A DNA stretch of 37,327 nt from a bacterium. GTDB taxonomy: Bacteria > Pseudomonadota > Alphaproteobacteria > Rickettsiales > RI-342. How positions within the stretch are numbered: the first letter of the stretch is position 1; each line of letters starts with the position of its first letter. The notes under the pieces were generated by a model. The model was not told the origin of the DNA. It did no database searches and saw only the letters and a list, made by a program, of their open reading frames with translations. Positions 1 through 37,327 of the stretch are shown here, piece after piece. Location of the stretch: assembly GCA_016124905.1 (NCBI GenBank), contig WGMV01000008.1, forward strand, positions 174,521 through 211,847. The letters run 5' to 3'. The position numbers and the translations under genes are program-made.

Positions 1-1136
1 TGCTTGTCCTTTTTCTCCGCGTCGCTGATGTCGCTCACCATCAGCACCCCGCTGACAATCAGCCAGATAGTGGCCACCACCGCCAGCGGAATACTGACAA
101 CCGACACCACCTTCGCGAATTGCTCGAACTGGAAAAGATCGAAAATCTTTTTCAGCTCCGGCGTAAACAGCCGGAGCACTTTTTTACGGTTGATGGCCAG
201 CGAAATGGCAAACACGATATCGCCGAAATGGTCGCTGGGTTCCGTGGCATTGCTCACCTGCATGGCCGTGGCGATTTCATGCGGTGTTTTCACAAGAATG
301 CGCTTGGCATTACGCTTCTCAAGCGACAGATGCGATCGGATATCCGCTGCCACAATCACCGTAAGGTCCACCCAGTCCGATGAATTGAAGCCGAGGCGCT
401 TCAGATATTCCAACGTGCTGGTCATTTCCTGTTCGATATTGCCGGCGATCACTTCCGGCGTGGGCTCGCCCACCGGCGTGGCCATGCGGGTGAAGGCCAG
501 CCTTCCGTTTTTCAGCACCACCTGGCGAAAGCCGCCCACCTTCTGATGGCTGACGATCAGGTGCCAGCGCACCACGGGCGCTTCCTCTTCCTCGCCTTTT
601 TTCTTTTTGGTTTTTTTCCGCTCCGGCTTTGCGCCCTCTTCAGGAAACAGCTTGTCCAGCGACTTGCCGAGCGTTTCCGCCTCCACCGGCAGCAGGTAAA
701 TACCCTCTAAGATATTCGGCTTGTCCAGGCAGTAATCCACCCAGGTGGAAATGGGCGGGTTGTTCGCGAGTGATGCGAACATGTAATACCATTCCTTGCG
801 GCCCGTTTTGTTGCGCCCCTGCGAAAGCGCACCCTTGATGTCCTGCGGCAGAAAGTCGCGGTCCAAACGGCGCTTGATGATTTTATTGATGCTGAGCGAG
901 CTCACCGGCGGCAGCGTATGCTGCACATAGCTCTGGTCCATATTGTCGAACATCAACAGAATGGTCGCGCGGTTATCCGTCTGAAACAGCGAATCGAAAT
1001 GCTTCACGTCATCCGGCGAAGGCGAGGGGGCGTACAAACGGCGCAGCACCGTCTTGCCTTCCATATAAACCAGGATGCAGCCGTCATCCCCAGCTGACAG
1101 AATGAATTGCCGTTTTTTTCGTAACTTGGCGGCCAT
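1..1136 (-). CDS. GspL/PilM-like membrane protein of the pilus/secretion operon (3' end outside window)
   Basis: An open frame runs leftward from an ATG at 1136 to the window edge: 378 codons, no stop. It starts 7 bp after the stop of the platform-protein gene, so it is probably the third gene of that operon. The N-terminal part (about residues 1-165) looks like a soluble fold. A very charged Lys/Glu linker follows at about 172-187, then a second soluble domain (190-335) and one hydrophobic segment at about 343-367. The visible part ends with a charged stretch just after the membrane segment. A cytoplasmic domain, a single membrane pass and a continuing C-terminus, placed next to GspE and GspF, fit the GspL or fused PilM/PilN role of linking the ATPase to the inner-membrane platform. 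That assignment is inferred from context and topology; I see no clear actin-fold motif. The Shine-Dalgarno sequence is weak, which suggests translational coupling. Confidence 0.55.
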   Translation of the reverse strand, partial: MAAKLRKKRQFILSAGDDGCILVYMEGKTVLRRLYAPSPSPDDVKHFDSLFQTDNRATILLMFDNMDQSYVQHTLPPVSSLSINKIIKRRLDRDFLPQDIKGALSQGRNKTGRKEWYYMFASLANNPPISTWVDYCLDKPNILEGIYLLPVEAETLGKSLDKLFPEEGAKPERKKTKKKKGEEEEAPVVRWHLIVSHQKVGGFRQVVLKNGRLAFTRMATPVGEPTPEVIAGNIEQEMTSTLEYLKRLGFNSSDWVDLTVIVAADIRSHLSLEKRNAKRILVKTPHEIATAMQVSNATEPSDHFGDIVFAISLAINRKKVLRLFTPELKKIFDLFQFEQFAKVVSVVSIPLAVVATIWLIVSGVLMVSDISDAEKKDK

Positions 1137-1143
1137 TCGTGAC

Positions 1144-2346
1144 TCAGAATTTGAGGTTGCTGAATGTCTGGTAAAGCGGCCCGAACACGCTGGCCACAAT
1201 CCAGGCAATCATCATGCCGAGCACCAGCGTCATGGTGGGTTGGATCATCCCCACCAGCCGGTCCACGGCGTCGTTCACTTCGCGGTCGTAGAAAAAGTTC
1301 ACGTTCTCGAGCGCTTCCTCCAGGTTGCCGCTATCCTCGCCGATCTTGAACATGCGCACCACCAGGTTGGGAAACTGGTTGGACATGCGCAGCGCATTGG
1401 TCAGCGAATTACCCTCCGACACGGCGCGTATCACCGTATCGATGGACGCATTGATCACGCGGTTATTCACCACCTTCTTCGCGCTGGAAAGACATTCCAG
1501 AATGTCGATGCCGCTGGAAAACATCACCGCGAAAAAGTGCGTGAAGCGTGCCATGTCGATCTTGCGGATCGTCGGCCCGATCACCGGGATTTTCAACGAC
1601 ATCAAATCGAACCGGTAGGCGAACGGTTCCGATATGCGGTAAAGCGTCGCGATCACCATGATGAGGACCACCGGCGTCGGTAATACAATATACCAGTAAT
1701 CGCCCATGAAGTGAGAGAAGGCGATCAGGATTTTTGTGTGGATGGGCAGTTCAAAACCCTGACTCAGCATGAAATCCGTCAGCTTGGGCACCACGGTGAG
1801 CATCAGCGTGGTGATCACCCCGCTCACCACCACGGCCAGCACGGCCGGGTAGGCGAGCGCCTTGCGCACTTTGCGCCGCAGGTCGTTCACCCATTTCATG
1901 TGGTGGCTCAAATGGTCGAAGGATTTGGCCAGCTGGCCCGTTTTTTCACCGGCGGCAATCAGGCCGGTGAACACCGAATCGAACACGCGCGGATATTTAG
2001 CGAATGCTTTGGAAAGCACCTCGCCGCTTTTGACCGAATCGAACACGTCGGAAAGCACGTCACGCATCTTGCCGGACTGTGCCGCATCCCGTGCGTCCGA
2101 AAGCGCATCCAGCAGCGGCACGCCCGCGCGGTCCAGCTGCTCCAGCTGCAAACAGAGCAGGATCATGTCCTTGAGGTTGACCTTTGAAAAGCGTGAGCTG
2201 CCCTTCTGCTTCACGATGCGGTAATCGATCAGCTCAAGGCCGACTTCCTTCAGCCGTTCTTCCAAGTCAATGTCGTTGGCGGCGGAAAGCTCGCCCTTGA
2301 TGCTCCGGGCTTTTTCATTGAGTGCGCTGTAACGGAAGGTGGGCAT
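1144..2346 (-). CDS. Type II secretion / type IV pilus inner-membrane platform protein (GspF/PilC family)
   Basis: This 400-residue protein has the family's usual length and layout: two repeated T2SSF helical domains and three hydrophobic segments. The segments lie at about 163-190, 218-236 and 371-390. The signature GEKTGQL occurs at 133-139 and its repeat GEDSGNLEEAL at 336-346; these are the conserved acidic loops of the two F domains. Family knowledge: it forms the membrane platform on which pilins or pseudopilins are assembled and extracted by the ATPase. The ATG lies one base after the TAA of the ATPase gene, so the two are almost certainly translationally coupled. The gene cannot be assigned to a pilus, a competence system or a T2SS from this window, because no pilin or secretin gene is visible. 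Confidence 0.93.
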   Translation of the reverse strand: MPTFRYSALNEKARSIKGELSAANDIDLEERLKEVGLELIDYRIVKQKGSSRFSKVNLKDMILLCLQLEQLDRAGVPLLDALSDARDAAQSGKMRDVLSDVFDSVKSGEVLSKAFAKYPRVFDSVFTGLIAAGEKTGQLAKSFDHLSHHMKWVNDLRRKVRKALAYPAVLAVVVSGVITTLMLTVVPKLTDFMLSQGFELPIHTKILIAFSHFMGDYWYIVLPTPVVLIMVIATLYRISEPFAYRFDLMSLKIPVIGPTIRKIDMARFTHFFAVMFSSGIDILECLSSAKKVVNNRVINASIDTVIRAVSEGNSLTNALRMSNQFPNLVVRMFKIGEDSGNLEEALENVNFFYDREVNDAVDRLVGMIQPTMTLVLGMMIAWIVASVFGPLYQTFSNLKF

Positions 2347-2347
2347 G

Positions 2348-4438
2348 TTACAACCTCGCCGTCATGTCGATATTGCCGATCAACTCTTCCATGTCGATCA
2401 CGCCTTTCACCACCTTGTCCACCCCGTCATCGGCCATGCGGACAAAGCCGTTATCCATGCAATATTCCATCATCTGATTACGGGTGGCATGCTTGGCGAT
2501 CAGGTCATCCAGCCCGGGGTCAAACGCAAGAATCTCGGCAATCGCCACGCGGCCCTTATAACCGCTGCCATTGCAATGTTCGCAGCCTGCGGCGTCATAA
2601 ATCGTAGGGGATTCATCCGGGTCGAACCCGAGTATCTGGCATTCATCCACCGTTGCGCGGCGCGGCGCGCGGCATTTGGGGCAGAGCTTGCGCGCAAGCC
2701 GCTGCGCCAGCGCACAGATCATGGTGCCCGCAATCAAATGTGACGGAACGCCGATATCCATCAGACGCGGGATGGAACCTATCGCATCGTTGGTGTGCAG
2801 CGTGGAATATACCTGGTGGCCCGTCAGCGCCGCGCGCACGGCCATCACGGCGGTGTCCTTATCGCGGATCTCCCCGACGAAGATGATGTCCGGATCCTGA
2901 CGCATCAGGGATTTGATGCCGTTGACGAAATCCGTCCCGCCCTCGCGTACGTTCGTCTGGCGGATGAGCGGCAGCTGATATTCCACCGGGTCTTCGAGCG
3001 TCATGATGTTGACCTCGATGGAGTTGATATACCCCAGCACCGAATAAAGCGTCGTCGTCTTTCCGCTACCTGTCGGGCCGGTCACAATGATGATGCCCTC
3101 CGGCCGCTTCAGCAGCTTCTTGAGCAGGTTGATGTTGTGCTCGCTGAAGCCGAGCTTATCCAGCGACACCAGCGATTTCGCCTTGTCAAGCGTACGCATC
3201 ACGATATTCTCGCCATGCACCATCGGGTGCGCGGCCACGCGAAAGTCCACCTCGCGGCCCATGGCGTTGAAAGCGATGCGCCCGTCCTGCGGCTGGCGCG
3301 TCTCGGCGATGTTCATGTTGGACATGATCTTGATGCGCACCAGCATCGCCGCCCAGTAGCTCAGGTGGAACGAGCGCACCTGCTTCAAACTGCCGTCAAT
3401 GCGGTAACGCAGCCGCAGAAAGTTCCCCTCCGGCTCAAAATGGATGTCGGATGCGCCCTGCTTGATGGAATCCAGCAAAATGGCGTTCACCAGACGCACG
3501 GTCGGGTTCACATATCCGTCCGTTTCACCTTCCAGCACCACCTTCTTGCTGCGGATGCCGGTTTCGATCTCTTCCAGAATCCCGTCGATCGACATCTCGT
3601 AATCGTAATATTTGTCGATCAGCTCGAGGATTTCCGTCTCCGAGCAGAACACCGGGATCAGCTGCGTGTTCTTCGGGAAGAAACGGCGGATCTGGTCAAT
3701 GGCCAGCACGTTGAACACATCCGCCATGGCGATTTTAACCGTATCGCCCGCCATCTCCACGGCCAGCACCTTCTGGCGCATGGCCACATCCTTCGGGATG
3801 GTGCGGATCACGGCACTGTCCAGCACTGCCGTCTTGGGGTCAAACCGCTGCGTGCCGGAGCTTTCGGCCAGTACTTCCGTCAGCGCGCTCTCGGTGAGGA
3901 AGCCCATCTCCACCAGAATCTGCCCCACCAGCTTTCGGCTTCGCTTTTGTTCCTGCAGCGCAATCTGCAACTGGTCGTCGGAAATCAGCCCCAGTGAAAT
4001 CAGCTTTTCCCCGATGCGCATCGGCCGTTTCGGCTGGTCGGGCGCGCTTCCGGCTGCGGCGGCTTGTGGCGCGGCGGGGGGGGCAGGCGGCACGGCGGCG
4101 GCGGCCATGGGGTTGGTGGGAGGCTGCTGGGCGGCGGCGGGTGCGGGCGCGGCGATAGCCGGTTGGGCGGCCAGGGGTTGTTGAGGGGCAGGCGGTGGTG
4201 GCGCGGGCTGGGCGGGGGCAAAATTCTGCAACTGCACCTGCTGGGCGTTCAGCGGCGTGCTTTGCAGCACCGCGCCCTGTCCGGCAAGGCTGAGGCCGCT
4301 GAGCGGCGAGGCGCCGGGCTGGCCCGCCGACTGTACGGGTTGAGCGGGCGCACCAGCCGGGGCTGCGCCTTGCGGCGCATTATCCTGGCGCTTCCAGGCG
4401 CCGCTGAATGCATTGGAAAAATCCGACCCGTCTGCCAT
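2348..4438 (-). CDS. Type IV pilus / type II secretion assembly ATPase (GspE/PilB/MshE family)
   Basis: Hexameric ATPase that powers pilus or pseudopilus assembly. Numbered from the upstream TTG: residues 1-138 are Pro/Ala/Gln-rich and probably disordered. An MshEN-type domain follows at about 141-196, beginning RIGEKLISLGLIS. The catalytic core has Walker A GPTGSGKTT at 455-463, the Asp box LEDPVEYQ near 482, Walker B DPDIIFVGEIRD near 516-527 and the His box TGHQVYSTLHTND near 540-552. A zinc site is formed by CPKC (587-590) and CEHC (620-623). At about 696 residues it is longer than typical PilB because of the N-terminal extension. The ATG at 4438 directly follows an in-frame TTG at 4441; an AAGGGG element sits 8 nt from the TTG and 11 nt from the ATG, so either could initiate. 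First gene of the pilus operon. Confidence 0.95.
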   Translation of the reverse strand: MADGSDFSNAFSGAWKRQDNAPQGAAPAGAPAQPVQSAGQPGASPLSGLSLAGQGAVLQSTPLNAQQVQLQNFAPAQPAPPPPAPQQPLAAQPAIAAPAPAAAQQPPTNPMAAAAVPPAPPAAPQAAAAGSAPDQPKRPMRIGEKLISLGLISDDQLQIALQEQKRSRKLVGQILVEMGFLTESALTEVLAESSGTQRFDPKTAVLDSAVIRTIPKDVAMRQKVLAVEMAGDTVKIAMADVFNVLAIDQIRRFFPKNTQLIPVFCSETEILELIDKYYDYEMSIDGILEEIETGIRSKKVVLEGETDGYVNPTVRLVNAILLDSIKQGASDIHFEPEGNFLRLRYRIDGSLKQVRSFHLSYWAAMLVRIKIMSNMNIAETRQPQDGRIAFNAMGREVDFRVAAHPMVHGENIVMRTLDKAKSLVSLDKLGFSEHNINLLKKLLKRPEGIIIVTGPTGSGKTTTLYSVLGYINSIEVNIMTLEDPVEYQLPLIRQTNVREGGTDFVNGIKSLMRQDPDIIFVGEIRDKDTAVMAVRAALTGHQVYSTLHTNDAIGSIPRLMDIGVPSHLIAGTMICALAQRLARKLCPKCRAPRRATVDECQILGFDPDESPTIYDAAGCEHCNGSGYKGRVAIAEILAFDPGLDDLIAKHATRNQMMEYCMDNGFVRMADDGVDKVVKGVIDMEELIGNIDMTARL

Positions 4439-4469
4439 CAACCCTTTTACCCCTTCCTACATATACTAA

Positions 4470-4488
4470 CGTAAATACATAATTTACG
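4470..4488. promoter_or_regulatory. Inverted repeat, candidate operator for the pilus operon
   Basis: Perfect 7-bp arms CGTAAAT and ATTTACG separated by 5 bases, in the AT-rich intergenic region 4439-4673 between the divergent ATPase gene and the 557-residue unknown. The symmetry centre lies about 40 bp upstream of the ATPase start, where a repressor or activator would act. The adjacent stretch 4489-4500 is AT-rich and could hold a -10 element for either direction. No matching regulator is recognised. Confidence 0.4.
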
Positions 4489-4673
4489 CTATATATTGTG
4501 TGTGCATGGCTGAAACAAAGTGAAAATTCAAGAAACCCTTAACATTCATGCGCATGCCGCACCATATGCAAATTCTTTGCCAATGGGCGGGTTAGTGAAA
4601 ACCGTAAAGCTTTTGCAATCTTTTCCCGCTAGTCTGGAAGCCGTAAAATGCTTTAGGAATCAAGCGCCGTCTC

Positions 4674-6347
4674 ATGGCCGATATGAATCCCGATCATGTA
4701 TTGGAACTGCTGAAGGCCTTGCCGCAGCCGCTGGCTGGCGCTGCGCCTTCCTACCTTCATTACAATATGGTGCCTTCGCATGAAGAAACAAGGGGCGCCA
4801 TCGCAAGCGAGGCCCGCCACGCCTTGCCCGATGCGAGAGGTGAGGGATACAGCCGTTATTATCTGGGCGAGGCCCGCCAGAGCCAGTTGATTGTTTCCCA
4901 ACAGGTTGCCGGTGCGCTGGTGGCGTTGCGCCATGCGCCGGATGCCGATGCATTCGCCGCCTACCTCGCTCAGTATATGGGGTTTGGCCATGAGGGAGCG
5001 GCGGCCGAGCGCCTGGCTGAAATCAAGCCGCTGTTCGATCTGCTCAAGCCGCTTTTCACAGGCGACGCCGTCAAGCCCGGCCAGCCCTTCAACGAGGCGC
5101 AGGCCGAAGCCCTCAAGGCCATCGTCACCCGCGGCTTCAACCAGAACCAGCAGCCCGAAGGGTTCGAGGCCGCCGCCCCGGTCATCGACGAAATCCTCGC
5201 CGACGGCAAATTACGCGACACGCTGGTAAACGTCACCGCCGATGCCAAATGGCTGAAGGACGCCAAGCCCAACCTCGGCATGATCCGTGGCAAAGCAGGC
5301 GATGTCGATCAACATATCGGCATGAAGAACAACGAGTTGCTGATGGTTCTTCAGGCAGCGCGTCGCTATGGCGGCATCGGCCTGAACGATGCCTCATCCG
5401 CCAACCCGGTCAATAAATTCGACACCGACGACCGTCGCCCGTTCCCCGATAACCTGGCCGACCGCGTGGCACCCGTGGCCAAGCGTTACCAGTCCGGCGT
5501 GCGGTTGTTCCTCACCCTGGCCAGCGCCCGCAAGGAACATGGCGACAAAGCCATGAGCGAAAGTGAATGGCAGCGCATGGAACAGGCAGGCAGGGTGCTG
5601 CACGCCGCCGCCGTGGAAAGCGTCATCAAGGGGCTCGGTCAGTCCGAGCGTGACGACCTGAAAAAACTCGCCGCCGAGCAACCGGCCTACGCCCCGCTTA
5701 TCCGCTCCGCCCTTAACGATGCCACGCCCGCCGCTCCCACGCGGCTCACCCCGCAGCAACTGATGGAAATGATCACCCATTCGCCCGCCAGCGCCGTTCC
5801 ATCCGTCATGGCCATGCTGCGCGGCGGGCCTTCCATGCTGCAAACGACCGACACCGCCATCCGCCAATCTGCCGATATGGCCTACCGCGCCGCCTTCGCC
5901 GCCGATGACCCCACGCTGAAACAGATCGATGCGCTTACCGCCCGCTTGAAGAACCATGCCGCCCTTACGGTGGAATTGGAAAAAGAACGCGATGCCGTGC
6001 TGGCGCAATTGCCGCCCGGTGCCAGCCGCGATCCGCTGAATGCCGAAATCGACATCGCCAACCAGTTTAGCCGCACCATGGAAAACCTCAAGGATACGGT
6101 CGGCATCCCCGTTTACGCCCAGGGCCGCGCCTACGGCATCAAAATGGTCGCCTACATGCAGCAGGCGCTGGAGCAACTCATCGGCAAGGATTCACCAGAC
6201 CGCATCCTCGCCCTTTCCACCGCCGCCGAAATGGGAACCCTCTCATTTGATACGGCTAATGTCGCTGATCAACAGATGATCAATCAAATTCAAGAAGCTG
6301 TCAGTGCAAAACAAACAGGCGATGATCCTGCAGCGCCGGTTAAATAG
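4674..6347 (+). CDS. Hypothetical helical protein, 557 aa
   Basis: I do not recognise this protein. It is 557 residues, has no signal peptide or membrane segment, and is rich in Ala, Leu, Asp and Lys in a pattern suggesting mostly alpha-helix. There are short Pro-rich linkers near residue 360 and at the C-terminus. Base composition matches the GC-rich neighbours and the frame stays open throughout, so it is a real gene native to this chromosome. The ATG at 4674 has no clear Shine-Dalgarno sequence; a second in-frame ATG three codons later is equally possible. It is divergent from the pilus operon and convergent with the APH-like gene. No function should be inferred beyond cytoplasmic location; a pilus-related role would rest on position only. 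Confidence 0.75.
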   Translation: MADMNPDHVLELLKALPQPLAGAAPSYLHYNMVPSHEETRGAIASEARHALPDARGEGYSRYYLGEARQSQLIVSQQVAGALVALRHAPDADAFAAYLAQYMGFGHEGAAAERLAEIKPLFDLLKPLFTGDAVKPGQPFNEAQAEALKAIVTRGFNQNQQPEGFEAAAPVIDEILADGKLRDTLVNVTADAKWLKDAKPNLGMIRGKAGDVDQHIGMKNNELLMVLQAARRYGGIGLNDASSANPVNKFDTDDRRPFPDNLADRVAPVAKRYQSGVRLFLTLASARKEHGDKAMSESEWQRMEQAGRVLHAAAVESVIKGLGQSERDDLKKLAAEQPAYAPLIRSALNDATPAAPTRLTPQQLMEMITHSPASAVPSVMAMLRGGPSMLQTTDTAIRQSADMAYRAAFAADDPTLKQIDALTARLKNHAALTVELEKERDAVLAQLPPGASRDPLNAEIDIANQFSRTMENLKDTVGIPVYAQGRAYGIKMVAYMQQALEQLIGKDSPDRILALSTAAEMGTLSFDTANVADQQMINQIQEAVSAKQTGDDPAAPVK

Positions 6348-6387
6348 CGAGCATTACTGGTACAGGCGGGGTTTAGGCGCAGAGGGG

Positions 6388-7431
6388 TTACGCAACGTCT
6401 AACCCAAGAGCGCCGCTGTCTGCTGCAATGCTGATAATGGCATTGTCCAATACACCGCAACAGCTGTTGATAATGGCATTGCCCTTTTCTAAAGCTAAAG
6501 CAACGCCCTCGGACGTTTCGCGGTTTAATCCCCCCCGATAAATGGCGGCTGCCATATCCAGGTAGGCAATCTGTTTAATCAGTAGCGGAATGGCAAGAAG
6601 CTCATCCTGCGATAAGCAGCGTTCGGTTTGATAACCGCCGATGGCTGTTTTGACCAGTTCAGGGTTGATATGACCTTTCCCATCATGGCATGAACTGTAA
6701 ATATATTGAGCAAGGTCTTTTACGAGGCAGGAATATTTCAACTTTTCCATGTCGATGAAGGTAACATCGTCGCCATGGTAAATAATGTTGGACTGCCAAA
6801 CATCCCCGTGAATAAGTCCCTTTGGCAGATCCGTAGTGGCATGTTTCACGGCCTGCATGGTAATGAGGCAATCCGGTTTTGCACATGCAAGCAGGTCTTC
6901 AAGGCTAACATTCCCGTGCGTAATAATGGAGCCTGCAATACCAACCATACTGCGGGCATAACTGGACAGCGCGCCAATCAGGCTGCCACCATTACGCTTG
7001 GCTGATAATTCGCTGCCATCAACGGGCACGTTGAGAGAGGCGTTGTGAAAATGGGCAAGAGCCCGGGACGTAAGATAAATTTCCCGGGGCACAGGTTTTT
7101 GGATTTGTTCGCCTGTGACCCATTGGCTAAGGAAGCATTCCTTGCCATTCCATGTTGCTGCCTGCCCCACGTAAGGAGTAATAGGAGCTCCCTGTTGTAT
7201 CAGTTGTTGCGTGTAATAAACGATATCGTGAGCCGAAAGGGTACGAAGAGGGCTTTCCTCAAGCAGATGCAAGCCATATTCGCCGTCGCTTGTGGTTAGT
7301 TTATACGTGGTATTCGTAATGCCGTCACTCATGGGAGTGAGGGAAAGCGGTTCACCCAGCTGATCCTGCAAGCCAACGGCATCCAGGATGCTCCCGACCT
7401 GGTTTAGCTGCAATGTTGTAAAAACCGCCAT
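6388..7431 (-). CDS. APH-fold phosphotransferase, homoserine kinase (type II)-like
   Basis: This 347-residue protein resembles the aminoglycoside phosphotransferase / homoserine kinase II kinase-like fold. The catalytic loop HGDVWQSN is at 208-215 and the metal-binding element FIDME at 225-229, where DFG-like Asp residues normally sit. The N-lobe begins with the typical MSDGITNTTYKL nucleotide-loop region at about 34-45. The C-terminal helices end in a stretch resembling the homoserine kinase tail (roughly residues 275-325). Substrate is uncertain: homoserine, a choline-like compound or another small alcohol are all possible. The gene is visibly more AT-rich than its neighbours, stands alone with 60-bp spacing from the ABC exporter, and has a TAAAAT -10-like sequence just upstream. 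Transfer from another source is possible. Confidence 0.7.
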   Translation of the reverse strand: MAVFTTLQLNQVGSILDAVGLQDQLGEPLSLTPMSDGITNTTYKLTTSDGEYGLHLLEESPLRTLSAHDIVYYTQQLIQQGAPITPYVGQAATWNGKECFLSQWVTGEQIQKPVPREIYLTSRALAHFHNASLNVPVDGSELSAKRNGGSLIGALSSYARSMVGIAGSIITHGNVSLEDLLACAKPDCLITMQAVKHATTDLPKGLIHGDVWQSNIIYHGDDVTFIDMEKLKYSCLVKDLAQYIYSSCHDGKGHINPELVKTAIGGYQTERCLSQDELLAIPLLIKQIAYLDMAAAIYRGGLNRETSEGVALALEKGNAIINSCCGVLDNAIISIAADSGALGLDVA

Positions 7432-7493
7432 GTTTAAGCCCCATATTTTAGCCTAAACTATAAAACAACTTTATTAAACCTGTGTGACGTGGC

Positions 7494-9224
7494 TTAGGCC
7501 GCCAGCTGCAGCTCCGCCAGCCTTGCATACAGCCCTTGCTCCTTCACCAGTTCCTGATGGGTGCCCTCGGCCACCACGCGCCCGCCATCCATTACCACGA
7601 TGCGGTCGGCCGCGCGGACGGTGCTCAGGCGGTGGGCGATGATGATGGTCGTGCGTCCCTGCATCACCGTTTCCAGCGCTTTTTGCACTTCCATTTCGTT
7701 TTCGGCATCCAGCGCGGAGGTCGCCTCGTCCAGCAGCAGCACGCGCGGATTGCGCAAAATGGCGCGGGCCAGCGCAATCCGCTGGCGCTGCCCACCGGAA
7801 AGACGGATGCCGCGTTCGCCTAAAAAGCTCTCGTACCCCTGCGGCAGCGCCATGATGAATTCATGCGCGCGGGCGGCTCTGGCCGCCTGCATCACTTCCT
7901 CATCACTCGCATCCGGCCTGCCGCAGCGGATATTCTCCCATGCATCGGCGGAGAAAATCGCCGGGTCCTGCGGCACCAATGCGCATTCGGCGCGCAAGCT
8001 TTGCGGGTCAAGCTGGTTGATATTCACCCGGTCCAGCGAAATCCTGCCCGATGACGGGTCGTAAAAACGCAGCAGCAAGGCAAACACCGTGCTTTTTCCC
8101 GCGCCGCTTGGGCCGACGAGGGCGACCTTTTCGCCCGGTTTGACGGCGAGCGTGAAATCTTCCAGCGCATTCTGGTTCGGCCGGGTCGGGTAATGAAAGC
8201 TCACATGTGCGAAGTCCAGCGCGCGTTCGCTCTGGTCGGGCAGGGTGGCCGGTTCTGCCGGGGCGGTGATGGTGGCGGGCTGGTGCATCAGCTCCACGAT
8301 GCGCTCCGCCGCGCCGCCCGCGCGCTGCAGGTCGCCGATGATTTCGCTGATGGCGCCCACCGCGGCAGCCACCACGACCGAATAAAACACGAACGCCGAA
8401 AGATCGCCCGGAGAAATATGCCCCGCGATCACCTCGCGTCCGCCGACCCACAGCACCACGCCGATGGCGCCGAATACCATGCCGATGACGATCGAGGTCA
8501 GCCAGGAGCGTGTCTGAATCCGGCGAATGGCCATGCCGAGCGCATCATCCACCCGCTGTTGAAAGCCGATGCTGCGCTGAGTTTCCAGGCCATAGGCCTG
8601 CACCATGCGGATGCTGCCGAGCGTCTCTTCCATATGCACGCTCACATCCGCCACCTTGTTTTGGCTCTCGCGTGAAAGCGCACGCACCCGGCGGCCCAGG
8701 ATGATGATGGGTATCACCACCAGCGGGATGATGCCGAGCACATAGCTGGTCAGCGTCACGCTGGTGATGATGAGCATGATCAGCCCGCCCACCAGCAGCA
8801 TGGCGTTGCGCAGGGCGAAGGTGACCGTGTTCCCCACAACCGATTGCAGCAGCGTGGTGTCCACCGTCATGCGGCTGAGAATCTCGCCCGTGCGCGTGGT
8901 GTCAAAAAACTCCGGCGACAGGCTCACCACATGCCGGAACAGGTCGCGCCGGATATCGGCCACCACATGCTCGCCCACACTGGCGATGTAGAAGCTGCGC
9001 GCGAAAGACGCCACCGCCAGCATGCCGATCATGCCGATCAGCACCAGGAAGGAACGGTCCAGCAGGTGCGGGTCGCCCTTGCCGAGCCCCTCATCCACCA
9101 GAAAGCGCAGCCCATGCCCCATGCTGAGGACGGAAATGGCCGTGAAGCTCAGCGCAATCAGCGCCAGCACCATCTGCCTGCGGTAAGGACGGCAATAGGA
9201 AAACAGAAAGCGCAGGCTTTTCAT
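7494..9224 (-). CDS. ABC exporter, fused permease-ATPase (MsbA-like)
   Basis: A half-transporter with one six-helix transmembrane domain (about residues 10-310) followed by a nucleotide-binding domain. Numbered from the ATG at 9224: Walker A GPSGAGKST begins near 371, the signature LSGGQRQR near 474, Walker B with D-loop LLDEATSALD near 496, and the H-loop histidine near 530. These are all intact, so the protein should be an active homodimeric exporter. Family knowledge places such proteins in export of lipid A, other lipids or drugs; the substrate cannot be read from sequence. The ATG is preceded by AAGGGC at good spacing. A GTG at 9269 would add 15 residues and begins 10 bp after the aminotransferase stop, so the alternative start remains possible. 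Likely cotranscribed with the aminotransferase. Confidence 0.92.
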   Translation of the reverse strand: MKSLRFLFSYCRPYRRQMVLALIALSFTAISVLSMGHGLRFLVDEGLGKGDPHLLDRSFLVLIGMIGMLAVASFARSFYIASVGEHVVADIRRDLFRHVVSLSPEFFDTTRTGEILSRMTVDTTLLQSVVGNTVTFALRNAMLLVGGLIMLIITSVTLTSYVLGIIPLVVIPIIILGRRVRALSRESQNKVADVSVHMEETLGSIRMVQAYGLETQRSIGFQQRVDDALGMAIRRIQTRSWLTSIVIGMVFGAIGVVLWVGGREVIAGHISPGDLSAFVFYSVVVAAAVGAISEIIGDLQRAGGAAERIVELMHQPATITAPAEPATLPDQSERALDFAHVSFHYPTRPNQNALEDFTLAVKPGEKVALVGPSGAGKSTVFALLLRFYDPSSGRISLDRVNINQLDPQSLRAECALVPQDPAIFSADAWENIRCGRPDASDEEVMQAARAARAHEFIMALPQGYESFLGERGIRLSGGQRQRIALARAILRNPRVLLLDEATSALDAENEMEVQKALETVMQGRTTIIIAHRLSTVRAADRIVVMDGGRVVAEGTHQELVKEQGLYARLAELQLAA

Positions 9225-9279
9225 GCTGCCCTTGCCGCGACCGCTATCCGGAAGATGGGGTGAGGCCACCGCGCGCGCC

Positions 9280-10527
<1,248 letters not shown>

Positions 10528-10613
10528 TCAGGCAAAGTTCACCCGCAAAATACGCCAGCCTGTGCGAATGCCAAGCGAAACTTGGCGAGAATCATTCGCA
10601 GCCCAAGCGGGTG

Positions 10614-11711
10614 TTACACGTTGAAGCGGAAATGATACACATCGCCGTCCTGCGTTCTGTATTCTTTTCCTTCCAGCCGCAGCTTGCCCATCTCCTTGGC
10701 CTTGGTCTCGCCGCCCAGCGCGACATAATCATTATACGCAATCGTTTCCGCTACGATGAACCCACGCGCGAAATCCGTATGGATGACGCCAGCGGAATTC
10801 TGCGCCGTCGTGCCCTTGGTCACCGTCCAGGCGCGTGCTTCCTTCGGCCCCACGGTGAAGAAGGTGATAAGCCCGAGCAGATCGTAGGCCGCGCGGATCA
10901 CGCGGCTAAGGCCCGTCTCTTCCAGCCCCAGCGCGCCGAGAAATTCTTTCTTCTCCTCGTCGGATTCCAGCACGGCAACTTCGGATTCGATCTTGGCCGA
11001 CACCACCACATGATGCGCGCCCTCCGCCTTGGCCATCTCCGCCACCTGCTTGGAAAATTCATTGCCCGTGGCGGCCGAGCCTTCATCCACGTTGCACACA
11101 TACAAAACCGGCTTGGCCGTGATGAGCTGAAGCAAACGGAAGGTCGCCGCATCCTCCGGCGCAACTTTCAGCGCGCGCGCTGGCTTGCCTTCCGAAAGCA
11201 GGGGGATGAGCTGTTCCACCAGCTTCAGCTGCGCCGCCGCTTCCTTGTCATTGCCTTTAGCCTTTTTCTGCAGGTTCGGCAGGCGCTTTTCCAGGCTATC
11301 CAGGTCCGCCAGCAGCAATTCCGTATTGATGATCTCGGCGTCGCTCTTTGGGTCCACGCGGCCTTCCACATGCGTCACGTCGCCATCGTCAAAGCAGCGC
11401 AGCACGTGCAAAATGGCATCCACCTCGCGGATATGCGCCAGAAACTGGTTGCCCAGCCCTTCGCCCTTGCTCGCCCCGCGCACCAGTCCTGCGATATCCA
11501 CAAATTCCAGCTGGGTCGGGATGAGCTTTTGCGAACCGGCAATCGCTGCCAGCTTGTCCAGCCGTGGGTCGGGCACCGCCACTTTGCCGTTATTCGGCTC
11601 AATGGTGCAGAAAGGATAATTCGCGGCTTCCGCCGCAATCGTGTTCAGCAGCGCGTTGAACAGGGTGGATTTACCCACATTCGGAAGCCCCACAATACCG
11701 CACGCAACCAT
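10614..11711 (-). CDS. ychF: Redox-regulated ribosome-associated ATPase YchF (Obg-like)
   Basis: 365 residues, the normal length for YchF. The P-loop GLPNVGKST is at 8-16. The usual NKxD guanine-specificity motif is replaced by NVDEG, the known reason YchF prefers ATP over GTP. The C-terminal TGS domain is recognisable from the DFARGFIVAE and YNDYVALGG segments. Family knowledge: it binds the 50S subunit and 70S ribosomes and is linked to oxidative stress and iron responses. It starts 5 bp after the pth stop, so the two form an operon. The pth-ychF pairing is widespread in bacteria. Confidence 0.97.
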   Translation of the reverse strand: MVACGIVGLPNVGKSTLFNALLNTIAAEAANYPFCTIEPNNGKVAVPDPRLDKLAAIAGSQKLIPTQLEFVDIAGLVRGASKGEGLGNQFLAHIREVDAILHVLRCFDDGDVTHVEGRVDPKSDAEIINTELLLADLDSLEKRLPNLQKKAKGNDKEAAAQLKLVEQLIPLLSEGKPARALKVAPEDAATFRLLQLITAKPVLYVCNVDEGSAATGNEFSKQVAEMAKAEGAHHVVVSAKIESEVAVLESDEEKKEFLGALGLEETGLSRVIRAAYDLLGLITFFTVGPKEARAWTVTKGTTAQNSAGVIHTDFARGFIVAETIAYNDYVALGGETKAKEMGKLRLEGKEYRTQDGDVYHFRFNV

Positions 11712-11716
11712 CTTAA

Positions 11717-12301
11717 CTATCCTTTCACCTTCAATTCCGCCGAAGCGAAACCATTAATATGCTCTACAAACCGCTCGGGCTTTTCCTGCCACTCGGGCAT
11801 CACCTCGCACAGTTTGGCAATTGCATCGTCCAGCGCCACGCGTTCCGCCTTGTCGAAATCGGAAAGCACATGCCCATGCACCATCTCGCGCCTGCCGGGA
11901 TGACCGATGCCAAGCCGCACACGCCAATAGCCCTGTCCAAGCACCCTGTCCATGTCTTTCAGGCCATTATGGCCCGCCGGGGTGCCGCCGAGCTTGGTTT
12001 TCATCCGCCCCGCGGGCAGGTCCAGCTCGTCATGAATCGCCATGATCTTCTCAGGCGGTATCTTATAAAAGCCTGCCGCCTCCACCACACTGATACCGCT
12101 GCGGTTCATGAAGGTCTGCGGCTTCAACAGCAGGGTTTTGACGCCGCCGATGCTGCCTTCCGCCATATGCCCCTTGAACTTGCTGCGCCATTCCGCAAAC
12201 CCGTATTTATCGGCAAGCGCATCCACCGCCATAAAGCCCGCATTATGCCGCGTGGCCTCATATTCCTTGCCTGGATTACCTAACCCAACGATGAGCAGCA
12301 T
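11717..12301 (-). CDS. pth: Peptidyl-tRNA hydrolase
   Basis: Recycles peptidyl-tRNA released by drop-off, cleaving the ester bond. The 194-residue protein has the conserved N-terminal GLGNPGKEYEATRHNAGF with the catalytic histidine, MNRSG for peptide binding, and HDELDLPAGRMKTKLGGTPAGHNGLKDM carrying the catalytic aspartate and asparagine. The C-terminal helices are complete. It sits between rplY and ychF on the same strand. An intrinsic terminator hairpin lies between rplY and pth, so much of its expression may need its own promoter or read-through. Confidence 0.97.
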   Translation of the reverse strand: MLLIVGLGNPGKEYEATRHNAGFMAVDALADKYGFAEWRSKFKGHMAEGSIGGVKTLLLKPQTFMNRSGISVVEAAGFYKIPPEKIMAIHDELDLPAGRMKTKLGGTPAGHNGLKDMDRVLGQGYWRVRLGIGHPGRREMVHGHVLSDFDKAERVALDDAIAKLCEVMPEWQEKPERFVEHINGFASAELKVKG

Positions 12302-12313
12302 AAGAAACCTTCA

Positions 12314-12349
12314 ACAAAAAAGCGGAGAAACCGTGTGGTTTCTCCGCTT
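12314..12349 (-). terminator. Intrinsic terminator after rplY
   Basis: Perfect 13-bp arms at 12320-12332 and 12337-12349 (AAGCGGAGAAACC and its complement) with a 4-base loop. On the minus strand the stem is followed by a run of six T. It lies 20 bp past the rplY stop and about 13 bp before the pth start, so it should attenuate read-through from rplY into pth-ychF. Confidence 0.9.
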
Positions 12350-12369
12350 CAGAGTCAAGCGCGAAACGC

Positions 12370-13062
12370 TTACTTCTTGGCAGCGGCCTTATCGCCACCT
12401 TTATCGCCTTCAGCGGCCTTGTCGCCTTCGGCACCGGCAGCGGCTGCGCCCGGCGCGCCGGATTCATCTTCGTCTTTCTGACCGCGGCGGCCCACAATCG
12501 TGCAGATGGTGAAGTCACGCTCGGTAATGGTCGGGGTTGCGCCCTGCGGCAGTGCGATATGGCTGATATGGATGGACTGGGCCATTTTCACATCCGACAA
12601 GTCGATATCGATCACCTGCGGAATATGGTCCGGGTCGCACATCAGTTCCAGGTCGCGGCGCACGATGTTGAGCGTGCCGCCTTTTTTGATGCCGGGAGAT
12701 TTGTCGGCGCCGTTGAAGCGCAGCGCCACTTTCACGCGCACTTTTTCGCCGGGGGCGACGTAATGGAAATCCACATGCTCCGGCTTGTCCGTCACCGGGT
12801 GCAGCTGCACGTCGCGCGGAACGGCACGGAGTTTTTCCTTACCGCCGGTCAGGATTTCAAACACATGGGAATAAAAGCCCGGGCGGTTATACAGGCCGAG
12901 GAACTCGCGCTCATCCAGGCTGATATAGGCGTTTTTCTCAAGGCCTTTGCCATAAACAACGGCCGGAATGCGGCTGCTGCGGCGCACTTCGCGGGCTTCG
13001 CCGCGGCCTTTGCCTTCGCGGGTTTGGGCATGAAGTTCGTATTTGATCGACGTCGCTACCAT
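12370..13062 (-). CDS. rplY: 50S ribosomal protein L25, Ctc/TL5 long form
   Basis: Binds 5S rRNA in the large subunit. At 230 residues this is the long Ctc-type form: an N-terminal L25 beta-barrel (about 1-95, including GKGEAREVRRSSRIPAVVYGKG) and a C-terminal TL5 beta domain (about 95-190). The tail from about 195 is low-complexity Gly/Ala/Asp/Lys (repeated GDKAAEGDK units), likely disordered. The Shine-Dalgarno AGGAG is 6 nt before the ATG. It is the first gene of the rplY-pth-ychF order common in alphaproteobacteria and is divergent from leuA. Confidence 0.96.
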   Translation of the reverse strand: MVATSIKYELHAQTREGKGRGEAREVRRSSRIPAVVYGKGLEKNAYISLDEREFLGLYNRPGFYSHVFEILTGGKEKLRAVPRDVQLHPVTDKPEHVDFHYVAPGEKVRVKVALRFNGADKSPGIKKGGTLNIVRRDLELMCDPDHIPQVIDIDLSDVKMAQSIHISHIALPQGATPTITERDFTICTIVGRRGQKDEDESGAPGAAAAGAEGDKAAEGDKGGDKAAAKK

Positions 13063-13150
13063 GGGAATCTCCTACTCTCGGACGTTATTACATAAGGGCG
13101 CGCCATGTAGCACCAAATCCCTGGCCTGGCAAGAAATATCCCGTTTTTCT

Positions 13151-13180
13151 CGTCATTTCCGCGAAAGCGGCAATCCAGCC
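13151..13180. repeat. Degenerate dispersed palindromic repeat
   Basis: In the 245-bp rplY/leuA divergent region there is a CGTCATTTCCGCGAAAGCGG-type sequence followed by CAATCCAG. The core CCGC-GAAA-GCGG forms a short hairpin with one mismatch before outer ATT/AAT pairing. It resembles the widespread GTCATTCCCGCGAAAGCGGGAATCC class of intergenic repeats, here decayed. The rest of the region must hold promoters for both genes; I see no leucine-rich leader peptide or attenuator. Confidence 0.45.
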
Positions 13181-13307
13181 GACAGCCCGTTACATTCCGG
13201 CAGCTGCGAAATGCATGAAAAACCGGCCTTTTGCGCCGCACCCATGCTTGCACAAGGCAAAACCTGCTATAAGATAATGGACTCATCCCATCAAAAGGCA
13301 CCTCCTC

Positions 13308-14885
13308 ATGGCCAAACAGGAACAAGTCATCATCTTCGACACCACGCTCCGCGACGGCGAACAATCCCCCGGCGCCACCATGCATATGGAAGAGAAGCTG
13401 CTGGTGGCCGAAGCGCTGGACGCCATGGGCGTGGACGTGATCGAGGCCGGTTTCGCCATCGCCAGCCAGGGTGATGCCGGTGCCATTCAGCAGATTTCCA
13501 AGGTGGTGAAAAATGCCACCATCTGCTCGCTCGCGCGTGCCTTGCGCAAAGATATCGACGCCGCGGGCGAATCCCTGAAACACGCGAAAAAGAAGCGCAT
13601 CCACACCTTCATCTCCACCAGCCCGCTGCACATGGAGTTCAAGCTCAAAATGTCGCCCGAAACGGTGCTGGAAGCCATCCATGACAGCGTCTCCTATGCC
13701 CGCAACTACACCGACGACGTGGAATGGAGCAGCGAGGACGGCTCCCGCAGCGAGCATGATTTTCTCTGCAAGGCTATCGAAACCGCCATCAAAGCGGGCG
13801 CCAGGACCATCAACATCCCCGACACGGTCGGCTATGCCGTGCCGGAGGAATATGCCGCCCTCATCCGCATGGTGAGAAACCGCGTCCCCAATATCGATCA
13901 GGCCGTCATCTCCGTCCATTGCCATAACGACCTCGGCCTGGCGGTGGCCAACAGCCTGGCGGCCCTTGGGGCAGGGGCACGGCAGATCGAATGCACCATC
14001 AACGGCCTGGGCGAGCGCGCCGGCAATGCGGCGATGGAAGAAATCGTCATGGCCATCCGCACCCGCAGCGACCTGCTGCCATTTAAAACCAACATCAAAA
14101 CCGAGCACATCACCCGCATTTCCCGCCTGGTTTCCCAGGTCACCGGCTTTGCCGTGCAGAAGAATAAATCCATCGTCGGGGCCAATGCCTTCGCGCATGA
14201 ATCCGGCATCCACCAGCACGGCATGCTCGCCAACCGCAATACCTATGAGATCATGACGCCCGAATCGGTGGGCTTAAGCAAATCCGAACTCGTGCTTGGC
14301 AAACATTCCGGCCGCCACGCCTTCGTCTCCAAGCTGAAGGAACTCGGCGTCGATCTGGGCGACAGCCAGGTGGACGAGGTGTTCGAGCAGTTCAAATCCC
14401 TCGCCGACCGTAAAAAGGAAATCTACGACGAGGACATCCTCTCTCTCATCAGCCCCAACGCCCTCAAGCGCAACCAGCGCCTGCAATTCAAGGAACTCTG
14501 GGTGGAATGCGGCTCCAAAGGCCAGAAGGCCCGCCTGACGCTTGCGATTGACGGCGAGGACTACACCGCCACCACCAGCGGCAACGGCCCGGTGGATGCC
14601 ACCTTCAAAGCCATCAGCTCCATCCTTCCGCACGAGGCCACGCTCCAGCTTTACCAGGTCCACGCCGTCACCAAAGGCACCGACGCCCAGGCCGAGGTCA
14701 CTGTCCAGCTCTCCGACGGCAAACGCAAATATAACGGCCACTCCGCCGACCCCGACACCCTGGTCGCCTCCGCCCAGGCCTACATCCACGCCCTCAACCA
14801 CCTCATCGACGCCCACGAGAAACAAGGCGAAACCTTCCAGCCAGCCAGCTATTCCCAGTTGCAGAAATCCGGCCTGAGCGCATAA
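13308..14885 (+). CDS. leuA: 2-isopropylmalate synthase
   Basis: First committed step of leucine synthesis: condenses acetyl-CoA with 2-ketoisovalerate. The 525-residue protein is the normal size. The TIM-barrel catalytic domain opens with FDTTLRDGEQSPG (residues 10-22), giving the metal ligand Asp and catalytic Arg. HCHNDLGLAVANS begins at about 204 and supplies the metal-binding His-x-His. The flexible linker follows, then the C-terminal LeuA regulatory dimer domain (about 390-510) that binds leucine for feedback inhibition. The ATG is the one aligned with the family start. No other leu or ilv gene lies nearby, so the pathway is dispersed. Codon use matches the GC-rich background. Confidence 0.97.
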   Translation: MAKQEQVIIFDTTLRDGEQSPGATMHMEEKLLVAEALDAMGVDVIEAGFAIASQGDAGAIQQISKVVKNATICSLARALRKDIDAAGESLKHAKKKRIHTFISTSPLHMEFKLKMSPETVLEAIHDSVSYARNYTDDVEWSSEDGSRSEHDFLCKAIETAIKAGARTINIPDTVGYAVPEEYAALIRMVRNRVPNIDQAVISVHCHNDLGLAVANSLAALGAGARQIECTINGLGERAGNAAMEEIVMAIRTRSDLLPFKTNIKTEHITRISRLVSQVTGFAVQKNKSIVGANAFAHESGIHQHGMLANRNTYEIMTPESVGLSKSELVLGKHSGRHAFVSKLKELGVDLGDSQVDEVFEQFKSLADRKKEIYDEDILSLISPNALKRNQRLQFKELWVECGSKGQKARLTLAIDGEDYTATTSGNGPVDATFKAISSILPHEATLQLYQVHAVTKGTDAQAEVTVQLSDGKRKYNGHSADPDTLVASAQAYIHALNHLIDAHEKQGETFQPASYSQLQKSGLSA

Positions 14886-14941
14886 CGGTAGGGGGCAAGT
14901 AGCTGAAGTTAAATGGCAAAGCAACGCAAAGTCTTGTCCAA

Positions 14942-14973
14942 CACCAAATTATTAATAAATTAATTATTTGGTG
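14942..14973. promoter_or_regulatory. AT-rich inverted repeat / candidate promoter of the unknown three-gene cluster
   Basis: Arms CACCAAAT (14942-14949) and ATTTGGTG (14966-14973) flank a 16-base A/T-only spacer. The right arm contains TTGGTG, which could serve as a -35; TATTAT at 14988 and TATACA at 14992 are -10 candidates. It stands about 37-68 bp upstream of the first unknown gene, in a sharp AT-rich change from the leuA end. It could be an operator or the hairpin of a weak leuA terminator. Confidence 0.4.
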
Positions 14974-15009
14974 CTAGTATATGGTTCATATTATACAGAG
15001 ACTTAGCTT

Positions 15010-15825
15010 ATGACAGCCAATACAGACTCATGGAAGACGCTTCAACAGGCATATAAAGCTCTGAAGGACTTTAGGTCAGTGATCGGAACAGCAACCGTTG
15101 ATGACGCGGAAATGTCAGGTTATTTGGCTGAAATAATTATAGATTTCAATGACATGGTTAAAAACGCCCAGAATCAGAACTTTGATTTGGCATTAAATAG
15201 TATCGGTGCAATCGCATTCAAATTGTTTGGTAGCGAAGTCGATGAGGACCTTCGCCAGACATTGAAAGACCTGCGCGGCGCTTTGCAGGATAAATTTGGT
15301 TTTCCAAAAGATCAGGAATTAGTCGGCGCTTTAAAAAACTATCAGACACTTGCTCACGGCATTCAAAGCTTGAACGATATTGAGGTCAAGCTTCCACCAA
15401 ATTACAATGATTATGAGTTGGGTGGCACAGACCAGGCGAGTTTTTTTGCCAGGCGTTTTGCTTCCGCAGTAGTCAACTCTAGCTTTGTTATCATTGGTAC
15501 AGATGCCAAATCCCCTTACCATGTGCCTTGGGTAACGGGGCAGTTGAACATAGCGGTTCGTGACATGATGCTGCAGAACATGGACGTAGCGCCTTTCCTG
15601 GCCGAAGTTACAGCTGGCACCATGCGGGAGGCCATCCAGGTTGGCATGCATCCCAGTCAGGCCGCGCTGATGGCCGGTAAGGTAGTGGGCTCTGCCTTGA
15701 GGGGAATCGAGGTCGATAAGAATGCTCTTGGCGGGTCTACTCAGGAAATGCTCGCATCCATCTATGATGATACACAAGCCGCTGCACTGAGTAAGGTATT
15801 GAATATCGGGCTGACCAATGTCTGA
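15010..15825 (+). CDS. Hypothetical protein, 271 aa (first gene of AT-rich unknown cluster)
   Basis: I do not recognise this protein. It is 271 residues, soluble and predicted mostly helical, with no signal peptide, membrane segment or known catalytic motif. Residues 1-120 read as amphipathic helices with many Asp/Lys/Gln. A more hydrophobic central part includes a region around VVNSSFVIIGTDAK (about 156-169), and the C-terminal third (about 190-265) is Ala/Met-rich. It overlaps the next gene by 8 bp, so the two are translationally coupled. Base composition is visibly more AT-rich than leuA or rnd on either side, a sign of possible horizontal gain. The frame is intact and coding-like; no remnants of mobile elements are seen at the borders. 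Confidence 0.7.
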   Translation: MTANTDSWKTLQQAYKALKDFRSVIGTATVDDAEMSGYLAEIIIDFNDMVKNAQNQNFDLALNSIGAIAFKLFGSEVDEDLRQTLKDLRGALQDKFGFPKDQELVGALKNYQTLAHGIQSLNDIEVKLPPNYNDYELGGTDQASFFARRFASAVVNSSFVIIGTDAKSPYHVPWVTGQLNIAVRDMMLQNMDVAPFLAEVTAGTMREAIQVGMHPSQAALMAGKVVGSALRGIEVDKNALGGSTQEMLASIYDDTQAAALSKVLNIGLTNV

Positions 15826-16336
15826 TATTCGGCGTGATAATGCGTATTCCCTGACACTGGCTGGCCAGCTGGCAATGGCGTTCAGCCAGCAGGAAGTAAT
15901 TGCGGCCAGCCCATCCTTCATCCATGTAGGCTCTATCATCACACGCGAGGAGCATGGCACGATTATCGAGAACGTGACCAGACTCGTTGACGATATCAAC
16001 AAGGCCTACGCCGTTTCACAGGAAGAGATTTCTCATCAGGATTTGAACATATCCATCAGCAGGTCGGCAAAAAACAAAGCACTCAAGAATTTCGTGTGCA
16101 TCGCTTTCATTAACTTCTCGGATATGCAAGGTGAGGATACGGGGGCATATCTCAAATGCACCCTGCTCAATCTCTGCTCATTATTGACCGATCTTAGGGC
16201 CAAAGCGGTGAATCTGAACGATTATGGCGAGGTTTTATACCTCTCCCCTATGGAGAATGCAGGTTTCATGAGGATATTTATCATGAACCAATATGGCTTC
16301 GATGAGCGTGCGGCGAACCTGCATAGGCTTTCTTGA
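15818..16336 (+). CDS. Hypothetical protein, 172 aa (second gene of AT-rich unknown cluster)
   Basis: Unrecognised soluble protein of 172 residues whose ATG overlaps the end of the preceding gene by 8 bp. There is no membrane segment. Residues 95-140 form a fairly hydrophobic block containing NFVCIAFINFSD and LKCTLLNLCSLLTDLRAKAV, perhaps a buried sheet or helix core. Three Cys occur in that block with no metal-site spacing. The tight coupling argues that the two products work together or form a complex. A 142-bp gap follows before the third gene, without a clear terminator; it contains TATAAGCG twice (near 16431 and 16462), so the third gene may have its own promoter. Confidence 0.68.
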   Translation: MSDIRRDNAYSLTLAGQLAMAFSQQEVIAASPSFIHVGSIITREEHGTIIENVTRLVDDINKAYAVSQEEISHQDLNISISRSAKNKALKNFVCIAFINFSDMQGEDTGAYLKCTLLNLCSLLTDLRAKAVNLNDYGEVLYLSPMENAGFMRIFIMNQYGFDERAANLHRLS

Positions 16337-16478
16337 AGGGTCGTTGCATTCCAGTTATGTTAATTCTGCATATAAATCAGGTGCTCTGCAATAGAATCGC
16401 CACAGTACGGCAATCAAAATGTCATGATGCGGCGCTATAAGCGACATCATTGATTCAGCTTATAAGCGGTATAGTTAC

Positions 16479-17564
16479 ATGTCGGTTGCACAAATACTGG
16501 AAAATGTCCTGAAGGATGATCTGGCGGGCCTGAATGCCACCCACGACATCTACAACAAGATTGCCACATATGGGGCAATGTCGTCCCACGATGAAGGAAA
16601 ATACGATATTTTTAAAGAAATCATGGGTTTGGCTATCGAGTTGGCCGCCGATGCCCAGCGTCTCACCAATACCAAAGACAAAGCGGACGATTTGATTGGC
16701 GCAGCAAACGCCCTGGAGGCCAAGCTTTCGCCCAACGCCAAACGCGTTATTTTGAGTACCCTCGCGTTAACGCAGGCATATACCTTGGTAGAAATTGCGC
16801 TGGATGTTTACCTGGGGATTGGCATATTCCAGGACATCCCCCAGGATGTGACTGAGCATGGCCGTGTAACTGGATGGGCGAATCGCCTTAATCATAATGC
16901 TAATTTTCGGCTCTATCAGCTGATTCAGAGTGCCGATGCGCTGGTAGGCAGGACCGGTGCCGTTGAGGATCTCTTGAGCCACGATAACCCGACGATTGAA
17001 CTGCGTGGGTTAGGGCTGATTACGGCCCAGTTAAATGCATTTCTGAACTCGCCCACAATTCAATATTTCGTAAAAGGTGAGCCCTTGGAAGAGGCGCCCG
17101 CTACACCTGCGCAAGTGGGGGCCCAGCTGGAAGCCACACTCAGCGAAACTGCAGTTATGGTGGCCGAAAGCGATCTGACCCTGGCAGATGAAACGCCGAA
17201 TGTTGACGCGGCTCTTCCGGTACTTGAGCACGTGGATGAAGAATCCGAAGTAACGACCAAGATTGTTACAGCAGACTTGGCAACGGATTTACGGTTGGCA
17301 TTGGATGCTAAAGCCCAGAACCTGCAAATGCCGCTTAGTACGGCGGAAAGAATCGTAGCCGATCTCGCGGCGATAGAAGGGCTGGATCATAATAAAACAG
17401 CGCTGCAAGAGGTGAACGAGCTCCTGGATGATGATGCCCAGCTGAAGAGATGGGTGCTTAACATGCCCGAAGCCAATATTGTGGGATATGGCAGTAAAGC
17501 CATTGCCAGCATCATTCACGAGGCATTTGACCGCGTGGCACAGCAATCCAGGGCCGCCGAATAA
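16479..17564 (+). CDS. Hypothetical protein, 361 aa (third gene of AT-rich unknown cluster)
   Basis: Unrecognised. The N-terminal half (1-200) is predicted helical, with a hydrophobic stretch at about 91-117 (TLALTQAYTLVEIALDVYLG region) that could be a buried helix rather than a true membrane span. Residues 205-265 are a Pro/Ala/Glu/Thr-rich acidic linker. The C-terminal 90 residues form another helical domain. Composition is more AT-rich than the flanking chromosome, as in the two genes before it. Its TAA ends at 17564 and the rnd stop on the other strand begins at 17565, so the two genes abut tail to tail with no space for a terminator. No Shine-Dalgarno is obvious before the ATG. Confidence 0.7.
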   Translation: MSVAQILENVLKDDLAGLNATHDIYNKIATYGAMSSHDEGKYDIFKEIMGLAIELAADAQRLTNTKDKADDLIGAANALEAKLSPNAKRVILSTLALTQAYTLVEIALDVYLGIGIFQDIPQDVTEHGRVTGWANRLNHNANFRLYQLIQSADALVGRTGAVEDLLSHDNPTIELRGLGLITAQLNAFLNSPTIQYFVKGEPLEEAPATPAQVGAQLEATLSETAVMVAESDLTLADETPNVDAALPVLEHVDEESEVTTKIVTADLATDLRLALDAKAQNLQMPLSTAERIVADLAAIEGLDHNKTALQEVNELLDDDAQLKRWVLNMPEANIVGYGSKAIASIIHEAFDRVAQQSRAAE

Positions 17565-18185
17565 TCAGCTATGCGCGAAAATATCCGTCTCTTCCCAGCC
17601 CAGGCAGTCCAGCTTGGCGCGGGAGGGGAGGAAGCCGAAACATTTCTCAGCCAGTTCCAGCCGGTTTTCCCGTTTCAAACGGCGCGTGAGTTCGTCGCGC
17701 AGCTTGTGCAGGTGCAGCACATCGCTGGCGGCATAGGCCAGTTGCGCGTCGCTTAAATTCTCAGCCGCCCAGTCGCTCGATTGCTGCTGCTTGGAAAGCT
17801 CCACGCCGAGCAGCTCGTTGCACACATCCTTCAGCCCGTGCCGGTCCGTATAGGTGCGCACCAGCTTGGAGGCGATTTTGGTGCAGAACACCGGCTGCGT
17901 TTCAATTTCCATCCAGCGCCAGAACATGCCCACGTCAAACCGTGCGAAATGGAATATCTTGGTGCGTTTGGCATCCGTCAGCAGCGTGCGCAAATTCGGT
18001 GCGCTGTAATCACGCCCGTCGAATTTCACCAGATGAATCGCCCCCGTCTCATCCGAAATCTGCACCAGGCACAGCCGGTCGCGCATCAGCGAAAGTCCTG
18101 TGGTTTCGGTATCCACGGCCAGGTCGCCCTTGAGATTCAGCCCGGTAGGCAGGTCCTGATGATGAAGGGTGAATGCAGCGCTCAT
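17565..18185 (-). CDS. rnd: Ribonuclease D-like 3'-5' exonuclease (single DEDD domain)
   Basis: A 206-residue protein containing only the DEDDy exonuclease fold. Exo I is AVDTETTGL near residue 24 (Asp and Glu metal ligands), Exo II is in HFARFDVGMF near 100 (second Asp), and Exo III is YAASDVLHLHKL near 150 (Tyr and Asp). The HRDC domains of E. coli RNase D are absent, as is normal for the short alphaproteobacterial form. It should trim 3' ends of stable RNAs such as tRNA. AAGGG lies 4 nt from the ATG, and an imperfect hairpin precedes that site by a few bases (18196-18229). Confidence 0.9.
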   Translation of the reverse strand: MSAAFTLHHQDLPTGLNLKGDLAVDTETTGLSLMRDRLCLVQISDETGAIHLVKFDGRDYSAPNLRTLLTDAKRTKIFHFARFDVGMFWRWMEIETQPVFCTKIASKLVRTYTDRHGLKDVCNELLGVELSKQQQSSDWAAENLSDAQLAYAASDVLHLHKLRDELTRRLKRENRLELAEKCFGFLPSRAKLDCLGWEETDIFAHS

Positions 18186-18195
18186 AAATCCCTTT

Positions 18196-18229
18196 GCAGC
18201 AATGTTACCTGAATGGGTTACAATGCTGC
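18196..18229. promoter_or_regulatory. Hairpin between the 439-aa gene and rnd
   Basis: 14-bp arms at 18196-18209 and 18216-18229 with two mismatches (GCAGCA-x-TGT-x-ACC and complement) and a 6-base loop. It lies between the stop of the 439-residue gene and the rnd Shine-Dalgarno on the minus strand. There is no T-run, so it is not a standard intrinsic terminator; it could block processing or influence rnd translation. Confidence 0.5.
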
Positions 18230-18246
18230 CAGGGTGCGGTCAAGCC

Positions 18247-19566
18247 TCAGGCCATCAGCTGTGGCACGCCTGGGCCGGGTAGGGCTCCTCCGCCCTGATG
18301 CGCAAGCAATGCGGTGAGAACATCGGCAAGCTGGATGCGCGGGGTATTGGCCGCAGCCAGGATGTGATCCGGCAGACTATCATGGCGCTCATGCCATCGT
18401 GTGGGAAGTTCGCTCACACGTTCATGTTCCGGCAGTGAACGGCTGTACTCATAATCATTGGCAGCCTCGTCGATGATGTTCCAATCCCCCCGGCCTGCTT
18501 GCCATAATGAGTCAAAATCGAACCATTCCCACACATGGCGCAACTGCATTTCCATCTGCGCCCAGCGCCCATAAAGGGCATGCGCCTCGGCCTCGTTATC
18601 GATCTGGAGGTGATCATATTGTTTCAGGGCCTCGAATGCTTCCGCAACGTTGCCTTCCATCAGCCCGGTATCAAGGGAACGCAGATAGGCAATCATGTCC
18701 TGCCCGAATAGGGCAAGAAACGGCTCGGCGGAAAAATTGAGATGCAGACTCTCAAGCTGGCCGTGATTCGACCAGTGCCCGGCCCAGAGCGTTTCAATAT
18801 CCGGAATATGCTTGCGCAGCAGCGCCATGCACATCCCTGCTTTCGTGGTATTCGCCAGATGCGATGCTTTATGATTAAAGCCGGGAACACCCATGCCCTT
18901 GTCGGCAAGGATGGAGCCATGCAACGAGGAATGGCCCACGAAGTTGCACTGAAAGCCGCGTTCACGCGGTTTCAGTGCGCCCTCATCGCTGCTGCTCTTA
19001 TAATAGCCGCTGCCATATACCATGCGAAACAGCGCATCTTCATGAGGAGGGTTGTAGACTTCCCTCGGCATGGCATATTCAGGTGCCGCATGGTCATAGA
19101 TCATCTGCAGCACGGCGGGCTCATCCGCCACAATGATGCCAAGTTCGCAGATGGCGCGAACCTGCCAGTCGGCGTCCGGTCCTGGGGCAGGGGTCAATGA
19201 CATGCTGCTGGCCACCGCGGCCTCTAATGCGGGCTGGCCGCTGAGGGCGGCTTCAAACAAGTGCCAGGGTATGGTGATAACCGGATCAGAGGATTTTCCG
19301 CCATAGCGGGGATGTTCCGTAAGGGTGATGGCGGAAGGAACTTCCAGATCATAATGACGCCCCCATTCCGAAAGCAGCGTGCGTGTTTCAACGGGAACCG
19401 ACCGGTAATCCGGATGATGCGCCCTCAGCCATGCCGTGATCTGAACCAGGTCGTCATAAGGCGTATGCTGGGCGGTATTGGGATAACTGGCATAGACAAT
19501 GCCATTGGCCTTATCCAATACCCAGCCTGGGGTGATGTCCTGGATACGATCGGGTGCTGATAGCAT
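18247..19566 (-). CDS. Hypothetical protein, 439 aa
   Basis: Unrecognised soluble protein of 439 residues, without signal peptide or membrane helix. It is unusually rich in Trp, His and Tyr, with several His-containing clusters (GHSSLHGS, GHWSNHGQLESLHLNF, HVWEWFDFDSLW). These could be metal or ligand sites, but I know no family with this arrangement. The ATG at 19566 follows an AGG-type weak Shine-Dalgarno. The gene lies between oxyR upstream and rnd downstream on the same strand, with 93-bp and 61-bp gaps, so cotranscription is possible but not clear. Composition is intermediate, slightly more AT-rich than oxyR. Confidence 0.7.
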   Translation of the reverse strand: MLSAPDRIQDITPGWVLDKANGIVYASYPNTAQHTPYDDLVQITAWLRAHHPDYRSVPVETRTLLSEWGRHYDLEVPSAITLTEHPRYGGKSSDPVITIPWHLFEAALSGQPALEAAVASSMSLTPAPGPDADWQVRAICELGIIVADEPAVLQMIYDHAAPEYAMPREVYNPPHEDALFRMVYGSGYYKSSSDEGALKPRERGFQCNFVGHSSLHGSILADKGMGVPGFNHKASHLANTTKAGMCMALLRKHIPDIETLWAGHWSNHGQLESLHLNFSAEPFLALFGQDMIAYLRSLDTGLMEGNVAEAFEALKQYDHLQIDNEAEAHALYGRWAQMEMQLRHVWEWFDFDSLWQAGRGDWNIIDEAANDYEYSRSLPEHERVSELPTRWHERHDSLPDHILAAANTPRIQLADVLTALLAHQGGGALPGPGVPQLMA

Positions 19567-19659
19567 AATGGCCTGCTTTTATATGTGCGGGCCATTCATA
19601 TAATCCACACATGAAGCTTATGTGGCAGATCGGTGATATTCCCGTGGCAATGCATGGGT

Positions 19660-20532
19660 TTAGGGATGTTTCATCATGCCGATCAGCTTTTCCATCACCT
19701 TCATTCGCGCGCTGGTTTTGCGCCACACCAGCCCGATGGTGCGGCTGGGGGCGGGGGTGGCGAAGGGAATATAGGCGATTCCCTCATCATCCTGCCTCCG
19801 CGCGATGCCGGGCATCAGGGTGATGCCCATGCCCGCCTTCACCATCTGGCGCAGCGTCTCCAGCCCCGTGGCCCGAAAATCCTGGTCTTCCCCCAGGCCG
19901 ATGGCCTGGCACACATCCAGCGCCTGGTCGCGCAGGCAATGGCCTTCGTCCAGCAGCAGCAGCTTCTCCCCGTTCAGCGCGGCCTGGGTGATTTTCTTCT
20001 GTTTGGCCAAGGGGTGCCCTTTGGGCGCCGCCAGGTAGAACGGATCGTCAAACAGCTTCTGGCTCACCAGCTGGTCGTCATACACGGGCAAGGCGAGCAG
20101 CGCTGCATCCAGCTGGCCGCGCAGCAAAAGCTCAATCAGTTGCGCGGTTTTATCCTCCACCAGCACCAGCTTCAGCTTGGGCAGCGTTTCTTTCACACCG
20201 GGCGCGATGGTAGGAAAAAGATAGGTCGAAAGCGTCGGGAACGCCCCCAGCCGGAAGGTGCCCGAAAGCGGATCATGCGCATGTTCGGCAATCTCGTGGA
20301 TATTCTCCACCTCCCTCAGCACCCGCCGCGCATGCTGGACGATCTGCTCGCCGATTTCCGTCAGCATCACGCGCCGGTTGCTGCGCTCAAACAGCTGCAC
20401 TCCAAGGAATTCCTCCATTTTCTTGATCTGGTTGCTGAGCGTCGGCTGGCTCACATGGCAAAGCTCGGCCGCCTGGCTGAAATTCTTCAAATCCGCCACC
20501 GTCACCACATATTCCATGTCACGCAGGTTCAT
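19660..20532 (-). CDS. oxyR: LysR-type peroxide sensor OxyR
   Basis: 290-residue LysR-family regulator. The N-terminal winged helix-turn-helix (about 1-60) has the usual FSQAAELCHVSQPTLSNQIKKMEEFLGVQLFER. In the effector domain, GHCLRDQALDVC places cysteines at residues 199 and 208, the same numbers as the redox-active pair of E. coli OxyR, so peroxide-driven disulfide switching is well supported. It is divergent from a microprotein-ahpC-ahpD unit, and a four-half-site OxyR-like box starts 12 bp upstream of its own ATG, implying autoregulation together with activation of the peroxidase genes. Confidence 0.95.
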   Translation of the reverse strand: MNLRDMEYVVTVADLKNFSQAAELCHVSQPTLSNQIKKMEEFLGVQLFERSNRRVMLTEIGEQIVQHARRVLREVENIHEIAEHAHDPLSGTFRLGAFPTLSTYLFPTIAPGVKETLPKLKLVLVEDKTAQLIELLLRGQLDAALLALPVYDDQLVSQKLFDDPFYLAAPKGHPLAKQKKITQAALNGEKLLLLDEGHCLRDQALDVCQAIGLGEDQDFRATGLETLRQMVKAGMGITLMPGIARRQDDEGIAYIPFATPAPSRTIGLVWRKTSARMKVMEKLIGMMKHP

Positions 20533-20543
20533 ATCGCCTCACC

Positions 20544-20580
20544 ATTCACAATATCTATCATTAACATAGAAACAATCGAT
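20544..20580. promoter_or_regulatory. Predicted OxyR tetramer binding site
   Basis: The sequence reads ATTC-N7-CTAT-N7-ATAG-N7-CGAT, four half-sites spaced exactly 11 bp start to start. The known OxyR consensus is ATAG-N7-CTAT-N7-ATAG-N7-CTAT, so 13 of 16 half-site positions match, with the two central half-sites perfect. It lies between oxyR and the microprotein gene. A TTG that could begin a -35 element for the plus-strand unit abuts its right edge at 20580, typical of OxyR-activated promoters. Confidence 0.75.
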
Positions 20581-20652
20581 TGTACATTCATATAAGCTAT
20601 GGATTAAAGTCAAATCATAGGTTCAACGGCAACAGCAAAAGGGGAGGCGATC

Positions 20653-20841
20653 ATGCGGAATCTCGATGCATACGATCTCTTCTGCATTCTCACCCTTCAG
20701 GAGCATTCCCACAAGGATGCGCATGAAGAGGCCAAAACACAAGACGAGGCGGCAGAATACGACGTTGAATGTGCCTGCCGTGCCTACCTCAAAGAGGAAG
20801 GCATCGGCGAAACGAAACAACCCAAAACCAAACGGAGCTAA
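20653..20841 (+). CDS. 62-residue microprotein upstream of ahpC
   Basis: A small gene that I do not recognise but consider real. GGAGG sits 5 nt before its ATG, the strongest Shine-Dalgarno in this region, and its stop is only 2 bp before the ahpC ATG. The ahpC Shine-Dalgarno (CGGAG) lies inside its last codons, which suggests translational coupling. The product is highly charged (Glu, Lys, Asp), with no membrane helix. It has three cysteines, at residue 11 and as a C-x-C pair at 40 and 42. Position under the predicted OxyR box implies peroxide-induced expression. A role as a redox or metal partner, or merely as a coupling leader, is speculation. Confidence 0.7.
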   Translation: MRNLDAYDLFCILTLQEHSHKDAHEEAKTQDEAAEYDVECACRAYLKEEGIGETKQPKTKRS

Positions 20842-20843
20842 TC

Positions 20844-21443
20844 ATGACCATTTCAGTTGGTGAACAATTCCCGGCCTTCAACCTCAAAGCCGTGGACGGC
20901 AAGAAATTCGACGACATCACCATCGACAACGTCTTTGTCGATGTGAACGAGAAATCCTACAAGGGCAAATGGCTGGTGGTTTTCTTCTACCCGAAGGATT
21001 TCACCTTTGTCTGTCCGACGGAAATTGCCGCCTTCGGTGATCTCAACAATGAGTTTAAAGACCGCGACACCCAGGTGCTCGCCGCCAGTACGGACAGCGA
21101 GTTCACCCATTGGGCATGGCGCAAGCACCAGCCGGAATTGCGCGACCTGCCATTCCCCATGCTGGCCGATATCAAGCGCGAGCTTTCGCAGAACCTCGGC
21201 ATTCTGGATAAGAACGAAGGCGTCGCCCAGCGCGCCACCTTCATCGTGGATCCGGATGGCATCGTACGCTTCTCCATGGTGACCGACCTCAATGTGGGCC
21301 GCAACCCCAAGGAAGTGCTCCGCGTACTCGATGCCCTGCAGACGGATGAACTCTGCCCCTGCAACTGGAGCAAAGGCGAGCAAACCATCGACTTGCACGA
21401 AGCCACCGGCGACACCCCCAAATCCGGCAAAAAAGCCGCCTAA
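20844..21443 (+). CDS. ahpC: Alkyl hydroperoxide reductase AhpC (2-Cys peroxiredoxin)
   Basis: Reduces peroxides with a reactive cysteine. The 199-residue protein starts at the ATG at 20844, where CGGAG is 6 nt upstream and the family start MTISVGEQFPAF aligns. The peroxidatic cysteine is Cys57 in FTFVCPTE. The resolving cysteine is in ELCPCNW (171, with an extra Cys at 173, giving C-x-C). No ahpF is nearby; ahpD follows at 83 bp, so reduction by an AhpD-type disulfide adaptor, as in mycobacteria, is the likely recycling path. Regulation by the divergent OxyR is expected. Confidence 0.96.
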   Translation: MTISVGEQFPAFNLKAVDGKKFDDITIDNVFVDVNEKSYKGKWLVVFFYPKDFTFVCPTEIAAFGDLNNEFKDRDTQVLAASTDSEFTHWAWRKHQPELRDLPFPMLADIKRELSQNLGILDKNEGVAQRATFIVDPDGIVRFSMVTDLNVGRNPKEVLRVLDALQTDELCPCNWSKGEQTIDLHEATGDTPKSGKKAA

Positions 21444-21464
21444 TCAATAACACAGGCTCCTGAT

Positions 21465-21507
21465 TCTCTCTCTCCCCGCTTGCAGGGAGAGGGTAGGGGT
21501 GAGGGGC
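21465..21507. repeat. Intergenic palindromic repeat in the ahpC-ahpD gap
   Basis: CTCTCCC (21470-21476) and GGGAGAG (21485-21491) form a hairpin around CGCTTGCA, followed by GGTAGGGGTGAGGGG. This is the pattern of a repeat family seen in intergenic regions of many proteobacteria. It fills half of the ahpC-ahpD spacer and could stabilise the upstream ahpC transcript or reduce read-through. The ahpD Shine-Dalgarno begins just after it. Confidence 0.6.
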
Positions 21508-21525
21508 AGCTTAGGAGAACGATCC

Positions 21526-22083
21526 ATGACCATCCAACAACTGCGCGACCAGCTCGGCGATTACGCAAAAGACATCAAACTCAACCTCGGCAAGGTGCTG
21601 GAAGAAGACGGCGCACCGGGCCTCAGCAAAAACCAGATATTCGGCATCGCGCTTGCTTCCGCCTATGCCACCAAACATCCGGCCGTCATCGCCGCGTTCG
21701 AGGCCGAAACCGCCACCATCCTGTCAGCGGAGGAAGTGAACGCCGCCCGCGCCGCCGCCACCATCATGGGCATGAACAACGTTTATTACCGCTTCGTACA
21801 TCTGGTGAGCGACAAGGAATACGGCCGCATGCCCGCCAACCTCCGCATGAACGTCATCGGCAACCCGGGCATCGAGAAAGTGAGCTTCGAGCTCATGAGC
21901 CTCGCCGTCTCCGCCATCAACGGCTGCGGCATGTGCATGGATGCGCATGTCAATGAAGTCATCAAGGGCGGCGTCAGCAAACAGGGGGTGCAATCCAGCA
22001 TTCGCATCGGCGCGGTGATTGCTGCTGTTGCACAGGCTTTGGTGATGGGCACTGGCAACGCTGCACTCTCCGCCGTTGCCTGA
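21526..22083 (+). CDS. ahpD: Alkylhydroperoxidase AhpD
   Basis: 185-residue member of the carboxymuconolactone decarboxylase fold, all-helical and trimeric in known relatives. The catalytic CxxC-x3-H is present as CGMCMDAH (Cys134, Cys137, His141), with the supporting glutamate in FELM near residue 122. Family knowledge: AhpD passes electrons from lipoylated dehydrogenase components to AhpC and has weak peroxidase activity itself. The ATG at 21526 is preferred because AGGAG is 8 nt upstream; the longer in-frame reading would run into the intergenic repeat. Likely in the same OxyR-controlled unit as ahpC. Confidence 0.95.
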   Translation: MTIQQLRDQLGDYAKDIKLNLGKVLEEDGAPGLSKNQIFGIALASAYATKHPAVIAAFEAETATILSAEEVNAARAAATIMGMNNVYYRFVHLVSDKEYGRMPANLRMNVIGNPGIEKVSFELMSLAVSAINGCGMCMDAHVNEVIKGGVSKQGVQSSIRIGAVIAAVAQALVMGTGNAALSAVA

Positions 22084-22097
22084 TGTCTTAGCAACGA

Positions 22098-22124
22098 AAA
22101 GGGCGGCCAATATGGCCGCCCTTT
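22098..22124. terminator. Bidirectional hairpin between ahpD and gltA
   Basis: Perfect 11-bp arms AAAGGGCGGCC (22098-22108) and its complement (22114-22124) with a 5-base loop. It sits 15 bp past the ahpD stop and 23 bp past the gltA stop in the convergent gap. The T-run is short on both strands, so it may act as a moderate terminator in both directions. Confidence 0.8.
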
Positions 22125-22147
22125 GGCATGTGCATAAAATGTGAAAT

Positions 22148-23461
<1,314 letters not shown>

Positions 23462-23573
23462 GGTTGGCTCCTGTTGAAACTTTGCGCCCCCTCGCATACG
23501 CATGGGCAAACCATCACGATTGCGATAAAAGAGCGATAGTATTTATCTTTCCCGTTTCTTGTAAGGGGCAAGC

Positions 23574-25046
23574 GTGAAGCAATCGTTAAGTCAGAAAAAC
23601 CTTGTGAAATCCTTGGTTTTTCAAGCAGCCCCATCCTTATTCCTGCCCCTGCTGTGGGCGGCTGCCTTTGCCCTGGTTTATGCCTCCAGGCTTCCTGCCA
23701 CCCTGGCGGATCCGGACATCCTCTGGCACCTGGGCGCTGGGCGCTGGTTTTGGGAACATGGCGCCACGCGGGTTGATCCATTCAGCTACACGGCGGGCGA
23801 TTACCCATGGCTCAACATCAGCTGGTGGTGGGATGCGTTTCTCTATGGCATGCAGCAGGCCACCGGCTGGCGCGGACTGTTGCTGGCCGCGCTGTTGGCC
23901 GCCTGCGTGCCTTTTATCCTCTGTCGCACGGCGTTACGAAACGGACAGGGCGTGCTGGCCGCCAGCCTGGCGGCCTTTGCCGCGGGCATCATGATGACGC
24001 ATGGTGTCTCGCCGCGCCCGCAGACATTCACCCTGTTTGCGCTGGCATGCCTCACGGCCCTCTTTCATCTTCCCGTGCTGACCAAACGCCATACGGTGCT
24101 GCTGGCGGGGTTGCTGGCGCTTTGGGCCAATATTCATGGCGGCGTGCTGCTGGGCTTTCTGCTGACAATGGGCTGGTGCCTGTGGCTGCTGTGGCAAAAG
24201 CGGGAAGAGGAGGCGCTGCGGCTTGCCCTGACCCTGTTCGCCGCTTTTATCCTGGCCTTGCTGGTGCACCCGCTGCACCAGTTGCTTCCCGCGGCCATCC
24301 TGCGCACGCTGGGGGGGGAGATGGTCAGGCATGTGGCCGAGTGGCGCGCCATCCAACCCGCTAAAGAAATCATCCCGTCATTATGGCTGCTGCTGGCGGG
24401 CTGGGCTGCCTGGCGGCACATGCGCGCCGGTCGTTGGTTTGATACGTTCCTCATTCTGGGGGCGGGCGCGCTGGCCATCGGCTCCATCCGTCACATCCCC
24501 GTCATGGCGGTGCTCACCGCCATACCCGTGTCTTCCGCGCTGGACGCCCGCCTGGGCGCATGGAATGTCTGGCGGCAAAAAAATACGGAATACGGCGCCG
24601 ATATGGCGAGGATGAAGCCCGCCCTTGCCATCGCCTTATTGCTGCCGCTGCTCATGGTATGGGCGGGCCTGACCCTCACCGTGCGCATAACGCTGCCAGA
24701 CGGCCCCAAACCCGGTCTGGCCTGGCTGGGTCAGCATGTCAAACCTCTGCACATATGGAACGACTACAACCTGGGCGGCAGCCTTATCTGGTGGGGCGAC
24801 GGCCATTTCAAAAACACCATCGACGGCCGTGCCGAAACCGCCTACCCACCCTCCGTCATACGCGATTACCTCGCTTTCATGGCGCAGTCTCCCGGCTGGC
24901 AGGGGCGCGTGATGGCCCATCATCCAACGGCCATCATACTGGCGTCCAATCATCCGTTGGCGGGAGCAATGGATGCATGGAAAATATGGACGCGCGCCTA
25001 TGCAGATGAGTTCGTCATCATCTGGCTGCCCGCGCAAGGTCAGTAA
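23574..25046 (+). CDS. Polytopic membrane protein, GT-C glycosyltransferase-like
   Basis: 490 residues with an N-terminal hydrophobic segment and about ten further membrane helices to about residue 370, then a soluble C-terminal domain. The first extracytoplasmic loop has LADPDILWHLGAGRWFWEHG followed by DPFSYT, the acidic-loop pattern of GT-C enzymes that use polyprenyl-phosphate sugars. SPRPQTFTLF and WANIHGGVLLGF are also typical of this uncharacterised group, as is the C-terminal WNDYNLGGSLIWWG and IDGRAETAYP. Start is GTG at 23574 with AAGGGG at good spacing. It contains a run of eight G at 24311-24318. It overlaps the end of the sulfotransferase-like gene by 7 bp tail to tail. Donor and acceptor are unknown. 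Confidence 0.75.
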   Translation: MKQSLSQKNLVKSLVFQAAPSLFLPLLWAAAFALVYASRLPATLADPDILWHLGAGRWFWEHGATRVDPFSYTAGDYPWLNISWWWDAFLYGMQQATGWRGLLLAALLAACVPFILCRTALRNGQGVLAASLAAFAAGIMMTHGVSPRPQTFTLFALACLTALFHLPVLTKRHTVLLAGLLALWANIHGGVLLGFLLTMGWCLWLLWQKREEEALRLALTLFAAFILALLVHPLHQLLPAAILRTLGGEMVRHVAEWRAIQPAKEIIPSLWLLLAGWAAWRHMRAGRWFDTFLILGAGALAIGSIRHIPVMAVLTAIPVSSALDARLGAWNVWRQKNTEYGADMARMKPALAIALLLPLLMVWAGLTLTVRITLPDGPKPGLAWLGQHVKPLHIWNDYNLGGSLIWWGDGHFKNTIDGRAETAYPPSVIRDYLAFMAQSPGWQGRVMAHHPTAIILASNHPLAGAMDAWKIWTRAYADEFVIIWLPAQGQ

Positions 25047-25855
25047 ATGCCCGTCTCCAGCATGGAGCTGCTGTAATCATCTTCATCAATCAATTGAAAC
25101 GGGATCTTTAGTTCACGCAATTCCTGGGAGACGTAGCGTTCAAGCTGAACGAAATAATCCAGATCAAAATAATGAAAGTCGAAAAAGCTTTTGGTCGAGA
25201 TGATATTTTTCTTAGCAATGATCTTGGATATTTTCTCCAGATCGGGTTCTGCATCGGGCTCAAAAAAGGAAACAATCTGGCTGAAGACTTTAATGGGCCG
25301 CTGCATGAAATCATCATATTCCACGTACAGCGCATGCGGAAGCGCATAGGCTTTCATCCAGCGTTTTACGAAGGACTTGTAAAAATTAAATTCCCCCCGG
25401 GCGAAATGGCGCCAGTATTCATAGTTGTTGCGCATATGCGGCTGGTAGCTGAGGCCTTCTAAAAAAGAAGATACGGTTGCCTTCAGCGGGTGCCGGTATT
25501 GTACAAGATAATGGTATTGGGTGGTGGAGGTACCTTTGCGATCCAGATCATGGTTTTTCTGAAAATTCACATCCGGATGGACACAGGGAAATTGATTGCA
25601 GCAATCGGCTCGTTTTTGCGGCCCGTCATAATATTGGCAATAGCTGTGCCGTTCGCCGAAATACTCTTCCAGCATTTGCTGAAGCATGTGATGCCCGGTT
25701 CGCGGCACGGAAGCCGAAGCAACACGGTTAAGGCCCCGCGCTTTAAAAATGAGGCGCCCATCATCCACGGGAACTTTTATATTCTCCGATGGTTTGCAGT
25801 ACCGGTTGAGGATGGTGCCCATTCGTCTATGGCCTGCGGCAATAAGGTATAACAT
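25040..25855 (-). CDS. Sulfotransferase-like protein with four-Cys insert (array member A)
   Basis: 271 residues. The PAPS-binding 5'-phosphosulfate loop is seen as SVPRTGHHML (49-58), the strand with QKNHD near 99-103 corresponds to the family's K-x-H element, and YRHPLKATVSS (120-130) matches the 3'-phosphate-binding RDP-x-x-x-x-S motif. Between them lies C-x11-CC-x4-C (Cys73, 85, 86, 91), absent from ordinary sulfotransferases as far as I know. The closest relative is the third gene of the array. It is more AT-rich than that gene. The ATG at 25855 has AAAGG 7 nt upstream; a start at 25822 is possible. Last gene of a minus-strand operon with 31 bp to the preceding paralogue. Substrate unknown, probably a glycan or lipid head group. 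Confidence 0.72.
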   Translation of the reverse strand: MLYLIAAGHRRMGTILNRYCKPSENIKVPVDDGRLIFKARGLNRVASASVPRTGHHMLQQMLEEYFGERHSYCQYYDGPQKRADCCNQFPCVHPDVNFQKNHDLDRKGTSTTQYHYLVQYRHPLKATVSSFLEGLSYQPHMRNNYEYWRHFARGEFNFYKSFVKRWMKAYALPHALYVEYDDFMQRPIKVFSQIVSFFEPDAEPDLEKISKIIAKKNIISTKSFFDFHYFDLDYFVQLERYVSQELRELKIPFQLIDEDDYSSSMLETGIY

Positions 25856-25886
25856 GGCTCCGCCTTTGGTAAGGTAGGATAAAAAA

Positions 25887-26537
25887 TCAATGAATGAAAA
25901 ATGGCTTTATATCCAGCCATTTAAGTTCTTCGAGCACGGTTTTTTCCATCTGTGTAAAACATTGGAGATTATAGTGCGAAAACGAAAGGATGCTTTTATC
26001 TTTCGGGTACGGGTGCTTACCAAGCAATTGAGCTATTTTATAAATATCCGGTTTATGCGCGGGGCTTATAAATGCGATCAATGAGCACAGGGTTTTAAAA
26101 GGAGCCTGAATGTAGGCATCCGTTTCCAGAAGAAAAATAGTGGATTTCTTGCCTGGCTTTAAACGGGTTTTAAAAAGATGTTTGAATTCAGATAAGTGAT
26201 TTTGCCAGAATTCTTCCCATTGTTCCGGACTGTCCGCTTTTTTAAAGGACTTGTTTTTTTCATACTTGTGCCAATACCGGTGCGCGGCGGAAATAAGCGG
26301 ATGACGGTATAAAACCACCTCGGCGCAATCCTTATCCAGGTGATCCTGCGTTCGGTAATTTTCTTCAAAATAATCTTGTAAAATTTGCTGTATAATCCAC
26401 TTGCTGCATGCTTTCATCCCTGTAAACACAACAGGCCGCTGCATGACGGGAGATGGGTGTTCATATAGTTTTATCCGTTTTTTATTGGTGGATGCATGCG
26501 CCGCGCGTGCCGCTTGTGCAATAGAAAGTGCGTCCAA
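25887..26537 (-). CDS. Degenerate sulfotransferase-like paralogue (array member B)
   Basis: 216 residues, alignable with its neighbours across YRHPLISAAHRYW and the C-terminal region (SFSHYNLQCFTQMEKTVLEELKWLDI). The first binding loop has become FTGMKACSKWI, losing the Pro-Arg-Thr/Ser-Gly core, and the four-cysteine insert has been deleted. It probably no longer binds PAPS normally and may be a regulatory or decaying copy. The frame is nevertheless intact. Translation begins at a TTG: AAGGAG lies exactly 6 nt before the TTG at 26537, and the next in-frame ATG is about 40 codons later. Strongly AT-rich relative to the chromosome. Confidence 0.65.
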   Translation of the reverse strand: MDALSIAQAARAAHASTNKKRIKLYEHPSPVMQRPVVFTGMKACSKWIIQQILQDYFEENYRTQDHLDKDCAEVVLYRHPLISAAHRYWHKYEKNKSFKKADSPEQWEEFWQNHLSEFKHLFKTRLKPGKKSTIFLLETDAYIQAPFKTLCSLIAFISPAHKPDIYKIAQLLGKHPYPKDKSILSFSHYNLQCFTQMEKTVLEELKWLDIKPFFIH

Positions 26538-26595
26538 ATCGTACTCCTTATCCTTATTCTAGGCAGCATGAGGCCATGAAGTGGATTTTTGTAAC

Positions 26596-26610
26596 CTGAG
26601 ATAATCTCAG
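26596..26610. repeat. 15-base palindrome between array members C and B
   Basis: CTGAGAT and ATCTCAG flank a single central base, just beyond the stop of the third array gene (26612). No T-run follows on either strand, so it is not a standard terminator; it may be an operator or an mRNA-stabilising stem. Confidence 0.45.
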
Positions 26611-26611
26611 T

Positions 26612-27349
26612 TCAATCTATTGAAAGCGGCATTAAAAACGGAATGCCAAGGCGTATCAAGTCTTTTTCGACCATTTGTTCTAATTCATGAAAAAAGGCAC
26701 GGTCGTAATAGACGAATTTTTCAATGCTGCGGTTGGCTTTCACGCCCTTATGGCCGATCGCGGCTTGAATATGCCCGGGTGCGGGTTCAACGCCCGGTTC
26801 GATGAAGCGCACCACGCGTTCCAGCCCTTTTGCCGGGTCGGCGGTGAAGCGGTCATATTCCACCAGCAGCCGGTTATGTTCCGGCGCGTCATACACCCAT
26901 CGCTTCATGAACTGCTGGAAATAGCGCAGCTCCTTTTTGGCGAATTTCTGCCAGTAAAGCACGCTGTCGCGCGCCTTCATGGCGGGTTCGTGCTCCATGC
27001 CGAGCTCATAGCCCGAAACGGCCGCCTTCAGCGGGTGCCGGTACTGCACGATATACCAGGCATTGTCGGGCTGCGGGCTTTTGAGCGCAAGGTCGTGGTT
27101 CTTCTGGTAATTCACATCCATGTTGGTGCAGGGGTAATTCCCGCAGCAATCGGGTCGTTTCAGGGGGCCGTCGTAAAACTGGCAGTAATGGTGCCGCTCG
27201 CCGTAATACTGCTTCAGCAATTGCTGAAGCATGTGGTGCCCGCTGCGCGGCACCGTGGCACAGGATATGCGGCGCAGCCCAAGGGCGACATTGGCTTCCA
27301 GCGGAATGTCGAAAACAGGCGCCTTGGGCTTGAACAGACGAGAGAACAT
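26612..27349 (-). CDS. Sulfotransferase-like protein with four-Cys insert (array member C)
   Basis: About 245 residues from the ATG at 27349, chosen because AGGA lies about 6 nt upstream; an ATG at 27391 would add 14. It carries TVPRSGHHML as the 5'-phosphosulfate loop, QKNHD, and YRHPLKAAVSG as the 3'-phosphate element. The same C-x11-CC-x4-C insert as member A is present (Cys56, 68, 69, 74). Identity with A is obvious over the whole length, for example the shared DGPxKRxDCC and QLLKQYYGERHHYCQF-type blocks. Unlike A and B its GC content matches the chromosome, so it may be the founding copy. First gene of the array and divergent from tsaB. Confidence 0.75.
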   Translation of the reverse strand: MFSRLFKPKAPVFDIPLEANVALGLRRISCATVPRSGHHMLQQLLKQYYGERHHYCQFYDGPLKRPDCCGNYPCTNMDVNYQKNHDLALKSPQPDNAWYIVQYRHPLKAAVSGYELGMEHEPAMKARDSVLYWQKFAKKELRYFQQFMKRWVYDAPEHNRLLVEYDRFTADPAKGLERVVRFIEPGVEPAPGHIQAAIGHKGVKANRSIEKFVYYDRAFFHELEQMVEKDLIRLGIPFLMPLSID

Positions 27350-27412
27350 GCTGCGTCCTATAGCAGGCCGTAGAAATTTTGCCAGCACCATGAAAATCCG
27401 CTACAGGGCAGC

Positions 27413-28111
27413 ATGGAACCCCGCCCTATGCCCCTTACCCTCATCATCGATACCGCCGAGGGCGGCACCTCGCTCGCGCTGGGCGATGCCGCTCGCCCTC
27501 ATGGCGCCGTGAGCCTGGAGGACACCGCCCGCCAGTCCGAGCAACTGGTGATCATGCTGGAGCGGCTGCTGAAGGATGCAGGCAAAACATACGCCGATCT
27601 CGGCCAGGTCGTGGCCAATATCGGCCCGGGCAGCTTCACGGGCATCCGCGTTGGGCTGGCCGTGGCGCGCGCTCTGGGGCTGGCGCTCTCCATCCCCGTG
27701 CATGGCGTCACCGGCCTGCAGCGCACGGCCCATGCCGTGCAGTCATTGCATCCCGGCCCGCTGGTCGTGATTCAGGAAGCCTTGCGCGGCCAGTGCTACT
27801 GGCAGCCTTTCGACGAAAACGGCAATCCCACCGCCGAACCCGGCATCGAAGCCCATGCCGTACTGGCCCGGCGATTCGGCCAGGCCAGGCTGGCGGGCAG
27901 CGGCGTTGCGTCCTTGATAAAGCACGGGCTTGCCGCCCCGCAGGCCGTCCAAACGGGCACGGGGCCGGATGCATCGGCCGTCTGGGCCTTTCTCGTCCGC
28001 GATGGCGGCATCAGATGGCAGGATGGTTTACAACCGCCGCGTCCTTTGTATATTCGGGAGCCGGACGCCAAACTGCCAACCCCTTTTTTACATGGAAACG
28101 ATAAGGCATGA
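27413..28111 (+). CDS. tsaB: tRNA threonylcarbamoyladenosine biosynthesis protein TsaB
   Basis: ASKHA-fold partner of TsaD needed for t6A37 modification of ANN-decoding tRNAs. 232 residues. The conserved N-terminal TLIIDTAEGGTSLAL, the dimer-interface motif NIGPGSFTGIRVGLAVARALGLAL, and the GVTGLQ segment are all present. The ATG at 27413 has AGGG four bases upstream; the family-like start MPLTLIIDTA at 27428 has no Shine-Dalgarno, so 27413 is kept with some doubt. The last 4 bp overlap the next gene (ATGA). The rimI gene often found after tsaB is missing here. Confidence 0.92.
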   Translation: MEPRPMPLTLIIDTAEGGTSLALGDAARPHGAVSLEDTARQSEQLVIMLERLLKDAGKTYADLGQVVANIGPGSFTGIRVGLAVARALGLALSIPVHGVTGLQRTAHAVQSLHPGPLVVIQEALRGQCYWQPFDENGNPTAEPGIEAHAVLARRFGQARLAGSGVASLIKHGLAAPQAVQTGTGPDASAVWAFLVRDGGIRWQDGLQPPRPLYIREPDAKLPTPFLHGNDKA

Positions 28112-28695
28112 AGCAGATAACCGCCCTTGTTCTGATGCTGACGGTCATCCTGCTTTCCTCCGCGGTGCAGGCAGCGCCTAAAAAAACTCCCAACGTCCCC
28201 GATGAGCTGGAAGATGTCACGCTCATGAATGTGGGCAAGGTGGAGGTGGTGAACGAATACAAGCTCCGCAACGAGCCGCCCTATGTGGATCCCCAGTTTC
28301 CCGTCCCCCTTGCCGACAGCATTGCCGACTGGGCCAAAAGCAGCTTTGTCGCCACCGGTGAGGAAGGCGTGCTGAAGATCATCATCCGCGAAGCCAGCCT
28401 GCAGGAAAGCCATTACGAGGACAAGCCGCGCTTTTTCGGCCTCTTCCCCGGCAAACGCATGGATAAATACCTCGCCACCGCCATGGTGGAAATGAAGCTC
28501 TATAACGGCGAAGACGCCATGCCTGTGGCGGAGACTGAAGCCACCGCCACGCGTGAAGGCCGCATCGAATCCGTCGCCGGCGTCGGTTACCGCGAGGAAC
28601 TGTTCAACACCATGGCCGACGACCTGGTGGACGACCTGGACCAGCAGACCCGCGCGCTGACCTACAAGTTCTTTCATGAGCGTGTGAAAGACTAG
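28108..28695 (+). CDS. Secreted protein of unknown function, 195 aa
   Basis: Starts inside the tsaB stop (ATGA overlap), so it is coupled to tsaB. Residues 1-22 form a Sec signal peptide with a likely cut after SSAVQA, leaving a periplasmic protein of about 173 residues; there is no lipobox cysteine. The mature part has alternating beta-like segments (LKIIIREASL, TAMVEMKLYN) and an acidic C-terminal helix. This broadly resembles small periplasmic proteins that assemble beta sheets, but I know no family for it. Composition matches the host. Confidence 0.75.
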   Translation: MKQITALVLMLTVILLSSAVQAAPKKTPNVPDELEDVTLMNVGKVEVVNEYKLRNEPPYVDPQFPVPLADSIADWAKSSFVATGEEGVLKIIIREASLQESHYEDKPRFFGLFPGKRMDKYLATAMVEMKLYNGEDAMPVAETEATATREGRIESVAGVGYREELFNTMADDLVDDLDQQTRALTYKFFHERVKD

Positions 28696-28717
28696 GCTGC
28701 GGGAAGGGCGCCCTACC

Positions 28718-29653
28718 ATGCAGCTTTACCTTCCCATTGCCGAAATGCCCGTCAACGTGTTCGAGATGCTGCTGCTCGGCGGCATCACGGGCGTTTTTGC
28801 CGGTATGTTCGGGGTAGGGGGCGGCTTTCTCATCACGCCTTTTCTCATCTTCATCGGCATTCCGCCCAGCGTGGCGGTGTCCACCTCCGCCAATCAGATG
28901 ATCGCTGCCTCCATGTCGGGATTTGTTGCGCAGGCGCGGCGTGGCCATGTGGATGTGAAGATGGGGTTTGTGCTGCTGTTCGGCAGCACCATCGGTTCCT
29001 CGCTTGGCGTATGGCTGTTCGCGGTGCTGAAAAGCCTGGGGCAGATCGATCTGCTCATCTCGCTGTGTTATGTATTCTTCCTGGGCGGCATCGGTGGCAT
29101 GATGGGCTGGGAAAGCTGGCTGCACATCAAGGCCAAGCGCGATGGCAAGCCGCCGCCGCCTATCAAAACCCTGCCGACGCACTGGCGTGAAAAACTGCCC
29201 TGGCAGGTGTTTTTTCCGCGCTCCAACATCTCCATCAGCCTGCTGCTGCCCATCGGCGTCGGCCTCCTGGTGGGGCTGATGGTATCGCTCATGGGCGTGG
29301 GCGGCGGTTTCATCATGGTGCCCGCCATGATTTACCTGCTCGGCATGCCCGCCACCATGGTCATCGGCACCTCGCTCTTTCAGATCATCTTCACCACCAT
29401 CCATGTCACCATTTTGCATGCGGTGAACACCCAGACGGTGGATGTGGTGCTGGCCGTGCTGCTGCTGATGGGCTCGGTCGTCGGCGCGCAATATGGCACG
29501 CGCTGGGCCATGCGCTTCCAGCCGGAGCAGGTGAGGGCGCTGCTGGCCGCTATCGTGCTGGGCGTTGCGCTCAAGCTGGCCTTCGGCCTTTTCATTGAGC
29601 CGCCGCAGCGTTACGTGCTGGAGGAAACCTTGAAGCAGGACGCAGCGCCATGA
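28718..29653 (+). CDS. TauE/SafE family sulfite/anion exporter
   Basis: 311-residue integral membrane protein with the internal duplication typical of the family: two copies of a glycine-rich G-(V/M)-GGG-F motif, at GVGGGFLITPFLIFIGIP (about 37-54) and GVGGGFIMVPAMIYLLGMP (about 193-211). About eight membrane helices are visible. Family members export sulfite or organosulfonates or exchange other anions; the substrate here cannot be set. It overlaps the next gene by 4 bp, a pairing I recall in alphaproteobacteria. Local start context has no strong Shine-Dalgarno. Confidence 0.88.
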   Translation: MQLYLPIAEMPVNVFEMLLLGGITGVFAGMFGVGGGFLITPFLIFIGIPPSVAVSTSANQMIAASMSGFVAQARRGHVDVKMGFVLLFGSTIGSSLGVWLFAVLKSLGQIDLLISLCYVFFLGGIGGMMGWESWLHIKAKRDGKPPPPIKTLPTHWREKLPWQVFFPRSNISISLLLPIGVGLLVGLMVSLMGVGGGFIMVPAMIYLLGMPATMVIGTSLFQIIFTTIHVTILHAVNTQTVDVVLAVLLLMGSVVGAQYGTRWAMRFQPEQVRALLAAIVLGVALKLAFGLFIEPPQRYVLEETLKQDAAP

Positions 29654-30372
29654 TGCGTCGGCTGCTCATGCTGTGCATCCTGCTCATCATGCCGTTGGCG
29701 GCACAGGCGAAGCCGCTCGTGGCGGATGCCTCCCTGCATGCGATTGCCATTGATTCCGCCTTTACCGGCACCAGCATCCTGCTGTTCGGCGCACGCCAGG
29801 GCGCGGGCGATGTGGTGGTGGTAGTGCGCGGCCCGTTGATGGATGCCATCATCCGCAAAAAAGAACGCGTCAGCGGTATGTTCGTCAACCGCCGCAGCAC
29901 AGAATTCGACAATGTACCAAGCTTCTATGCCCTTGCTTCCACCCAGCCTTTAAACAGCATCCAGGGGCAGGATCTGCTGGCGCGTCTGGGCATCGGCACG
30001 CATGCGCTGGCTATTCGCCACAGCAAACCGGCCGAAGAGCATTTCTGGCAGGCGCTGCTGAATGAACGGCAGCACAAGGGGCTTTATACGCCGGTTGCCG
30101 GTCGTATCAGCTTCATGGGTGAAACCCTGTTCAAAACCATCATCCAGTTTCCCGAAACCATCGCCCGCGGCGAATACACCGCCGAGGTCTATCTCATCAA
30201 CGACGGCCGCCTGGTGGCCATGCAATCCACCCCCATTGAAGTGAAAAAGCGCGGGTTCGATGCTTTTGTATTCGATACCGCGCACCAGTTTCCCTTAATC
30301 TACGGCATCGTATCGGTGATGATTGCGGTCATCATCGGCTGGCTGGCCGCCACCATGCTGAAGCGCACATAG
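29650..30372 (+). CDS. TIGR02186-type membrane protein
   Basis: 240 residues. A signal peptide (residues 1-20, cut near AQAKP) is followed by a beta-rich extracytoplasmic domain and one C-terminal membrane helix (about 215-235). The conserved block HAIAIDSAFTGTSILLFGA, DVVVVVRGP and RRKER-like IIRKKERVSGMFVNRRS, then SFYALASTQPL, is the pattern of the alphaproteobacterial TIGR02186 family. Function is unknown. The ATG overlaps the stop of the TauE/SafE gene, so the two products probably act together in the membrane, perhaps on sulfur-compound export. Confidence 0.82.
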   Translation: MMRRLLMLCILLIMPLAAQAKPLVADASLHAIAIDSAFTGTSILLFGARQGAGDVVVVVRGPLMDAIIRKKERVSGMFVNRRSTEFDNVPSFYALASTQPLNSIQGQDLLARLGIGTHALAIRHSKPAEEHFWQALLNERQHKGLYTPVAGRISFMGETLFKTIIQFPETIARGEYTAEVYLINDGRLVAMQSTPIEVKKRGFDAFVFDTAHQFPLIYGIVSVMIAVIIGWLAATMLKRT

Positions 30373-30383
30373 GAGGTGCACCC

Positions 30384-30857
30384 ATGCCCAAAGTGAACCC
30401 GATCAAATACCTCGTCTGCATATCGCCCAGCGACCATTCCCGTGTGATGCTGAAATTCGCCTGCCAGCGTGCGCAAAAGCGCGGTTCGCGCATCACGCTG
30501 CTGCATGTGGTGGAACCGGCGGAATTTCAGGGCATGCTTTCTGTGGTGGAAAAACTGCGCGAGGAACGTCGCGCGGAGGCAAAAACCTTCATGGACGAGG
30601 CGGCGAAATACGTGAAGGAAATCACCGGCCGTCCCGCCACGGTACTCATCAAGGAAGGCAATGTGGAGGAGCAGATCATCCAGACCGCGCAGGAAGATGC
30701 CGACCTTAACATGATCATGCTCGGCACCAGCACCAATCCGCAAAAGCGCGACGTGAAAATCGGCTCGCTCGCCAAAGCGCTGGGGGATAAACTCTTCGTC
30801 CCGCTGCTCATCATCCCCGGCACGCTCACCGATCAGCAGATCGAGCAGCTCAGCTGA
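30384..30857 (+). CDS. Universal stress protein (UspA family)
   Basis: 157 residues with the Usp alpha/beta fold: a first strand KYLVCISPSDHSRVML, HVVEP after the second strand, and MIMLGTSTNP as the fourth-strand loop. The usual ATP-binding pattern G-x2-G-x9-G-S/T is not cleanly present (LGTSTNPQKRDVKIGSLA), so it may belong to the class without ATP binding. AGGAGG is 6 nt before the ATG, the strongest site in this operon. The last 8 bases, TCAGCTGA, are a palindrome that also contains the end of the opposite gene. Confidence 0.88.
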   Translation: MPKVNPIKYLVCISPSDHSRVMLKFACQRAQKRGSRITLLHVVEPAEFQGMLSVVEKLREERRAEAKTFMDEAAKYVKEITGRPATVLIKEGNVEEQIIQTAQEDADLNMIMLGTSTNPQKRDVKIGSLAKALGDKLFVPLLIIPGTLTDQQIEQLS

Positions 30858-31944
30858 GTTTTGCCTTGCCTTCTCCCGGTTCACGGGTGAATTCCAGCGC
30901 GACCTTCTGGAATATCTGGTAACTTTGCGCGCATTCCTTGGCCACTTTCGCCAGTTCGACCGCGTGTTCAGCAAAACGGTCGTAATCAATATGGATCATA
31001 CAGGGCCCTGCGAAACGCATGGTCGGGTTGAACTCAATCGGGATATCCCGGGGGGAAACCCCCAACACCTTGGCCACGCGTGACCGGAACATCTCCATCA
31101 ACCCAAAATCCGGCTGCTTGATGATGAAGGTTTTCCAGTTCTTGTCCCGCAGTTGCTCAAACCCGTCGATATAGTCCGCCATCTCTTCCGGGATGTCGTC
31201 GCCTTCCCAGTTCTCGATGAATCTCAGCGCGCTTTCGGCCATTTGCATGAGGATTTCATCGGCGGATACATCCGGATAGACGTCCTCGGTGGACATAACC
31301 TCAATGTCATAACCCTCGGGCGGGGCGCCGGTGGTCAGCATCTCCTCGACCATTGCGCGCGCGCCGACAAAATCAATGGCGATAACCGTTTTGGAGCTGC
31401 CATCTTTCTGCAGCATGCCGATCAGCTCCACCTGGGGGTCTACATTCAGGCTGGTGGTGTTTGGAGCAAAGATATTGGCATAATGGAAGAAATCATGATG
31501 CGCTTTGATAAGCGTTTCATTTTGTATCCATTTCAGGGCGGGCAGAACACGTGCGGCTCCCGGTAAATGCGGGGAGACCCATATTCCATAGCCGTTATTG
31601 GCCGTATCATAGGCCCGGTCCACATCCATGGTGACCGTCGGCACGCCGTCTATTTCCTTCAGGAAAGAGGGCAACCCGCAATAGCGCCGCAGGTATAAGT
31701 TCAGATGCTCCAAATAGTCAGGGTCGGGATGCTGGATGCCATAATAACGGCAGCCGGATTCATCCCTGCCGGCCACATAGCGGCAGGACAACCGCGCATA
31801 CATATCAAACCGGGGAAAAACATCCTCCAGATGACCGATAACCAGATGCAGCGCCGGCGGCAGGTGATCCGCGCCATTATGCGGATAAGCAAGAACGGGG
31901 CAGGCCTTGCCGTCCTGGCTGTCTGTAAGCGTAACTTCGGTCAT
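30850..31944 (-). CDS. Hypothetical protein, 364 aa
   Basis: Unrecognised soluble, acidic protein of 364 residues with no signal or membrane segment. The middle part has a TMDVDRAYD and IAIDFVGARA type of acidic strand-loop pattern, and the C-terminus has FAGPCMIHIDYDRFAEHAVELAKVAKE, rich in helix. Start ATG at 31944 is supported by AAGGG 4 nt upstream. It ends within the same TCAGCTGA palindrome as the universal stress gene, overlapping it by 8 bp. It lies 60 bp downstream of amt on the same strand, so cotranscription with the ammonium channel is possible but no functional tie is visible. Confidence 0.7.
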   Translation of the reverse strand: MTEVTLTDSQDGKACPVLAYPHNGADHLPPALHLVIGHLEDVFPRFDMYARLSCRYVAGRDESGCRYYGIQHPDPDYLEHLNLYLRRYCGLPSFLKEIDGVPTVTMDVDRAYDTANNGYGIWVSPHLPGAARVLPALKWIQNETLIKAHHDFFHYANIFAPNTTSLNVDPQVELIGMLQKDGSSKTVIAIDFVGARAMVEEMLTTGAPPEGYDIEVMSTEDVYPDVSADEILMQMAESALRFIENWEGDDIPEEMADYIDGFEQLRDKNWKTFIIKQPDFGLMEMFRSRVAKVLGVSPRDIPIEFNPTMRFAGPCMIHIDYDRFAEHAVELAKVAKECAQSYQIFQKVALEFTREPGEGKAKLS

Positions 31945-32004
31945 GTTTCCCTTCCTGACCGATTAAATAGGAAAAGAAAGTTACGTATGCGTGACAGATA
32001 CGGA

Positions 32005-33372
32005 TTACTTTGAGGATGGCTTGCGGGTCCGCTTGGGCGGTGCGGCGGCAATCGCCACAATATCGGGCAGGGCGTTGCCATGCAGGTTGAGGTCGAGCCC
32101 GTCGCGCTCCACTTCCGCTTCCACGCGAAGCCCCACCAGCTGATCCACCAGTTTCAGGATGATCCAGGTAAAGGCGGCGGAATAAACAGCCACGATCACC
32201 ACGCTCAGGGATTGTGCCGCGAACTGATGCCAGTTCCCCTCGATCCATCCGGCTTTGCCGCCAATGGCCTCGCTGGCGAACACCCCGGTCAGCAGGGCGC
32301 CGATAATGCCGCCCACGCCATGAATGCCGAACACATCCAGCGAGTCGTCGAAACTGAGTTTTTTCTTCAGCCAGTGCACGCCCGCATAGCAGCCCACGCC
32401 GGAAAGCGCGCCGATGATGAGCGAGGCGCCAAAGCCCACAAAACCCGAAGCCGGCGTGATCGCCACCAAGCCGGAAACCACCCCGGCGATCGCCCCGTCC
32501 ACGCTCGGTTTGCCGCGTTTGAACCATTCCATGCCGCACCAGGCAACTGCCGCCATGCCCGCAGCGCTGTTGGTCACCAGCATCGCCATGCCCGCGCTGG
32601 TACCGGCGGTCAGGGCCGAACCCGCGTTGAAGCCGAACCAGCCCACCCACAGCAGTGCCGCGCCAGTGAGGCTGAACACCAGGTTATTGGAGGTGGAATC
32701 CTCCTGGTCATGCAGGCGTTTGCCCAGCACCAGCGCGGCCACCAGCCCCGCGATGCCGGAATTGATATGCACCACCGTGCCGCCCGCGAAGTCCAGTGCG
32801 GAGCCAAAACCCAGCACCCCGGCGAAATCGCTCAGGCCCGCGCCGCCGATGAAGCCGCCCGGCCCCCACACCCAATGCGCAATCGGCACATAGACAAACA
32901 GCAGCCAGAGCGGGGTGAACAGGCACACGGCCGAGAATTTGATGCGGTCCGCCACCGCGCCGATCAGCAGCGCGCAGGTAATGGCGGCAAAGGTCAGCTG
33001 GAAGAAGATGAACACAGTCTCGGGGATGGTGCCCGTGAGGCTGGCAGGCGTTACGCCTTGCAGCAATATTTTACCCGCGGAGCCAATGAAGCTGTTGCCC
33101 TCCGTAAATGCCAGCGAATAGCCGAACACCGGCCATAACACGCTGACGATGCAGCACACCGCGAAGGTCTGCATCAGGGTGGCCAGCACGTTGTCGCGCT
33201 TCACCAGCCCGCCGTAAAACAGCGCCAGCCCGGGCACGATCATCATCAATACAAGGATGGAAGAAATCATCATCCAGGCCGTATCGGCCTTATCCAGCCC
33301 ATCGGCGGCCATGGCGGGCCATGCGAAAAGGGAAGCGGCGAACAGTGAAAGCAGGCTAACCCAAAGGCGCAT
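32005..33372 (-). CDS. amt: Ammonium channel (Amt/MEP family)
   Basis: Trimeric channel for ammonium uptake. 455 residues from the ATG at 33372, chosen because GGGAGA lies 6 nt upstream. A cleavable signal (MRLWVSLLSL...PAMAAD) precedes eleven membrane helices. The twin-histidine pore residues lie in VVHINSGIAGLVAAL and FGIHGVGGIIGALLTGVF. The region with FYGGLVKRDN and the cytoplasmic C-terminal tail RKPSSK are also recognisable. Most proteobacteria place glnK before amtB; no PII gene is visible here. Upstream lies the palindrome-rich 312-bp region. Confidence 0.95.
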   Translation of the reverse strand: MRLWVSLLSLFAASLFAWPAMAADGLDKADTAWMMISSILVLMMIVPGLALFYGGLVKRDNVLATLMQTFAVCCIVSVLWPVFGYSLAFTEGNSFIGSAGKILLQGVTPASLTGTIPETVFIFFQLTFAAITCALLIGAVADRIKFSAVCLFTPLWLLFVYVPIAHWVWGPGGFIGGAGLSDFAGVLGFGSALDFAGGTVVHINSGIAGLVAALVLGKRLHDQEDSTSNNLVFSLTGAALLWVGWFGFNAGSALTAGTSAGMAMLVTNSAAGMAAVAWCGMEWFKRGKPSVDGAIAGVVSGLVAITPASGFVGFGASLIIGALSGVGCYAGVHWLKKKLSFDDSLDVFGIHGVGGIIGALLTGVFASEAIGGKAGWIEGNWHQFAAQSLSVVIVAVYSAAFTWIILKLVDQLVGLRVEAEVERDGLDLNLHGNALPDIVAIAAAPPKRTRKPSSK

Positions 33373-33447
33373 GTAGTATCTCCCGATGTTGCAATGCAGC
33401 ACGGGAAATTATCTAAGGCATCTCAAACACCAATGTCACGTGGAAAG

Positions 33448-33488
33448 TGACAGGTCGCTTAGCGCGTCCCGCGCTTAGCGACCTGTCA
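33448..33488. repeat. Strong hairpin upstream of amt
   Basis: 18-base arms TGACAGGTCGCTTAGCGC (33448-33465) and its complement (33471-33488) with one mismatch and a 5-base loop. The right arm runs directly into the first dispersed repeat unit. It may be part of a larger repeat element or an insertion scar. Confidence 0.65.
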
Positions 33489-33525
33489 TCCCCGGGCGCG
33501 CGCAGTGCGAACCGGGGGATCCATC
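33474..33525 (+). repeat. Dispersed palindromic repeat, unit 1
   Basis: CTTAGCGACCTGTCATCC, then a GC-rich core, ending in GAACCGGGGGATCCATC. The GTCATCCCCGGG / CCGGGGGATCC ends can pair. This belongs to the GTCATCC...CCGGGGATCCA class of intergenic repeats common in alphaproteobacteria. Confidence 0.7.
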
Positions 33526-33556
33526 GTGAATCTATCAGGAAACGAGCCATGGCGGG

Positions 33557-33606
33557 CTTAGCGACCCGTCATCCTCGGGCGCGCGCAGTGCGAACCGGGG
33601 ATCCAT
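33557..33606 (+). repeat. Dispersed palindromic repeat, unit 2
   Basis: Direct copy of unit 1: CTTAGCGACCCGTCATCC followed by the same CGCGCGCAGTGCGAACCGGGG core and ATCCATC. Differences from unit 1 are a few single bases. Confidence 0.7.
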
Positions 33607-33638
33607 CTTTCATCCTCTCATTTCTTACTGAGCCGTCG

Positions 33639-33676
33639 TGGATCCCCGGTTGCCGCTACGCGGCCCCGAGGATGAC
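33639..33676 (-). repeat. Dispersed palindromic repeat, unit 3 (inverted)
   Basis: Read on the minus strand it begins GTCATCCTCGGG and ends AACCGGGGATCCA, matching units 1 and 2 at both ends but with a different middle (CCGCGTAGCGGC). It stops 9 bp before the acyl-CoA dehydrogenase stop codon, and with unit 2 it could form a long inverted stem acting as a terminator. Confidence 0.65.
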
Positions 33677-33684
33677 ACAAAGCC

Positions 33685-35442
33685 TTAAGCCAACGCATCC
33701 ACGTCCTTGCCCATTACGCTGCGATCCCCCGCCACGATGGAGCCAATCAACCCCGCCACCTGCGGCAGCGTCTTGGCCATGTAGAATTCCGCCGTGGCGA
33801 TCTTCTGCGCATGGATGGGGTCTTCATCCCCGCCGATCATGGCATTGACCGAGGCCACCGCCATGCGTGCCCACAGATACCCCACATAGGTCAACCCCAT
33901 CATGCGGTTATATTCCGTCGCGCCACATGCCGCCGCGTTCGGGTTACCAAGTCCATTTTGTGCCAGCCAAAGAGTTGCTTGCTGCGTATAGCTCACATGC
34001 TTGCTTAATTGCTTGATGAGCCTGCCCAGCTTCGGATGCGCCAGATTCTCTTCAATGAAATGCGTCATCGGGTGGAACACGCGCCTCAGGTAGCGCCCGT
34101 TCTCCGCGCTGAGTTTACGCCCGACCAGGTCAAGCGCCTGCACGCCGTTGGTGCCTTCATAAATCTGCGTGATGCGAACATCGCGCGCCATCTGTTCCAT
34201 GCCATATTCGGCAATGTAACCATAACCGCCGAACACCTGCATGCCCACATTCGCCAGCTCATGCCCCATATCGGTGAACAGCGCCTTGATCACGGGCGTC
34301 ATCAGCTGAATCCACTCATCGGCGGCCTGCCTCACTTCCGGCAGCGGATGGCGGTGGGAGATATCCAGATGCAATGCCGATTCCAGGCAGAGCGCCCGCA
34401 TGCCTTCCGTCATGCTCTTCATGGTCAGCAGCATCCGCCGCACATCGGGGTGCTCAATGATGGTCGCCTGATGCGAATCCTTGCCCAATGTGGCGCCCTG
34501 CACGCGCTCCCTGGCGTAGGTCAGTGCATTTTGCGTGGCCAGTTCAGCAACGCCGAGGCCTTGAACGCCCACATAAAGCCGCGCTGCATTCATCATGGTG
34601 AACATCTGCCGCACACCTTTGTGCGGCGTGCCGATGAGGTAGCCGACGGCATTTTCATACTCCATCACGCAGGTGGGGGAGGCATGCAGGCCCATCTTAT
34701 GCTCCAGCCCGCGGCAATGGACGGCATTGCGCGTTCCATCCGGCAGGATCTTCGGCACCAGGAACAGGCTGATGCCCTTGATGCCTTCCGGCGCGCCCGG
34801 CAGCCGCGCCAGCACCAGATGAATAATATTGTCGGTCAGGTCCTGCTCGCCCGACGAAATAAAGATTTTCGTTCCACTTATCTTATACTGGTCGCCGTCC
34901 GGTTCCGCCTTGGTGCGGATCAACCCGAGGTCCGTCCCCGCCTGCGGCTCGGTCAGGCACATCACGCCCGACCAGGTGCCATCCACCATCTTGGGCAGGT
35001 AGGCCTGCTTCAATTCATCGCTCCCATGCGCGATCAGCGCGTTATAGGCCGCGTGCGTCAAGCCCGGGGTGAGGCCGAAGGCGAGGTTGGCCGAGCAGAT
35101 CATTTCCACCACCGCCATATTGAGTGTTTCCGGCAACCCCTGGCCGCCGTAATCAGGATCGCAGGCCAATGAAGGCCACCCGCCCACAATATAAGCCTTG
35201 TAGGCTTCCTTGAAGCCCTTGGGAGTAATAACGGCCCCATCCACCAGCTTCAGCCCCTCGCGGTCGGCGCTCTGGTGCAGGGGGTAAAGCACCTGCTCGC
35301 ACAGTTTTGCGGCCTCGTCCAGCACTGGCCCTGCCAGTTCCTTCACGCTTTCCAGCCCCGGTACCTCGTTCCAGCAGTCCAGCCCCAGCACATGCGTATA
35401 TAAATAATGGAAATCGGCCAGCGGGGCGTGGTAATGCGGCAT
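33685..35442 (-). CDS. Acyl-CoA dehydrogenase, long DmdC-like subgroup
   Basis: FAD enzyme that introduces a 2,3 double bond into an acyl-CoA. 585 residues, longer than the usual 380-400. It has the extra N-terminal extension and the C-terminal domain of the subgroup that includes 3-methylmercaptopropionyl-CoA dehydrogenase (DmdC). The flavin-contact segments MCLTEPQAGTDLG and SGTKIFISSGEQD are clear. The catalytic glutamate is in QIYEGTNGVQALDLVGRKL at about residue 430. Whether the substrate is methylmercaptopropionyl-CoA or a fatty acyl-CoA cannot be told. AAGGAG is 6 nt before the ATG. No electron-transfer flavoprotein or other beta-oxidation genes are adjacent. Confidence 0.93.
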   Translation of the reverse strand: MPHYHAPLADFHYLYTHVLGLDCWNEVPGLESVKELAGPVLDEAAKLCEQVLYPLHQSADREGLKLVDGAVITPKGFKEAYKAYIVGGWPSLACDPDYGGQGLPETLNMAVVEMICSANLAFGLTPGLTHAAYNALIAHGSDELKQAYLPKMVDGTWSGVMCLTEPQAGTDLGLIRTKAEPDGDQYKISGTKIFISSGEQDLTDNIIHLVLARLPGAPEGIKGISLFLVPKILPDGTRNAVHCRGLEHKMGLHASPTCVMEYENAVGYLIGTPHKGVRQMFTMMNAARLYVGVQGLGVAELATQNALTYARERVQGATLGKDSHQATIIEHPDVRRMLLTMKSMTEGMRALCLESALHLDISHRHPLPEVRQAADEWIQLMTPVIKALFTDMGHELANVGMQVFGGYGYIAEYGMEQMARDVRITQIYEGTNGVQALDLVGRKLSAENGRYLRRVFHPMTHFIEENLAHPKLGRLIKQLSKHVSYTQQATLWLAQNGLGNPNAAACGATEYNRMMGLTYVGYLWARMAVASVNAMIGGDEDPIHAQKIATAEFYMAKTLPQVAGLIGSIVAGDRSVMGKDVDALA

Positions 35443-35535
35443 GAAAATCTCCTTATAATAAGCCCCATACTAGCCGCTTCGCGCCAAGGAACGGTTAATA
35501 CAGGTCAAGAACCCCGTAAAAATTACTAATTCCGC

Positions 35536-35563
35536 TTGCACTTCATTTGAAAATGCGTATGTT
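35536..35563 (+). promoter_or_regulatory. Candidate promoter of rpsF-rpsR-rplI
   Basis: TTGCAC (35536-35541) and TATGTT (35558-35563) with a 16-bp spacer, about 80 bp upstream of rpsF. Match to the consensus is moderate (3 of 6 and 4 of 6), but position and spacing suit a promoter whose transcript would include the structured leader. Confidence 0.4.
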
Positions 35564-35576
35564 CACATTCCCTTAA

Positions 35577-35623
35577 GCACCCGGACCCCCGGTTGGCGGC
35601 CCGTGGTGCATTGAAAATTCAAT
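35577..35623 (+). promoter_or_regulatory. Structured leader of rpsF, possible S6:S18 autoregulatory motif
   Basis: The closing stem GCACC (35577-35581) with GGTGC (35605-35609) encloses a C/G-rich internal loop containing CCG trinucleotides and an inner CCG/CGG pair. ATTGAA-AA-TTCAAT (35610-35623) forms a second small hairpin. Known rpsF leaders fold into a hairpin with a CCG in an internal loop that the S6:S18 complex binds. This is a plausible match by eye only. Confidence 0.4.
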
Positions 35624-35640
35624 CGCTTAGGATTTTGGCT

Positions 35641-36066
35641 ATGCCACTGTATGAGAGCACTTTTATTACCCGCCAGGAAATGGCGCCCAACGACGTGGAG
35701 CAGCTGGCTGACAGCATGGTCTCCATCATGTCGGAGCAGGGCGGCAAGCTGATCAAGCGGGAATACTGGGGTCTGCGCAGCATGGCTTACCGCATCAAGA
35801 AAAACCGCAAGGGTCATTACACCTACCTCGGCTACGAAGCGCCCGCCGCTGCTGTGAACGAGCTGGAGCGCCGCCTGCGTCTGAACGAAGACGTGGTGCG
35901 CTACATGACCATTCGCGTTGAGAAAGTCAGCGCTGAGCCGACCCCGATCATGAACCCCGGTTCTTCCGATACCGGCCGTCCTGGCCGTCCGGATGCACGC
36001 GGCCCCTATGCTGGCCGTCCGTCCCGTGGACCACGCCGTGAATCCACCGAAGAAGTCAGCGAATAA
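35641..36066 (+). CDS. rpsF: 30S ribosomal protein S6
   Basis: Small-subunit protein that binds 16S rRNA with S18. The family start MPLYESTFITRQE at 35641 is chosen over an in-frame start 48 bp upstream, which would lie in the leader. Residues 1-100 form the ferredoxin-like S6 fold (YWGLRSMAYRIKKNRKGHYTYLGYEA, YMTIRVEKV). The tail from about 105 is Gly/Arg/Pro-rich with GRPGRP and GRPSRGPRR, longer than in E. coli and typical of alphaproteobacteria. AGGA is upstream of the ATG. First gene of the rpsF-rpsR-rplI operon; rpsR follows after 11 bp. Confidence 0.97.
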   Translation: MPLYESTFITRQEMAPNDVEQLADSMVSIMSEQGGKLIKREYWGLRSMAYRIKKNRKGHYTYLGYEAPAAAVNELERRLRLNEDVVRYMTIRVEKVSAEPTPIMNPGSSDTGRPGRPDARGPYAGRPSRGPRRESTEEVSE

Positions 36067-36077
36067 GGAGATAACCC

Positions 36078-36338
36078 ATGGCTGAAGATCGCAAATCAAA
36101 CGCTGGTGGCACCGCTCGTCGCGTCTTTTTCCGCCGCAAGAAAACCTGCCCGCTTTCCGGCCCGAACGCTCCGGTTCTGGATTATAAGGACGTGAAGCTG
36201 CTTGGCCGTTTCATCTCCGAGCGCGGCAAAATCATGCCGAGCCGCATCACGGCTGTTTCTGCCAAAAAGCAGCGTGCACTGGCCCAGGCCATCAAGCAGG
36301 CCCGCATGCTGGCCCTGCTGCCGTTCGCTAGCAACTAA
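36078..36338 (+). CDS. rpsR: 30S ribosomal protein S18
   Basis: 86 residues. [11 protein letters not shown] at the N-terminus and [48 protein letters not shown] cover the whole fold. It pairs with S6 on the platform of the 30S subunit. The single Cys in KKTCPLS is conserved in the zinc-free form. AAGGAG lies 7 nt from the ATG. Between rpsF and rplI, as in most bacteria. Confidence 0.98.
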
Positions 36339-36364
36339 GTTATTGTTTAATTAGGAATTGTGTC

Positions 36365-37012
36365 ATGGAAGTGATCCTGCTGGAACGTGTTGGCCGACTG
36401 GGCGCCCTGGGTGATAAAGTCACGGTGAAGGACGGCTACGCCCGCAACTTCCTGCTGCCCAAAGGCAAAGCCCTGCGCGCCACCAAAGACAATGTCGCCG
36501 TGTTCGAAACCCGCAAGGCTGAAATCGCCAAGCAGAACGAAGAAAAGCGCACCGAAGCCCAGAAACAGGCTTCCACCCTGGATAACACCAGCGTCATCAT
36601 CATCCGTCAGTCGGGTGAAGAGGGCCGCCTGTTCGGTTCCGTCAGCGCTCGCGACATCGCCAATGCGATTGCCGAGAAGAACAAGGCCGTCACTCACCAG
36701 ATGGTGACCATGGTCCAGGCGATTAAAGACATCGGCGTATACCCGGTTAAAGTTATGCTCCACCCGGAAGTGGCCGTTACGGTGAAAGTCGCCGTTGCCC
36801 GTACCGAGTCTGAAGGCAAGGACGCACTGGACGGCAAAGTGATTTCCGTGAAGCGCGGCACCAAGCTGGAAGAGGACGAAGCCGACCGCGTTGAGCGCAA
36901 AGCCGCTGCCGATGCCCGCCGCGCCGCCAAAGCAGCCAAAGCCGCTGCCGAAGCCGGTGAAACAGGCGAAGCCGCTCCCGCCGCCGAAGGCGACCAGGAA
37001 GAAGCCGCCTAA
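36365..37012 (+). CDS. rplI: 50S ribosomal protein L9 with long C-terminal tail
   Basis: Two-domain L9. The N-terminal 23S-binding domain begins MEVILLERVGRLGALGDKVTVKDGYARNFLLPKGKALRAT. A long helix connects it to the C-terminal domain (GRLFGSVSARDIANAI, VKVMLHPEVAVTVKVAVA). At 215 residues it exceeds the usual 150 by a tail from about 160 rich in Glu, Lys and Ala (RKAAADARRAAKAAKAAAEAGE and so on), similar in style to the L25 tail. AGGA precedes the ATG. It closes the operon before an intrinsic terminator. Confidence 0.97.
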   Translation: MEVILLERVGRLGALGDKVTVKDGYARNFLLPKGKALRATKDNVAVFETRKAEIAKQNEEKRTEAQKQASTLDNTSVIIIRQSGEEGRLFGSVSARDIANAIAEKNKAVTHQMVTMVQAIKDIGVYPVKVMLHPEVAVTVKVAVARTESEGKDALDGKVISVKRGTKLEEDEADRVERKAAADARRAAKAAKAAAEAGETGEAAPAAEGDQEEAA

Positions 37013-37033
37013 TTCCGGCTGAAACCATTGACG

Positions 37034-37065
37034 AAAAAGCCGGTGGTTTCGCCACCGGCTTTTTT
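37034..37065 (+). terminator. Intrinsic terminator after rplI
   Basis: GCCGGTGG (37039-37046) and its complement (37052-37059) with a 5-base loop, preceded by five A and followed by six T. A textbook terminator 21 bp past the rplI stop, and on the minus strand also able to act because of the A/T symmetry. Confidence 0.93.
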
Positions 37066-37080
37066 ATTGTGGAGACCCAC

Positions 37081-37272
37081 ATGAGCGACATCACCCTGCG
37101 CCCCGCCACCGCCGCCGATATCCCCGCCATCCGCCACATCGCCGAAACATGCTGGTGGGCGCATTACCCCGGTATCATCTCCGACGACCAGATCCGCTTC
37201 GCGCGGCCTCGATGTTGGTGCGGAGCGCCGTGCTTTCCACGTTGCGCTCACGCGTGGCGCGGCCGGAGTTGA
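37081..37272 (+). pseudogene. GNAT acetyltransferase, truncated at about 37200
   Basis: GGAG lies 6 nt before the ATG. Forty residues read as the start of a GNAT N-acetyltransferase: ITLRPATAADIPAIRHIAETCW, then [12 protein letters not shown]. At about 37200 the frame continues for 23 unrelated residues rich in Cys, Arg and Pro before a stop. Those bases belong on the other strand to a ribonuclease E/G gene. The acetyl-CoA-binding part is therefore missing from the window; whether the gene is really broken or the assembly is chimeric cannot be decided here. Confidence 0.75.
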
Positions 37273-37327
37273 CGTCGACTGAAACCAGCGCTTCCGTCGG
37301 GTTGATGACGAGGTAGCCGCCCGAGGG
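37202..37327 (-). pseudogene. Fragment of ribonuclease E/G catalytic domain
   Basis: Reading from the right edge leftward gives 42 codons beginning [21 protein letters not shown] and ending RTNIEAA, a near-perfect match in memory to the conserved catalytic DNase I-like region of RNase E/G (the two Asp-containing motifs around VDVNSG). Family members continue with EIARQLRLRDLAGLIVIDFIDM; here the frame instead runs into eight unrelated codons and a stop at the junction with the GNAT gene. The 5' part of the gene would lie beyond 37327. Confidence 0.8.

Follow-up and report, generated by a model that had tools for sequence, protein, structure and literature searches.

A three-cysteine microprotein family encoded ahead of ahpC in predicted OxyR-controlled operons of alphaproteobacteria

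The oxyR–ahpC intergenic region

The window, a stretch of 37,327 nucleotides from a 2.36-Mb genome (G000, contig C8; G-numbers denote genomes and L-numbers loci or stretches), contains oxyR on the reverse strand, followed on the forward strand by a small open reading frame, ahpC and ahpD (Table 1). The oxyR product carries an H-C-L-R-D-Q-x(4)-C stretch, which we take to be a motif of OxyR. The small frame, termed here the microgene, starts with ATG and ends with TAA at 20839-20841, and the ahpC ATG follows at 20844. A sequence-only reading of this DNA had described a 62-codon frame that ends 2 bp before ahpC, contains the ahpC Shine-Dalgarno sequence and encodes a C-x-C pair. The coordinates agree, CGGAG lies within the frame, and the pair is C40-A-C42. 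We found a third cysteine, C11, which that reading had not mentioned and which is conserved as well as C40 and C42.

The microgene had also been credited with the best ribosome-binding site of the locus. Duplex energies calculated with the presumed 16S tail bear this out, at -11.2 for the microgene compared with -6.4 for oxyR, -5.8 for ahpC and -7.3 for ahpD. Ahead of the microgene, an OxyR box had been predicted. Scanning with ATAG-N7-CTAT-N7-ATAG-N7-CTAT, which we assume to be the OxyR consensus and used for all site scans, returned a single match with ≤3 mismatches in the whole window, ending 72 nt upstream of the microgene; shuffled sequences held 0.03 such matches on average (3 of 100 had one), in keeping with the prediction. 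The block CAATCGATTGTAC, on the promoter side of the site, is common to loci with and without the microgene. Downstream, ahpD follows ahpC in most relatives examined. The ahpC–ahpD gap of the window (21461-21525) holds a G-rich dispersed repeat (CTTGCAGGGAGAGGGTAGGGGTGAGG), of which the genome has five copies at ≤3 mismatches; a reversed control gave none.

Table 1 Features of the oxyR–microgene–ahpC–ahpD locus, in positions of the window.
Feature	Position	Strand	Basis
oxyR, LysR-type regulator, divergent from microgene–ahpC–ahpD	19660..20532	-	Pfam LysR_substrate and HTH_1
OxyR-type double site, two ATAG-N7-CTAT-like units with N7 between	20544..20580	+	3 of 16 mismatches
Conserved block CAATCGATTGTAC, promoter side of the OxyR-type site	20573..20585	+	Alignment of 24 intergenic regions
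Shine-Dalgarno GGGGAGG of the microgene	20641..20647	+	Sequence; duplex energy -11.2
Microprotein gene, 62 codons, C11/C40/C42	20653..20841	+	Family alignment, leave-one-out and restricted profiles, codon analyses
Codon of conserved Cys11	20683..20685	+	C column, 14 of 15 rows
Codons of the C40-A41-C42 pair	20770..20778	+	C40 in 14 of 15 rows, C42 in 15 of 15
ahpC Shine-Dalgarno CGGAG, within the last microgene codons	20833..20837	+	Sequence; duplex energy -5.8
ahpC, 2-Cys peroxiredoxin, D-E-L-C-P-C-N-W stretch near the end	20844..21443	+	Pfam AhpC-TSA 1.6e-37; translation
ahpD, carboxymuconolactone-decarboxylase family partner of AhpC	21526..22083	+	Pfam CMD 5.5e-14

Relatives of the microprotein and their cysteines

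Searching 36 genomes (that of the window included) with the window protein alone retrieved G010 (E 3.9e-6), G008 (0.0019) and G004 (0.23); the G010 and G008 matches lie between oxyR and ahpC, and a fourth outside match was dismissed as chance. G328 was found by tblastn with the same protein (E 1.7e-5). We also read the oxyR–ahpC gaps of 30 loci from an AhpC search of 343 genomes and of 35 further stretches from the window's order. Small gap frames with a C...CxC pattern were present in 11 genomes (G000, G001, G008, G010, G028, G124, G236, G244, G328, G329 and G331), the rows beyond G000, G008, G010 and G328 having first been picked by eye for C-x-C, which favours the cysteine pattern. Two more, G456 and G552, came from searching 385 genomes of the class with profile A2, and one of 80 named AhpC loci carried the microgene (L091, Alphaproteobacteria bacterium REEB112, the same stretch as G777). 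The starts of G001, G236, G552 and G777 were set by hand at an internal ATG with a Shine-Dalgarno sequence, inside a longer open frame. We count the microgene in 15 genomes, 12 in the window's order and three in two other orders of the class. In 13 of them it comes first after an OxyR-type site, between divergent oxyR and ahpC; in G004 and G552 it stands without an adjoining ahpC. The G004 member (L004, 1501-1659) is divergent: another residue stands in for one cysteine of the pair, and the protein contains the stretch HGHH. Its gene overlaps a 100-residue open reading frame by 8 nt, a gene for a Zn_ribbon_TFIIB protein comes next, and a Bax1-I family gene lies alongside.

The strength of linkage differs among the rows. 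A profile restricted to the four rows of the single-protein search (G000, G010, G008 and G004) recovered G328 (2e-14), G552 (7e-7), G456 (9e-7) and G331 (4e-4), followed by G777 (0.015), G329 (0.041) and G244 (0.24), with the best background frame at E 2.3. At E 1-3, G001, G124, G236 and G028 were not separated from this background; an 11-row profile made outside the G001 group placed them at 0.012-0.083, where the best background frame scored 0.73. When each of the 15 rows was left out in turn, the profile of the others recovered it at E < 0.002 in 14 cases (G329 at 0.49), with the caveat that the G001-group rows support one another. By sequence comparison, eight genomes are firmly linked at E < 0.001 (that of the window, G004, G008, G010, G328, G331, G456 and G552) and G777 is fairly well linked, and for G001, G124, G236, G028, G244 and G329 membership rests mainly on the slot and the cysteine pattern. 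When a profile of the 14 other rows was run against 932 stop-to-stop frames of the window, the window protein scored E 2.4e-12 and the next frame E 2; its 44.6 bits compare with 16.8 for the best of 2000 shuffles.

In the window's order, profile A4 gave matches at E below 1e-9 in 12 of 299 genomes, each of which had contributed a row to the profile; five weak matches there were all rejected, two after inspection. The order of G552 yielded one match in 43 genomes (a row already in the profile) and a weak one besides, and that of G456 two in 33, both likewise rows of the profile. Across 398 genomes of the phylum, no others than G000 and G456 were matched, apart from a single weak hit; the class and phylum sets are samples. 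Among weak profile matches in other genomes (E 0.009-0.24), those in L005, L075, L076, L077, L172 and L174 were rejected as falling in unrelated or longer frames, and L074, L078, L079, L173, L175, L176 and L178 solely because no ahpC or oxyR match lay nearby; a further weak match, L180 (E 0.009), is a 240-residue frame. A tblastn search of 72,556 plasmids gave no relative at E 0.1. Pattern scanning of genome contigs with the single window protein confirmed no relatives, the family's rate of divergence being too high for exact seeds.

Besides the start, the three cysteines are the most conserved residues of the family. C42 is present in all 15 rows, C40 in 14 (missing in G004) and C11 in 14, G329 having its cysteine two columns earlier; their codons are divided between TGC and TGT (9/5 for C11, 7/7 for C40 and 7/8 for C42). 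Over all pairs of the eight core rows (1133 aligned codons), differences numbered 606, 551 and 800 at codon positions 1, 2 and 3; with Met and Trp excluded, different codons were used for 200 of the 340 residues in common. The window and G010 differ 16/14/28 times at the three positions. In the trio G001–G124–G236, which belongs to the weakly linked subgroup, 36 compared codons gave 7/4/15, 8/6/21 and 4/5/20, with third-position shares of 15/26, 21/35 and 20/29, a dN of 0.16 and dS of 1.42 in the first pair and saturated dS in the other two. The check that the sequence-only reading had named, a search for homologues upstream of ahpC, thus returned conserved amino acids, conserved cysteines and codon bias, and its proposal survives. 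The frame is short and overlapped by others of similar length, as a chance frame in the ahpC leader might be, but homology, the codon-difference pattern, the conserved cysteines and the start context make such an origin very improbable.

Scans of 12 of the 15 members against Pfam, NCBIfam and PHROGs gave no match near the cut-off, and a profile search of solved structures (PDB) returned chance matches only (best E 2). Within the open-licence PMC literature, we found no paper on a microprotein linked to both ahpC and OxyR or on a CxC small protein tied to peroxide and OxyR; the one paper that touches on ahpC, oxyR and an upstream small open reading frame concerns recX, and the small-protein paper closest by topic is a translatomics review. 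The best reading is that of a new C...CxC microprotein family, absent from the libraries searched, whose conserved cysteines recur in independent genomes (at E < 0.001 in eight, at 0.015 in G777 and more weakly in six).

Structure prediction points to a small, mostly helical protein. AlphaFold, given the window protein with four rows, placed helices at residues 6-17, 21-29 and 38-49 in a poor model (pLDDT 55). A single-sequence model of the 47-residue G001 protein, from the weakly linked subgroup, has helices at 6-18 and 22-33 (mean pLDDT 76, pTM 0.50; block means of 92 and 87 over residues 11-30), and Foldseek with this model gave no match at E under 1. Both models contain only helices. The G001 cysteines are at 11, 29 and 31; if its helices fold back around residue 20, Cys11 would lie opposite Cys29, a geometry that would fit a single dithiol or metal site.

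The promoter slot and the product of the microgene

Of the 13 oxyR–microgene–ahpC loci, 12 have an OxyR-type site with 1-4 mismatches; the best site of G456 has 5. Each of the 12 was matched by at most 1 of 300 shuffles, and the G456 site was equalled by 8% of shuffles. An upstream double site of the kind expected in the OxyR regulon is present, at ≤4 mismatches, in 12 of 13 loci, the window among them. The sites end 49-91 nt before the microgene ATG; in G244 the best register differs from that of the other loci. No OxyR-type site was found in the 320 nt upstream of the microgene in G004 and G552 (best 7 mismatches). For comparison we used the 29 loci of the window's order among L008-L051 with oxyR in view and the microgene absent. 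Their sites have 2-5 mismatches and lie a median of 83 nt before ahpC, at ≤110 nt in 23 of the 29. These distances indicate that the microgene occupies the first-gene slot of the ahpC transcript. Six loci exceed 110 nt: four with a DUF2061 or Dps-like gene in the gap, plus L033 and L037.

Other genes were seen in the same slot. A Dps-like ferritin-domain gene follows the OxyR-type site in L045 (1007-1492) and L046 (G242 and G243), the G242 gene having a ferritin domain by Pfam and that of G243 being near-identical. A gene for a small DUF2061 membrane protein lies in the slot of L034 (1244-1474) and of L041 and L115 (G314, G318). DUF2061 was present in 4 of 20 genomes checked, and together with the microgene only in G552, where the microgene sits 4 nt ahead of it, away from ahpC (L073). 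In L009 (G131, 835-1501), a 665-bp oxyR–ahpC gap carries an apparent gene on the oxyR strand.

The microgene is missing from most OxyR-linked AhpC loci of the window's order. An AhpC tree was built from 55 chosen loci: 13 with the microgene, 33 with oxyR but without it, and 9 in which oxyR was not found. Microgene presence required 8 changes on this tree. Shuffles that counted the last nine as without the microgene averaged 11.8 changes, and 1 of 500 was as low as 8. Support in this quick tree was often low, 22 of 52 inner branches being open. Since presence changes repeatedly and most loci are without the microgene, it is dispensable; clustered yet repeatedly gained or lost, it behaves as an accessory of the AhpC system. 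Outside the window's order, three Marinicella records (L082, L084 and L085) encode an AhpC 77-79% identical to that of the window, a similarity that suggests ahpC transfer. No oxyR was found near ahpC in these three records.

The sequence-only reading had offered two interpretations of the microgene, a new peroxide-stress microprotein or a leader that couples translation. A coupling leader would load ribosomes onto ahpC, its peptide being irrelevant. The window has features suited to this, with 2 bp from stop to start and a weak ahpC Shine-Dalgarno (-5.8) within the frame, and in 12 of the 15 members, both non-ahpC loci (G004 and G552) included, fewer than 20 nt separate the microgene from its downstream neighbour (-8 to 19 nt). 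The downstream Shine-Dalgarno lies inside the frame in the window and outside it in three loci with spacings of 34, 57 and 116 nt. Over the 13 ahpC loci, however, the distance from the microgene stop to ahpC ranges from -7 to 116 nt, and every one of these loci provides ahpC with a Shine-Dalgarno of its own (-5.4 to -9.3). Because this spacing varies, a mere coupling leader is insufficient to account for a conserved protein. Amino acids are kept while codons change, which a leader need not do, and we therefore take the protein to be the product that matters. With neither a conserved close spacing nor a peptide free to vary, and with two relatives away from ahpC, coupling is improbable as the conserved function. 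It may occur as a secondary effect in the window, whose ahpC has the weakest Shine-Dalgarno of the four genes.

A second kind of leader, in which attenuation or stalling at the cysteine codons would sense cysteine, redox state or metal and so control ahpC, is less probable still. Its appeal is a small cysteine-bearing frame immediately ahead of a stress gene, but the last conserved cysteine stands 6 to 38 codons before the stop, the N-terminal motif around C11 is conserved too, and the next gene is not always ahpC, which can be as far as 116 nt downstream. The microprotein half of the earlier interpretation has therefore fared better than the leader half: conserved sequence, third-position bias, the OxyR-type site, the Shine-Dalgarno sequence (family median -9.3, compared with -2.2 for random 17-mers) and the absence of a known family all argue for a new peroxide-stress microprotein.

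Proposed role and comparison with known systems

We lean, with moderate confidence, towards a three-cysteine microprotein family that is the first product of an OxyR-controlled ahpCD operon and would most likely contribute to peroxide defence as a thiol or metal partner. Acting at the double site, oxidised OxyR would activate the unit, with the microgene as its first gene, and the microprotein would be made together with AhpC and AhpD. Its N-terminal cysteine and C-x-C pair would most likely come together in a single dithiol or metal site, and the protein would either serve AhpC/AhpD as a small thiol partner, acting as an electron relay or protector, or bind iron or another metal during peroxide stress. 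The thiol-partner reading is slightly favoured on two grounds: apart from the start, no residues are conserved as well as the three cysteines, and in 13 of 15 genomes the microgene is followed by ahpC. More tentatively, the microprotein could be a dedicated helical-hairpin component of the AhpC–AhpD system in environmental alphaproteobacteria, its cysteine triad (a helix cysteine plus the C-x-C) exchanging electrons with AhpC, AhpD or OxyR. The described electron path of AhpC with AhpD runs through AhpD, SucB and Lpd (PMC6626918). AhpC and AhpD constitute a well-studied peroxide defence, to which a conserved extra thiol protein encoded first in the operon, if true, would add a new component.

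It is rather unlikely, in our estimation, that the microprotein is instead an iron- or other metal-binding protein that limits Fenton chemistry and takes no part in an AhpC thiol relay. This would suit the company that the slot keeps, since it holds ferritin/Dps-like genes in G242 and G243 and DUF2061 genes in G314 and G318. A DUF2061 gene also follows the microgene by 4 nt in G552, and genes of this type are listed in iron-related tables from Caulobacter (PMC3751524) and Shewanella (PMC12442407). G004, without one cysteine of the pair, has HGHH before the C-x-C site. Three cysteines are few for a stable iron site, however, and histidines are not conserved across the family. Whichever role applies, the promoter-proximal slot of oxyR–ahpC loci takes varied peroxide or iron genes (microprotein, Dps-like and DUF2061), and this variety offers a route to further members of the peroxide response.

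Among known systems, glutaredoxin 1 and the thioredoxins of the OxyR regulon are small thiol proteins induced with AhpC. They have C-x-x-C and a thioredoxin fold, whereas the microprotein has neither: a conserved C-x-x-C is absent from the family alignment, Pfam scans of 12 members gave no thioredoxin or glutaredoxin match, and both models are helical. Bfd, the bacterioferritin-associated ferredoxin, has the arrangement C-x-C ... C-x-x-C and shares with the microprotein a length of about 60 residues, a C-x-C and a stress or iron setting. The order of motifs differs, however, and the microprotein has three conserved cysteines where a Bfd-type protein would have four; Pfam at E up to 1 gave no ferredoxin family for 12 members. 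YaiA of E. coli has 63 residues, and we know of no tie between it and ahpC or the C...CxC pattern. YaiA is listed as OxyR-regulated (PMC4207228), and by description only it is like the microprotein in its OxyR link, similar length and unassigned function.

The nearest likeness within the operon is to AhpC itself. In B. thailandensis, both tail cysteines of AhpC act as resolving cysteines and AhpD reduces AhpC (PMC6626918). The window AhpC carries a C-x-C pair. The microprotein differs from AhpC in its additional N-terminal cysteine and in having neither a peroxidatic motif nor the peroxiredoxin fold. The likeness between the two, a few residues long, is a C-x-C that follows an acidic residue in two proteins encoded by the same operon.
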